The notes beneath the pieces were generated by a model. It searched no databases, was not told the DNA's origin, and saw only the letters and a list, made by a program, of their open reading frames with translations. Source: a virus. Taken from it: 40,584 bases of DNA. Position 1 is the first letter of the stretch. Every line of letters begins with the position of its first letter. This document shows positions 1-40,584 of the stretch, piece by piece. The position numbers were made by a program, and so were the translations under genes. The stretch is taken from positions 1-40,584 of the IMG/VR virus record IMGVR_UViG_3300047586_000007; one strand, given 5' to 3'.

Positions 1-127
1 GGGCCAACCTGGACGGGGCCAACCTGTCCGGGGCCAACCTGTCCGGGGCCTACCTGTACGGGGCCTACCTGGACGGGGCCGACCTGTCCGGGGCCTACCT
101 GGACGGGGCCGACCTGTCCGGGGCCAA
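1..127. repeat. Left copy of 127-bp terminal direct repeat (contig closure)
   Basis: These 127 bases are identical to the last 127 bases of the window. An exact overlap of this length is what a de Bruijn assembler with k=127 leaves at the ends of a circular contig, so it is best read as an assembly overlap and not as a biological terminal repeat. The genome would then be about 40,457 bp and circular or circularly permuted. The overlap lies wholly inside a 15-bp coding repeat, so the number of repeat units at the join could be mis-assembled. Confidence 0.9.
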
Positions 128-563
128 CCTGGACAGGGCCAACCTGGACGGGGCCGACCTGTCCGGGGCCAACCTGTCCGGGGCCAACCTGTCCGGGGCC
201 AACCTGTCCGGGGCCAACCTGGACGGGGCCGACCTGGACGGGGCCGACCTGGACGGGGCCAACCTGGACGGGGCCAACCTGTCCGGGGCCAACCTGTCCG
301 GGGCCAATCTGTACGGAGAAAAAATTAAAAATACGCCTATTCAAATTGCATGTGGTATGAAATGGTGGATTTGTATAACCGAAAAACATATTCAGATAGG
401 ATGCCAGATTCATAAAGCAGAAGAGTGGTTTCTTTTCACAGATAAAGAGATTGAATACATGCACGACGAGGCATTACCGTGGTGGAAAGAAAATAAGGAG
501 ATTATTAAATCCCTTTGGTTACATCATACTAATGATTCTTATGTGGAGGAGTTATCGCAATGA
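1..563 (+). CDS. Pentapeptide-repeat protein, C-terminal part (continues from the window end)
   Basis: This is the second part of a gene that starts at 40136 and crosses the contig join. The frame beginning at base 3 is open to the TGA at 561-563. Across the join the protein is 294 residues: about 33 N-terminal residues, 36 uninterrupted pentapeptides of the type A(N/D/Y)L(S/D/F/Y)(G/R), and an 81-residue tail. The tail has a WW pair, HIQIGC and a second WW, as in a common family of phage pentapeptide proteins. Pentapeptide repeats fold as a right-handed quadrilateral beta-helix; some mimic DNA and act on gyrase, but a target here is unknown. The repeat DNA is much richer in GC than its surroundings. 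The ATG of the next gene overlaps the stop (ATGA). Confidence 0.9.
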
Positions 564-829
564 AAGTAATTGAGAATAACAAGTTCTATATCGTAACAAT
601 GAACGGACATGTTTACGGAAAAGTTCTGCGCATGCAAGAACATACGGCAGTCAACTTCGCACAGGATACGGCCATAAGGCATGACGCTTTTAGGCCATTA
701 AGTTGTGTCGGGAAGAGATTTATACGTAACTTTAAAAAGATTATTATGGAAGTAAAGGAGATTGATTTGGATAGGTGTCCTATAATTTATAAAGTAGAGA
801 ATGTTGAGAAGAAACGTATGCGAAAATGA
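560..829 (+). CDS. Small hypothetical protein (89 aa)
   Basis: The start overlaps the stop of the pentapeptide gene as ATGA, and a GGAGG lies just upstream (547-551), so translation is probably coupled. The protein is basic, especially at the C-terminus (KKRMRK), with no signal peptide or membrane segment. I do not recognise a family. Its place in the rightward early unit suggests an accessory, possibly host-takeover, function, but nothing in the sequence shows which. Confidence 0.7.
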
Positions 830-865
830 AATGAGTCCGTCGGTTAACTTGAAAGGAGAAGAGTC

Positions 866-1066
866 ATGAAAGTAGGAACAGAAATATTATGGAGGTGGAA
901 ACACAACAAGCACTGTTATTCAAATGGAATTGTTCGTAATGTCCACGGTATGTTTATAACCGTTGAAGACAGCATTTATTCTTGTGACCACGGGAACTGG
1001 CTTGATATGAATGAGTTAGATATTCAAATAGTAAAGGAGTCCGTCGATGACAACAAAGGAATTTAA
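866..1066 (+). CDS. Small hypothetical protein (66 aa), possible SH3-like barrel
   Basis: The start is supported by AAAGGAGAA six bases upstream. This leader (TTAACTTGAA then GGAG) resembles the repeated leader found before two other early genes at 39341 and 40105. The protein has an alternating hydrophobic pattern rich in W, V and I and a short length typical of small beta-barrels, but no catalytic motif can be named. Its 3' end overlaps the next gene by 20 bases, showing tight packing in the early unit. Function unknown. Confidence 0.65.
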   Translation: MKVGTEILWRWKHNKHCYSNGIVRNVHGMFITVEDSIYSCDHGNWLDMNELDIQIVKESVDDNKGI

Positions 1067-1526
1067 TAATTCTGTGTCTAGGGCAGTAAATAAAGGCAGG
1101 TATATTCAAGGAGGAAGTGGTTATTTAGATGACGTTATAAATATGTTTGAAGCAATGGAATCCCCAGAGGGAGAACAGGAACGAGTGCCAACGCTTGACG
1201 ATATCCATGACCTACAGCACGCAATCTGTAAGCATGAGAAGAGGATATCTGATATCGAAACCGTCCTCTCCCGCCAGTCACCGCCTACGCCGCTGGCGTT
1301 GATGGGATTAATTGATAAGTTGAATATACGTATCCAGGCCCTAGAAAACGATACGAAGTCCGACCCGTTCCCGGAGGACATGGACAAGGACACGATAAGG
1401 ATTTCACGGAAACTTTTGGAAGATTATACTAAAAGCCCTGCAACTATTGCGTTATCAGTTGAAATAGAAAAGGCCCTGAAAATGACCTCCCTCTGCCCGG
1501 CGTGTAAGGAGATGAGATGTGGATAA
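1047..1526 (+). CDS. Hypothetical protein with central coiled coil and C-terminal CPxC
   Basis: A 159-residue acidic protein. The start has AAAGGAG at 1033-1039 and overlaps the preceding gene. Residues about 50-110 contain heptad-like segments (around HEKRISDIETVL and IDKLNIRIQALE) that predict a helical or coiled-coil middle. The C-terminus ends in CPACKEMRCG, a possible half zinc knuckle. It overlaps the start of the cytosine methyltransferase by eight bases, so the two may be translated together. No family recognised. Confidence 0.65.
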   Translation: MTTKEFNNSVSRAVNKGRYIQGGSGYLDDVINMFEAMESPEGEQERVPTLDDIHDLQHAICKHEKRISDIETVLSRQSPPTPLALMGLIDKLNIRIQALENDTKSDPFPEDMDKDTIRISRKLLEDYTKSPATIALSVEIEKALKMTSLCPACKEMRCG

Positions 1527-2298
1527 TACCGAAGAGTTTGGGATATCTTTTTGTACGGGATATGGTGGCCTCGAAAGAGGACTTAAGCTTGCTGGAGTTA
1601 AGCATCGAATCATCGCTCATGTGGAGATCGAAGCCTACGCAGTTGCGAACCTGGTTGCAAAGATGGAACAGGGTCTCATGGTTCCGGCTCCTGTGTGGAC
1701 GAATCTTAAAACCTTCCCACTGGACAAGTTTCGAGGATGCGTGGACTTCATCACTGCGGGATATCCTTGCCAACCGTTCAGTTGTGCCGGCCAGCGCAAA
1801 GGTACAGACGATACAAGACACCTGTGGCCATATATCAGGCGAGCAGTTAATGTTCTGCAACCAAGATGGTGTTTCCTTGAAAACGTCGAAGGGCACGTCA
1901 CGCTTGGACTCTCCACAGTCATCAGCGACTTGGAAGAAGATGGTTATTCAGTTAAGGCAGGATTGTTTACAGCGGCAGAAGTTGGCGCGCCGCATAGACG
2001 AAAGCGGGTATTCATCCTGGGCAACTCCAGACGGTTCTCCGAGGGGGACAAGGGCGCAAGACCTTGTGGACGGGAAGTCAGCGATAAGACGGGAATCAGG
2101 GCAACGGAGAGGTATCGATCTTCAGACTCAAGTAAAATGGCAAACTATAACAGTATCAACCGGAGCGCAGAAACAGAAGAACGGAACGATGACGGACAAG
2201 CTGGATCGTCAAGTGAAGTCATGCCAGAACGTACCAACCAATGGCCTTCTGGTCCGGGAAGTCCACAGTACGACTGGGAAGAGCCGAGGGTCTCTTAA
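1519..2298 (+). CDS. dcm-like: DNA C5-cytosine methyltransferase, catalytic N-terminal part
   Basis: This transfers a methyl group from S-adenosylmethionine to C5 of cytosine. Visible motifs: FCTGYGG (motif I, SAM binding, residues 11-17), GYPCQPFS with the catalytic Cys at residue 84 (motif IV), ENV at 121-123 (motif VI) and HRRKR at 159-163 (motif VIII). The start is GTG at 1519 with GGAG seven bases upstream; an ATG at 1517 shares that ribosome site but opens the other frame. This frame stops at 2298, right after a WEEPRV-type segment, and lacks motif X. Motif X (GNGVVPQ) is found downstream in the +1 frame (2009-2947). The full enzyme is therefore either interrupted or made by a frame change. 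Confidence 0.85.
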   Translation: MDNTEEFGISFCTGYGGLERGLKLAGVKHRIIAHVEIEAYAVANLVAKMEQGLMVPAPVWTNLKTFPLDKFRGCVDFITAGYPCQPFSCAGQRKGTDDTRHLWPYIRRAVNVLQPRWCFLENVEGHVTLGLSTVISDLEEDGYSVKAGLFTAAEVGAPHRRKRVFILGNSRRFSEGDKGARPCGREVSDKTGIRATERYRSSDSSKMANYNSINRSAETEERNDDGQAGSSSEVMPERTNQWPSGPGSPQYDWEEPRVS

Positions 2299-2317
2299 TG
2301 CTGATTGGGTTGAATCC

Positions 2318-2346
2318 TTGCAAGGACTTGACATATATGCTACAAT
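2318..2346 (+). promoter_or_regulatory. Candidate sigma-70-type promoter for the nested HNH gene
   Basis: TTGCAA (2318-2323), a 17-base spacer, then TACAAT (2341-2346) preceded by an extended TGC element at 2338-2340. It lies inside the methyltransferase gene, 42 bases before the HNH start codon. An internal promoter fits a free-standing mobile endonuclease gene that carries its own expression signals. Confidence 0.45.
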
Positions 2347-2387
2347 GATAACCACATTAGTTAATGACGTTATCAAAAGGAGTGTAT

Positions 2388-2933
2388 ATGAGATCGGATG
2401 CAAAGATTGTAGAGAAATTTTGCTTGAATTGTGGGAAACAATTGGAGCGAAAGAGGTATGGCCAGAGATTGGACGACTTCACGGTTTTCAAGAATCGGAA
2501 GTATTGCAACATGAAATGCATGGGGGCACACAAAACAAAGTTAATAGTGACAAAAGAATTGTGTCGGAGCAGGGCGAGGAAGATAAAAATGGTTCAATGC
2601 GAAGGATGTGGTTCCAGAGAAAATCTACAGAGGCATCATCCAGACTACTCAAGGCCAGAATCGATAAAAGTGCTTTGTCAAAGTTGTCATGCGAATGTCC
2701 ATCTTGCCGATGGATCATGGGCGAACTCAGGGACTCGGGAGTCGAAGGTTTGTCCAATATGCAAGAAGGTTCTTGTACGAGAGAGAGGGGTCGGGAGAAG
2801 GGAGTTCTTCCAAACAAAGACTTGCTCACGGGAATGTGGTTGGATATTAAGAAAACAACGAGAGTTGATCGCCTTAGGCTCTTGGGTAACGGAGTCGTTC
2901 CACAACAAGCCTGTAGAGCGTATCAATGTTTAA
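2388..2933 (+). CDS. HNH homing endonuclease with zinc knuckles, nested in methyltransferase gene
   Basis: A predicted DNA-nicking/cleaving HNH enzyme of the kind that spreads between phage genomes. Visible: an N-terminal CLNCG and ERKRYGQRL segment with a second Cys pair around KYCNMKC; a central CEGCG...LQRHHPDYSRP...LCQSCHANVH, which is the HNH core with two CxxC zinc ligands; and a further CPIC...CSREC zinc knuckle. The start at 2388 has AAAAGGAG at 2375-2382 and replaces a longer in-frame start that lacks a ribosome site. The last 20 or so residues are encoded by the same bases as methyltransferase motif X in another frame, so its natural end was probably replaced on insertion. Confidence 0.85.
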   Translation: MRSDAKIVEKFCLNCGKQLERKRYGQRLDDFTVFKNRKYCNMKCMGAHKTKLIVTKELCRSRARKIKMVQCEGCGSRENLQRHHPDYSRPESIKVLCQSCHANVHLADGSWANSGTRESKVCPICKKVLVRERGVGRREFFQTKTCSRECGWILRKQRELIALGSWVTESFHNKPVERINV

Positions 2934-2960
2934 CTGCACCCCCGTGAAGGAGAAGAAGAA

Positions 2961-3164
2961 ATGAAGCTGTCGGAGATTAAAGGAATTGAAACTGTAGACA
3001 TCGGACGTAAGCAGGACTACGTGTACCCGGAGACGGAGATTGAACTGGACATAGAGAAGTTAAGAGCCCTTCTTAACCGTTATGCAGGGCTTTCGGTGTC
3101 CTGTACAGCATATTCTATCAATGCCAACCTCAAAGACCTGCTGGTCGTGAAAGAAACGAAATGA
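2961..3164 (+). CDS. Small hypothetical protein (67 aa)
   Basis: Preceded by GAAGGAGAAGAAG, a good ribosome site. The protein is acidic in the middle (PETEIELDIEKL) and has no membrane segment or recognised motif. Its TGA overlaps the ATG of the 19-residue membrane peptide that follows. Family unknown. Confidence 0.6.
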   Translation: MKLSEIKGIETVDIGRKQDYVYPETEIELDIEKLRALLNRYAGLSVSCTAYSINANLKDLLVVKETK

Positions 3165-3220
3165 CCCTCGCAATCCTACTAACAATTCTTGCCGTGGCTA
3201 TGGCACTAGGAGAAAGATAA
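3161..3220 (+). CDS. 19-residue hydrophobic micropeptide (copy A)
   Basis: ATG at 3161 overlaps the preceding stop, and the TAA shares its last base with the ATG of the next gene (TAATG). The peptide is MTLAILLTILAVAMALGER: one short transmembrane segment with a charged end. The codons for LGER also form the AGGAGA ribosome site of the following membrane protein, so it could be a coupling leader as much as a product. A similar 19-residue peptide occurs at 3522. No homologue can be named. Confidence 0.45.
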   Translation: MTLAILLTILAVAMALGER

Positions 3221-3429
3221 TGCACCAACTATTCGTAGATATTGACTATCTAACATTTACAGCGTTCTTATTTAAGCATCCGATAATAATGCTGACGGCA
3301 TTAGGACTTCTTGGACTGTTTTGTGGGTATGTAGGGACTGAGATCGGTATCTGGCTTGCGCCTAAGATTTATAGAGTATCTCAGGAGATTGGTTGGCTTA
3401 GGCACCAATGGAGGAAAAGTGATGAATGA
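3220..3429 (+). CDS. Small single-pass membrane protein (69 aa)
   Basis: Starts on TAATG overlap with AGGAGA at 3209-3214. A hydrophobic stretch of about 25 residues (roughly 17-42, with PIIMLTALGLLGLFCG) predicts one membrane helix, followed by a basic amphipathic C-terminal tail. It overlaps the next gene by eight bases. Possible roles include holin-like or superinfection functions, but the sequence does not decide this. No family recognised. Confidence 0.6.
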   Translation: MHQLFVDIDYLTFTAFLFKHPIIMLTALGLLGLFCGYVGTEIGIWLAPKIYRVSQEIGWLRHQWRKSDE

Positions 3430-3574
3430 TAAGTCCGAATACTTCGTATCGGGAGAAATTATCTTAGATAAAATAGAATCATTAAAATCAGAAATTATAA
3501 AAGAATTGGAAAAGGATAAAAATGACAATATTAATCCTGACAATATATTTCCTAGTTGCAATAATATTAAGTAG
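3422..3574 (+). CDS. Small charged hypothetical protein (50 aa)
   Basis: The ATG at 3422 is chosen because GGAGGAAAA lies nine bases upstream; a longer in-frame start at 3356 lies inside the preceding gene without a ribosome site. The protein has a lysine- and glutamate-rich helix (ILDKIESLKSEIIKELEKDK) with heptad spacing, so a short coiled coil is likely. A second micropeptide overlaps its 3' end in another frame. Function unknown. Confidence 0.55.
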   Translation: MNDKSEYFVSGEIILDKIESLKSEIIKELEKDKNDNINPDNIFPSCNNIK

Positions 3575-3581
3575 GAAATAG
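3522..3581 (+). CDS. 19-residue hydrophobic micropeptide (copy B)
   Basis: ATG at 3522 with AAAGGA upstream. The peptide is MTILILTIYFLVAIILSRK, a single membrane-spanning segment ending in basic residues. It has the same length and form as the peptide at 3161 (both begin MT, share VA at 12-13 and L at 16, and end in charged residues). Its last codons again make the AGGAG ribosome site of the next gene. It overlaps the end of the preceding gene in another frame. It may be a real peptide, a coupling leader, or both. Confidence 0.4.
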   Translation: MTILILTIYFLVAIILSRK

Positions 3582-3589
3582 GAGTTGAA

Positions 3590-3955
3590 ATGAAACGAAA
3601 GAAAATTTCATCTAAGAAGAAATTAGAGAAACTTCTCGACGTGGAATGGTCTTCTTATATTAGGAGCAGAGATAAAATTTGCCAGCGCTGTCATAAATCA
3701 ACTAACATTTCAGCACATCACGCTTTTGGACGTCGCCACTTATCAACTCGTTGGGATGTAGAAAACGGGGTTTCGTTGTGCATGCCCTGCCACCTGTTCT
3801 GGGCGCATAGAGATATCTGCTCATTTGCCGAATGGTTTCGATTATACGTTGGCGTAGATCAATACAATCGCCTGAACGAGGCGCATAGAATTATATATAA
3901 GCCTTTGATAGATGAATTGCAGTCCAAACTCGAAGTTTTAAGATCAATGAAATAG
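3590..3955 (+). CDS. HNH-type / NinG-like zinc protein
   Basis: 121 residues with a basic N-terminus (KRKKISSKKK), then CQRC at about 35-38, AHHAFGRRHLSTRW, and LCMPCHLFWAH. Two CxxC pairs around an AHH...RRH core resemble the HNH zinc fold and the lambda NinG family, which act on recombination intermediates. AGGAG lies at 3581-3585 before the ATG. It is the last gene of the rightward unit; its TAG is one base from the stop of the convergent leftward unit. HNH endonuclease and recombination factor remain alternatives. Confidence 0.65.
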   Translation: MKRKKISSKKKLEKLLDVEWSSYIRSRDKICQRCHKSTNISAHHAFGRRHLSTRWDVENGVSLCMPCHLFWAHRDICSFAEWFRLYVGVDQYNRLNEAHRIIYKPLIDELQSKLEVLRSMK

Positions 3956-3956
3956 A

Positions 3957-4664
3957 TTACATAATGGAAGCCACAGTTGTAGGAATTGCTATCCCATACG
4001 CCGCCCTTCTTGGCGTGAAATCCGACGACCATCTAGCTACATTGCTGATCCTAAATTCATCAATATAACATCCAGCATAGTCCACAAAATATCCAATAGA
4101 CGCCACATCTGCAACATCTATAATTGATCCATTCCATGCCCCAGAAAGGAGAGATAACGTCTGGGATACGCCATTCACATATATTCGCCAACTTGCGGAA
4201 GAGTTTCCACCGTCAATTCGTACCAAGGCAATGTGATACCACGTATAATCATGGAGACCAGTAAGATTGTTGGCAATTATTTCAAAGACGTATGCACCTG
4301 TATCATGAGAAGTAAAATATATGTTTCCGGTCCCATGGTCTGCTGTCGCAAGATAAAGAATATTATATTTGTTCCCGCCAGCAAATGTCCCTTGTGAAAA
4401 TATCTTTTGTGTAAAATTTCCGTTAGGATATATCCAGAAATCAATCGTAAATGCGGACGTTCCAAAAGCCCAGTCTGCGCTGTCTGGAAGAGTTATATAC
4501 GGCCCAGTTCCCGGAAGATATAGGCTAGCCGTACCAAAACGTTGCTGGGTAACAGAAGTTGTACAGCTACTTATTGCCGTAGTCGTCCTTGTTGACGCAG
4601 AAGAATCAGTAAAGTTGCCATTGAAATGAAGTAATAATTTTGTATTGGCGTCGATTGCTGGCAT
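3957..4664 (-). CDS. LamG/concanavalin A-like tail-associated lectin
   Basis: A 235-residue protein starting at the ATG at 4664, which overlaps the previous stop as TAATG with GAGGA upstream; longer in-frame starts are unlikely. The order of motifs is that of the LamG jelly-roll: LLLHFNGNFTDSS, FGTASLYLPG, FTIDFWIYP, HDYTWYHIALVR, WRIYVNG and CYIDEFRISNVARW. Such domains bind sugars and are frequent in phage tail proteins. It is the last gene of the late unit, just after the tail fibre, so a receptor-binding or fibre-tip role is likely. Confidence 0.85.
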   Translation of the reverse strand: MPAIDANTKLLLHFNGNFTDSSASTRTTTAISSCTTSVTQQRFGTASLYLPGTGPYITLPDSADWAFGTSAFTIDFWIYPNGNFTQKIFSQGTFAGGNKYNILYLATADHGTGNIYFTSHDTGAYVFEIIANNLTGLHDYTWYHIALVRIDGGNSSASWRIYVNGVSQTLSLLSGAWNGSIIDVADVASIGYFVDYAGCYIDEFRISNVARWSSDFTPRRAAYGIAIPTTVASIM

Positions 4665-5644
4665 TATGTCCTCGTAACTTTTAAGGATAACAAACAACGG
4701 GTTATAGTAGAGCAACTATCAACGTTGATTCTTAATGTGCTACCTGACGCAACGGCCTTAGTCCAACCCGTAAGAGTCGCATCCTGTGATTTAACAGCAG
4801 TCGCCAATGTAGGCTTTGCCGACGCTGTAATCGTATCCGCAATCGTAGGAGGATAATTGGCATATGTATCTTTCCAGACATCAATGACAATGCTACCGCT
4901 CTGGTCTGCCAATAGAGTCGCTCTGTCAATATTACAATTATATGGGACCTCAAGATCGCCCTTTACTCCTGTAGAAATAACATCTCCACCGCCATCCATG
5001 AGGAATGAGAGACATCCTATTAATAGGGCAGTTGAATATGTTACGGAAGCTATGGAAGTTGTCACATATGTCCTTGTAGCTTTCTGCGTGGCAATCTTTG
5101 CATCTGAATTCGCCGCTAGAGTCCCATCTGTATCAATGACAATAGTTCCGATACTAACAACTGACTTATTCTCGATACCCGTACCTGCCGAATTCCAACC
5201 TAAAAACTTGTCCGCCACCGGTTCGGGAACACTAACATCACTCAGAGAAGAAGATATTGCAAGTTTCAGGGTTCTGCCAGACTCCTCCGAAGATTCCTGA
5301 GAAACGAGAGTCCTTCTGTCAAGATCATTTTCTAGGGTGTCCGCCGGGAACTGGGAATAATCTTCATAATCTGACTCTTGTTTATCATCGGTCTCACGGT
5401 ATACGGTGACATTGTAAAGAGTGCTGAGAGAGGGGGTCATTGTAACCGTACCACCAACGCCATCCGATAGAAGCGATACTGTATAATCAGACGAATAGGA
5501 AAGATCCGTATTCACTCCCGTTGATATCAAAGTCTTTAGGGCTTTAACATACTCGGGATGGTCTACCAGGGTCTTAAAGGAAAAAGAAAGACTATTCTGG
5601 CCACCGGCATAAGTTTGTTTTCTGGTCGAGGTAGAAACGGACAT
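4664..5644 (-). CDS. Tail fibre/spike protein with T7-fibre-like N-terminus
   Basis: 326 residues. The N-terminal third (FSFKTLVDHPEYVKAL...DYTVSLLSDGVGGTVTM...VYRET...DYSQFPADTLENDLDR) matches the pattern of T7-type tail fibre anchoring domains. The C-terminal third (IVIDVWKDTYANYPP..DTITAS..TLTGWT) is a beta-rich module common in phage fibres and collar proteins. It probably attaches the receptor-binding apparatus to the tail. It is translationally coupled to the LamG protein that follows. Unequal conservation between the two ends would be normal for a host-range protein. Confidence 0.8.
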   Translation of the reverse strand: MSVSTSTRKQTYAGGQNSLSFSFKTLVDHPEYVKALKTLISTGVNTDLSYSSDYTVSLLSDGVGGTVTMTPSLSTLYNVTVYRETDDKQESDYEDYSQFPADTLENDLDRRTLVSQESSEESGRTLKLAISSSLSDVSVPEPVADKFLGWNSAGTGIENKSVVSIGTIVIDTDGTLAANSDAKIATQKATRTYVTTSIASVTYSTALLIGCLSFLMDGGGDVISTGVKGDLEVPYNCNIDRATLLADQSGSIVIDVWKDTYANYPPTIADTITASAKPTLATAVKSQDATLTGWTKAVASGSTLRINVDSCSTITRCLLSLKVTRT

Positions 5645-5646
5645 AA

Positions 5647-8600
5647 TTACTCCTTTTTAAACTTATTAAATTCCTCTTTTATTCTAGGTTTTTCTTCTGG
5701 CGCTCTATTGGTCAATGCGTTCTCATATTTATTTTTAAATGAAGGCATTAATATCTTCTTTTCTTCTGGCGTTGCTTTGTGCATAACCGTAGCCATTTCC
5801 TCGAAGGTGAAAGATGTTGTTGTTCTCAGTAGCGGGTCCTTCTTGACATCTGCCTTTATCTTCAACGCATCCTTAGATGTAATCTTCCCATCCTTCAAAG
5901 ACTGCTCTAATAAAGAATAGTCTTTGTTTGCTACGATTTCATTTCTTATATCAGACTTTAATTTAGACTTATCTGCTTGCTCTTTTGTCCTAGCACCCAT
6001 AGAAATCTTACCAAGGGCTATTTCATGCGCTCTTTTTTCTGCATCTGTCATATTAATATCGTAAGGAGCCGAAGTTATTCCTACAAAAGGAAGTATCTTT
6101 GAGGGCAAGTCCTTTCTGGTTGATCTATTTTGATTCTTTATTCCGAACGGAATAAACTGGCCGGCCACATACCCAGATTCCTCAAGTATTTGTTTTATTA
6201 TAGGATCATCTTCATTTCTTATCTTTGTGCCATAAAAATCCTTATTTGAAAGCATCTGGGCAATAGTGCTATTTTGAGGCCCAAACTTATTCATAATCGT
6301 CTTTCCCGGATCCGTTTTGTAATGATAAAGATCCTTCATATATGTTGGCAAAGAATCCCTGGCCGGATCCCCATTCTTGTCTAACCCTCCAGATCTTGGG
6401 AAATAATAATCTTTTAATTCCTTAGGGCCTTCCCCGGTTCTCAAATATTGATAAATTGCCCCATAAATACCGGCAACAACGGGAAGTGCGATGAGGTATG
6501 CACTCCGATAGGAAAGACCCTTTCCTTGTGCCGTACCAACTAGATCTCCAGCCCCACCACCAATTTCTCGGATTGTTCCCAGATTCCAACCTACGGATCG
6601 GACAGATGACATGGCTAAATCTTTTACGGTCTTGTCCCAGAAAAGATTATCATAAACCAGTTGTCCCATCCGATTATCAACGCTGTCCCATGCCTTTTGG
6701 GCTGTGGCGCGTAATTCATCATGCGTCATCTGGGGATTGCGTTCCATTTCCATCTTAATCATATCAAAGAACACCCCGGCCTTTTGCCTTGGGACGATAT
6801 ATTCCATAATAGGCTTAGAAGCTAATTCTACCCCCGCCCATGGAACTTGCATTAAGGCAGTGACCCATTTCCCTTCACCCATAGCCGTTTTGAAGCGATC
6901 AACAAAGTGTGTGGCGTAAAAAGTATCCATCTTTGCGCGACCGCCAGCCATTGCCATTACATCAGCGATTATCCTAGATTCGGGCGAAGACTCTTTCCCA
7001 CGCCACGCTTTTATAAGTGAATCGCCTTGAATTATATTTGTAACAGGGGCAAGCGGGGAAGACGCTATTTCTTTGGCCCCTCCCAAAACGTCCCCACCTG
7101 CAACTTTATTTAATCCTAATGCGAATTTGGAGATCGTGGCATCCATCGAAGTAAAACCAAGATGGAAGGCTGATAGTCCTAATTGGAATTGATTTAAGGT
7201 ATTTCCAGCACCACGATAAAGTTGATAAAAAATATTCTTAGATATTCCCGGGGAAAGATAATTATTTATGATCCGCGCCACATCTTCCTGGGCCCAATAA
7301 TATCCTCTTAAAACCAATTCCCCGTTTTCGCCCTTGCTATATACCGCGGAAATGTTGTCGTTTATCTTTTGATAATCGGCCGGACGGTCTCCCCCAATTT
7401 TCACGAACTCGACTAGGCCCTGATCTTTCAACTCATTTATGGTTCTATGGGCCATTATGTAGCGATCCATTTCCCTAGCCTTTAATAAAACCATGTCGAC
7501 GGGATTATAGGAAACAGGCTTTAATCCTAATTCAATCCCTTCTTTAAGAGTTGGTATTGACCTCTTTTTAAGGAATGATTTCCCCCCCTCATATGGGCGC
7601 TTACTAAACGCCTTTATCGCTTCTGGAATCTTGCTTGAATCTTCCCATATGTGAGGCAAATAATTCTCTATAAATGATTCAAGTTTCCCGGTCCCAAGCG
7701 CTTGTATTTCTTTTTTTCTAGAATCTAACATGTCTCGCATGGTGCTGGCGATTTGATTAAGGTCTTTATTCCCCTGATCTTTTCCGTTCTCTACTCGATC
7801 ATAGAATTCTAGATTCTGATCATTAGACAACTTATTAAACGTGTCTTTTGCCTTTTCCAACGAAGACTCGGCTAGATCATGGGCGCGCGCCATCTGTCCT
7901 AAGTGTTCGCGCTGAACTTCTGCGCCAATTTTACCTTCCGGGGATGCTGAATAAGGTGTGAATGTTTTCTTGATTTCTGAAAGTCCCTTTTCAACGACAT
8001 CTTTAGTTTCTGCAAAAAGAGGAATCATATCTGGATTAAATTGGCCGGATTCGCCTTTATTTTTTTCTATATTCGGAGCAGTTACTTCTTCTTTCTTTAA
8101 TTTAGTTTCTTTAATGTTTCCTATAATTTCTTTTGCCGTTTCTTGTATTATTTCTTTCGGTTCAACTATCGGATCCCCATTCTTATCGATATTTAATGTT
8201 ATCGGGTTACCGCTATCATCCTTAACGACTTCTTGCCCCTTCTTGATATCCTTTAATTGGGACTCAATTGTCATCGTGTGTTCCTGGGCGGTTCTATTAA
8301 CGATTTCATCATGGATCGCGGGATTCATGGCCTTTATATAATCGGCCTTCATCTGGGTAACCCGATCTATAATATTCTTTGATATTCCCTTCCCAGGATT
8401 TTCACTAGATATAAAATGAAATGCCCCCATTACTCCAGCATTTAAAAGCGCGTCTTCTTCGGAAGCCCCCTCCATCTTAGAAATGGTATATGCCATACCT
8501 GATATGGTTGCAGTTGCCACAGGGATTGATGGAATTAAGGCCCCTGCTGCTCCATAAGCGCCAAAGATTCCAGCATCCTTTAGGGCCGCCTCTCCTACTT

Positions 8601-9153
8601 TAATAAGATCAGGTGAATCGTTATTTTTTACTGCCTTATTTAGCTCCTTAACGCCTTCTGTAATTGCCCCATAAAGGGCCCCAACCCCTGCGTTTGATGT
8701 GATCGCACCAACCGCCGGGCCCGCCGCCTTTGTTGCCACCTCTGCAGCCTTTCCTAATCCAAGCGCGCCCCCAAGACCTGCCGTTTCAAAGATAGCCGCT
8801 GTCTGTCCAGCTAAAGAGCCAGTCCATGCCGCTACGGGATGTTCTTTTATAGATGTAGAATTAACAGGCTTATTGGTTGAATCTAAGAGACCAAAAGATG
8901 CTTCTTTGGCAAGAGTAGACCCAAAGGCCCGGGCGGCATCCGGCTCTACCTTTGCCCCCATAAAGGTGGGTTGAAATAAATTTCCACCCCACTTTTCAAG
9001 AACTGGTTGGACGTTATCTTTATACCAATTGGGCTTAGCTTGGGTTATCTCGCCATACTGATCCCCGCGCACTACCGATTCAATCGTATTCTTATCAGTA
9101 ACATCCGGGAACCCTATAACTTGATTTGTTTCCTTAACAAGTACGTTAATCAT
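5647..9153 (-). CDS. Large internal virion / DNA ejection protein (1168 aa)
   Basis: Position (after two smaller internal virion genes and before the tail fibre) and size match the T7 gp16-type ejection protein. Residues about 100-230 are rich in Gly and Ala with hydrophobic runs, a membrane-active look suitable for a channel through the cell envelope. The middle is long, helical and charged, and the C-terminus is lysine-rich (ending KPRIKEEFNKFKKE). I see no clear transglycosylase motif at the N-terminus, unlike T7 gp16. The start overlaps the preceding stop by four bases. Confidence 0.75.
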   Translation of the reverse strand: MINVLVKETNQVIGFPDVTDKNTIESVVRGDQYGEITQAKPNWYKDNVQPVLEKWGGNLFQPTFMGAKVEPDAARAFGSTLAKEASFGLLDSTNKPVNSTSIKEHPVAAWTGSLAGQTAAIFETAGLGGALGLGKAAEVATKAAGPAVGAITSNAGVGALYGAITEGVKELNKAVKNNDSPDLIKVGEAALKDAGIFGAYGAAGALIPSIPVATATISGMAYTISKMEGASEEDALLNAGVMGAFHFISSENPGKGISKNIIDRVTQMKADYIKAMNPAIHDEIVNRTAQEHTMTIESQLKDIKKGQEVVKDDSGNPITLNIDKNGDPIVEPKEIIQETAKEIIGNIKETKLKKEEVTAPNIEKNKGESGQFNPDMIPLFAETKDVVEKGLSEIKKTFTPYSASPEGKIGAEVQREHLGQMARAHDLAESSLEKAKDTFNKLSNDQNLEFYDRVENGKDQGNKDLNQIASTMRDMLDSRKKEIQALGTGKLESFIENYLPHIWEDSSKIPEAIKAFSKRPYEGGKSFLKKRSIPTLKEGIELGLKPVSYNPVDMVLLKAREMDRYIMAHRTINELKDQGLVEFVKIGGDRPADYQKINDNISAVYSKGENGELVLRGYYWAQEDVARIINNYLSPGISKNIFYQLYRGAGNTLNQFQLGLSAFHLGFTSMDATISKFALGLNKVAGGDVLGGAKEIASSPLAPVTNIIQGDSLIKAWRGKESSPESRIIADVMAMAGGRAKMDTFYATHFVDRFKTAMGEGKWVTALMQVPWAGVELASKPIMEYIVPRQKAGVFFDMIKMEMERNPQMTHDELRATAQKAWDSVDNRMGQLVYDNLFWDKTVKDLAMSSVRSVGWNLGTIREIGGGAGDLVGTAQGKGLSYRSAYLIALPVVAGIYGAIYQYLRTGEGPKELKDYYFPRSGGLDKNGDPARDSLPTYMKDLYHYKTDPGKTIMNKFGPQNSTIAQMLSNKDFYGTKIRNEDDPIIKQILEESGYVAGQFIPFGIKNQNRSTRKDLPSKILPFVGITSAPYDINMTDAEKRAHEIALGKISMGARTKEQADKSKLKSDIRNEIVANKDYSLLEQSLKDGKITSKDALKIKADVKKDPLLRTTTSFTFEEMATVMHKATPEEKKILMPSFKNKYENALTNRAPEEKPRIKEEFNKFKKE

Positions 9154-10574
9154 TTAGGCGCGACCTCCGTATTCGATTCAAGCGCACCTGTTTTAGGGTT
9201 AAATATCTTTTGAGGATAAACCTTTGTTGACCCCGGGAAAATATAATAAAGAGGACTATCCTTAGAAACAACTGCCGTCGGAACATCTCTAAGATTTGCC
9301 GCTCCTGGAATATTCTTTTTTATGGCCTCTTTCATAGCGATATCTGAAGCGTCTGGGAGTTCCTTTCCCTGTGCTATCTGTTGCTGAAAAACTCTGAATA
9401 CGTCCGCTCTATTAATCTTAGAATTATCGGCCCAATTCCCTAAGGTTGTTACCGTATTCTCTATGTCTTTTCTATGCCCGGCCCCGTGCATTTGGGCGGT
9501 CTGCATAAGTATGAGCATATCATCCTTGCTCAGCTTACCATCTCCTCCACCCTGAAGGATGTTCTTAATTGCCGCCTGCTGTTGATCCCTTGTCCCGCTC
9601 TTATAAATGCTCTCCGTGAGCTTAGCAAATTCCTCGTCCTTTGTGTCCGCGGCTACAGACGCGGGTGAAGTTCCAGCCTTTAAGGCGGTAGATGCAAAAT
9701 CAGGGCTTATACTTCCGGCGGTAACCATATTAGCTAGTTTTTGAGGTTCTGGGATTGTCCCGGTCTTCGCAATATCCATAGCGATACTTGATTCATTCTC
9801 ATAAATCTTCTGTTTTTGCAGGTCTGTTATTTCCTTAGCCATTTTCTCTTTAAAAGACTGCGCTCTCGAATATAAAAGCATCCTATCCTTTGCGGGAAGA
9901 TCCGAATAATATCCCGAAGAATCTTTAAGTTCGGAAATAACTCCATCTGGATTCTTAAAGACTCCCGCCATTGCCCCAGATAGTTTAGAAGAAATAAGTA
10001 ACTTCTTACCCTGTTCGGGAGATATTGTCCCATTGCTAATATTGTTTGATATCTTATTTCCTATTTCTGAATCTATTAAATCTCTTTCATTCCCAGGAGG
10101 AGTGCTGATCCTAGACTCCTGCTTTATGTTTAAATATTCACCTAAATTATAAACATTCATTGCCAACTGTTTATGGGCAAAGTTAGCGCCTATCTTTAAG
10201 GATGCTATTGTAGAATCTCGGTCAAATTCACCAGACGCCTTTGCCCTTAATCCTGAGTTCCCAATCCCATCTAAGTTGCTTAAACTTGCCTTCTTTAACT
10301 CATCTAAATATTTTGGAGCATTATCAGGATTCTGATCTGCCGAGGCCCTGGATTGTATATCGGCAGAAGATATCTCATAATTAGTAAGAGCTTTCTGATA
10401 TTGAATTGCATCACTCGCATTTTTTGTATTCTCTATGATCCCGGAAATCATATTTGTTAAATTATTATCCGCATCAAGCGTGTGCTCTTTTCCTTGCATA
10501 ACAGGACTTGAGGGATTCGCATCGAAGTTTCTTTTGCTGTCGTATGTCGGAAAAGTTGCCAAGTTGCACCTCAT
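9150..10574 (-). CDS. Internal virion protein (T7 gp15-like position), 474 aa
   Basis: A long, mostly helical, Ala/Ser/Lys-rich protein without membrane segments, lying between the gp14-like and gp16-like genes. This is the place of the second ejection protein in T7-like phages. The ATG at 10574 overlaps the previous stop (ATGA) but has no ribosome site; a TTG at 10562 has GAGGTG six bases upstream and would give MATFPTYDS, so the true start may be there. Assignment rests on gene order, size and composition. Confidence 0.7.
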   Translation of the reverse strand: MRCNLATFPTYDSKRNFDANPSSPVMQGKEHTLDADNNLTNMISGIIENTKNASDAIQYQKALTNYEISSADIQSRASADQNPDNAPKYLDELKKASLSNLDGIGNSGLRAKASGEFDRDSTIASLKIGANFAHKQLAMNVYNLGEYLNIKQESRISTPPGNERDLIDSEIGNKISNNISNGTISPEQGKKLLISSKLSGAMAGVFKNPDGVISELKDSSGYYSDLPAKDRMLLYSRAQSFKEKMAKEITDLQKQKIYENESSIAMDIAKTGTIPEPQKLANMVTAGSISPDFASTALKAGTSPASVAADTKDEEFAKLTESIYKSGTRDQQQAAIKNILQGGGDGKLSKDDMLILMQTAQMHGAGHRKDIENTVTTLGNWADNSKINRADVFRVFQQQIAQGKELPDASDIAMKEAIKKNIPGAANLRDVPTAVVSKDSPLYYIFPGSTKVYPQKIFNPKTGALESNTEVAPK

Positions 10575-11050
10575 TTAATATAAGAAGAAGCCTGATATCC
10601 ACCCTTTAACATGCTAGTGAAAGCGTTTGTGTTAGCCTGACTCATCGCATTTTGACCTTGTATCCTAGACATATCAGCCGCATTAATATCGTATCTTTTC
10701 TGCTGTTCAAGATTGAATTGTCCTATCGCCTTATCAATATTAATCTGTGTAAGTGAATCAACCAAAACAGCCATTGGCGAACCTGACGGCATGAGCCCCG
10801 CGCCAGCCATGGATGCCATGGATTTCCCGATGAACTTGCCCTTAAATCTTTCGTATTGTCCGGCCTCAGTTGCTTTCTCTAGATCTATCCACTGGGCTTT
10901 TCCTTCCATCAGTGCCGCATTATAATCAGCCTGGGCCTTTGAGACTCTTCCTTCATTTATACTCTGGACGGCGCCTAATATTGCTCCGCTAATTGAAGCT
11001 GTTGCCCCAATCGAAGATGATCCAAAAGATGTACCAGAAGTTCCCGGCAT
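10571..11050 (-). CDS. Internal virion protein (T7 gp14-like position), 159 aa
   Basis: The N-terminus is rich in Gly/Ser/Ala with a hydrophobic helix (ASISGAILGAVQSINEG), followed by long amphipathic helices and a conserved-looking GLMPSGSPMAVL turn. This pattern is common in the small ejection proteins encoded right after the tail nozzle gene of podoviruses. It lies eight bases downstream of that gene and overlaps the next one by four bases. A role in forming the envelope channel is inferred from position. Confidence 0.7.
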   Translation of the reverse strand: MPGTSGTSFGSSSIGATASISGAILGAVQSINEGRVSKAQADYNAALMEGKAQWIDLEKATEAGQYERFKGKFIGKSMASMAGAGLMPSGSPMAVLVDSLTQINIDKAIGQFNLEQQKRYDINAADMSRIQGQNAMSQANTNAFTSMLKGGYQASSYIK

Positions 11051-11057
11051 ATTTTTC

Positions 11058-13340
11058 CTATTCGTTTGTGTCCAAATCTGTTACTAGCGCTAAGATTTCT
11101 ATAGGCAAAGGATTAGTATTCTCAATCATTATTTGAGATCCATAACGATAGTCATCCCTAAATGATAAATTAGGAATGATTCCAGAATATAAAAGTTCTG
11201 GCGTTCCCATAAAAGTTGTTGGATCGCGGAAGTTTATCTTATCCAGCATATCCACGGAACCGCCAATTTTAAAACCTAAATGAGAACGATTAACCTTTAT
11301 GCCTATTGTACTTATCTTTTGGATCTTACCTTGTGCCGAACCGTTTCTTGCTCCAGCCTCTTGAACAAGGCTTTTTAATGTCATTGTATATGGAAGGCCT
11401 ATTACAATATAGAAAGCATCGTAAGAAAGGCTTATTGACCCATTTGATACTGTAGGATTTGGCTTTGTAGTCCCACCGTCAGCAAGGGCGACTAATTCTT
11501 TTCCTTCGAGATGATCTAATCCGGACAAGTCATTAACACTAACGCCCCATGAACCGGCTGAATACGAACTTGCATCAAACGCAAGATTTACTAATCCGGA
11601 AACAATTGTTGATGATGTATAGTTTAGGATTTTTAACTCACCTATTGTTGATCCGCTTGAGTTAATAGCCCTTATTCTTTGGCCAATATCTCCAGCTGAG
11701 AAATATGCGGTATTGCAGGTTACAATGATACTTGTTCCCGCGGTAGCAGATAATGAGATGGTAACGGCAGTCGGGTTACTCGCCGTTTCTCCATAGGCGT
11801 CATAATTAAGGCCAGAGTGGACATACCAGCATTGATCTTGTCTGTCTGGAACAATTGTCGTATCAAATCGTTCTATATATCGGACTGCTGATCCGTTTAT
11901 TGTTCTATTTACAACTACCCAGACCTCATCATATGGCCCCTGCAAAGAAGGAATAGTCGCAATAGATTCATAAACCCCATCTGTGGTTTGACGAGACCAG
12001 CCTTGTATCTCTTGATCGACCTCTCGGGTGAGAGTAGCTATCGTTCCATTCGTGCAGACCATCCAAAGAACTGTACCAGGATTCTGCTGATAAGCCATAT
12101 CAATGAATCCACCACTTGAAATATGAGGTGAAAGTATTGTTTTATCTATAGATTTATAAGTATCAAGATCCCAAAAGTAAAATAGTTCACGTAACTTTAC
12201 CGCGAACCTTTGCACGTAATAGAAAAAATTTCCTATCTTTCTTGGCACAATTGGCTCTGATCCCCAAGAGGTTTGCTTACTAGCGCTTGCATTGGTAGGC
12301 GTTAATATCCCGCCATCCCCGGCCTGTACGGTGAATTCACCGCCATAAGTACCTGCAACCAATGACTTACCTGCGGCAAGCCATTTAATATCGTTAGATT
12401 CGTTAGAGGCGAGTTGAAGGTTCAAACCATCGTCATCTGCCCCGCCATCCAAAGCAAAGTCGTTATATGAGAATGATTTAGATCCCCAAATCGTCTGTGG
12501 CTCCTCGTTCGTACGCGCAAAGAATAACCTTTGTTGATGAAATGTAAGGCTGGACGGCCAGCCATTTAAGGGACTCCAGGACCCCTCAGCCCAATTTGTA
12601 GTAGCAGATACCGAAGAAAGGGGCTTCATAACGGTTGCGGTGGCCGTAGATGTATTGGTAACGGCCGTGATCTTTACATATCCCTGGACATTTAGACCCG
12701 TTGTAGAATCAGTTTTATTCCCGCCTATCCTCCAGAGTGTGTTTAAATGGCCTGTAGTGGCCCCAGAAGGGGCGAATATGGCGGCTGTGGCACTCAGTGT
12801 TATTGATCCAGTTGTAGCGCTTGGCGTGATCGTAGTGGCCGTTAGATTGTCCGGCATAAATGGTCCACCCGTAAATGTCACATCGGCGAGTTGCCAATTC
12901 GCGGCGGCCATGCGAGTTAATGTCCTAATAGGATGTGCCACGTGACACAGATAAACAACATCATTTATCTGGACATATTGAATCTGAGGAATTTGTGCGG
13001 CAGTGTAGGTATGAACGACCTCATAGGGCGTTGTGCCAAGGGACACAACAACGGCGCCTTGAGTAAAGAATCTAAAATAACCAACGCCCATTTCTATAAC
13101 ATAAGAATCGGTGCGAGAAAAGACAAATTGAAGCAGTCTTGCGATTGAAGTTGATCCGCCGGTCTTACATTCCGAAATAAACTCAGTACCCGGACAGGTT
13201 ATAAGAGAGCCAGAAGGCTGGATAATCCAATTCTCTATAGTTTCTGCGGCGTTAGCATATTGGGCAATATCAGACCTTCCGAATAAAGAAGGCCCTAACT
13301 CTCCACCAACCCAACTATTTTGTATCGTGCAGACTTTCAT
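11058..13340 (-). CDS. Tail nozzle protein (tail tubular protein B family)
   Basis: 760 residues, close to the usual length of the T7 gp12-type nozzle. The N-terminus (NSWVGGELGPSLFGRSDIAQY..A..IENWIIQPSG...CPGTEFI) and the following RLLQFVFSRTDSYVIEMGVGYFRFF are characteristic of this family, in which the chain opens with a tail-tube contact and beta-propeller-like modules. It forms the distal tube of the short tail. Its start overlaps the o-spanin stop by four bases, so it lies directly downstream of the lysis genes in the transcript. Confidence 0.9.
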   Translation of the reverse strand: MKVCTIQNSWVGGELGPSLFGRSDIAQYANAAETIENWIIQPSGSLITCPGTEFISECKTGGSTSIARLLQFVFSRTDSYVIEMGVGYFRFFTQGAVVVSLGTTPYEVVHTYTAAQIPQIQYVQINDVVYLCHVAHPIRTLTRMAAANWQLADVTFTGGPFMPDNLTATTITPSATTGSITLSATAAIFAPSGATTGHLNTLWRIGGNKTDSTTGLNVQGYVKITAVTNTSTATATVMKPLSSVSATTNWAEGSWSPLNGWPSSLTFHQQRLFFARTNEEPQTIWGSKSFSYNDFALDGGADDDGLNLQLASNESNDIKWLAAGKSLVAGTYGGEFTVQAGDGGILTPTNASASKQTSWGSEPIVPRKIGNFFYYVQRFAVKLRELFYFWDLDTYKSIDKTILSPHISSGGFIDMAYQQNPGTVLWMVCTNGTIATLTREVDQEIQGWSRQTTDGVYESIATIPSLQGPYDEVWVVVNRTINGSAVRYIERFDTTIVPDRQDQCWYVHSGLNYDAYGETASNPTAVTISLSATAGTSIIVTCNTAYFSAGDIGQRIRAINSSGSTIGELKILNYTSSTIVSGLVNLAFDASSYSAGSWGVSVNDLSGLDHLEGKELVALADGGTTKPNPTVSNGSISLSYDAFYIVIGLPYTMTLKSLVQEAGARNGSAQGKIQKISTIGIKVNRSHLGFKIGGSVDMLDKINFRDPTTFMGTPELLYSGIIPNLSFRDDYRYGSQIMIENTNPLPIEILALVTDLDTNE

Positions 13341-13546
13341 TTATTATTTATCCAGTGTAGTTGTCGTTTAGCTGTTGGGTACGTTATCCACATCCACGTA
13401 GTCTTGTCAGAAGGCATATTCCCCTTTATTCCATCATCAAAATCAATTCCCTTAATCACGACGATCGGACTTTTAGCGCACCCGTTAAACGTTGCCAGAC
13501 TCATGAATAACGTCATCAGCGCTATTAATTGCATCAATCTTCGCAT
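13337..13546 (-). CDS. Outer-membrane spanin-like lipoprotein (Rz1-like)
   Basis: 69 residues with an N-terminal signal (MRRLMQLIALMTLFMSLATF) and a lipobox ending NGC, so it should be lipidated and sent to the outer membrane. Its first 62 bases overlap, in another frame, the small membrane protein at 13485-13658. A lipoprotein gene embedded in the 3' end of an inner-membrane gene is the hallmark of two-component spanins, which fuse the two membranes at lysis. The mature part is longer and less proline-rich than lambda Rz1. Confidence 0.65.
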   Translation of the reverse strand: MRRLMQLIALMTLFMSLATFNGCAKSPIVVIKGIDFDDGIKGNMPSDKTTWMWITYPTAKRQLHWINNK

Positions 13547-13658
13547 CTTCCTCTTCTTTCGCCTTTATCTTAGAATCATTAGCCTTAACCCACCACGTAA
13601 ACACCGCGGCGGATACTCCAATAATTCCAAGAATTATCTGAAGAATTAGGATTGTCAT
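13485..13658 (-). CDS. Inner-membrane spanin-like protein (Rz-like), 57 aa
   Basis: The ATG at 13658 overlaps the holin-like gene stop as ATGA. Translation gives an N-terminal membrane segment (MTILILQIILGIIGVSAAVF, then TWW) followed by a charged helix (DSKIKAKEEEDAKIDAINSADDV). That is the i-spanin plan, though far shorter than lambda Rz. Together with the overlapping lipoprotein it forms a plausible spanin pair. The short periplasmic arm is the main doubt. Confidence 0.6.
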   Translation of the reverse strand: MTILILQIILGIIGVSAAVFTWWVKANDSKIKAKEEEDAKIDAINSADDVIHESGNV

Positions 13659-13852
13659 TTTATTAAAGTCGTAGCCGTTGACCTTGTATAAATACCAAAG
13701 GCGCCAAGGATTGTTATAACCGTGCTGGCAATGGGATTACCCAAAAGATCAAAGTTGAATTGCAAACAAACCGTCTGAGCCGCACCAATTAAAGCGGTAA
13801 CAATACACGCCCAAATTGTTCTACTTTTATACCACGGAATTGAAATTTCCAT
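13655..13852 (-). CDS. Holin-like small membrane protein
   Basis: 65 residues: a short N-terminal cytoplasmic part (EISIPWYKSRTIW), two hydrophobic segments (about 12-32 and 38-54) and a basic end (YTRSTATTLIK). This WYxSxTIW...GxxxRxxT plan is common in phage holin-type proteins next to lysis genes. It directly precedes, with an ATGA overlap, the spanin-like pair. Holins time lysis by opening the inner membrane. Family match is by pattern only. Confidence 0.7.
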   Translation of the reverse strand: MEISIPWYKSRTIWACIVTALIGAAQTVCLQFNFDLLGNPIASTVITILGAFGIYTRSTATTLIK

Positions 13853-14011
13853 TTAAACCTCCACTTTTGTTAATGTTTTACAGGCCTTATCCCAACACGA
13901 ACCACATATTATTTTAATTAAATATGATCCATCTTGTAAGGCGTGCATTGCAAAGTTATGGTGCGCACCTACTGGGAAACCACAGAATGTGCATTGCATT
14001 AGAGCGTGCAT
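13853..14011 (-). CDS. Small zinc-binding protein with two CxxC pairs
   Basis: 52 residues from the ATG at 14011, chosen because AGAGGTGAT lies right before it. Two knuckles, CTFC near the start and CGSC near the middle, with two histidines between them (GAHHNFAMH), form a likely treble-clef or rubredoxin-like zinc site. It lies between a coiled-coil membrane protein and the holin-like gene. Function unknown. Confidence 0.6.
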   Translation of the reverse strand: MHALMQCTFCGFPVGAHHNFAMHALQDGSYLIKIICGSCWDKACKTLTKVEV

Positions 14012-14012
14012 A

Positions 14013-14327
14013 TCACCTCTTAAAAGACATAAAAGCAAGTCCCGTGATTGCTGCTAAGACTATTCCAAGAACAGTCCAGGCAATGGAAAAGTTGTCATCG
14101 ACCTTCTTATTTAAACCAGTTACCCTTGACTCAAGAACGTTACGCTCTCCAAGATGTTTATCACATGGAATAGTTATCAGCTTATCCCATATCTTCGCAA
14201 GAGTCTGCTTTATCTCTGAGTGATGCTCCTCGTATCTATTCCAGTTTACTTCAAGAAGAGTTATCCTCTTTTCCATATCAGAAAAAGAATTTCTAATCTC
14301 TAATTCGTCCTGTTTATAGTCCGACAT
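14013..14327 (-). CDS. Coiled-coil protein with C-terminal membrane anchor
   Basis: 104 residues. The first 75 are charged helices with heptads (ISFSDMEKRITLLEVNW region and ESRVTGLNKKVDDNF), followed by one membrane segment (IAWTVLGIVLAAITGLAFM) and a basic tail. This plan resembles XhlA-type accessory lysis proteins and some antiholins. Its position just upstream of the holin-like gene supports a lysis role. The match is by architecture, not by motif. Confidence 0.6.
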   Translation of the reverse strand: MSDYKQDELEIRNSFSDMEKRITLLEVNWNRYEEHHSEIKQTLAKIWDKLITIPCDKHLGERNVLESRVTGLNKKVDDNFSIAWTVLGIVLAAITGLAFMSFKR

Positions 14328-14342
14328 CTGGTAATCCTTTAT

Positions 14343-14630
14343 TCACGAATTTTGAAGGGTCTCAGATTGCGTGACTACGCCTGTTAATTGGACGTTAAGA
14401 TCATCGAGCTGTGATTGATACGTTTCATGAATAGCCGATACTCCACTGGAAATTTCGGCATCTCTCAGCGCGATGAAATCATTTTTCTCCTGTGTCTTTT
14501 GATTAGTCAGAACTGATATTTCACCATCTCTCTGAATCTCTATATCACTAAGTTGTCGTCGAAGTCGGTTAGACTGAATCCCTAACACGATAATATTTAC
14601 AGCCTTCATTTGATCGTCTGTTAATTCCAT
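14343..14630 (-). CDS. Small coiled-coil hypothetical protein (95 aa)
   Basis: AGGAGGATTTC lies directly before the ATG. Nearly the whole chain is helical and charged (RLRRQLSDIEIQRDGE, KTQEKNDFIALRDAEI, QSQLDDLNVQL), so a coiled coil is likely. No membrane segment or Cys. It sits between the secreted repeat protein and the putative lysis genes. Function unknown. Confidence 0.6.
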   Translation of the reverse strand: MELTDDQMKAVNIIVLGIQSNRLRRQLSDIEIQRDGEISVLTNQKTQEKNDFIALRDAEISSGVSAIHETYQSQLDDLNVQLTGVVTQSETLQNS

Positions 14631-14643
14631 GAAATCCTCCTAT

Positions 14644-16086
14644 TTATAAACAAACACATGAAGTGCACGCCACCCCAACGAGAGTTACGCATTTCCCTAA
14701 ACGTCCCGTTGAACACCAACACACAACAGTACCATCTGTTGGCGCTCCGGTTGATTGAAAATTAACCGCCCGCACCGTCCCGCCCACGTCCAGCGCCTGG
14801 CCAGGCCACGCGCTTCCTATACCAACATTGCCGCCGCCATTAACGATCAAATTACCGCCTGCTGCTGTCCAGGTACCAATGCCTACATTGCCGCTGGTTA
14901 TAGCAAGTCTCGTCTGGGGAGTGGTCGTTCCTATACCAATATAACCAGCTGAATTAATTCTCAGTTGCTCGTAGGTCGAAGTATCAGTTGCACCGGTATA
15001 CACAGAAAATTGGTTATATTTAATTATTGCCACAAACCCACTCCCCCCTTTGTTTAAAACCTCAAAATCACTTCCGTTGGGAGTATAAAGCATCCTATCC
15101 GCACCTCCAGAGGCAGCTGTCTGTTCAAATAATTTTGACCCTCCGCCCCAAAGCAAACCTTTTGTACCGGCGAATCCAATATTGGAATCTAATTGCACGG
15201 CTCCGTTTGTGTGAAAACTACCATTGACATCGAGAATATATTGCGGGAGCACCGTCCCAATCCCTATATTCCCCGAAGGAAAAACAATTAATCCAGGAGC
15301 AGAAGCCAGCGTCCCCGCAACCTCAAGAGTCGCCCGCGGCACCCAGGTGCCGATCCCCACGTTCCCATTCATGACCGACAGAGCCGCGCCGCCAGTGATC
15401 GTTGTGCCGATGCCGACATTGCCGCCGGCCAGGGACTCGTCGGTCGTGTTTTGCACGGCCCACAAGGCCGACGTCGCCGCTGTTGTCTGCGTGGTGCCGT
15501 CCTGGAACTTGTACGCCACGGCCCGTACCGTCCCGCCGACGTCCAGCGCCTGGCCGGGCGTGACCGTTCCAACACCGACATTTCCTAGCGAGGTCACAAT
15601 AAACGGCGAGGCCGGGGCCAGAGTGCCGGACACGTCTAACTGCGCCCGGGGCGCGGCGGTGCCAATGCCTACATTGCCATCTGTAGTAAAGACTGTTGGA
15701 GTTTGAATGCTTCCAATAAATATTCTTTTCCCAGAAGATGTTATTCCAAAATCTCCAGAAACGGCATTATTATAAGTATATGTTGCGGCACCAATTCTTC
15801 CAAGATTTGATCCTGAAGATTGAAGAAGAATTAAAGGAATATTTGTTCCGTTAGAATTTATCTCTAATGGTTCCCTCGGAGATACTGTTCCGATCCCGAC
15901 ATTACCAAAAGAGTCTACTAAAAGACGAAATCCTGTAAACGAGCCTGGAATGTCAATCTTTCCAGCAGGAACGGAGGTTCCAATGCCGACGTTTCCAGTT
16001 ACATAAAGATTTCCTGTTATATTCTGTCCAGCAAAGGAAGCCGTGGAAATAATAAATAAGCTAAGAAGTAATAGAAGTTTTTTCAA
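14644..16086 (-). CDS. Secreted GNVGIGT-repeat protein with signal peptide
   Basis: 480 residues. The N-terminus MKKLLLLLSLFIISTASFAG is a clear Sec signal peptide with an AxA-type cleavage site, unusual for a virion component. The rest carries about ten copies of a G(N/Y)(V/I)G(I/V)G(T/S) motif, mostly followed by a proline, separated by 20-60 residue beta-rich segments; two segments share PGQALDVGGTVRAV. The C-terminus is Cys-rich (CWCSTGRLGKC...CTSCVCL). It may be an exported fibre or a host-surface coat made by the phage. DNA of about 15,320-15,665 is much richer in GC than its surroundings, which suggests recombination. Confidence 0.7.
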   Translation of the reverse strand: MKKLLLLLSLFIISTASFAGQNITGNLYVTGNVGIGTSVPAGKIDIPGSFTGFRLLVDSFGNVGIGTVSPREPLEINSNGTNIPLILLQSSGSNLGRIGAATYTYNNAVSGDFGITSSGKRIFIGSIQTPTVFTTDGNVGIGTAAPRAQLDVSGTLAPASPFIVTSLGNVGVGTVTPGQALDVGGTVRAVAYKFQDGTTQTTAATSALWAVQNTTDESLAGGNVGIGTTITGGAALSVMNGNVGIGTWVPRATLEVAGTLASAPGLIVFPSGNIGIGTVLPQYILDVNGSFHTNGAVQLDSNIGFAGTKGLLWGGGSKLFEQTAASGGADRMLYTPNGSDFEVLNKGGSGFVAIIKYNQFSVYTGATDTSTYEQLRINSAGYIGIGTTTPQTRLAITSGNVGIGTWTAAGGNLIVNGGGNVGIGSAWPGQALDVGGTVRAVNFQSTGAPTDGTVVCWCSTGRLGKCVTLVGVACTSCVCL

Positions 16087-16357
16087 CCCAGACCCCTATC
16101 TCTAACCTCTGTATTAGAAGACTACTGCCAGATGGGACGATCCTCCAAGAACCATCTGTTACCTGATCCCCGAAATATAAACCTGTTATAGTCGGATCCT
16201 GGCTTAAGTTTATATTCACCGTCACCCCTGTAACTTTAAGCGCTCCGGTATCGTCAGAAAGTAATGGATATGCAGTCTCGGAGTCTGCGGATCTCTTTGC
16301 ATATATAGCCGCTGGCGCCGTGTCTGTTGAACTAAATACCTTCTTTTCATCGGCCAT
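16061..16357 (-). CDS. Hypothetical beta-rich structural protein (98 aa)
   Basis: Starts on a TAATG overlap with the tail-tube adaptor gene. The chain begins MADEKKVFSSTDTAPAAIYA and is rich in beta-forming residues, with a TGLYFGDQVTDGSWRI segment and no signal or membrane segment. Its place between adaptor and fibre-like genes suggests a head- or tail-decorating protein. It overlaps the start of the secreted repeat protein by 26 bases in another frame. No family named. Confidence 0.6.
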   Translation of the reverse strand: MADEKKVFSSTDTAPAAIYAKRSADSETAYPLLSDDTGALKVTGVTVNINLSQDPTITGLYFGDQVTDGSWRIVPSGSSLLIQRLEIGVWVEKTSITS

Positions 16358-16950
16358 TACGCGTTTACCTGATTATTATAATATTTCGCTATTTCCCAAG
16401 CGTCGTCATTTGTCTGCTGTTGTACGCCAGTCTGAGCATTTGCAGATATAGCTCTGGGCAATGAAACCATGTTATAAGATTGCGCAAATCGAGACGCCAT
16501 TGTATCTGAGTTTATGATCGCGTAGGATACATCCATCGCCAATTTATCGACAAACGCATCCACAAAGAAGGATGGGTATTTAGAAGGTTCATCTAAATAA
16601 TAGGTGTATCTCATTCCAAGATTCTGAGTGTCTGAATATATATAGTCGCCCTCTTCGCGCCAAGTTGCCGTTGAATCACTCATCCCAAATATTCTTATAA
16701 CGTCGGCGGGTTTCTGGTATACGTAGATTTCGCCCGGATCTGTCCAATCTGGCGGGTCAACGACAAGGGATAAAATATTTCTCTTTGTAGCAAAATTCCA
16801 TTTTGTTTCGGAAAGTACGGATCTTAAAGAGGTCTCATATACCCGAGAAAGTTGGCGGGCATTATTACTCTGATCGTCAATATCTGTAATTGTAGCGGCG
16901 CCTAATAGGGTCAGTGCTTTATTAAGTATCTCTGTCTTTGAAATTGCCAT
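16357..16950 (-). CDS. Head-tail adaptor (tail tubular protein A family)
   Basis: 197 residues from the ATG at 16950, with GAAGGGG upstream; a longer start in the terminator region is unlikely. The opening MAISKTEILNKALTLLGAATITDIDDQ and the W-rich middle (LSETKWNFATKR..L) are typical of T7 gp11-like proteins, which form the ring between portal and nozzle. It lies downstream of the capsid gene and upstream, with others between, of the nozzle gene, as expected. Confidence 0.85.
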   Translation of the reverse strand: MAISKTEILNKALTLLGAATITDIDDQSNNARQLSRVYETSLRSVLSETKWNFATKRNILSLVVDPPDWTDPGEIYVYQKPADVIRIFGMSDSTATWREEGDYIYSDTQNLGMRYTYYLDEPSKYPSFFVDAFVDKLAMDVSYAIINSDTMASRFAQSYNMVSLPRAISANAQTGVQQQTNDDAWEIAKYYNNQVNA

Positions 16951-16970
16951 TTTAACCCCTTCAAAGAAAT

Positions 16971-17011
16971 GGGGAAGGGCAGGAACACATCCCACCCTTC
17001 CCCACGTTTTT
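16971..17011. terminator. Hairpin between capsid-associated and adaptor genes
   Basis: GGGGAAGGG (16971-16979) pairs perfectly with CCCTTCCCC (16995-17003) around a 15-base loop. On the plus side it is followed by ACG and five T; on the minus side by ATTTCTTT. It could attenuate leftward transcription after the capsid genes, or protect the 3' end of the capsid mRNA. Confidence 0.6.
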
Positions 17012-17480
17012 AGGTGTAACGAACAACGGTCGTAATCGTTCCAGCAGTCACCGACGGGCTGGCCGCAGTGAACAGCAAGAAGATACGATTAGTACCGCCA
17101 GTCAACTCGTACGGAATATTGCTAACTGCGCTAAGCGGAGATATCGCAAGGCCCCCGAATAGTGCCGCTGTTCCGAACGTAGTAGTCGCCAAGAACAAGG
17201 TCGCATTAGTTGTTCCACTTGCGATCTTTGTCCCAATAGAAACCGCATTTGTAGAGGTCGCGGACAAACTCCCCAACCCATACACATCGATTCCCACAAT
17301 CTTCTTACCGCCAGGAATTTGGGCAACTTCAAGAACCAGCCCGGTTCCGATCGTATTAGCGGAAGAATATGTGTAGGTATCAACCCACATCTTAGCAACC
17401 GTCTTGATGAAGCCGTCCGGGATAACATTGTCTCCCGTACCACCCGCATCGAACTTTGTTAAGTTTGCACTCTTAGCCAT
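17010..17480 (-). CDS. Putative capsid decoration/head protein (156 aa)
   Basis: Preceded by AAGGAGAATAAG. The chain is rich in Gly, Ala, Thr, Ser and beta-forming residues and lies directly after the major capsid gene, between two hairpins. That position and composition suit a small virion protein, such as a head decoration or fibre. It has no Cys, signal or membrane segment. The N-terminal KFDAGGTGDNVIPDGFI resembles openings of several phage head proteins, but no family is certain. Confidence 0.6.
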   Translation of the reverse strand: MAKSANLTKFDAGGTGDNVIPDGFIKTVAKMWVDTYTYSSANTIGTGLVLEVAQIPGGKKIVGIDVYGLGSLSATSTNAVSIGTKIASGTTNATLFLATTTFGTAALFGGLAISPLSAVSNIPYELTGGTNRIFLLFTAASPSVTAGTITTVVRYT

Positions 17481-17515
17481 CTTATTCTCCTTGTTTTGGG
17501 CCTATAGCCCGGATT

Positions 17516-17544
17516 AAAAAAAGGATATACCCTATAGGTTATCC
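17516..17544 (-). terminator. Rho-independent-type terminator overlapping the capsid stop codon
   Basis: Read on the minus strand: GGATAACC, loop TATA, GGGTATATCC, then seven T. The stem starts in the last codon of the capsid gene. A partial terminator here would make capsid mRNA more abundant than that of downstream genes. A second small stem (GGGC/GCCC around CTATA) follows at 17497-17513. Confidence 0.65.
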
Positions 17545-18393
17545 TTCGTTACACATAACAACGCGAGTTTCTTCCAGACGAACCGCGCCGATATTCAATT
17601 CATAATACACTTGCCAAGAATAGGACAGATCAAGGCGTTCATCAGTCCTAACCATAGGCTCAGCGGCCATGGCGGCACAGATACCATTCTTCTGGTATGC
17701 GATACCAACCAAGGTCGAAGCGCTAATAGCCGCGATTCTGGTGGACATAATCCAGTTAAAGCCCATCCATGTATTCAACTCACCACGGATAAGAGCTTTC
17801 ACGGAATTATAATCGCTCGAAGTCGCAGCTGTCGTATTCAACAGGTTATCCAACGCCGCAGGAGTCGTCACAAAATAACGATCTTCCATTTCAACGTCGT
17901 TATTATCGAGTTGCTGTTTAACTGCAATAACACGAGCGAGAGTCATGGAAGCCGCCGACATAACAACGGTGGTCGTTGTTACAATGGCAGTGCTACCAGT
18001 TTCGCCGGAGTAGGCAGTCGTAATAGCCGCCGTGATAATAACCTCGTCAATCTTACGACCTAAAGACTGAGCGGCCGCAATTGTGTAGGCGCTCTTAGGA
18101 TCGCTGATTGTTTTCAATTCGTCACCACGATCAAGCAAACGAGCATCGTGATAGTCGACCATCGTACCCATACGACGACCTAAAGAAGGATCATTATTCG
18201 GGGTCTGAGTATTGCGGGAACCTTTGATTTCCATTGCCCAAGCGCCTATTTGATCTTGATAAAAGACTTTACCGCGCACGTTGGGTTTAACAAAGACGGT
18301 GTTAATTAACTTCGAATACTTCTGCTGAGCTAACTGCATGATGTTCGTACCATACGCCTGTGCGTAGATAAGATTCTGTGTATCCAATCCCAT
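17539..18393 (-). CDS. Major capsid protein
   Basis: 284 residues, starting after GGGAGATACAT. Its pattern (an N-terminal helix MQLAQQKYSKL, VRGKVFYQDQIG, the R-rich RLLDRGDELKTI turn, EDRYFVTTPAALDNLL, KALIRGELNTWMGFNWI and a closing VRLEETRVVMC) matches the HK97-fold capsid proteins of many uncultured podoviruses. It is preceded by the scaffold gene and followed by a terminator-type hairpin, as is usual for the most abundant virion protein. Confidence 0.9.
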   Translation of the reverse strand: MGLDTQNLIYAQAYGTNIMQLAQQKYSKLINTVFVKPNVRGKVFYQDQIGAWAMEIKGSRNTQTPNNDPSLGRRMGTMVDYHDARLLDRGDELKTISDPKSAYTIAAAQSLGRKIDEVIITAAITTAYSGETGSTAIVTTTTVVMSAASMTLARVIAVKQQLDNNDVEMEDRYFVTTPAALDNLLNTTAATSSDYNSVKALIRGELNTWMGFNWIMSTRIAAISASTLVGIAYQKNGICAAMAAEPMVRTDERLDLSYSWQVYYELNIGAVRLEETRVVMCNEG

Positions 18394-18534
18394 ATGTATC
18401 TCCCGTTTTGGTTTAGTTAATCTTTTCGCTTACGCTCTGCTTATCCTTACGGGGCATTACTTGGGCTTTCGTACACTTTGCCGGGCACAAGGCTTGTCGG
18501 CACTACTATCATCAAGTTAAGAGGACCTTTCGGC

Positions 18535-19422
18535 TTATCCCTGTCCCTTGTTTACTGTTCTAATAAGAGAATTAACATATTCAATTGCCGCTTCTCGTTC
18601 TCTTGGCGTAGATTTCTCGCTGTTATATGCGTGATTCGGATCCCTTGCAATCTTCTGCCATTCTTCTCTGGCCTGTTCTGGGGCAAGAGTGAATCTTTTC
18701 ATGCTAAACTCTCCAACCTTATTTTCAGCGAACTGATCTCCTACCTTAGCTAAGAATTTAATACCACGCGGATCTTTGCTTAATGTCGCCGTTAGATAGT
18801 CGTTCATAGCCTGATCGGAACTGAACTTATTAATAACCATCTGCCCGAGTTCAACGTTTGTTTGATACGCGTCGCCCCAAGTACCTTTCAATTCATTTAT
18901 GGTCTTGGACAATTGATCTTGTTGGGTCTTTTGAAAATCAGCATATTGATCAACCGCTGACTTTGTATAAGTTTCCCAAAGACCCTTGGCTTGAGCAGGT
19001 GTTAACTTATGGGCATGAGCAATCTCTGCAAACTTGCTCTTATCAAAAGAAACGTCTTTCATTGCGTCCGGCAATGCCGGATCTGATAAGCCATAACCCT
19101 CAGCTTTATCAGGTATACCCATTGCCTTTTGAAATCTATTCCAACCTTCCACGTCGTTAACGTCTTTAGGAATGGGAACTTTTTCATGTCCTAGAAGTTT
19201 CTCAAGATTCGCATGAGATTCGAGGGCCTTCTCAAGTCCTTGCGGGGTATCCTCAAACTTTTGTAATAAAGGACTATCCCTAAGGTCTGTGCGAATTCCT
19301 GACTTCCATCCCGTCGATGTACTTACTGACGTTTCAACTGGCGTGGCCGATTTGGTTCCTGTAGATCCGGTCTGGGCAACGCTATTATCCACTGATGCTT
19401 CTGAGGTAGCGGTGTTTTCCAT
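18535..19422 (-). CDS. Capsid assembly scaffold protein
   Basis: 295 residues, acidic and helical, directly upstream of the capsid gene. The N-terminus is a low-complexity Ser/Thr-rich tail, followed by KALESHANLEKLLG, a VPIPKDVNDVEGWNRFQKAMGIPDKAEGY segment (here given by its start VPIPKDV and end KAEGY), and a basic C-terminus that contains the usual capsid-binding helix. These are common traits of podovirus scaffolds, which shape the procapsid and leave before DNA packaging. Confidence 0.85.
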   Translation of the reverse strand: MENTATSEASVDNSVAQTGSTGTKSATPVETSVSTSTGWKSGIRTDLRDSPLLQKFEDTPQGLEKALESHANLEKLLGHEKVPIPKDVNDVEGWNRFQKAMGIPDKAEGYGLSDPALPDAMKDVSFDKSKFAEIAHAHKLTPAQAKGLWETYTKSAVDQYADFQKTQQDQLSKTINELKGTWGDAYQTNVELGQMVINKFSSDQAMNDYLTATLSKDPRGIKFLAKVGDQFAENKVGEFSMKRFTLAPEQAREEWQKIARDPNHAYNSEKSTPREREAAIEYVNSLIRTVNKGQG

Positions 19423-19449
19423 GGTATCCTCTTTGTTATTAGTTATTAT

Positions 19450-19494
19450 TTACTTTTTCTTACCTTTACATTTGCCTTTAGCTTTGCAAGACAT
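19450..19494 (-). CDS. 14-residue lysine-rich micropeptide
   Basis: ATG at 19494 has an excellent ribosome site (AAGGAGG, then ATCAA) and reads MSCKAKGKCKGKKK before TAA. It sits alone in the gap between the small head gene and the scaffold. The strong initiation signal argues that it is translated; the peptide is basic with two cysteines. It could be a nucleic-acid-binding peptide or only a ribosome-loading element for the scaffold gene. Confidence 0.4.
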   Translation of the reverse strand: MSCKAKGKCKGKKK

Positions 19495-19507
19495 TTGATC
19501 CTCCTTC

Positions 19508-19750
19508 CTACGATTGAAGTCCGGTTGTTCCAAACGCTGACAGCGTCGAGTATGTAGGTGTAACAGTTTTACTTAACACCGCATTGCATGGATCATTATT
19601 CTGAGATCCAACATTGTTAAAATACGGGTTAATAACAAGATTCTTTGTAACTGAATTAGTAACGTTATAACTCGTTGCACAATCGTCTAAAACTCGAGTA
19701 ACCATTGATAAGCATCCTGCGGCAAAAGTGGGGCATATAGCGTCCGCCAT
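19508..19750 (-). CDS. Hypothetical protein (80 aa)
   Basis: Start at 19750 supported by AAGGAGAATAAT. A short, Cys-containing, Thr/Asn/Ser-rich chain (C at about 6, 13, 24 and 58) without signal or membrane segment. It lies among head genes between the Bbp19-like gene and scaffold. Family unknown. Confidence 0.55.
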   Translation of the reverse strand: MADAICPTFAAGCLSMVTRVLDDCATSYNVTNSVTKNLVINPYFNNVGSQNNDPCNAVLSKTVTPTYSTLSAFGTTGLQS

Positions 19751-19751
19751 A

Positions 19752-20009
19752 TTATTCTCCTTCTGATTGCTTAGCCATCTCCACAATTAGAGTTGGCGAT
19801 AGTTCTAATATTGTTTTTATGGTAGCAAGCACCTGCCGCTTACCGTCGTTGATGAGGGTCATATCTGGACTGTTTGGAGACCAAACAGATTGATACCAGC
19901 AACACGACTTTTCAAGAAAACGCATTACTTCCTTACCCTGCGGGGTATCAAAGCAAGCGTGCATGTTTGCTTTTAAAGCACCTACATCATTGATGTCTGT
20001 CATTTCCAT
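19752..20009 (-). CDS. Bbp19-like small phage protein
   Basis: About 85 residues from the ATG at 20009, two bases after the preceding stop. The segment FDTPQGKEVMRFLEKSCC ... VWSPNSPDMTLINDGKRQV followed by a long helix matches the Bbp19-type family, small proteins found in the head region of many podoviruses. Their role is not established; the position suggests head or ejection functions. A second ATG six bases downstream is an alternative start. Confidence 0.65.
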   Translation of the reverse strand: MEMTDINDVGALKANMHACFDTPQGKEVMRFLEKSCCWYQSVWSPNSPDMTLINDGKRQVLATIKTILELSPTLIVEMAKQSEGE

Positions 20010-20010
20010 A

Positions 20011-20361
20011 TTACGGAGCCACATACCATGTTGCGAATAGTGAAGTAGTCGTGCCACTCACTGTCGTCGCAGTAAAATTATTTGAAGCTGGTACCTTCAC
20101 AGGCTGATTGACATCTAAAACAGAGCACGCATATGCGGCGTTATAGATATCAAGAATAAGAATCCCTGAGCCAGTGGGCGCCGTAGCCCCAACAGACGCC
20201 CCAAAGTATACGGATCCTTGAGACGGCCCGTTACTAACAACAAGGCTTGTTATATATAGACAACCTGTAGCCGCTGAGGGCACAAGAATAACCGTTGATG
20301 CCGCAGTAACCGCAACGGTTGATTGTCCATAATTCAAATTATTTTCGATATTAAACGCCAT
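20011..20361 (-). CDS. Beta-rich structural protein (116 aa)
   Basis: Preceded by AAGGAGAGTATAT. The chain is rich in Val, Ala, Ser, Thr and Gly and predicts an all-beta fold (STVILVPSAATGCLYITSL, GSGILILDIYN, FTATTVSGTTTSLFATWYV). It follows the portal gene in the late unit, so a small head or decoration protein is likely. No catalytic residues or membrane segments. Family not recognised. Confidence 0.6.
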   Translation of the reverse strand: MAFNIENNLNYGQSTVAVTAASTVILVPSAATGCLYITSLVVSNGPSQGSVYFGASVGATAPTGSGILILDIYNAAYACSVLDVNQPVKVPASNNFTATTVSGTTTSLFATWYVAP

Positions 20362-20373
20362 ATACTCTCCTTG

Positions 20374-22080
20374 TTATTGTCCGCCCTGTGATGGCGTAAC
20401 GCCATTGGTCGGGGCCTTAGCCTTGGCCGAATTTAAATCTATCTCTGATCCCGTTTTTATAGCGTCCGCAGATTGTTGAATTGATGCAATCGCCTGGGCC
20501 TTTGCCGCGGCATTTGCTCGGGCTGTTCGTATCTCGTCAATCTCCGCGTCTGTCCTTAGAACCCGTGCAGGAGCGCCTACAATGCTCCAGGCCTCGTCAA
20601 CAACCTTATCCATAGATATTTTGTCCATGATATCCGGGGCCAATGGAGCCATCTGAGCCACCATAGTCATGCCACCAACCAGGGCGTTCATCTCTGATCT
20701 TCGTTGTGCCTGGGCCAACTGGCTTATGCAATCAATCTCAAATAATGGATCTTGTAAAAAAGCATCGGGCGGAGGGGGCAACTTCCCTTTGCGGTACAGG
20801 ATCCCAATAGTTCGAATAATCACAGGATTAAGCATTTCACTTATATATCGACCAACGGCCGGACCTAACATAGTCATCTTCTCGCTGATTCGTTCCATAA
20901 CCTCGGGGTTATTCATTTGCTTTGTAATTCCATCGAAGGCTAGGAAGACATCGTTATACATCAACGCCTTTACCTTCTGGCTGTAATACTCAATGGATGT
21001 CATGCCAACCTGTGGATTTCCGTAATTACCAAAGGTGAATATGTCCTTTGCTTCCATCTTGTTCTTGTTGTAATAATTGACAGCCCTAGGGTTTTGATTG
21101 AACGGCATAATAAAAGCGTTGTCAGGCATTGCAACAGGCGGATCTGTATGTTTCATCATCATGCGTAGATTCGTCTTAGCCATGGCGTTAAGAATGCGGG
21201 CAAAAGGAAGCGCCTTCATCGCTGGTGAGAATCCCCAAGGCATGAATGGACGTTTATCAAACCTATGACAGAAAGCTGGAAATTCCATGTATCCGCTCTC
21301 TGAAATAGTAACTTTCTCTTGATGATCTATCCAAAGCACCTCAATAGGCATGTTCTTCTTATCGGTCTTGTTTATATCTCGTCGCCATCGGGTAGCGATA
21401 TACATGATAAACTTGTACTTGGTATTTCCACGCTTTTCGCTGTTAAAGTCCTGTTGCATCTTCTCGCTTAAATTCTCAATACCAAACTTATCAGCGGCCT
21501 GGATAGCCGTGAATTCAAACTCAATGAAGTATTCGGATACTCTGCCCCTTGAATCCTCAACCAAGCAAATCTGACGGATCGGTAAGGAAAGAAAGCGCAC
21601 ATCATCTTCGATGTCATCTTCCTCAATCATGGCAGATGTTCCATAAACGCCAGACGCCTTATATGAGGTAATGATCTGATTGTAGAAATTACTCTTATTC
21701 AGGGTGTAATTGACCTGGTCCATCACATCTTCCATCCAGGTCGCGACGTCCTTATTATTCTTTAGTCCCGGACTCTTCGCTCTAATGGCCGCCCATTTGC
21801 TTGTAGGGGGCGTTAGATAGTTCATAAACCCGGAAGCCAGCACATCTGCCGACTCAAGGGTTGTGGCGTCATATAACGAATCTATGTTCAATTCCGTGCC
21901 TTGCGAGTAAGTGCGGTTAATATCCGGAGACTCAATATAGAAATAATCATGCAAAGTCTGCCAGTACGAGTCCATTGCCGCACGTTGACCCTTTAGCATC
22001 TCATAGGTTTCGATAAGTTGCTTCGACCTAGGCGTATTCATGTTTTGAGTTGAAGTCTGTTCTTCCATGGCCACTGCCAT
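20374..22080 (-). CDS. Portal protein (head-to-tail connector)
   Basis: 568 residues, the usual size of T7 gp8-like connectors. Family signals: RSKQLIETYEMLKGQRAAMDSYW near the start (helical, given in part), LYDATTLESADVLASGFMNYLTPPTSKW, a KMTMLGPAVGRYISEMLNP helix in the wing/stem region, and an Ala/Gln-rich C-terminal helix. It forms the dodecameric ring through which DNA enters and leaves the head. It follows the terminase genes and small head genes, as expected. Confidence 0.93.
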   Translation of the reverse strand: MAVAMEEQTSTQNMNTPRSKQLIETYEMLKGQRAAMDSYWQTLHDYFYIESPDINRTYSQGTELNIDSLYDATTLESADVLASGFMNYLTPPTSKWAAIRAKSPGLKNNKDVATWMEDVMDQVNYTLNKSNFYNQIITSYKASGVYGTSAMIEEDDIEDDVRFLSLPIRQICLVEDSRGRVSEYFIEFEFTAIQAADKFGIENLSEKMQQDFNSEKRGNTKYKFIMYIATRWRRDINKTDKKNMPIEVLWIDHQEKVTISESGYMEFPAFCHRFDKRPFMPWGFSPAMKALPFARILNAMAKTNLRMMMKHTDPPVAMPDNAFIMPFNQNPRAVNYYNKNKMEAKDIFTFGNYGNPQVGMTSIEYYSQKVKALMYNDVFLAFDGITKQMNNPEVMERISEKMTMLGPAVGRYISEMLNPVIIRTIGILYRKGKLPPPPDAFLQDPLFEIDCISQLAQAQRRSEMNALVGGMTMVAQMAPLAPDIMDKISMDKVVDEAWSIVGAPARVLRTDAEIDEIRTARANAAAKAQAIASIQQSADAIKTGSEIDLNSAKAKAPTNGVTPSQGGQ

Positions 22081-22081
22081 A

Positions 22082-22378
22082 TTAAGCCCCCAATAAAGAT
22101 TTCTTAGCGGTCGTAGCCTGATCAGTTAGGCCCATAGGACTTGTCCATATAGTGCTATTATCAGCAACTCTGCGACGTCTTGCATCAACTTGGGCCTGGG
22201 CCTGACTACCCGCCACTTCCTGAGCCGCCTTTGCGTCAGCAATAGCCTTATCATTGGCCGCGTTCATATCGTTTTGGGCGTTCTTAATAGCCTTTTTCTG
22301 GGCTGTTGCGTTTGCTGTACTCACAGCCGAAGTCGCAATGGTGCTAACTATAATGGCTCCTGATATCCAAAAGGACAT
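22082..22378 (-). CDS. Small head protein with N-terminal membrane-like helix (98 aa)
   Basis: ATG at 22378 with a GGGGG ribosome site. The N-terminal 25 residues (MSFWISGAIIVSTIATSAV) are hydrophobic, followed by an Ala/Lys/Asp-rich helix and an RRRR turn. The C-terminus SPMGLTDQATTAKKSLLGA is a recurring ending in podovirus head-region proteins. Its end, LLGA, is shared with the neighbouring protein at 22820. It may be an ejected or portal-bound protein; this is inferred from position. Confidence 0.6.
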   Translation of the reverse strand: MSFWISGAIIVSTIATSAVSTANATAQKKAIKNAQNDMNAANDKAIADAKAAQEVAGSQAQAQVDARRRRVADNSTIWTSPMGLTDQATTAKKSLLGA

Positions 22379-22379
22379 A

Positions 22380-22820
22380 TTAACCCCCAATTAATAGCTT
22401 TAATTGTTTTTTGGTTATTTTCTTATCAAATTGGTCTGTAACCACATCTTTAATCACATCCCGGGTATCCTTACGATCTGTTCTGTGAACAGTCACAAAT
22501 TTACATTCCTCATGGGCAAATATGATTCTCTTTGTTCCTGGCTTTGTCATCTGATAATGAGGTGCTTTGATTCTAGTGCAACCTTTATCCGTAAGTATTG
22601 AAGCTTTGCCTGTTAATAGAAACAATGGGTTTGGAACTTTATGTATTGCTGTAGTCATTAATGCGTGCTTAGGAATAACGCACTCTCTTATATAATATCC
22701 ATCTTCAAGCTTATGTTTAAACCCAACGTCCTTTGCGTTCATATTATTAGGCATAGATTTTAACTTGCGTTCTACGCTCATAATTCCAGCTTTAAAATCT
22801 TTGATAATAGCCTTAGCCAC
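22380..22820 (-). CDS. Cupin-like phage protein
   Basis: 146 residues. The middle (GYYIRECVIPKHALMTTAIHK, FLLTGKASILTD, KAPHYQMTKPGTKRIIFAHEECKFVTVHRTD) follows the small jelly-roll plan of cupin-like proteins, with candidate metal or ligand ligands in AIHK and AHEE. Such proteins are frequent near the terminase and portal genes of uncultured podoviruses, with no proven role. The start overlaps the preceding stop by one base. Confidence 0.7.
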   Translation of the reverse strand: MAKAIIKDFKAGIMSVERKLKSMPNNMNAKDVGFKHKLEDGYYIRECVIPKHALMTTAIHKVPNPLFLLTGKASILTDKGCTRIKAPHYQMTKPGTKRIIFAHEECKFVTVHRTDRKDTRDVIKDVVTDQFDKKITKKQLKLLIGG

Positions 22821-23149
22821 TATGCCCCCAAGAGTTGTTTGCGTACCATCTGAGCATAACCTGGTTGTCCCAAAGATCCGGACATGCTTGTTTGAGTCCT
22901 TTCACCAACCGATCTATTTCCTTTCCCTTTTACCTCGGCAGGAGCAGCAGGAGTAGAATAAGTTGTGTCAGACGATTGTGTTTGTGCGCTAAGGGACGGA
23001 GCACTTACCTGTAAAGTATTCTTGGATCCACCCGCAACGCTTACTGCGGGCTTAGCAAGGGCCTTAGTTGCAGGATCCATATAATCCTCTGCACCAATCG
23101 TATTTTTCCTGCCCACATTAGATAGTGCTGAAAACCAATTTCCGCTCAT
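22820..23149 (-). CDS. Hypothetical low-complexity protein (109 aa)
   Basis: Ser/Ala/Pro/Thr-rich and probably disordered, with no Cys, signal or membrane segment. The last residues YAQMVRKQLLGA end like the neighbour at 22082. It starts within four bases of the end of the GNAT-like gene. The disordered body with a conserved-looking C-terminal tail suggests a binding peptide for another head protein; that is inference. Confidence 0.55.
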   Translation of the reverse strand: MSGNWFSALSNVGRKNTIGAEDYMDPATKALAKPAVSVAGGSKNTLQVSAPSLSAQTQSSDTTYSTPAAPAEVKGKGNRSVGERTQTSMSGSLGQPGYAQMVRKQLLGA

Positions 23150-23433
23150 GCGATTCTCCCAATTAGCTTCCCAATCTGCGCCCTGCTATATTCCTTGCCC
23201 CGGTTATTAGGATTCTTTTCCCTAAAGAAATGAACTCTTATTGCCTCTGGATACGAATCAAATAAACGCGTTATAATCTTTTTTAAAACTTTCATACCCC
23301 TGGCCTGTGGATTGATGTATATATCTCCAACAAATATAGTGTCCCCACTCGGCATCAACGTGTCTTTATCAACAAACAGATACTCGCAAACACCCAACAT
23401 TCTACCTTCTGCATCTTTAACCAACTCAATCAT
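23146..23433 (-). CDS. GNAT-like acetyltransferase fold protein (95 aa)
   Basis: The order of elements fits a short GNAT domain: GVCEYLFVDKDTLM, FVGDIYINPQARGMKVLKKIITRLF (beta-4 and the acetyl-CoA loop with Q-A-R-G-M instead of the classical RxxGxG/A), then IRVHFFREKNPNN. It is shorter than typical enzymes, as are many phage members. It overlaps the terminase stop and the next start by four bases. A substrate cannot be inferred. Confidence 0.65.
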   Translation of the reverse strand: MIELVKDAEGRMLGVCEYLFVDKDTLMPSGDTIFVGDIYINPQARGMKVLKKIITRLFDSYPEAIRVHFFREKNPNNRGKEYSRAQIGKLIGRIA

Positions 23434-24752
23434 CGTACTCCGGCGATAGCAAATAGATTATCACTCTCTCTTTGCGAAAACCTAGGCTTATATTGATAGT
23501 CCTGGTTCTCTTTAACCTCATTGATTAAGCTACACGCATAGAGGAAGGCGTCAGCCATGTTTGGAGACTTGACGCCCTTTTTCCGCATATCCTCTTTACT
23601 TACAAGGATTCTGCGTCCATCGTTGGTGTACCTATAGCGCAATGTCATGAGCTCTTGGATCAACTCTTCTTGCGGGATTGCTAGCCAGCCTTTGTTAATG
23701 TACTCCTTGGCCTTGAATGCGGCCACAGTTCGAGTATTTGCAAAGTCCGGGTTATCTCCCATGCTTAAAGCCTTATTTCTGAATCCCCGGAAATCCTCAC
23801 GCTTCTGTCCTTGCGTAATAAAATCAAGCGGGCCAGAGCCAATACCATCTTCGTCGATTATAGAATTATTAACTCGGTGAGTTATCGAAGTGGATCGGAT
23901 ACGACCGGTTGTAGCATCTAAATCTTTTTGCCCCCATTGTTCTACGTGAAACACCTTCCAAGCTAAAGCTCCAAGTTGGTGTATCCCTACGGCTGCGCTC
24001 ATATCATTACCATATCGAGCAACGTCATAGCCCATGAGTCTATGCCCATATCCTACCCTGGGGGCATATTCTATAATTTTTGCGGCCATAAGATCCGCAA
24101 AGTTAAACACAAAGTCATCGTCTTCCATCTGCTCGAAGCAGTTCATTACATATTGTGCGTAATGGTTAGGCTGTTCTACTTCCATGCGCCTAAGGTCAGC
24201 AATGAAGTCTGCGGGCAGATTGGGATTATCAAACGAAGTGGCCGTGATTAGATGATATTCTTCCGAGGGCGGGTTATTCTTCCATAACTTCCAAATCCAA
24301 TTGTGCCCATTTGCATTGCAGATTATACAAAGCTGGCGCGTTCCCTTTGGATGTCGCAGACGATCCCGGAGCATTGTGAATTGTTCATCGTCTTGAAACT
24401 CTTCGGCCTGCTCAATTCCAACAAACGATAGTGACATGTTCTTCAAAGTGTTTAACTCAGATCCATGCCTAAACAACAACACGGATCCATTCTTAAACTT
24501 ATATTCTTTATTGGAGTCGATATCAACGTTGAAATAGCGCTTAAAATCTTTAACAGTAGAATCTCTTAAATCGGTGAATTCATTGCGGACAATTAATCCC
24601 GTCGATCCCGGGTGCATCTCGGCGTGAGACCATGCCTTTAACAAAAGCATCTTTGTCTTACCGGATCCAACGCCTCCACAAAGGCACGGGAATTTCTTGT
24701 CGGAGAAAAGGAATTTATCTTGATAGGGAAGCAATTGAATCGTCTCAGCCAT
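23430..24752 (-). CDS. terL: Terminase large subunit
   Basis: The packaging motor ATPase and nuclease. Walker A is GGVGSGKT at residues 26-33; the Walker B-like LSFVGIEQAEEF follows; and a coupling motif lies in CIICNANG. The C-terminal nuclease has YDVARYGNDMSA, SIIDEDGIGSG and SPNMADAFLYA, which supply the acidic metal ligands. 440 residues is normal. It overlaps the small subunit gene by eight bases. Confidence 0.95.
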   Translation of the reverse strand: MAETIQLLPYQDKFLFSDKKFPCLCGGVGSGKTKMLLLKAWSHAEMHPGSTGLIVRNEFTDLRDSTVKDFKRYFNVDIDSNKEYKFKNGSVLLFRHGSELNTLKNMSLSFVGIEQAEEFQDDEQFTMLRDRLRHPKGTRQLCIICNANGHNWIWKLWKNNPPSEEYHLITATSFDNPNLPADFIADLRRMEVEQPNHYAQYVMNCFEQMEDDDFVFNFADLMAAKIIEYAPRVGYGHRLMGYDVARYGNDMSAAVGIHQLGALAWKVFHVEQWGQKDLDATTGRIRSTSITHRVNNSIIDEDGIGSGPLDFITQGQKREDFRGFRNKALSMGDNPDFANTRTVAAFKAKEYINKGWLAIPQEELIQELMTLRYRYTNDGRRILVSKEDMRKKGVKSPNMADAFLYACSLINEVKENQDYQYKPRFSQRESDNLFAIAGVR

Positions 24753-25188
24753 TGCTCACCGCCTCGGCGACTGCTGGCCTGATAATAGATATTCCGGCGA
24801 TGTTCTCAGTCTTTATTTCATGAGATGAAGAAGCGCCATCACGGATAATAATTATCTTTGTATCACCTCCGCGCATGGATTCATTCCTTGAATCTCCGTC
24901 TTGCTCATCTTTAAGATTGGAAATGATATCTAGAGTTGACTTAGTGCCAATATTCTCCGGATGTTTTTTAAGCAATCGCTCCAAGTGGTTTACTCTCTTG
25001 GCTTTAGCATACTTTCGATTAATTTCTAACAAGGCGGAGTTTTTATAAATGATTTGACCTACACGTGTTGCGGATATCTTAAATCGTTGCCCTATTTCTT
25101 CAAATGTCCACGCATCTGTGGCGTATAGCGAACAGATTTTTGAGTCCCGAATCTTGTGTCTTGTTACTATCGCAGACGGCAACTTCAT
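24745..25188 (-). CDS. terS: Terminase small subunit
   Basis: 147 residues directly upstream of the large subunit and overlapping it. The N-terminus carries a helix-turn-helix-like segment (TDAWTFEEIGQRFKISATRVGQIIYK) suited to recognising the packaging site, followed by a helical oligomerisation part. The ATG has only a weak ribosome site. Between it and the next upstream gene lie 74 bases with a TTGACA (minus strand, 25242-25247) but a poor -10, so a separate late promoter is possible but weak. Confidence 0.8.
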   Translation of the reverse strand: MKLPSAIVTRHKIRDSKICSLYATDAWTFEEIGQRFKISATRVGQIIYKNSALLEINRKYAKAKRVNHLERLLKKHPENIGTKSTLDIISNLKDEQDGDSRNESMRGGDTKIIIIRDGASSSHEIKTENIAGISIIRPAVAEAVSNG

Positions 25189-25262
25189 GTCTTAGAAATA
25201 ACAAATATTTGGGAACAAATAAAGGAAATAAGATGATATATTGTCAAAACTTTGGGAAGGGA

Positions 25263-25454
25263 TTAAACGTTTACTCTTCTACTTGGAACCGTTCTTTCTG
25301 TTTTTCTACGCTTTCGGCACACCAATATGTGGTTCTTCCATTGACAAACCGGATCCCCGCAGGTGGCATAAATAGCCGCTCTAACCTTACATATTGGGCA
25401 AGGCGGGCCGATGGTTGTTACGGTTACTTCGGTTCTTGTATGTTTAATTTCCAC
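25263..25454 (-). CDS. Small zinc-ribbon-like protein
   Basis: 63 residues from a GTG at 25454, chosen because GGAGG lies just upstream; an ATG four codons earlier contains that site. CPIC near residue 20, then CGDPVCQWKNHILVC, give a plausible zinc site. It overlaps the end of the glycosyltransferase gene by 31 bases. It may bind nucleic acid or simply be a structural zinc knuckle. Function unknown. Confidence 0.55.
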   Translation of the reverse strand: MEIKHTRTEVTVTTIGPPCPICKVRAAIYATCGDPVCQWKNHILVCRKRRKTERTVPSRRVNV

Positions 25455-26005
25455 CAGATCCTCCATGATTCAACTAAAGCCCTATAAATGATACCTATCC
25501 CCTTCTTTTTAGTGATATTGCATTCTACGGGCACTTCTGCAATCCTAAGACCCATCCTTCGAGCCTTTGCCAGGATCTCCAGGTCAGATGCAAAACCGTC
25601 GCATTCCCATGTGGGTATGCAATTCGATCTAAATAGCTTTATTCCTGTCTGCGTATCAACCCCGATATTGAACATAGCCCTTATATAGATTCGGCTTAGG
25701 AATGTCAGAGCTCGTCTTGATAATATCTTCTGTTCCGATTTACGGCCAACGACGATGTCATAATCTGAAATGAATGGCAATAGGCGATATAGCATCCTAG
25801 GATGAATATCTCCATCTCCATCGAGGAAAGCTATGATGCTCCCCTTGGCTTCTAGCAGTCCTTGTCTAAGCGCCCAACCTTTGCCGCGACCATCAAAGTC
25901 ATGTGCAATTATTACTTGCGATCCAGGGAATAATGCCGTGCATATTCTCTTTGTTTCACAAACTCTTATCTCTCTATGAGATGGGAGAATGATTGTTAAT
26001 GTCAT
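25424..26005 (-). CDS. Glycosyltransferase family 2, polyprenyl-phosphate sugar synthase-like
   Basis: 193 residues from the ATG at 26005 (ATGA overlap with the upstream gene). It follows the DPM1/ALG5 plan: TIILPSHREI opening, GRGKGWALRQGLLEAKGSIIAFLDGDGDIHP with the DxD metal site, DIVVGRKSE, DTQTGIKLFRS, then DLEILAKARRMGLRIAEVPVE. Enzymes of this branch move a sugar from its nucleotide to polyprenyl phosphate on the inner face of the membrane. It has no membrane helix of its own. The overlapping upstream gene encodes a TMTC/PMT-like protein, the class of enzyme that uses such a lipid-linked sugar. Confidence 0.85.
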   Translation of the reverse strand: MTLTIILPSHREIRVCETKRICTALFPGSQVIIAHDFDGRGKGWALRQGLLEAKGSIIAFLDGDGDIHPRMLYRLLPFISDYDIVVGRKSEQKILSRRALTFLSRIYIRAMFNIGVDTQTGIKLFRSNCIPTWECDGFASDLEILAKARRMGLRIAEVPVECNITKKKGIGIIYRALVESWRIWWKLNIQEPK

Positions 26006-27312
26006 AGGACAATTCCCATATTCCCCTCTTTCCATTCTTTCAATAGCTTCTTCGCCTGATCTTCTTGCCCTTTGACGATACTCTTCTCAGCTCGCTCAAG
26101 TAGCTTTAATGCGTTGGGCTTATGACCACCCATATGTAGAGCAGTCGCAAGATTAAGATTCAACTTAAACTCCTCAGGGGATATCTGTAATGCCGTTGAC
26201 CATAGAATTACCGCTTCCTGGTATGATTTAAGTTCCCATCGTTTCATGGCTTTAACATGCCATCCAAACCAGGCGTCGGGGCTATTTAGATTTGAATATT
26301 CAGTAAGAAAGTAATCATCCTGAAATGCGTCCATATAGAACCACATCTTTGTGGCATAACAAGCAATAACCCCGGCTACAATCACAGGATGAGCCACTAT
26401 AAGAGAGCTTAGGAAGAACATAAGACCCACATTGGGTTGGTACATATACCGCTCTGCAATCTCTTGATGAATCCTGAATATGTTCCCAAACTGGGCCATA
26501 CAGAAGAACCACCAGACTAATGCGAAGTTTGACATATCCCACTTATGCAGAGTCAAGTAAAGTGCTGATCCTATGAATACACAGACACCTAGCCAGAACC
26601 AACGACAATTCATTGTGTATGCTTTTTTCTTTCCTGATCCTGCGGCGCTCTGTAGAAAGGAATGATAGAAGGTTGTCTTGACTGGTATAATTCCATTAAC
26701 AAAGTAGAATCCCATTGTCTTAGTGAACAAGACAAGTTTTCTTGGATGCCAGGCCTTGTCTTCTTCAAACGCTTCCATTGCTATCTTATGACCAACGTTT
26801 CGTTTGAACCTAGTCCAATGAATTGCCCATATAATCGGCATCAGTAAAGCAACCCACCACGCTTTTGTTAGTAATAGCAATAACGGCGTAATAAATCCAG
26901 CGTTGAAGTATGCGCCGAATAGTATGAATATTGGCCCAAGTATTGGGATTGACATCGCCATAAGAAGAGACAGCGCTGATAATGCGTATGCTCTTCCTGC
27001 GATCCAGACAGATACCTGATTATTGGAAGGATTAAAAGCAAATAGTAGTGCGGCTACATATGAAATATCAGACGCTCCGAATCCGACATAAAGAAATACG
27101 CATACCAGTGAATGTATAAACATTGTGAGTGCATGATCTACTTGGTGAGAATGTCTGCCGCGTCCCTCGATATAGCCTAACATTCTTATCCATGCGACCG
27201 GATGCTTAGGTCTCTGGCTTGCAGGAATGTCGTCGGATGAATAGCGATAACATATCGTCTTTGAATAAAAGATAAGATTTGCCAATAAAATTATCGCTAT
27301 ACGTTCAAGCAT
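26002..27312 (-). CDS. Multi-pass membrane protein with C-terminal TPR, TMTC/PMT-like (GT-C)
   Basis: 436 residues from the ATG at 27312 with AAAGGG upstream, overlapping the previous stop by eight bases. About eight to ten hydrophobic segments occupy the first 320 residues. HQVDHALTMFIHSLVCVFL, then AALLFAFNPSNNQVSVWIAGRAYALSAL, resemble the HP..xExVxWIxGRxxLL pattern of TMTC-type O-mannosyltransferases, and ERYMYQPNVGLMFFLSSL matches their ERYLYLPS-type loop. The final 90 residues form TPR-like helices (SYQEAVILWSTALQISPEEFK; LNLATALHMGGHKPNALKLLERA). A role in moving a lipid-linked sugar to an exported target is inferred. The catalytic acidic pair typical of PMT is not clear. Confidence 0.65.
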   Translation of the reverse strand: MLERIAIILLANLIFYSKTICYRYSSDDIPASQRPKHPVAWIRMLGYIEGRGRHSHQVDHALTMFIHSLVCVFLYVGFGASDISYVAALLFAFNPSNNQVSVWIAGRAYALSALSLLMAMSIPILGPIFILFGAYFNAGFITPLLLLLTKAWWVALLMPIIWAIHWTRFKRNVGHKIAMEAFEEDKAWHPRKLVLFTKTMGFYFVNGIIPVKTTFYHSFLQSAAGSGKKKAYTMNCRWFWLGVCVFIGSALYLTLHKWDMSNFALVWWFFCMAQFGNIFRIHQEIAERYMYQPNVGLMFFLSSLIVAHPVIVAGVIACYATKMWFYMDAFQDDYFLTEYSNLNSPDAWFGWHVKAMKRWELKSYQEAVILWSTALQISPEEFKLNLNLATALHMGGHKPNALKLLERAEKSIVKGQEDQAKKLLKEWKEGNMGIVL

Positions 27313-28294
27313 GTAATAACCCTTTCTTAATACCACGAAAGGTATACTGAATATCAGCTAAACTCCTTATATCCTTTATTTTATTTTTCCAGAACTCTGG
27401 GAACTTGGCCACGTCATACAGCCTTCTAGAATTCCCTCTATCGACGAAACGCTCCCCTTCAACACAGAACTTTGATATCTGTGCCGTTTTGGCGTAACCT
27501 TTCCTAAGTAAATAATGAATTCCTTCAAAAGTGCGACTTTCTTCTTCTGCGGTCTCCCACGGGTATCCGTACATAAAAGCGATATGACTTTCAATTCCGG
27601 CATGATTTGCTCTGGACACGTCATCAATGATTCTTTCAACTCGTACCCCCTTATTTAAACGATCAAGCGTTGGTTGATTAAACGACTCGATTCCAAACAG
27701 AATCATCCTAAATCCTGCCTTGCGCATGGCCTTAAAGTCAACGTCTGCGCCAATACGCATATTACAGCCAAGTCTTGGTGGTGGAAGCCTGCAATTAAGA
27801 AATGATCTAAGCCAGTCTCCAATAGGAAATGTGCCTGAATCGTCAAATACTTCTTTAAAGCCTTGATCGTAACAATCCCACAATTCCTTTTGTACATCAA
27901 GTACGGGCCTTATATGTCTTTCTTCCTGCATTGAAGTTTCAACACAGAACGTACACTTACGCCACCAGCAAAGGTTTGATGCTTGAATATACGTACCAGG
28001 CCTATACTTAAAGTTTCCGTTTCCCTGCCAGATATCTTCTTTCCCACGCGTAAGTATCCTATCAGCTCCAGGTAACTGCGAGAATGACACATCAATCTGA
28101 GACTCTTTATGGATCATATGGTCACACCACATGTCCATACCTTTCATCTGCGAGACATCTGTTATCCAGTGAACCTCGTTACCTTGTTGCTTTAGATAAG
28201 TTGCGTACATTGCCATCTTGATTGGGAATATGAAGACTTCCTGTTCAAGTTGGCGCTGTTGCATCCTCTTATTAATTACGAATATGTATTTCAT
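27305..28294 (-). CDS. Radical SAM enzyme, variant cluster motif
   Basis: 329 residues. The cluster motif is CWWRKCTFC (Cys 109, 114 and 117), a C-x4-C-x2-C spacing like the CPWNKCTFC found in many B12-type radical SAM proteins, rather than plain CxxxCxxC. Later elements fit the barrel: FKEVFDDSGTFP, LGCNMRIGADVD, FGIESFNQPTLDRLNKG and AFMYGYPWETAEEE. The N-terminal 100 residues are a partial cobalamin-type fold (FPIKMAMYATYLKQQGNEVHWI). Its substrate is unknown; neighbours suggest sugar or lipid chemistry. It overlaps both neighbouring genes. Confidence 0.8.
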   Translation of the reverse strand: MKYIFVINKRMQQRQLEQEVFIFPIKMAMYATYLKQQGNEVHWITDVSQMKGMDMWCDHMIHKESQIDVSFSQLPGADRILTRGKEDIWQGNGNFKYRPGTYIQASNLCWWRKCTFCVETSMQEERHIRPVLDVQKELWDCYDQGFKEVFDDSGTFPIGDWLRSFLNCRLPPPRLGCNMRIGADVDFKAMRKAGFRMILFGIESFNQPTLDRLNKGVRVERIIDDVSRANHAGIESHIAFMYGYPWETAEEESRTFEGIHYLLRKGYAKTAQISKFCVEGERFVDRGNSRRLYDVAKFPEFWKNKIKDIRSLADIQYTFRGIKKGLLHA

Positions 28295-29052
28295 TTATAA
28301 GATTCTAATGTAATTGCAAGTCCTTTATCAAATCCTATAGGTTTCACGTGTAACGGATTCATTGCAACGCAACGTTGCTTATCCCCCTTACGTCTTTGCC
28401 CATAAATAGGACTCATCTTGTAATCGAAATGCGGAGCCATAGCATCGAATAACTCTTGCACTGATACACCCTTGCAGTATCCTACATCCCAAACCCCGGT
28501 TGTGGAGTCAAGGGCGTAGTGCATGATCTCACTAATAACGTCATCAATATAAATATAATCACGCACCTGAGAACCATCCCCATGGAATGTAATGGTCTTT
28601 CCTTTTGACATAGCAGTAGCGAAGATAGGAATAACAAGATCGTTGCATAAATTACCAGGACCAAACGGATTGAACACTCGTAACGATACGCATTTGTCAT
28701 GTAATTTTCCCATCTGTTCGGTTAGGAACTTGGTCATGCCATAGGCAGACTCAGGATTCTCAGCGGCACAGCTACTTATATTAATAATGCGAGCCTTTGG
28801 ATTCTCTTTAAGGACTCGATACGTGCCATAGACGTTGTTATGGAAATACTCAGATGATATCTTCTCACTCTCCGTAACACTCCTAAGTGCGGCTAAGTGA
28901 AATACAACGTCATAAGACCCAAACAGTGGATCCCTGCATATGTCTTTCCCACGCTTAATATCAATGTTATCGAATGTCCAGCCCATGTTCAGAAGTCGAG
29001 AGCAAAGCGCTTTACCAATGAATCCTGAGCCACCTGTTATTAGCGCTTTCAT
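28291..29052 (-). CDS. NAD-dependent sugar epimerase/dehydratase
   Basis: 253 residues of the short-chain dehydrogenase type. GGSGFIGKAL near the N-terminus binds NAD; the active site is SSCAAENPESAYGMTKF with the YxxxK pair and an upstream Ser; RVFNPFGPG and DYIYIDDV are further hallmarks of GalE-like enzymes acting on nucleotide sugars. It is shorter than typical GalE (about 330) because the C-terminal substrate part is reduced. ATGA overlaps link it to both neighbours, placing it in the same pathway as the glycosyltransferases. Confidence 0.88.
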   Translation of the reverse strand: MKALITGGSGFIGKALCSRLLNMGWTFDNIDIKRGKDICRDPLFGSYDVVFHLAALRSVTESEKISSEYFHNNVYGTYRVLKENPKARIINISSCAAENPESAYGMTKFLTEQMGKLHDKCVSLRVFNPFGPGNLCNDLVIPIFATAMSKGKTITFHGDGSQVRDYIYIDDVISEIMHYALDSTTGVWDVGYCKGVSVQELFDAMAPHFDYKMSPIYGQRRKGDKQRCVAMNPLHVKPIGFDKGLAITLESYK

Positions 29053-29978
29053 CTAGCATCCTCTCTTCTTATTATTTCTATCATATGTTTCGCCATGTTC
29101 TTTCTGTAAAAGTTCGACAGTTTCTTTAGACACGACGAGGGTATTAAAATGGCTATCAGGGAATAGAACCAAAACGACACGCTTGTCAGAACCCAACGGT
29201 TTATTCTTATACTTGAGCATATTTCCCTCCACAGGTTTTTGGGTGCATTACATTTTATTTGAATTAATCCTTCCGGAAAGCTTAAAGGACGCCCTAAGAC
29301 TTTGAACCAATTTTCGTACATCGAGCCTTGATAGTATTCTTCTTTGTTTGCCGTATTGATTCCACTGCCAACCCTAACAGCTATGCTGTCATACTTAATA
29401 AAAGCATAGTCCCATTTATCAATAGCTTGCTTTACCACATAAGGCATTTCTATAAATATATCATTAGTAAACTTATATTTATCTTTTCGAAAGGCCATTC
29501 CGGATGGGTTACAGGAAGATTGAACGATATCTTCGTCTCGGCTAACCATTATTGGAATATGTGACGCATTATCTAAGAACTGATAGAAATAATGTCCTAT
29601 TACACCAACCCTTGGGTCTTCTTTAAACTTTGTGATAATGTCGCTAACTACATAATCGTTAGTAAATATATCATCAGCGCATAGATATACAACTATCTTG
29701 CCCTTGGCCAGTTTCATACATCTTTCAAGGTTTCCACCAATACCAAGATTCTTATCATTCTTTACTATCCTAACTCTACTACGAAGAATATTGTCTGCCG
29801 CTTCAGCCATTCTAATTGTGTTGTCTGTTGAATTATTGTCAACCACCAATATTTCTATTCCATCATAAGGAACAATAGAATAAGTATTAAAAAATATATT
29901 CTGTTTCATTGCGCTTTTAATGGATTCATATATTGTCTTCTCACTGTTATACGCAGGAATAGCGATTGTGACTACCAT
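29049..29978 (-). CDS. Glycosyltransferase family 2 with C-terminal membrane segment (copy 1)
   Basis: 309 residues from the ATG at 29978 (AAAAGG upstream); an ATG at 29996 lacks a ribosome site. GT-A elements: TIAIPAYNSEKTIYESI, ILVVDNNSTDNT, NLGIGGNLERCMKLAKGKIVVYLCADDIF with the DxD-type CADD. The C-terminal 70 residues (NRWVLTSVSFWFYSLIAILIP and a basic RRED end) form a membrane hairpin. The protein is a clear paralogue of the one at 31576: both share the same CADD, PSGMAFRK/PSGLAFRK and LIQIK blocks and the same C-terminal membrane segment. Confidence 0.88.
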   Translation of the reverse strand: MVVTIAIPAYNSEKTIYESIKSAMKQNIFFNTYSIVPYDGIEILVVDNNSTDNTIRMAEAADNILRSRVRIVKNDKNLGIGGNLERCMKLAKGKIVVYLCADDIFTNDYVVSDIITKFKEDPRVGVIGHYFYQFLDNASHIPIMVSRDEDIVQSSCNPSGMAFRKDKYKFTNDIFIEMPYVVKQAIDKWDYAFIKYDSIAVRVGSGINTANKEEYYQGSMYENWFKVLGRPLSFPEGLIQIKCNAPKNLWREICSSIRINRWVLTSVSFWFYSLIAILIPSSCLKKLSNFYRKNMAKHMIEIIRREDAR

Positions 29979-31276
29979 TTGAATAACCTTTTCCATGTGA
30001 AATATATTTGGTTTTGGATTATAGTCTGAGGAAGAAAGTCCTGCTTAATCCTTATGTACAAGGCCAGCTTTATAAGCCAATCAGGCATCTTTTCCCATCT
30101 TGGCCCCAATGGGATAGCCAGCATCTTCCTCACCCAAGGATTGATTTTAGCGACTCTTTGGTGTTCTCCTGACGCGTAGACCGACCCAAGACCTCTTTCG
30201 ATCCTATAATTATCGCTTTCTTTAAGATATCCTTCGGAAATGGCGGTCTTGATGATCGCCGATTTTGGGAAGTAGAGTAGTTTGAAGCAGTGGATAAGGT
30301 CTGGACTTGCCGATTTGTAGAGTTCGTAGCTTTGTGCGTTTGTGGCATCGCTCTCTCCTGGTATCTCGAATATGTGATCTACAATGAAGGTTATTCCTGC
30401 TCGTTTAATAAGACTAGCCGCCTTTAGAAACTCAGCGTTAGTCTCGTATCTATTCAAAGCTGTTCGCCTTAGTTCCTCCGATCCTGTTTGGATACCCATG
30501 TCTATGGTGTAGCACTTACACTCTTTGAGCCAACCTACTATCTCATTATCGACGCATTTGGGATGCGTAAGGCATCTGAAGGGTAAGTCGATCTCCTCTT
30601 GGTATCTAACTAGGAAGTTTACAAGCCATTCCTTATCTCGGGTGAAGGTGTCGTCCCATATACTAAAGCGCTTAGCACCCATGGCCTTTAGTTCTTTAAG
30701 TTCACGGATACACCCGTCAATGGTACGCCTAGGCGCCTTGATCTTTAGCTCCCTGGGCAGGCAATAGGAGCAAGAGAAAGGGCATCCAAAATCAGTCATT
30801 ATAAATGGGTGTACTCTATGGCAGGGCGGCAACTCCCTATAAAAATCTTCTCTTGCGGGGAATATACGATCAGGATCAAATTTAAAACCAAAATAAGCAC
30901 AGCCATCACCTTCAACAACATCGTTAATGAACGTATTTTCTCGTACAACATTCGGAACACTCGTAGCATGAACACCTCCGAATATTATTTTACATCCAAC
31001 CTCGTCTTTAATTCGTTTAGCTATGCGTAGCGCCCATTGATAATGAGCAGTAAGGCATGAAAATAGGCAGGCGTCTGGATTGAATTTCTTTATTTGTTTT
31101 ATATTGTAATCTTCAACTGAGAATGCCCTAGCTAAGAATGAGTCTTTAGTTCCACCTTGTGAGTGGTGCATCGGATCAAATATAAGCTTAACCTCATGAC
31201 CGTGATGCCTAAGGTGTGAGATCATGTATGCGGGGCCAAGTGCAAAAGTATCAGCTACTACTATGCAGTACTTCAT
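29972..31276 (-). CDS. B12-binding-type radical SAM enzyme
   Basis: 434 residues. The N-terminal 130 form a Rossmann-like domain of the cobalamin-binding type (PAYMISHLRHHGHEVKLI, KIIFGGVHATSVPNVV). The cluster motif is CPFSCSYC (Cys 165, 169 and 172). FSIWDDTFTRDKEW, IDMGIQTGSEELRRTALNR and IVDHIFEIPGES follow, as in class B methylases and ring-forming enzymes. These proteins often modify sugars, lipids or antibiotics. The C-terminal 80 residues are basic and may sit at the membrane. A DxHxxG B12 motif is not clear, so cobalamin use is uncertain. Confidence 0.85.
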   Translation of the reverse strand: MKYCIVVADTFALGPAYMISHLRHHGHEVKLIFDPMHHSQGGTKDSFLARAFSVEDYNIKQIKKFNPDACLFSCLTAHYQWALRIAKRIKDEVGCKIIFGGVHATSVPNVVRENTFINDVVEGDGCAYFGFKFDPDRIFPAREDFYRELPPCHRVHPFIMTDFGCPFSCSYCLPRELKIKAPRRTIDGCIRELKELKAMGAKRFSIWDDTFTRDKEWLVNFLVRYQEEIDLPFRCLTHPKCVDNEIVGWLKECKCYTIDMGIQTGSEELRRTALNRYETNAEFLKAASLIKRAGITFIVDHIFEIPGESDATNAQSYELYKSASPDLIHCFKLLYFPKSAIIKTAISEGYLKESDNYRIERGLGSVYASGEHQRVAKINPWVRKMLAIPLGPRWEKMPDWLIKLALYIRIKQDFLPQTIIQNQIYFTWKRLFKW

Positions 31277-31397
31277 TTACTATGTCGCTCCAAGGCTCAA
31301 TCTGTTTATCCGTTAACATCGCGTTCGCTTCTATTGCCATTGACTTATATAGTATCAGCTTCCATTCTCGTCGTGAACTTATAGATCCGGACCTCAC
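31251..31397 (-). CDS. Small hypothetical protein (48 aa), GTG start
   Basis: Open from a GTG at 31397 to TGA at 31251, overlapping the start of the radical SAM gene by 26 bases. The chain (REWKLILYKSMAIEANAML, then TDKQIEPWSDIVNEV) looks like an ordered helical peptide. An ATG 19 codons in is an alternative start. It lies in a run of three overlapping small frames with ribosome sites. Low certainty; no family. Confidence 0.3.
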   Translation of the reverse strand: MRSGSISSRREWKLILYKSMAIEANAMLTDKQIEPWSDIVNEVLHSSS

Positions 31398-31446
31398 GCT
31401 TCTCTTCGATGTATTGAATTTCAGGTTGTGCGATTATTGCAAACAT
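31345..31446 (-). CDS. Small hypothetical protein (33 aa)
   Basis: ATG at 31446 with AAAAGG upstream, overlapping the end of the preceding small gene. The chain reads MFAIIAQPEIQYIEEKREV then IYKFTTRMEADTI. No motif. It may be real or a by-product of the tight packing. Confidence 0.3.
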   Translation of the reverse strand: MFAIIAQPEIQYIEEKREVRIYKFTTRMEADTI

Positions 31447-31607
31447 TTGAATCCTTTTAGTTGATATTTAGATCTACAATCGTTTTCTATAACTGCTCGC
31501 ATGGTTATAACTCCATCCGTAGATTTGTAGGAAGCTCTGAAAGTAACGCCACGCTTTCGATTCTTCATTCTTGACTCATATCTTTTCTGTGCTTCCGACA
31601 AAGACAT
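31434..31607 (-). CDS. Small basic hypothetical protein (57 aa)
   Basis: Start at 31607 has AAGGAGAGAAG directly upstream, a strong ribosome site, and the first 32 bases overlap the end of the upstream glycosyltransferase gene. The N-terminus is basic (SEAQKRYESRMKNRKRG) and two Cys lie near the C-terminus. This gene fills most of the apparent gap between the glycosyltransferase and radical SAM genes. Family unknown; a nucleic-acid-binding role would fit the charge but is not shown. Confidence 0.55.
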   Translation of the reverse strand: MSLSEAQKRYESRMKNRKRGVTFRASYKSTDGVITMRAVIENDCRSKYQLKGFKCLQ

Positions 31608-32502
31608 CTTCTCTCCTTATCGCCTTTGTAATGTATCTTCCGATCCAGCGCCTATAGAACTTTGGGAGTTTAATAAGTATCTCTCTTGGCGTGGCAAGAG
31701 CAATGATCCCGAAGAACCAAAACCCCGGGACAAGTAAGTTGAGGGGACGAAGACGGACAAAGTTGGTAATCTCTTCGAAGACTTCTTTGTTCGTGAGCCC
31801 GTTCTTGATTTGGATGAGCGACACATGATCTTTTAAAATCTCCTTTCCTCCTAGGTTAACCCAATCCACAACCGGTGACGATACCCGGCGCTTAATCCAG
31901 TAGCCAGGCTTAGTTGATGTGGAATCGTGCACTCGCACTGCAATTGCATCGTAAGGAAGAATTGAATAGCCCCATCCGTTAGCTATAACTTGAGATGTTA
32001 ATTGAGTTGTCTCTATAAACATCTTATTGCTTGTGCTACATCCTTGAAGCGCAGTCTTTCTGAATGCAAGCCCTGAGGGATTATTTGCTAAAACAATAGC
32101 ATCCTTTCCTCTCCACGCCCTGACCGGGTGCCTATCGTTACCTACGAACTGGTGATACCATCTGGATACGTGTCCTATGCCTGGACGTTTAAATGCGTCG
32201 ACGACATCGTTAACATATTGTCTAGTTGTAATCAAGTCATCTGCGCACATGAGTATTATGATCTCACCCTTACACGAATCAATAGCCGCCTGAAACGCCT
32301 TGCCAACCCCAACATTCTCTTTGCCCTTGATATACCTAACGCCAAGGGAAGTCCAATCAATATACTGAGTTGCGTCAGTTGAGTAGTCGTCATAGACCAC
32401 AATCTCGATATTCGTATAGTCTTGATTCTTAATACTATTGATAGTTTCTAGTATTAAGTGCCCCATTTGATGTGTTGCAATTGCGAAACTAACGGTTTGC
32501 AT
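31576..32502 (-). CDS. Glycosyltransferase family 2 with C-terminal membrane segment (copy 2)
   Basis: 308 residues. GT-A elements: SFAIATHQMGHLILETI, IEIVVYDDYSTDATQYI, NVGVGKAFQAAIDSCKGEIIILMCADDLI with CADD as metal site. The C-terminal segment (LLVPGFWFFGIIALATPREI and a basic RRED end) matches that of the gene at 29049, so these two arose by duplication. Membrane attachment suggests action on a lipid-linked or envelope acceptor. Overlaps both neighbouring genes. Confidence 0.88.
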   Translation of the reverse strand: MQTVSFAIATHQMGHLILETINSIKNQDYTNIEIVVYDDYSTDATQYIDWTSLGVRYIKGKENVGVGKAFQAAIDSCKGEIIILMCADDLITTRQYVNDVVDAFKRPGIGHVSRWYHQFVGNDRHPVRAWRGKDAIVLANNPSGLAFRKTALQGCSTSNKMFIETTQLTSQVIANGWGYSILPYDAIAVRVHDSTSTKPGYWIKRRVSSPVVDWVNLGGKEILKDHVSLIQIKNGLTNKEVFEEITNFVRLRPLNLLVPGFWFFGIIALATPREILIKLPKFYRRWIGRYITKAIRREDVFVGSTEKI

Positions 32503-33187
32503 AATAAATGATCCCCCGAACGATTATTACAAAAGCGATACCAATAGAAAGAATCGGATGCCTAACTAGCTTTTGCCACTTTCTATTTTCAACAAAAACC
32601 GTAAAACACCTATACTTTAAATCTAAGCACTTATCCTTTGGCCATTTGGCGGCATAGGCACGCATTGATTTTGTGTAGTATGCCTTCTTTCGGCAGTATT
32701 CAAGGAATGACACATCGTCATGGTGGTATAGAACGCTGTCCGTAGTAGTTCTTAGCCCCTTAATCCTCTGGCCCAAATCTGCATCCTCTGGGCCAACCAG
32801 ACTTTCGTCAAAAAGGGGCATACAACGCTTCAAAATCGCTCTAGGCACATCAACGGCCGTACCTGTGAGAAAAGATCGCTCAAAGGCCCTAATCCGGGCA
32901 AAGAAAGATGTTCCTACGATGATTTCAGGGATGTAAATACTGCTATACCCTATCTTGAGGAGCCAGTTGATCTCTTTTAGCAGATCTAGGGATATAGTCT
33001 GGTCACTATCAAGCCACAAGATTGCATCCCCGGTAGACTCTTGGATCCCCATATTCCTTTGCTTGGATCGCTCAAATCCTCGGTTTATTTCTATAAACTC
33101 AACATCTTTATGCGTGGATTTATCGATAGAATCCTTAAGGGCAGATAGGTCTCTTCCGTGGTTCGCCACTACAATCGAGATTTTCAT
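32489..33187 (-). CDS. Glycosyltransferase family 2 (third type)
   Basis: 232 residues from the ATG at 33187, which overlaps the upstream stop as ATGA; a longer in-frame start lies inside the flavoprotein gene and is a shadow. KISIVVANHGRDLSALKDSI opens the GT-A fold; KQRNMGIQESTGDAILWLDSD supplies the DSD metal site; PLFDESLVGPEDADLGQRI carries the ED acidic residues typical of family 2. A C-terminal hydrophobic segment (ILSIGIAFVIIVRGIIYY) anchors it to the membrane. Sequence is unlike the paralogous pair nearby. Confidence 0.85.
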   Translation of the reverse strand: MKISIVVANHGRDLSALKDSIDKSTHKDVEFIEINRGFERSKQRNMGIQESTGDAILWLDSDQTISLDLLKEINWLLKIGYSSIYIPEIIVGTSFFARIRAFERSFLTGTAVDVPRAILKRCMPLFDESLVGPEDADLGQRIKGLRTTTDSVLYHHDDVSFLEYCRKKAYYTKSMRAYAAKWPKDKCLDLKYRCFTVFVENRKWQKLVRHPILSIGIAFVIIVRGIIYYANR

Positions 33188-34287
33188 ACGTCCAACCCGT
33201 CCTCTACAGATGCCGAAATTCCCTGGAATTTCCATTTGCCATAACGCCCAATCGAATGAATATCGTATTCCCGCATGGACTCTAACATCCCCGGCCTGGG
33301 ATCCCTGCCGGGATAAACCCACGTATATCCGCACGGAATAATAACCTGATCTGAATACACAGCACCGCCAATGAATCCCCAATCTGAGAGTTCATTTATG
33401 ATCTTGCTCTCGCTTGATACAGGAATCCCCTTTGCGATTGCTTGCTCTACATAAATAGACACATAGTCCCCACCTGGCGCCGATTCCTTATGGACATTGC
33501 TATAAAATCCAACTCTATATATATTGCTCTTAGATAACGGAATATATAACCAATGCTCTTTCGGGGTATTCGGGCCTTTGTAAGCGCCTATATTTGTAAT
33601 CGAGGTTGAGTTATAAGGGAGATTCTCAGGAAGATCACATATCTGGTACAGCTTATTTAATGGGATTGTAGATATAAGGCGGTCATACTCTACATCCGAC
33701 CCGTCTGAAAACTCGACAACCTTTACCTTTATAAATATCCGAGTCGCTTCTTTCTTGTACTCTATCTTGCTTGTAGACGCTAACTTCTTAATAATAGAAT
33801 CAAAGCCATGTTTAGGATAGTAGAAACAATCATTATATCCCGATCCCCGTGGGTCAGGGGTCTTTGCGGGATCGTCCTGCGCCACATTGTTATATAACCC
33901 TGCTGTGTATGATTCGCTCCAGGGGTCAAAGAACATCGAGCAAAGATCCTTGCTGAATTTTCCATGAAACCACGCTTTCATAGTTCCGGGGTTTACTTCT
34001 GATTCGCTTTGTGTGAAGGTCTGGATCGGGTAGGGTAAAATCTTATTAAAATAAATTCCGGCATCTCGCTTATATTCTTTCAACTCTCCAAACTGTCTCA
34101 GGAAATCTATCGCCCTTCCATGTCCAAAGATCCAATGCCCCCCGCCCTTCTCAAAGGTGAATCCGCTCTTCCGGTATGTCATACTGATACCGCCAGGGCC
34201 ATCAGAGGCTTCGTAGATATCTGCGTCACCGATCTTCCATGCGGCTGTTAAGCCTGTGATTCCCGCTCCGAGGATTACTGTTTTCAC
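33184..34287 (-). CDS. FAD-dependent oxidoreductase, UDP-galactopyranose mutase / amine-oxidase-like
   Basis: 367 residues from a GTG at 34287 with AAGGAATTCCA upstream and a GTGA overlap with the preceding stop. GAGITGLTAAW (residues 7-17) binds the ADP part of FAD; GPGGISMTYRKSGFTFEKGGGHWIFGH and YPIQTF follow, then VVEFSDGSDVEYDRLISTIPL. This order is shared by UDP-galactopyranose mutases and related flavoproteins found in surface-polysaccharide gene clusters. A ring-contraction or related sugar reaction would fit its neighbours; the exact reaction is not shown. Confidence 0.8.
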   Translation of the reverse strand: MKTVILGAGITGLTAAWKIGDADIYEASDGPGGISMTYRKSGFTFEKGGGHWIFGHGRAIDFLRQFGELKEYKRDAGIYFNKILPYPIQTFTQSESEVNPGTMKAWFHGKFSKDLCSMFFDPWSESYTAGLYNNVAQDDPAKTPDPRGSGYNDCFYYPKHGFDSIIKKLASTSKIEYKKEATRIFIKVKVVEFSDGSDVEYDRLISTIPLNKLYQICDLPENLPYNSTSITNIGAYKGPNTPKEHWLYIPLSKSNIYRVGFYSNVHKESAPGGDYVSIYVEQAIAKGIPVSSESKIINELSDWGFIGGAVYSDQVIIPCGYTWVYPGRDPRPGMLESMREYDIHSIGRYGKWKFQGISASVEDGLDV

Positions 34288-34772
34288 TGGAATTCCTTTT
34301 GATATGCATAACTTCGACAAGACTTGCTTTTCAAGTAATTTATCTGATCCTTTGTTAAGTCATAAAAAAATGTCATATCAGAAAGATTAAAAAGAACCAT
34401 CGGGCTTTCACGAAATATCCTATGCTCCATATTTTTTTCAAGTTTGTGTAAAAAATTTCCATATACCTTCCCAAGCATCTCATCTACAAAGAAAATCATT
34501 ACTGGCAATCCATGCTTTAAAGAAATTTTTTTATAACAATCGTAAGATCTTTTATCAAACCCTGTTTTTGGAACTGAGTTCAACCGGGCTTTTGTTTTTG
34601 TTTCAGCAATAATTATGCTATCCTTATTCTTTATCGCCAGCCTATCAAATGCGTGTGGGCCTATCTTTTGTGGCTCGTATATAACAAATCCTTTATCTCT
34701 TAGAATTTTGTTGACGATATCTTCTCCAAAATCGCCCTTTTGAACCTCTTTTTTCTCATCCCAACAAGCCAT
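34284..34772 (-). CDS. PD-(D/E)XK-type nuclease-like protein
   Basis: 162 residues from the ATG at 34772, inside the end of the methyltransferase gene. A candidate nuclease core is visible: GDFGEDIVNKILRDKGFVIYE (Glu 17), AFDRLA (Asp 43) and IIIAETKTKAR (Glu 57, Lys 59), the spacing of PD-(D/E)XK enzymes such as resolvases and restriction-type nucleases. It follows the adenine methyltransferase, so a restriction-like or DNA-processing link is possible but not shown. Fold assignment from motif pattern only. Confidence 0.6.
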   Translation of the reverse strand: MACWDEKKEVQKGDFGEDIVNKILRDKGFVIYEPQKIGPHAFDRLAIKNKDSIIIAETKTKARLNSVPKTGFDKRSYDCYKKISLKHGLPVMIFFVDEMLGKVYGNFLHKLEKNMEHRIFRESPMVLFNLSDMTFFYDLTKDQINYLKSKSCRSYAYQKEFQ

Positions 34773-35829
34773 TTTCAACGCCCCCGGTGATAATCCCTTC
34801 CTTCTTTTCCCTCGAATAATATTCAAACATATTTCCTGCGCAAGTCTTCTTAACTAATGAATAGAATTCTACAGGCTTTCTTGAATGCTCTCTTCTCGTA
34901 GATCTAATAATATCTCTTTCCGTTGTATTGTGAAAGTATGGCCTTCCCTTAACAGCCAATAAACAAAATTCACATTGCATTCTAAGCCAAGAACCCATTC
35001 CAATTTTCTCTTTATCCCAAACAAGTGTTGCTTTATATGTAAACCCCCATCTTTCAATTAACTCTTTAGCATCCCAAATAAATTGATGCGTTGTCCATAA
35101 CCATAAAACGCAATCATCTTTAAAAAATCCTTTACTGGTATTAAATATCTCTTCAGCATCTTGCTCTGGATACGGGCACGCCACCCTTGAAGAGTCGGGA
35201 TCGTATTCTCTTCCATACTTCCACGGAGGGTCTAAAATAACAACATCAAACTTGCCTTCAACCTTTTTCTCTTCGATTATTTTCTTTTTTATTTCTTCTA
35301 GTTTCTTCGCTCTTTTCTTCTTTTTAACTTCTTTAGTTGGAGTTCTTTCTATAATTGCTTTCATCAACTCCGGGTCGGCCTCTGCCTCCGTTGCGTACTT
35401 TCCCGCATTTCGCACCGTTTTCTCGCTAACTCCATGCTCGGTTGCTAGGGTTTCGGAGGTTCTGCTAACTGGGTAACTTTTACCCAGTATTCCTTCTGGC
35501 CTTCCTTCAGCCTTTTTCGTCCTGTTATACCTTCTCCCCAACGCCAACCTGAACGCGTCCGGGGTTAGGTTGCGACGGGATAGTTGGTTGGCATCTATCC
35601 AGTCAGCCGCTTGTTCTTCTGTTTTAAAATTTATCCTTTTTACCCTAAAATAAATCCCAAGTTCCGTGCAAATTTTATACCTATTATGCCCATCAATAAG
35701 AACATTACCCCAGACAATCAATGGTTCTCTACATCCATCGCTTATAATGCTTTCCTTTAGCCCATTAAATTCTTCGTCAGATAGTCTTGGAAGAAGGCTT
35801 TCAAACTTTTTTATTATTTCTATTTCCAT
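34756..35829 (-). CDS. ParB-like domain fused to MT-A70 adenine methyltransferase
   Basis: 357 residues. The N-terminal 150 form a ParB/Srx-type domain (LIDGHNRYKICTELG at about 44-58; a helix-turn-helix-like SETLATEHGVSEKTVRNAGKY), which would bind DNA. A lysine-rich linker (170-190) leads to the methyltransferase: DVVILDPPWKYG with DPPW at 200-203, VLWLWTTHQFIWDAKELIERWGF and REHSRKPVEFYSLVKK. MT-A70 enzymes make N6-methyladenine; phages use this to protect their DNA or set regulation. It is the first large gene of the leftward unit, so it is probably made early. Confidence 0.9.
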   Translation of the reverse strand: MEIEIIKKFESLLPRLSDEEFNGLKESIISDGCREPLIVWGNVLIDGHNRYKICTELGIYFRVKRINFKTEEQAADWIDANQLSRRNLTPDAFRLALGRRYNRTKKAEGRPEGILGKSYPVSRTSETLATEHGVSEKTVRNAGKYATEAEADPELMKAIIERTPTKEVKKKKRAKKLEEIKKKIIEEKKVEGKFDVVILDPPWKYGREYDPDSSRVACPYPEQDAEEIFNTSKGFFKDDCVLWLWTTHQFIWDAKELIERWGFTYKATLVWDKEKIGMGSWLRMQCEFCLLAVKGRPYFHNTTERDIIRSTRREHSRKPVEFYSLVKKTCAGNMFEYYSREKKEGIITGGVENGLLG

Positions 35830-35847
35830 TTTATAATTCCTTTGTTT

Positions 35848-36035
35848 TTACATAGCCCGACTTAAACACTTATTCCTGTGATTCAGAATGTGCTGTGTTA
35901 ATTGCCAGGCGAAACTTATCTGCTCGGGGCAGTTCGGACTTTCGCAGTCCTCACCATTATCACAGTCGGGGCCGAATGGTTGTAGTCGGGTTTAACACTC
36001 CGGTGGTTCCCCTTTAAAGAGCATCTCTTATTCAT
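35848..36035 (-). pseudogene. Small Cys-rich protein split by a -1 frame change
   Basis: The ATG at 36035 (GGGGGT upstream) opens MNKRCSLKGNHRSVKPDYN and this frame ends at 35916. In the -1 frame, right after that point, the translation reads PFGPDCDNGEDCESPNCPEQ and continues to ATG-TAA at 35848, with four Cys and two His. That frame has no start codon of its own after an upstream TAA. A one-base deletion, a sequencing error or recoding would join them into one zinc protein of about 60 residues. A TTTAAAG slippery heptamer is present but lies too early to give the product. Confidence 0.4.
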
Positions 36036-36202
36036 AGTCTACCCCCAAGATGAAAAGACGAGAAAAGACTTGGGCATAAAAGGAAAGTCCCCGGTGACAG
36101 CCGACATGTTAGCCGTCTAGAGGTTAGAGCCTCTCCGGGGACAAAAAAAGAGCGCCTTGAATTTTCAAAGTACTCGGTTGATTTAATCGATATACATGTC
36201 AT
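36032..36202 (-). CDS. Possible leader reading frame across structured leader RNA
   Basis: ATG at 36202 has AAAGGAAAC upstream and the frame stays open for 56 codons through the three-way-junction RNA, ending in a TGA that overlaps the ATG at 36035 (ATGA). The peptide (MTCISIKSTEYFENSRR, then SFFVPGEALTS) has no recognised motif. It could be a real small protein, or a leader whose translation affects the RNA fold and the next start site. Confidence 0.28.
   Translation of the reverse strand: MTCISIKSTEYFENSRRSFFVPGEALTSRRLTCRLSPGTFLLCPSLFSSFHLGGRL
36044..36074 (-). promoter_or_regulatory. Hairpin masking the ribosome site of the Cys-rich gene
   Basis: On the minus strand CCCAAG (36074-36069) pairs with CTTGGG (36049-36044) around a 19-base loop that repeats TCTTTTC. 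The 3' arm merges with the GGGGG ribosome site before the ATG at 36035, so folding would hinder initiation. Confidence 0.4.
36087..36142 (-). ncRNA. Predicted three-way-junction leader RNA
   Basis: On the minus strand: P1 GTCCCCGG/CCGGGGAC (36142-36135 with 36094-36087), P2 AGAGG/CCTCT (loop six bases) and P3 GACGGCT/GGCTGTC (loop AACATGTC), with single A linkers between helices. Two G-U wobbles in P3 pair only in the minus-strand RNA and become A/C mismatches on the plus strand, which indicates the transcribed strand. It lies downstream of the leftward promoter and upstream of the methyltransferase gene. It could be a riboswitch-like or protein-binding leader; it matches no class that I recognise. 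Confidence 0.5.
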
Positions 36203-36252
36203 TTATGTTTCCTTTAACGTCTCCCTAACGACGAGCTTTAACAACAAAAGAA

Positions 36253-36280
36253 ATTCTACCAAATCCCGAGAAAAAAGCAA
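36253..36280 (-). promoter_or_regulatory. Leftward promoter candidate
   Basis: On the minus strand TTGCTT (36280-36275), a 16-base spacer and TAGAAT (36258-36253), preceded by TGG. It would start transcription near 36245 and drive the leader RNA, the methyltransferase and possibly the whole 32-kb leftward unit. Confidence 0.45.
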
Positions 36281-36283
36281 GCG

Positions 36284-36335
36284 AATTTATTTTTTTTCTT
36301 TCATAAAGTTCGATTCCTCGTCGAGAAAATAAATT
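36284..36335. promoter_or_regulatory. Inverted repeat between divergent promoters (operator candidate)
   Basis: AATTTATTTT (36284-36293) and AAAATAAATT (36326-36335) are perfect 10-base inverted repeats 32 bases apart. Between them lies TTCGATTCCTCGTCGAGAA, itself nearly symmetric (TCGA..TCGA). They sit exactly between the two promoters and would suit a regulator acting on both. Confidence 0.4.
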
Positions 36336-36345
36336 ATCTTTTTTG

Positions 36346-36374
36346 TTGACAATGGCGTGTGTGTGTGCTATTCT
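36346..36374 (+). promoter_or_regulatory. Rightward promoter
   Basis: A perfect TTGACA (36346-36351), 17 bases, then TATTCT (36369-36374), with AT-rich sequence upstream. The spacer is a GT run. It lies about 20 bases before the ATG-proximal ribosome site of the first rightward gene, so this is probably the main rightward early promoter. Confidence 0.7.
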
Positions 36375-36396
36375 AGCATCATGAAAGGAGCGATAA

Positions 36397-36525
36397 ATGG
36401 AAAAAATCGAATGTCCAAATTGCAAGTCGAAGAATGTTCTAACAAGGCAGTCGGGAGAAAGATGGTGCCGGAGATGTGGCGCGCAGTGGAAGCAAAAGAA
36501 AGGGAAAAAGAAATGTTCAAGTTAA
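36397..36525 (+). CDS. Small zinc-ribbon protein (42 aa)
   Basis: First gene after the rightward promoter; AAAGGAG lies before its ATG. CPNC (residues 6-9) and CRRCG (24-28) form a classical zinc ribbon, followed by a lysine-rich tail (QWKQKKGKKKC). Such ribbons bind nucleic acid or RNA polymerase; this place in the genome suits an early regulator. It overlaps the next gene by 13 bases. Confidence 0.7.
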   Translation: MEKIECPNCKSKNVLTRQSGERWCRRCGAQWKQKKGKKKCSS

Positions 36526-36839
36526 TTCTATTTATCTTTCTTATGTTACCAACGCTATCATTCGCTTATACGAACGATCAAATAGCAAACGCGATCTTTA
36601 AGGCGGAGAATAGCAAGGTTCACCCCTACGGGATCATGGTTAAATATAGGGTAACTACCCCTAGACAGGCATGTTTGAACACCATAGCCCATGCGAAAAG
36701 AGATTGGAATGGTAAAGGCGATTTCATAGCTTTCTTAGGGAAGCGATATGCTCCGGTTGGAGCGAGCAATGATCTTAGAGGACTGAACCGTAACTGGATT
36801 AAAAACGTTAAACACTTCCTGGAGGCCCAAAATGGATAA
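36513..36839 (+). CDS. Secreted protein, lysozyme-like candidate
   Basis: 108 residues from the ATG at 36513 (AAAGGGAAA upstream); a longer in-frame start overlaps the promoter and is rejected. The N-terminus MFKLILFIFLMLPTLSFAY is a signal or signal-arrest-release segment. The mature part has IANAIFKAENS, PYGIMVKY, CLNTIAHAKRDW, FIAFLGKRYAPVGASNDLRGLN and NWIKNVKHF, a pattern that recurs in phage proteins of possible murein-hydrolase type, with the Glu in KAEN as candidate catalytic residue. No other endolysin was found in the genome. Its early position is unusual. Confidence 0.5.
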   Translation: MFKLILFIFLMLPTLSFAYTNDQIANAIFKAENSKVHPYGIMVKYRVTTPRQACLNTIAHAKRDWNGKGDFIAFLGKRYAPVGASNDLRGLNRNWIKNVKHFLEAQNG

Positions 36840-37011
36840 CCTCGAAATAAATATCAGATGTGCGCTCGGAATACCTGGATCAGGTAATCATGTGATCGAT
36901 CTTCAAGAAAGAATGGCAGACTCTCAAAGCTCGAGGCCTCGATGTATGGACTGCGGGTTTGATACGTGCCGATGTGATGACTATTATGAGAGGGGACGCG
37001 AAGATGAATAA
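36832..37011 (+). CDS. Small Cys-rich hypothetical protein (59 aa)
   Basis: ATG at 36832 has GGAGG nine bases upstream and overlaps the preceding stop. The C-terminal part CMDCGFDTCRCDDYYERGR contains four Cys in a compact zinc-knuckle-like arrangement. It overlaps the exonuclease start by eight bases. Function unknown; possibly linked to the recombination genes that follow. Confidence 0.55.
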   Translation: MDNLEINIRCALGIPGSGNHVIDLQERMADSQSSRPRCMDCGFDTCRCDDYYERGREDE

Positions 37012-37852
37012 CGAAGAGAGAAGAAATTATCTTGGTGGATCAGAAATAGCGGCCGCAATGGGATTGAATCGTTGGCAAACGCCTCTTAAACTCTGGGCAG
37101 TAAAGACAGGTGTCGTAGCCCCGGACAACTTGGATGATGTCGAGGCCGTACAAATCGGGATTGAACTTGAGGAACCCGTAGCCAAGATGTTCGAAAAGAA
37201 AACGGGCTTTAAGGTTCGCAAGGCGCCATGTTTATACATTGGTGAAGAGCCTTGGATGCGTTGCCAGGTTGATCGCCTACTTACCGGGACGGATGAGTTA
37301 TTAGAGGTAAAGACCTGCTCTGCCTGGAAAGAAAAGGACTGGGATAATGAAGAAATCCCGATTGAATACATTCTCCAGGTGTCTTGGCAGTTAATGATTA
37401 CGGGCCGCAAGGTGGGTTGGATCGCGGTTCTTATCGGTGGCCAGAAATTCCGCTATAAGAAGATCCTGGCCGATCAAGAATTGTTCGACAAGATGACTGA
37501 GGCGGCCAAGGTATTCTGGAATTTAGTGCAATCAAACACACCGCCAGGCCCCATGGGTGACGATAACAGCTTTTTGGTTGAGTTATTTCCCAGGGGTAAC
37601 GATCAAATGCTTATGGCATCTCAGGAAGTTACTGATTTAATAGGAAAACTTAATTTAGTAAAATCAGAGATAAAGACGTGCATTGACACCAAGGATGAAC
37701 TAGAGGCGCGATTAAAAGCAATAATTGGTGAAGCAGGGGGAATTCAAACTCCTGAGTTTATTGCAAGATGGATTAATGTGAAGGGTAGCACGTACACGGT
37801 TACTAAGCCGGATAGCCGACAACTTAGAATAACCAAAATAGGGGGCAGGTAA
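37004..37852 (+). CDS. YqaJ-type exonuclease
   Basis: 282 residues from the ATG at 37004 with GAGAGGGGA upstream; the longer frame upstream is a shadow. Signals of the lambda exonuclease/YqaJ fold: RRNYLGGSEIAAAMGLNRWQ, QIGIELEEPVAKMFEKKTG, MRCQVDRLL (Asp), ELLEVKTCSA (ExK) and YILQVSWQLMITG. These enzymes degrade one strand at DNA ends to make 3' overhangs. It is followed with a one-base overlap by the RecT gene, giving a two-gene recombination pair. A C-terminal coiled part (residues 215-250) extends the basic domain. Confidence 0.9.
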   Translation: MNNEERRNYLGGSEIAAAMGLNRWQTPLKLWAVKTGVVAPDNLDDVEAVQIGIELEEPVAKMFEKKTGFKVRKAPCLYIGEEPWMRCQVDRLLTGTDELLEVKTCSAWKEKDWDNEEIPIEYILQVSWQLMITGRKVGWIAVLIGGQKFRYKKILADQELFDKMTEAAKVFWNLVQSNTPPGPMGDDNSFLVELFPRGNDQMLMASQEVTDLIGKLNLVKSEIKTCIDTKDELEARLKAIIGEAGGIQTPEFIARWINVKGSTYTVTKPDSRQLRITKIGGR

Positions 37853-38706
37853 TGAACGCATTAATACCAATTGCAGATGTAGAGAAGATGGCAAATGCAG
37901 TTGCCAAGTCAGGATTGTTTGGTATGAAAACACCGGAACAGGCATTTGCTCTTATGATGATCGCACAAGCTGAAGGAAGTCATCCGGCGCTGGCGTGTCA
38001 GACGTTTGACATCATCCTTGGTAAGCCAGCACTAAAATCATCGGCAATGTTAGGACGATTTCAACAGGCCGGGGGTGTTATAAAGTGGATTAAGCATACG
38101 GATCAAGAGGTTTCTGCAGAATTCTCTCATCCGCAATCGCCTACGCCGTTATTAATTGAGTGGACAATGGAACGCGCAAAGAGGGCGGGACTTGGGGCTA
38201 AGGACAATTGGATCAAGTATCCACGGCAGATGCTAAGGGCTAGAGTTATTTCAGAGGGCGTAAGGGCTACCTTCCCATCGTCAAGCAATGGCATGTATGC
38301 AACCGAGGAAGTCGTTGACATGGATACTGTTAAAGATCCGATTGTAATTAAGTCATCGAATACAGTTGAAGGATTAAAAGAAGTTCTTAACTCTAAACCA
38401 AAAGAACTGGTTCAGGATGCGGATATAAATCAAGATATGCCCGATACAATCGACTTATCCCAGAAAGGACTCACGCCCGTTAACCAAGATCCTAGCACGC
38501 TTCCGGATTCTCTGGATGACGGAACGCATAAGAATGTAATCACAGATCCGCAGAGAAAGCGTTTATACGCTATCGCAATGGGTGCGGGAATGACTCAAGA
38601 GGGATTCAAAGAATGGCTAATGTTCAACTTTAATTATGCGTCGTCTAAAGATATTCTTAAATCCGATTATGAGAAGATTTGCACAGCTGCGGGGTTAAAG
38701 AAATGA
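37852..38706 (+). CDS. recT-like: RecT-type single-strand annealing protein
   Basis: 284 residues. ALACQTFDIILGKPALKSSAM, GRFQQAGGVIKWIKH, then PLLIEWTMERAKRAGL, NWIKYPRQMLRARVISEGVRATFP and YATEEVVD follow the RecT/Redbeta-family plan. It anneals single strands exposed by the exonuclease upstream. The C-terminal 70 residues contain a separate small helical module (QRKRLYAIAMGAGMTQEGFKEWL) as in several phage annealing proteins. Start by TAATG overlap. Confidence 0.9.
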   Translation: MNALIPIADVEKMANAVAKSGLFGMKTPEQAFALMMIAQAEGSHPALACQTFDIILGKPALKSSAMLGRFQQAGGVIKWIKHTDQEVSAEFSHPQSPTPLLIEWTMERAKRAGLGAKDNWIKYPRQMLRARVISEGVRATFPSSSNGMYATEEVVDMDTVKDPIVIKSSNTVEGLKEVLNSKPKELVQDADINQDMPDTIDLSQKGLTPVNQDPSTLPDSLDDGTHKNVITDPQRKRLYAIAMGAGMTQEGFKEWLMFNFNYASSKDILKSDYEKICTAAGLKK

Positions 38707-38945
38707 AAATAGCTAAGTCAAGATTACTAAAAAAGTGGATGATGGAAAGGGAATGGTTCACAACTCACGACTTATCTGTTTGGGGAAGTAAAAATTGGTT
38801 TCATCGGGCTGACAGGCAGGCCAGGGAAATGACTGTTAATGGTGAATTAGAGCGTTTAAACTTAAGTCAGCAGTATCACTTAGGAATAGTTAAACCAGGG
38901 GCCAACGAAATAGGGGCATGGAGATATATTGGGGGATTAAAATGA
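38703..38945 (+). CDS. Small winged-helix-like hypothetical protein (80 aa)
   Basis: ATG at 38703 overlaps the RecT stop as ATGA. The chain is basic and reads KSRLLKKWMMEREWFTTHDL, GSKNWFHRADRQAREMTVNGELERL, a helix-turn-helix followed by a short strand, as in small winged-helix proteins. DNA binding is inferred from fold and neighbourhood only. Confidence 0.6.
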   Translation: MKIAKSRLLKKWMMEREWFTTHDLSVWGSKNWFHRADRQAREMTVNGELERLNLSQQYHLGIVKPGANEIGAWRYIGGLK

Positions 38946-39121
38946 AATCTTATATTTGTAATGATTGCGACATCTCTTTTGTTATTGGGCTTGATATTGA
39001 ACTCGCAAAGGCACAGAAACCTGGAAATAGAATTTGCAGAGGATGTTTGGATAATAAAATGCGTGACAAATCAGTTGATATTAAAAAATTTGCAGAAGAT
39101 TATTCGGATACGGTTCTTTAA
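38942..39121 (+). CDS. Small zinc-ribbon protein (59 aa)
   Basis: ATG at 38942 overlaps the preceding stop by four bases. CNDC near the start and CRGC in the middle form a two-knuckle zinc ribbon. It is the last of a run of coupled genes beginning at the rightward promoter. Function unknown. Confidence 0.6.
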   Translation: MKSYICNDCDISFVIGLDIELAKAQKPGNRICRGCLDNKMRDKSVDIKKFAEDYSDTVL

Positions 39122-39347
39122 TCTCTGCCTAAAGGCAGACCCGACGTTCGATATTCTAGCCAGAACACGATCGGCAAGGGTAAAGATGACGCAACAGTAC
39201 AGGGTAATGTCATGGGTGGTCACCACGCAAACCTGTTGAGTTGTTGCATCGATCATGAGCGGTGCCGTCGGTTGATAGTTTGGCGGGTTCTGTGGTTCCT
39301 AGGTAACCGGTAAGCGGATTTAGATACATCCCAAGTGTATCCCCGCC
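39122..39347 (+). other. Structured non-coding stretch with several hairpins
   Basis: No convincing gene. It contains: a TCTGCC/GGCAGA hairpin with a TAAA loop (39124-39139) right after a gene; a long stem with GCAACA/TGTTGC (39191-39196 with 39242-39247), CAGG/CCTG inside it and GTGG/CCAC at the tip; and a multi-branch element with P1 GGCGGG/CCCGCC (39282-39287 with 39342-39347), GGTT/AACC (39294-39308) and GATACA/TGTATC (39323-39341). A minus-strand reading frame of 61 codons overlaps it but has no ribosome site. It could be a regulatory RNA or leader; no class recognised. Confidence 0.4.
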
Positions 39348-39366
39348 AATTAACTTGAACGGAGGA
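39341..39366 (+). repeat. Repeated translation-leader motif, copy 1
   Basis: A 26-base segment, CCCCGCCAATTAACT then TGAACGGAGGA, identical except for one base to 40105-40130. It contains the GGAGG ribosome site and lies before the 15-residue leader frame and the gene at 39415. Its first bases also form the 3' arm of the stem ending at 39347. Confidence 0.7.
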
Positions 39367-39374
39367 TTAATGCG

Positions 39375-39422
39375 ATGGATTTTACTGTAACTATTGAAAG
39401 GGGGGATAAGTTAAATGATTAA
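39375..39422 (+). CDS. 15-residue leader peptide
   Basis: ATG at 39375, nine bases after GGAGG, gives MDFTVTIERGDKLND. Its stop overlaps the ATG of the next gene by eight bases (ATGATTAA). Its codons for ERGD contain the GGGGGG ribosome site of that gene. Probably a coupling leader. Confidence 0.4.
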   Translation: MDFTVTIERGDKLND

Positions 39423-40104
39423 ATCAGACCTGTTTGGTGCGTTATCTCGTGGCTATTGCTCAGGGAAGAATAGCGGTAAGACTCTTGACCCTGATTTGAT
39501 AGAAGCGATGGCAGACGAAATATTATTGTTGTATTGTCAGAAAAAAGGAGATTTTATGGGAACAGAAAATAAGATTCAAGATTGTAGGTGTGAGGACAAA
39601 ACTACAAATTATCATTTAAATGTAACAGCCGGACTTAAAGAACTAAAGGATCTCGAAGTACATTACTCAGCCTCTATAAAACACGACGAGACTGCACAGT
39701 TAGATACGGTATTTATTTTGTTACGAGCGGTGCTGGATGCCATGAAGGAGCCAGAAAAAGAATACACCCATAAGGATCTATTAGGTGATGCAATATTTGA
39801 CATCAATAAACGCCTCGGAGAACTAGAATCAAAGATCGGTGGATCTAAGTTGAAGAGGATGGATAAGTTTGAGGAGAGGATAAAAAGAATTGAAGAGAGA
39901 ATACTAAGAATACAAGATCACATTCAGAAAGCAGAAAGCGTTGAAGTGCAGGGTGAGACTTTTGTGAAGGTAGATCCGGATATGATAGCAATCCCACGTA
40001 GAGTTGCAGAGGATTGGGATGATCTATATACCATTTATCCGAATAATAATTTATCAGCTATCCAAAGAATGTTAGATGCAGTCCGAAAGGGCCTATCCAA
40101 ATGA
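39415..40104 (+). CDS. Coiled-coil hypothetical protein, possible two-part fusion
   Basis: 229 residues. The first 47 (LFGALSRGYCSGKNSGKTLDP, then DLIEAMADEILLL) resemble a small stand-alone phage protein. An internal ATG at 39556 has AAAGGAGATTTT directly upstream, so the rest (MGTENKIQDCRCED...) may also be made alone. The C-terminal part has a clear coiled coil (KRMDKFEERIKRIEERILRIQDHIQKAE) and an acidic end. No enzymatic motif. Function unknown. Confidence 0.65.
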   Translation: MIKSDLFGALSRGYCSGKNSGKTLDPDLIEAMADEILLLYCQKKGDFMGTENKIQDCRCEDKTTNYHLNVTAGLKELKDLEVHYSASIKHDETAQLDTVFILLRAVLDAMKEPEKEYTHKDLLGDAIFDINKRLGELESKIGGSKLKRMDKFEERIKRIEERILRIQDHIQKAESVEVQGETFVKVDPDMIAIPRRVAEDWDDLYTIYPNNNLSAIQRMLDAVRKGLSK

Positions 40105-40130
40105 CCCCGCCAATTAACTCGAACGGAGGA
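40105..40130 (+). repeat. Repeated translation-leader motif, copy 2
   Basis: 25 of 26 bases match 39341-39366. It lies directly before the pentapeptide-repeat gene and carries its GGAGGA ribosome site. A weaker version, TTAACTTGAA then GGAG, precedes the gene at 866. Confidence 0.7.
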
Positions 40131-40135
40131 GAATT

Positions 40136-40584
40136 ATGAAAATCCAAATAAAAAAATGGTTAACTCGTTCGGTTATTTTTGAATGTGATGCAGATGGAAT
40201 TAAGATAGCCGTTGAATTGGCTGTTAAATCCGGGGCCAACCTGTCCGGGGCCAACCTGTCCGGGGCCGACCTGTCCGGGGCCAACCTGTTCAGGGCCAAC
40301 CTGTTCAGGGCCAACCTGTCCGGGGCCAACCTGTCCGGGGCCAACCTATCCGGGGCCGACCTGTTCAGGGCCAACCTGGACGGGGCCAACCTGTCCGGGG
40401 CCAACCTGTCCGGGGCCTACCTGTACGGGGCCGACCTGTCCGGGGCCGACCTGTTCAGGGCCAACCTGGACGGGGCCAACCTGTCCGGGGCCAACCTGTC
40501 CGGGGCCTACCTGTACGGGGCCTACCTGGACGGGGCCGACCTGTCCGGGGCCTACCTGGACGGGGCCGACCTGTCCGGGGCCAA
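40136..40584 (+). CDS. Pentapeptide-repeat protein, N-terminal part (continues at position 1)
   Basis: ATG at 40136 after GGAGGAGAATT. The N-terminus [20 protein letters not shown], then [13 protein letters not shown], is typical of phage pentapeptide proteins; the repeats start near residue 34 and run past the window end into position 1. Joined at the 127-base overlap, 322 plus 563 bases give 885 bases, exactly 295 codons, with no frame break. A 75-base block of the repeat is duplicated in tandem (two [20 protein letters not shown] runs), so the repeat number may vary between individuals. Confidence 0.9.
40458..40584. repeat. Right copy of 127-bp terminal direct repeat (contig closure)
   Basis: Identical to bases 1-127. 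The base before it (A at 40457) belongs to the last repeat unit that differs. See the left copy for the interpretation as assembly overlap of a circular genome. Confidence 0.9.

Follow-up and report, generated by a model that had tools for sequence, protein, structure and literature searches.

The virus record IMGVR_UViG_3300047586_000007, analysed over its whole stretch of 40,584 bases (the window), encodes a 436-residue multi-pass membrane protein with a C-terminal TPR (26002–27312, minus strand, hereafter −). On the evidence of its AlphaFold2 model and of VIA-align and hhalign comparisons, it is a TMTC-like glycosyltransferase of the GT-C type, with predicted transfer activity. Together with a short family-2 glycosyltransferase (GT2) encoded next to it, the protein would, on balance, form a phage-encoded transmembrane glycosylation system that remodels the envelope of the infected cell, the acceptor most likely being a host envelope protein. 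The fold class, the conserved catalytic-site residues, the homology of both enzymes and the conserved neighborhood were obtained by computation. Phage-driven envelope glycosylation is known chiefly from the gtr clusters of temperate enterobacterial phages.

A Pfam search with the single 436-residue sequence gave only a weak TPR match. An AlphaFold2 model built from a 17-sequence alignment reached a pLDDT of 84.7 and a pTM of 0.80; an initial four-sequence model was of low quality (pLDDT 65.2) and was discarded. The top match of the model in VIA-align was Pmt4 (9i5k), with a Z of 16.8 and an rmsd of 4.0 over 276 aligned residues. Ranks 1–16 were all GT-C proteins (Z 14.0–16.8 over 250–285 residues), and ranks 2–16 included ALG12, AglB, PglB, ArnT and STT3. 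The other rows shown were TPR proteins fitting the C-terminal part, plus two GT-C entries (3wak and 9s6u). Because a common helical arrangement can bring helical models to a Z of about 14, assignment to the GT-C fold rests on the purity of the ranks, the coverage and the profile match described below. Foldseek by itself ranked TPR proteins first and gave no match at E ≤0.001, the GT-C match coming from VIA re-ranking; a BFVD fold search with the GT-C protein likewise gave no match at E ≤0.001. The possibility of a non-GT-C membrane protein was considered and rejected, as Pfam returned no confident membrane family in the 17 aligned members, only stray matches to PHO4 (0.014) and DHHC (0.059) in single members. 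The structure prediction and profile search that an earlier note on this DNA had called for thus lead to GT-C.

Eleven membrane helices were counted by eye in the model, placing the loop at residues 166–191 inside and the DD loop, the ER loop and the TPR outside. The number of basic residues fits an inside loop at 166–191; six are, however, found in the first outer loop as well, so that this count does not settle the matter. The TPR helices at the C terminus (residues 347–428; 26029–26274, −) are supported by Pfam, PDB sequences and the fold, as in TMTC proteins, and are predicted to be extracytoplasmic, with the membrane side taken from the 11 model helices. TPR_2 was matched at E ≤0.1 in 9 of the 17 members.

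The same note had drawn attention to a TMTC-like WIxGR/ERYxYxP pattern and had asked whether the first outer loop contains acidic residues; these features are indeed present. They comprise the DD motif D27-D28 (27229–27234, −), which corresponds to TMTC motif M1 and the putative GT-C catalytic acid and is found in the first outer loop of 38/38 covered relatives, W103-I-A-G-R107 (26992–27006, −) and E287-R-Y-M-Y-Q-P, of which E287-R288 (26449–26454, −) is the ER of TMTC motif M7. Residues H60, W103, R107, Y109, Y216, H217, E287 and R288 are each conserved in 39/39 full-length relatives, a set comprising the 41 records described below minus L037 and L042, whose split frame falls below the length cut. 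In these two records the GT-C frame lies in two pieces (L037:5267-7224 and L042:2-816), reflecting either decay or an assembly error. DD and ER are retained in all covered relatives across 27%–53% identity. A chance match to the pattern was rejected on the basis of this residue conservation and of the profile match with its reversed control. The dN/dS ratio was 0.05–0.09 in the four usable GT-C pairs, a rough estimate with dS of 2.2–2.5 near saturation.

Seven TMTC motifs, M1–M7, are tabulated in Table 4 of PMC7801869, and M1–M5 and M7 were scored here. Besides the DD of M1 in EL1, the E and R of M7 (ERxxY, EL5) are invariant (39/39), with the Y found in 20/39 and replaced by A or C in the remainder. 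For M3 (RxD, EL2), R107 is kept and the third position is instead Y109. In the alignment of 17 no stretch resembles M2 (SHKSYRP, EL1), and both M4 (KE(T/Q)xxT, EL3) and M5 (DW, EL4) are absent; EL4 carries the invariant Y216-H217, which may stand in for DW. DUF1736 (PF08409) was not matched at E ≤0.1 in any of the 17 members. Since M2, M4, M5 and DUF1736 are missing, the protein is TMTC-like and not a strict TMTC. The description of a TMTC/PMT-like membrane protein given in the earlier note therefore holds for the GT-C fold and the TMTC-like layout and fails for TMTC in the strict sense.

A genome search with the GT-C profile retrieved TPR proteins, mostly of 500–660 residues, in the phylum of genome G001. 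When 14 of these cellular TMTC-like proteins were aligned and compared with the phage family, the match extended over the whole length (hhalign 99.9%, E 2.2e-31). With the TPR cut off, the membrane part alone gave an E of 1.3e-25, and the reversed control 0.076, indicating that the homology is independent of the TPR. DD is invariant in 14/14 of the cellular relatives, and Pfam PMT_2 is matched in 4/14. Archaeal genomes gave TPR matches only, apart from a phage-like contig. A PF08409 search in G001 and G002 returned no match; the controls were likewise silent, making this search uninformative.

The GT2 gene (25424–26005, −; PF00535, 4e-9) encodes a probable polyprenyl-phosphate sugar synthase, as judged from its sequence relatives. 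The 21-member profile matched enzymes of known structure in the PDB, namely the P. furiosus DPM synthase (5mlz, 1.1e-9), ArnC (6.4e-7) and GtrB sll0501 (4.4e-6), which bears out the suggestion of a DPM1/ALG5-like enzyme. The DGD motif (D72/D74 in the 203-residue numbering) and QTG-K-F are invariant in the 21 members. The match to 5mlz consists of two pieces covering partly the same query residues, so that a segment of the GT2 is missing or reshaped relative to DPM synthase. The protein is also shorter than DPM synthase, ArnC and GtrB, and no membrane helix was seen on reading the sequence.

Both reading frames of the pair proposed in the earlier note are real, and the GT2 start overlaps the stop of the GT-C gene. 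Two starts are possible. ATG 26005 gives a protein of ∼193 residues and an overlap of exactly four bases (ATGA, 26002–26005), and ATG 26035 gives 203 residues and a 34-base overlap; the alignment of homologues favors ATG 26005. This four-base overlap is not a general feature among relatives. From an ATG it recurs only in L007-L009, which represent one near-identical population; in L019 the overlap is 16 bases if its ATG is taken as the start and 4 bases with a GTG, and the two genes abut with no overlap in L084, L085, L099 and L102. GT2 follows GT-C in 9/41 records, within 268 nt in 8 of these, and elsewhere, where seen, it lies 2.5–6.6 kb upstream of GT-C.

The most constant partner of GT-C is the upstream radical SAM gene, not GT2. 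In the window this gene (27305–28294, −; PF04055, 1.3e-9) shares 8 bases with the GT-C gene and encodes a protein with a CX4CX2C motif (C109, C114 and C117) and a profile relation to 9ccb and AprD4. Among records with enough upstream DNA, 33/37 have a radical SAM gene immediately upstream of GT-C (<450 nt); it is farther upstream in L002 and L021 and was not found in L039 and L018, and four records were too short. The coupled GT2/GT-C pair envisaged at the outset is thus adjacent in the window, but the tightest conserved coupling is to radical SAM, with GT2 mostly elsewhere.

Beyond the radical SAM gene, the cassette continues on the minus strand with an NAD-dependent sugar epimerase/dehydratase, a GalE-like SDR (28291–29052; PF01370, 3.5e-28; galE, 7.8e-23, below the NCBI cut-off), a family-2 glycosyltransferase (29049–29996; PF00535, 5.8e-27) and a B12-binding radical SAM protein (29972–31276; PF04055, 6.5e-15; PF02310, 2.5e-11). 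Two further family-2 glycosyltransferases follow (31576–32502; PF00535, 4.1e-20; and 32489–33382; PF00535, 4.2e-6), the second with relatives in several cassettes and its true start probably inside the ORF. The last member is an FAD-dependent oxidoreductase (33184–34320; PF01593, 2.2e-13), possibly and weakly UDP-galactopyranose-mutase-like (GLF only at E 0.18). The sugar genes of L038 encode a DegT aminotransferase, a methyltransferase, a GT4, GT2s and SDRs, and the cassette at L011:1082-3766 includes a further radical SAM gene and a transketolase split into halves. These two relatives and the window suggest a constant attachment core paired with exchangeable sugar chemistry. No Wzx-type flippase was found in the 17 long records, nor a GtrA-type flippase (PF04138, 0/17), for which the control was positive in 7/14 genomes.

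The phage backbone is of podovirus type, with terminase, portal, major head protein and tail protein genes. The cassette has the same orientation as the packaging and structural genes and lies directly upstream of them, the large terminase subunit (TerL; 23430–24752, −; phrog_2, 2.5e-36) being downstream of the sugar genes. The portal or head-tail connector (20374–22080, −; phrog_332, 1.1e-121), used as an independent probe, is 30%–33% identical to those of Pelagibacter podoviruses among the matches listed. Small Cys-rich ORFs with a similar CPxC...C-x4-C pattern, recognized by reading, are located between the GT-C/GT2 genes and TerL both in the window (25263–25466) and in another record (L097:6964-7482). 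Elsewhere in the window, a DNA methyltransferase is fused to a ParB-like domain (34756–35829; phrog_359, 1.9e-39, with weaker matches to ParB families). Both ends of the window (1–316 and 40229–40584) fall within one GC-rich 15/90-base tandem array resembling a pentapeptide-repeat gene, which points to a probably circular or complete genome cut inside this gene.

GT-C relatives were collected from three IMG/VR scans and two MAG contigs. After removal of L004, a copy of the window itself, and of L005, which represents the L022 contig, the set comprises 41 distinct records, namely the window and 40 others that encode GT-C relatives. Among the 17 long records, the GT2 family is present in 14 and radical SAM in 16; the GT2 misses are L002 and L041, where a contig end is near the cassette, and L039, where it is not. 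As a control free of selection for GT-C, loci were fetched with the portal, using the best 80 of 121 matching loci. TerL with 2.5 kb or more of DNA on its upstream side is present in 28 of these, and GT-C was found in 26/28, the two without it (L112 and L128) having between 2.5 and 4 kb of upstream DNA. With at least 4 kb, GT-C was present in 20/20, radical SAM in 19/20 and GT2 in 14/20. The remaining 52 loci were too short or without TerL and were left out of the count; one of these, L089, with 10 kb of upstream DNA, carries neither TerL nor GT-C. Many of the portal-fetched loci are on contigs already obtained in the GT-C scans, L097, L099 and L102 being new. Within the best 80 of 121 portal loci (20/20 testable at ≥4 kb), GT-C is core to the lineage and near-universal. 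No match to GT-C was obtained in INPHARED phages, also with the L038 protein as query, or in plasmids.

Some members depart from this arrangement. The same GT-C family occurs at L039:9965-11314, in a phage of 40 kb whose structural module is of another kind, and at L097:3842-6960 the GT-C neighbors resemble, by reading, methyltransferases and a membrane-anchored hydrolase; both lack the radical SAM and GT2 families. Tyrosine integrase (PF00589) is present in 3/17 long records and absent from the window, and lysogeny alone therefore poorly explains a near-universal cassette. The two MAG loci are on contigs of 37–41 kb binned as Saccharibacteria and Methanoperedens MAGs. As these are about the size of the phage genomes, both may be misbinned, and no host is claimed.

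From these data we infer the activity, sugar, lipid carrier, flippase, acceptor and benefit of the system as follows. In the cytoplasm, the small GT2 would load polyprenyl phosphate with a sugar whose synthesis and modification fall to the phage SDR, FAD enzyme and radical SAM proteins. A host flippase would carry the lipid-linked sugar to the outer face, where the 11-helix GT-C could use it for glycosylation of an exported acceptor. The likeliest acceptor is a host envelope protein, which the extracytoplasmic TPR would hold. The likely benefit would be an altered surface of the infected cell, leading to receptor masking, superinfection exclusion or released progeny not binding spent cells. 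This reading is supported by the GT-C fold, the TPR-independent homology, the conserved DD and ER, the relation of the GT2, the sugar enzymes nearby, the lineage-wide presence and the low dN/dS. Counted against it are the lack of a GtrA or Wzx flippase in the long records, the missing M4 and M5, the lacking or reshaped GT2 stretch and the two records, L039 and L097, in which GT-C is accompanied by neither radical SAM nor GT2 family genes. No acceptor gene was recognized. Protein O-glycosylation is plausible because the GT-C carries a TPR. A more specific form of the proposal can be put forward tentatively, namely a lineage-defining O-glycosylation of exported proteins with a radical-SAM-modified sugar, by TMTC-like enzymes that form a phage branch and whose active site is rewired (YH for DW, no KE); it would rely on a host flippase and be a core phage function, not optional cargo.

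It is possible, rather than probable, that GT-C transfers the sugar to a polysaccharide of the host and not to protein, the polysaccharide being lipid-linked or part of the cell wall (for example O-antigen or teichoic acid) and the TPR only recruiting partner enzymes. The gtrABC genes provide a phage precedent (PMC11436027), bacterial GT-A/flippase/GT-C systems are described as acting on wall polymers (PMC8035078), and the cassette resembles polysaccharide loci in its several GT2 genes and sugar enzymes. However, the outer-side C-terminal TPR is the layout of the TMTC-type protein O-mannosyltransferases (PMC7801869), the GtrA flippase is missing from the 17 long records, and Gtr II was matched in 0/17 GT-C members. 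The absence from the alignment of M4 (KE) and M5 (DW), compared with the same TMTC motif table (PMC7801869), and the constancy of the radical SAM partner would fit a GT-C-fold protein devoid of transfer activity that serves to tether radical SAM and the cytoplasmic sugar enzymes to the membrane, its TPR forming the platform. This is improbable, given that DD and ER persist at such divergence, that the cellular relatives have DD too and that the invariant YH of EL4 may replace DW. Tailed-phage virions assemble in the cytoplasm, and the DD loop and TPR are predicted, from the model and established GT-C topology, to face away from it, which makes glycosylation of the phage's own virion proteins very improbable. 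The position of the cassette, co-directional with the packaging and structural genes and immediately upstream of them, and its near-universal presence in the lineage would suit such a role, and own-virion glycosylation has been suggested for some mycobacteriophages (PMC11256854). Envelope glycosylation of a host protein is thus the reading we retain. If the system acts on protein, it would constitute a viral protein O-glycosylation pathway with a lipid-linked sugar and offer a compact TMTC relative for study of the minimal active site.

Among the closest cellular counterparts are TMTC1-4 (GT105), which share with the phage protein an N-terminal GT-C core, DD in the first outer loop, W-GR and ER stretches, 11 helices (by reading of the model) and an outer C-terminal TPR. 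The phage protein differs in its short TPR, in the missing M2, M4, M5 and DUF1736, in being phage-borne and in its place beside a radical SAM gene. Bacterial TMTC orthologues exist, and a glycosylated phage receptor in Streptomyces is mentioned (PMC12757957). Pmt4 and the PMT family (GT39) provide the best fold match and a DD-type acidic motif; in contrast to them, the phage protein has a TPR, no MIR domain was seen, and Pfam PMT was not matched at E ≤0.1 in the 17 members. The division of labor between a GT-A and a GT-C enzyme is shared with multi-component transmembrane glycosylation of the CsbB/GtcA/YfhO type, among which a variant with a cytoplasmic GT-A is reported (PMC8035078). Those systems are cellular and act on wall polymers, and the available part of that paper describes no radical SAM for them.

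The earlier note knew of no phage system of this kind, a view that does not hold at the general level. gtrABC serotype conversion in P22 is a described phage system altering the cell envelope (PMC11436027), and a dolichyl-phosphate-mannose protein mannosyltransferase is annotated on marine phage contigs (PMC5705922). The latter, likened here by annotation, is a single gene call, and the portion of the paper available mentions neither a GT2 paired with it nor a radical SAM gene; beyond this mention, the literature surveyed, with few subscription papers covered, contained no account of a TMTC-like or radical SAM glycosylation system in a phage. With gtrABC, the present system shares a GT2 lipid-sugar synthase and a membrane transferase in a phage, the envelope alteration being known for gtrABC and proposed here. 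It differs in that no GtrA flippase was found, the GT2 is without membrane helices by reading, the GT-C belongs to another family and bears a TPR, radical SAM and sugar-making genes are added, and tyrosine integrase occurs in only 3/17 records. The system is best read as gtr-like in logic, but built from a TPR-bearing TMTC-like enzyme, the radical SAM protein as its partner and an exchangeable set of sugar-making genes beside the packaging genes of uncultured podovirus-like phages.

What the first reader, a model, noticed from the sequence alone, without database searches (positions are those of the whole stretch)
25424..34287. Nine-kilobase sugar and radical SAM cassette between early and packaging genes
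Four family 2 glycosyltransferases, an epimerase, a UDP-galactopyranose-mutase-like flavoprotein, two radical SAM proteins and a GT-C-like protein are all on one strand, joined by short overlaps. They lie inside the phage's own transcription unit between the DNA-modification genes and the terminase. This looks like a full pathway for a modified glycan, with methylation or other radical chemistry, possibly altering the host surface to block other phages, or decorating the virion.
Basis: partly seen in the sequence, partly recalled or inferred. Interest (0 to 1): 0.8.

Follow-up and report, generated by a model that had tools for sequence, protein, structure and literature searches.

The report
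Phage sugar-pathway cassette beside terminase
This uncultivated virus of bacteria carries a nine-gene assembly line that probably builds an unusual sugar and attaches it outside the host's inner membrane; the same assembly line, with some parts swapped, sits at the same spot beside the DNA-packaging genes in many related viruses, so it is a maintained system rather than random cargo.

Summary
They are a UDP-galactopyranose-mutase relative, four GT2 enzymes, a GalE-like epimerase, two radical SAM proteins and a GT-C-like membrane protein with a TPR tail. One-to-one relatives (about 39-64% identity) occur in the same order at the same site in four independent phages, and trimmed or rearranged versions in about 20 more. 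In the unbiased terminase scan 9 of 30 informative loci carry the GT-C protein, always 0.5-3.8 kb upstream of terL. Two parts are exchangeable: the epimerase is replaced by different SDR enzymes, and the second radical SAM looks inserted. Gene A matches dolichyl/undecaprenyl-phosphate sugar synthases, and B has TMTC/PMT-type signatures. Best model: a phage-encoded extracytoplasmic glycosylation pathway in which lipid-P-sugar is made, flipped by the host, and transferred by B to an envelope acceptor, probably blocking receptors. Acceptor, sugar and purpose are inferred. Virion decoration is disfavoured. B, C and F have no match in 50,697 annotated phage records. A new variant of phage surface-glycan modification, not a Gtr cluster: no GtrA was found.

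The parts
33184..34287 (-). I: UDP-galactopyranose-mutase-like flavoprotein (GTG start at 34287; mechanical ORF to 34320)
   Evidence: PDB profile match to UGM 4dsg E 3e-44 over nearly full length; orthologues 44-47% in L075, L081, L102
32489..33187 (-). H: GT2 glycosyltransferase (ATG at 33187)
   Evidence: PF00535 4e-6; most conserved cassette enzyme, 55-64% to L075/L081/L089/L102
31576..32502 (-). G: GT2 glycosyltransferase with one C-terminal hydrophobic helix; paralogue of E
   Evidence: PF00535 4e-20; 45-49% to relatives in the same position; 32% to E; hydropathy
29972..31276 (-). F: B12-binding domain plus radical SAM enzyme; probable insert between G and E
   Evidence: PF02310 2.5e-11, PF04055 6.5e-15; nearest solved structure AprD4 6fd2 2.7e-9; absent between G and E of L075/L081/L089/L102 and flanked by a 299-bp gap
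29049..29996 (-). E: GT2 glycosyltransferase, paralogue of G, one C-terminal hydrophobic helix
   Evidence: PF00535 6e-27; 39-45% to relatives in the same position
28291..29052 (-). D: short GalE-like SDR epimerase; exchangeable slot (relatives carry different SDR enzymes here)
   Evidence: PF01370 3.5e-28; UDP-glucose 4-epimerase 4zrm 1.7e-19; only 22-28% to the SDR in the same slot of relatives
27305..28294 (-). C: radical SAM protein (CX4CX2C), directly upstream of B
   Evidence: PF04055 1.3e-9; 39-48% in 11 relatives, nearly always next to B
26002..27336 (-). B: GT-C-type membrane glycosyltransferase with C-terminal TPR (likely ATG start 27312); hallmark gene
   Evidence: 23-sequence alignment with invariant DD after TM1 and R296 in AERY; AF2 pLDDT 92; GT-C enzymes among best fold matches, E not significant
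25424..26035 (-). A: DPM/GtrB/ArnC-type polyprenyl-phosphate sugar synthase (GT2)
   Evidence: profile match to dolichol-phosphate mannose synthase 5mlz 1.8e-19, ArnC, GtrB sll0501; 41-55% to relatives
25263..25466 (-). small zinc-finger-like protein between cassette and terS, conserved with it
   Evidence: 39-58% in 8 of the 15 loci compared; found in 11 loci
23430..25188 (-). terS and terL: fixed landmark immediately downstream
   Evidence: phrog_2 terminase 2.5e-36; scans 13 and 19
34284..35829 (-). upstream neighbours J (180 aa, unknown) and K (MT-A70 DNA methyltransferase); not conserved with the cassette
   Evidence: PF05063 1.8e-20; no J/K match in the cassette relatives compared

Best explanation
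The block is a phage-encoded extracytoplasmic glycosylation pathway. D and I make a nucleotide sugar (most simply UDP-Glc to UDP-Gal to UDP-Galf), and C and F remodel a sugar by radical chemistry. H, G and E (cytoplasmic face, two with a membrane anchor) build or extend a short glycan. A charges a polyprenyl phosphate with a sugar. A flippase, probably the host's, turns it over. B, a GT-C enzyme with an extracytoplasmic TPR tail, transfers the sugar to an envelope acceptor such as LPS, another surface glycan or a surface protein. The altered surface would block the receptor during infection or in surviving carrier cells, excluding competing phages and reducing wasteful re-adsorption. Shown here: gene content, synteny, co-occurrence, and family assignments of A, B, D, I and the radical SAM proteins. 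Inferred: order of steps, sugar identity, flippase, acceptor and benefit.
For: Gene order I-H-G-E-SDR-C-B-A next to zn/terS/terL recurs in L075, L081 and L102, and without UGM and SDR on a truncated contig in L089, with one-to-one relatives. A matches polyprenyl-P-sugar synthases along its length and often sits directly downstream of B, the classic lipid-P-sugar synthase plus GT-C pairing described for Gtr and pentofuranose systems (PMC11127046). B has the DD pair after TM1 and the AER(Y) arginine, 23 of 23, features reported as catalytic or ligand-binding in TMTC/PMT enzymes (PMC7801869). Its membrane-domain model best resembles ALG9, PimE and other GT-C enzymes. B is homologous to cellular GT-C/TPR proteins. 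GT2 genes occur in 12 of 14 B+ and 0 of 10 B- larger records; radical SAM in 12 of 14 against 1 of 10 above cut-off. Variants add sugar aminotransferase (DegT), GT-B transferase, SAM methyltransferase and a possible second GT-C, all surface-glycan enzymes. Swapped SDR enzymes at one slot fit diversifying selection on the sugar.
Against: No GtrA-type flippase in the genome or in 15 other viral records. No host is known, so the acceptor is unknown. No Foldseek hit for B reaches significance (best GT-C hit E 0.17, probability 0.97). The window phage has no tyrosine or serine integrase, so classical lysogenic conversion is unlikely for it. Some records carry B without GT2 or radical SAM genes (L097, L101), so B may also work alone. 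Close relatives lack the block (L008, L015), so it is dispensable.
Confidence: 0.6

Rival explanations
1. The cassette glycosylates a protein acceptor on the host surface (for example type IV pilin or another exported protein): B is a TMTC/PMT-like protein O-glycosyltransferase whose TPR tail binds the protein substrate.
For: TMTC-like architecture (GT-C followed by TPR) and conserved DD and AER motifs. A lipid-P-sugar synthase is adjacent. From general knowledge, a GT-C enzyme modifies Pseudomonas type IV pilins and protects against pilus phages.
Against: Three further GT2 enzymes plus a nucleotide-sugar enzyme suggest an oligosaccharide rather than a single sugar. B does not match Pfam's TMTC or PMT models. 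No acceptor identified.
Confidence: 0.2
2. The cassette decorates the virion (capsid or tail proteins) in the cytoplasm.
For: It sits directly upstream of the packaging and capsid genes and is co-oriented with them; E, G, H, C, D and F are soluble or peripheral enzymes.
Against: The constant gene is B, whose GT-C-type active site is expected on the extracytoplasmic side, and its partner A makes a lipid-linked donor. GT2 genes are missing in structurally similar B- phages.
Confidence: 0.08
3. Random host cargo captured at a tolerant site next to terS, without selected function.
For: Presence changes several times on the terL tree (7 changes); gene content varies; close relatives lack it.
Against: One-to-one relatives in the same order with intact frames at 39-64% identity; label clustered on the tree (7 changes against 14.3 in shuffles); terL and B distances correlate (r 0.75); almost no copies found in bacterial genomes.
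Confidence: 0.05
4. The glycan serves a DNA or nucleotide modification system together with the flanking MT-A70 methyltransferase.
For: K and J lie immediately upstream in the same direction.
Against: K and J are not conserved with the cassette; a polyprenyl-P-sugar synthase and a GT-C membrane enzyme make no sense for DNA glycosylation.
Confidence: 0.03

Closest known systems
Gtr O-antigen conversion clusters (gtrA-gtrB-gtrX of P22, epsilon34, SfX)
   Same: Phage-borne; polyprenyl-P-sugar synthase plus GT-C enzyme; expected to alter the host surface
   Different: No GtrA flippase found; nine genes rather than three; own nucleotide-sugar and radical SAM enzymes; GT-C with TPR tail; next to terminase in a genome without integrase
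Three-component pentofuranose systems (GT136; Kelly et al. 2024, PMC11127046)
   Same: Lipid-P-furanose donor, GT-C enzyme, exchangeable epimerases; that paper notes one Caudoviricetes example
   Different: Donor synthase here is GT2 (DPM type), not a phosphoribosyl synthase; no MATE flippase seen in the block; UGM rather than PRPP chemistry would give the furanose
TMTC/PMT/ArnT GT-C enzymes with TPR (TMTC1-4; bacterial GT-C/TPR proteins)
   Same: N-terminal GT-C-type membrane domain with DD after TM1, AER(Y/V) arginine, C-terminal TPR
   Different: Shorter tail; no match to curated TMTC/PMT models; encoded by phages; acceptor unknown
LPS-related glycosyltransferase genes of pelagimyophages and cyanophages (PMC7029224)
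   Same: Environmental phages carrying LPS-type sugar genes, suggested to avoid coinfection
   Different: Those lie in variable host-recognition islands or are dispersed; here an ordered cassette at a fixed terS-proximal site with radical SAM and GT-C enzymes

Membership tests
Gtr three-component O-antigen conversion system | GtrB-type polyprenyl-phosphate sugar synthase | tested here: met
   A: DPM synthase 1.8e-19, ArnC 6e-14, GtrB sll0501 1.6e-13; but A has no predicted membrane helix
Gtr three-component O-antigen conversion system | GtrA flippase (PF04138) | tested here: not met
   No match in the window or in 15 other viral records
Gtr three-component O-antigen conversion system | GT-C acceptor-specific transferase | tested here: inconclusive
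   B: GT-C motifs and model; best fold hits are GT-C with probability 0.96-0.97 but E above 0.1
Gtr three-component O-antigen conversion system | Carried by a temperate phage | tested here: not met
   No PF00589 or PF00239 in the complete window genome; a tyrosine integrase is present in one B+ relative, L093's record
TMTC/PMT GT-C family | Acidic pair in first extracytoplasmic loop | tested here: met
   D35 D36 invariant in 23 sequences
TMTC/PMT GT-C family | Conserved arginine (AERV in TMTCs) before the penultimate membrane helix | tested here: met
   R296 invariant, mostly AERY; motif described in PMC7801869
TMTC/PMT GT-C family | C-terminal TPR repeats | tested here: met
   TPR matches across residues about 337-431
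TMTC/PMT GT-C family | Match to curated family models | tested here: not met
   Only TPR models match in Pfam; only weak sub-cut-off TPR/other hits in NCBIfam
TMTC/PMT GT-C family | Mannosyl or other glycosyl transfer to protein | not testable with these tools
   Needs biochemistry
UDP-galactopyranose mutase | FAD Rossmann fold and UGM-wide sequence match including the YR..F/SN substrate region | tested here: met
   4dsg alignment over 353 profile positions, E 3e-44
UDP-galactopyranose mutase | Mutase activity on UDP-Gal | not testable with these tools
   Related flavoproteins act on other sugars
Cobalamin-dependent radical SAM enzymes | B12-binding domain plus radical SAM domain (gene F) | tested here: met
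   F: PF02310 2.5e-11 and PF04055 6.5e-15
Cobalamin-dependent radical SAM enzymes | B12-binding domain plus radical SAM domain (gene C) | tested here: not met
   C has the radical SAM domain only; shortened N-terminal region without PF02310

The most novel reading that the evidence does not exclude
A phage lineage encodes its own TMTC-like extracytoplasmic protein O-glycosylation machine with a custom radical-SAM-modified, possibly furanose, sugar, and swaps the donor-sugar enzymes between phages as a changing lock on the infected host's surface proteins.
Probability: 0.15. Interest if true: 0.85.

Novelty: new variant of a known kind. Interest (0 to 1): 0.6.

Why it matters
Phage surface conversion is mostly known from small Gtr clusters of temperate enterobacterial phages. 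Here a largely uncultivated podovirus group keeps a whole multi-enzyme glycan pathway at a fixed site in its late transcription unit, built around a GT-C protein that resembles TMTC enzymes and uses radical chemistry. If the model holds, these phages actively re-dress the host surface even without integration, and the swapped sugar enzymes would be a readable record of competition between phages. None of B, C or F has a match in 50,697 annotated phage records, so culture-based work has missed it.

Tried and rejected
Host assignment through the one bacterial-genome hit (L102, binned as Saccharibacteria): rejected, because the phage contig differs from the bin in GC (0.40 against 0.48) and tetranucleotide usage (r about 0.3, against 0.87 within the bin). 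Direct Foldseek of full-length B: dominated by TPR, uninformative, hence the repeat with the membrane domain alone, still without a significant E-value. Sequence search of the membrane domain against PDB: nothing. Single-protein scan of viral contigs with F: none, consistent with F being a peculiar insert. Promoter and terminator scan: no more sites than in shuffles. Recent-transfer test by codon usage: cassette genes not distinguishable from structural genes. Literature searches found no paper describing this cassette. H appears without relatives in the table only because that protein file used a wrong frame; one search is correct.

Full report
WHAT IS THERE. The window is a whole IMG/VR record with a 127-bp direct terminal repeat, so it is a complete or circularly permuted phage genome of about 40.5 kb. 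Portal, capsid, scaffold, tail and terminase match podovirus-type PHROGs. From 35829 down to 3957 nearly everything reads on the minus strand: MT-A70 methyltransferase (K), a 180-aa protein (J), the nine cassette genes, a small zinc-finger-like protein, terS, terL and the structural genes. The nine frames are open and mostly overlapping. Corrected starts put H at 32489-33187 and I at 33184-34287.

WHAT THE PROTEINS ARE. I is a UDP-galactopyranose-mutase relative over almost its full length (PDB 4dsg, E 3e-44). D is a short GalE-like SDR (4zrm, 1.7e-19). H, G and E are GT2 enzymes; G and E are paralogues (32%), each with one C-terminal hydrophobic helix. A is GT2 of the polyprenyl-phosphate sugar synthase kind (dolichol-phosphate mannose synthase 1.8e-19 along its length, ArnC, GtrB). 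C and F are radical SAM proteins; F also has a B12-binding domain and its nearest solved relative is the sugar-acting AprD4 (2.7e-9). B has a helical membrane domain and TPR repeats. AlphaFold2 models are confident (pLDDT 92 whole, 89 membrane domain). Fold search of the membrane domain gives GT-C enzymes (ALG9, PimE, EmbB, OST, ArnT) among its best hits by probability, but no significant E-value. Across 23 relatives the DD pair after TM1 and an arginine in AERY are invariant; both features are described as ligand or catalytic positions in TMTC/PMT enzymes (PMC7801869). Cellular GT-C/TPR proteins are distant relatives.

IS IT CONSERVED OR RANDOM CARGO? A terminase-profile scan returned 72 related viral loci. 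Among those from the terminase scans with at least 3 kb upstream of terL or with B seen, 9 carry B and 21 do not. A scan with the B profile gave 29 loci. In 25 non-redundant loci B ends 0.45-3.8 kb upstream of terL on the same strand. The order UGM-GT2-GT2-GT2-SDR-C-B-A-zn-terS-terL is present in L075, L081 and L102; L089, a contig that starts inside the block, has the three GT2 genes, C, B and A in the same order but no SDR found. One-to-one relatives of I, H, G, E, C, B and A are 39-64% identical, while capsid and portal of the same phages are 61-77% identical where present. Other phages keep B and usually a radical SAM gene beside it but change the rest: L042/L086 have SDRs, GT2s, a SPASM radical SAM and a B12 radical SAM gene and a second membrane protein with a PMT/ArnT-like look (my reading; no Pfam hit); L065/L095 add a SAM methyltransferase; L090/L093 add DegT aminotransferase, a methyltransferase and, in L090, a GT-B transferase. 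Over 24 viral records of 19 kb or more, GT2 genes occur in 12 of 14 B+ and 0 of 10 B- records, and radical SAM genes in 12 of 14 against 1 of 10 above cut-off; some of these records are near copies, so this is a description rather than a clean statistic. On the terL tree B needs 7 changes against 14.3 for shuffled labels, and B and terL distances correlate (r 0.75). The block is therefore an accessory but maintained, site-specific module that has been gained or lost several times.

EXCHANGEABLE PARTS. The SDR slot holds non-orthologous enzymes: GalE-like in the window, proteins with a dTDP-glucose-4,6-dehydratase look in L075/L081/L102, and another SDR type in L090/L084/L093 (22-28% identity to D; the substrate labels for the relatives are my reading of motifs). 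F is absent between G and E in the relatives and is flanked by a 299-bp gap in an otherwise overlapping operon. This is what one expects of a locus under pressure to change the sugar while keeping the transfer step.

HOW IT PROBABLY WORKS. A lipid-phosphate sugar synthase next to a GT-C enzyme is the established recipe for adding a sugar outside the inner membrane (Gtr systems; PMC11127046). D plus I could supply UDP-Galf; H, G and E could assemble an oligosaccharide; C and F would alter a sugar by radical chemistry. A charges the carrier lipid, a flippase (probably the host's, since GtrA is absent) turns it over, and B transfers the sugar to an acceptor in the envelope. By topology the TPR tail should lie outside the cytoplasm (inference). 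The likely benefit is receptor masking against other phages and against re-adsorption. The window phage lacks tyrosine and serine integrases, so it is not a standard lysogenic-conversion system, although one B+ relative (L093's record) has an integrase.

LIMITS. No host is known. The only bacterial-genome hit with the whole block is a Saccharibacteria-binned contig that looks misbinned. The sugar, acceptor and biological effect are not shown. Membership in the Gtr family fails for GtrA and lysogeny; membership in TMTC/PMT is motif- and architecture-based and fails curated models. B, C and F have no match in 50,697 annotated phages, and I has one weak relative. Novelty of the cassette as such rests on these searches and on literature searches that found no description; subscription journals and preprints were not searchable.

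Noticed in passing
window 1-127 and 40458-40584: 127-bp exact direct repeat at the two ends, indicating a complete, circularly permuted or terminally redundant genome.
   Followed up: yes
window 34756-35829: MT-A70 adenine methyltransferase with a ParB-like N-terminal region, upstream of the cassette; not conserved in cassette-bearing relatives.
   Followed up: partly
window 34284-34826: J, 180 aa without database match, looks like a PD-(D/E)XK-type nuclease by eye (GED...D...E.KTK).
   Followed up: no
window 25263-25466: Small zinc-finger-like protein (CPxC...TCG...CQ) between the cassette and terS; found in 11 related loci, function unknown.
   Followed up: partly
L042 4050-5369 and L086 3578-4891: Second membrane protein of about 438 aa with a PMT/ArnT-like N-terminus in the variant cassettes; no Pfam match, possibly a second GT-C enzyme.
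   Followed up: partly
L102 (RXKC01000030.1): Phage contig binned into a Saccharibacteria MAG although GC and tetranucleotide usage disagree with the bin; likely misbinning.
   Followed up: yes
L093 record (G017), contig position 33027-33524: Tyrosine integrase in a cassette-bearing relative, so at least one member of the group may be temperate.
   Followed up: partly
L075, L081, L102 terL against window terL: terL aligns over only about half its length (42-50% over about 235 aa) although portal and capsid are 63-77% identical where present: terminase mosaicism next to the cassette.
   Followed up: no
Patescibacteria genomes, for example L106-L112: Distant cellular GT-C/TPR proteins (500-660 aa) in 29 of 287 genomes searched; apparently a widespread TMTC-like bacterial family without a Pfam model for the membrane part.
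   Followed up: partly
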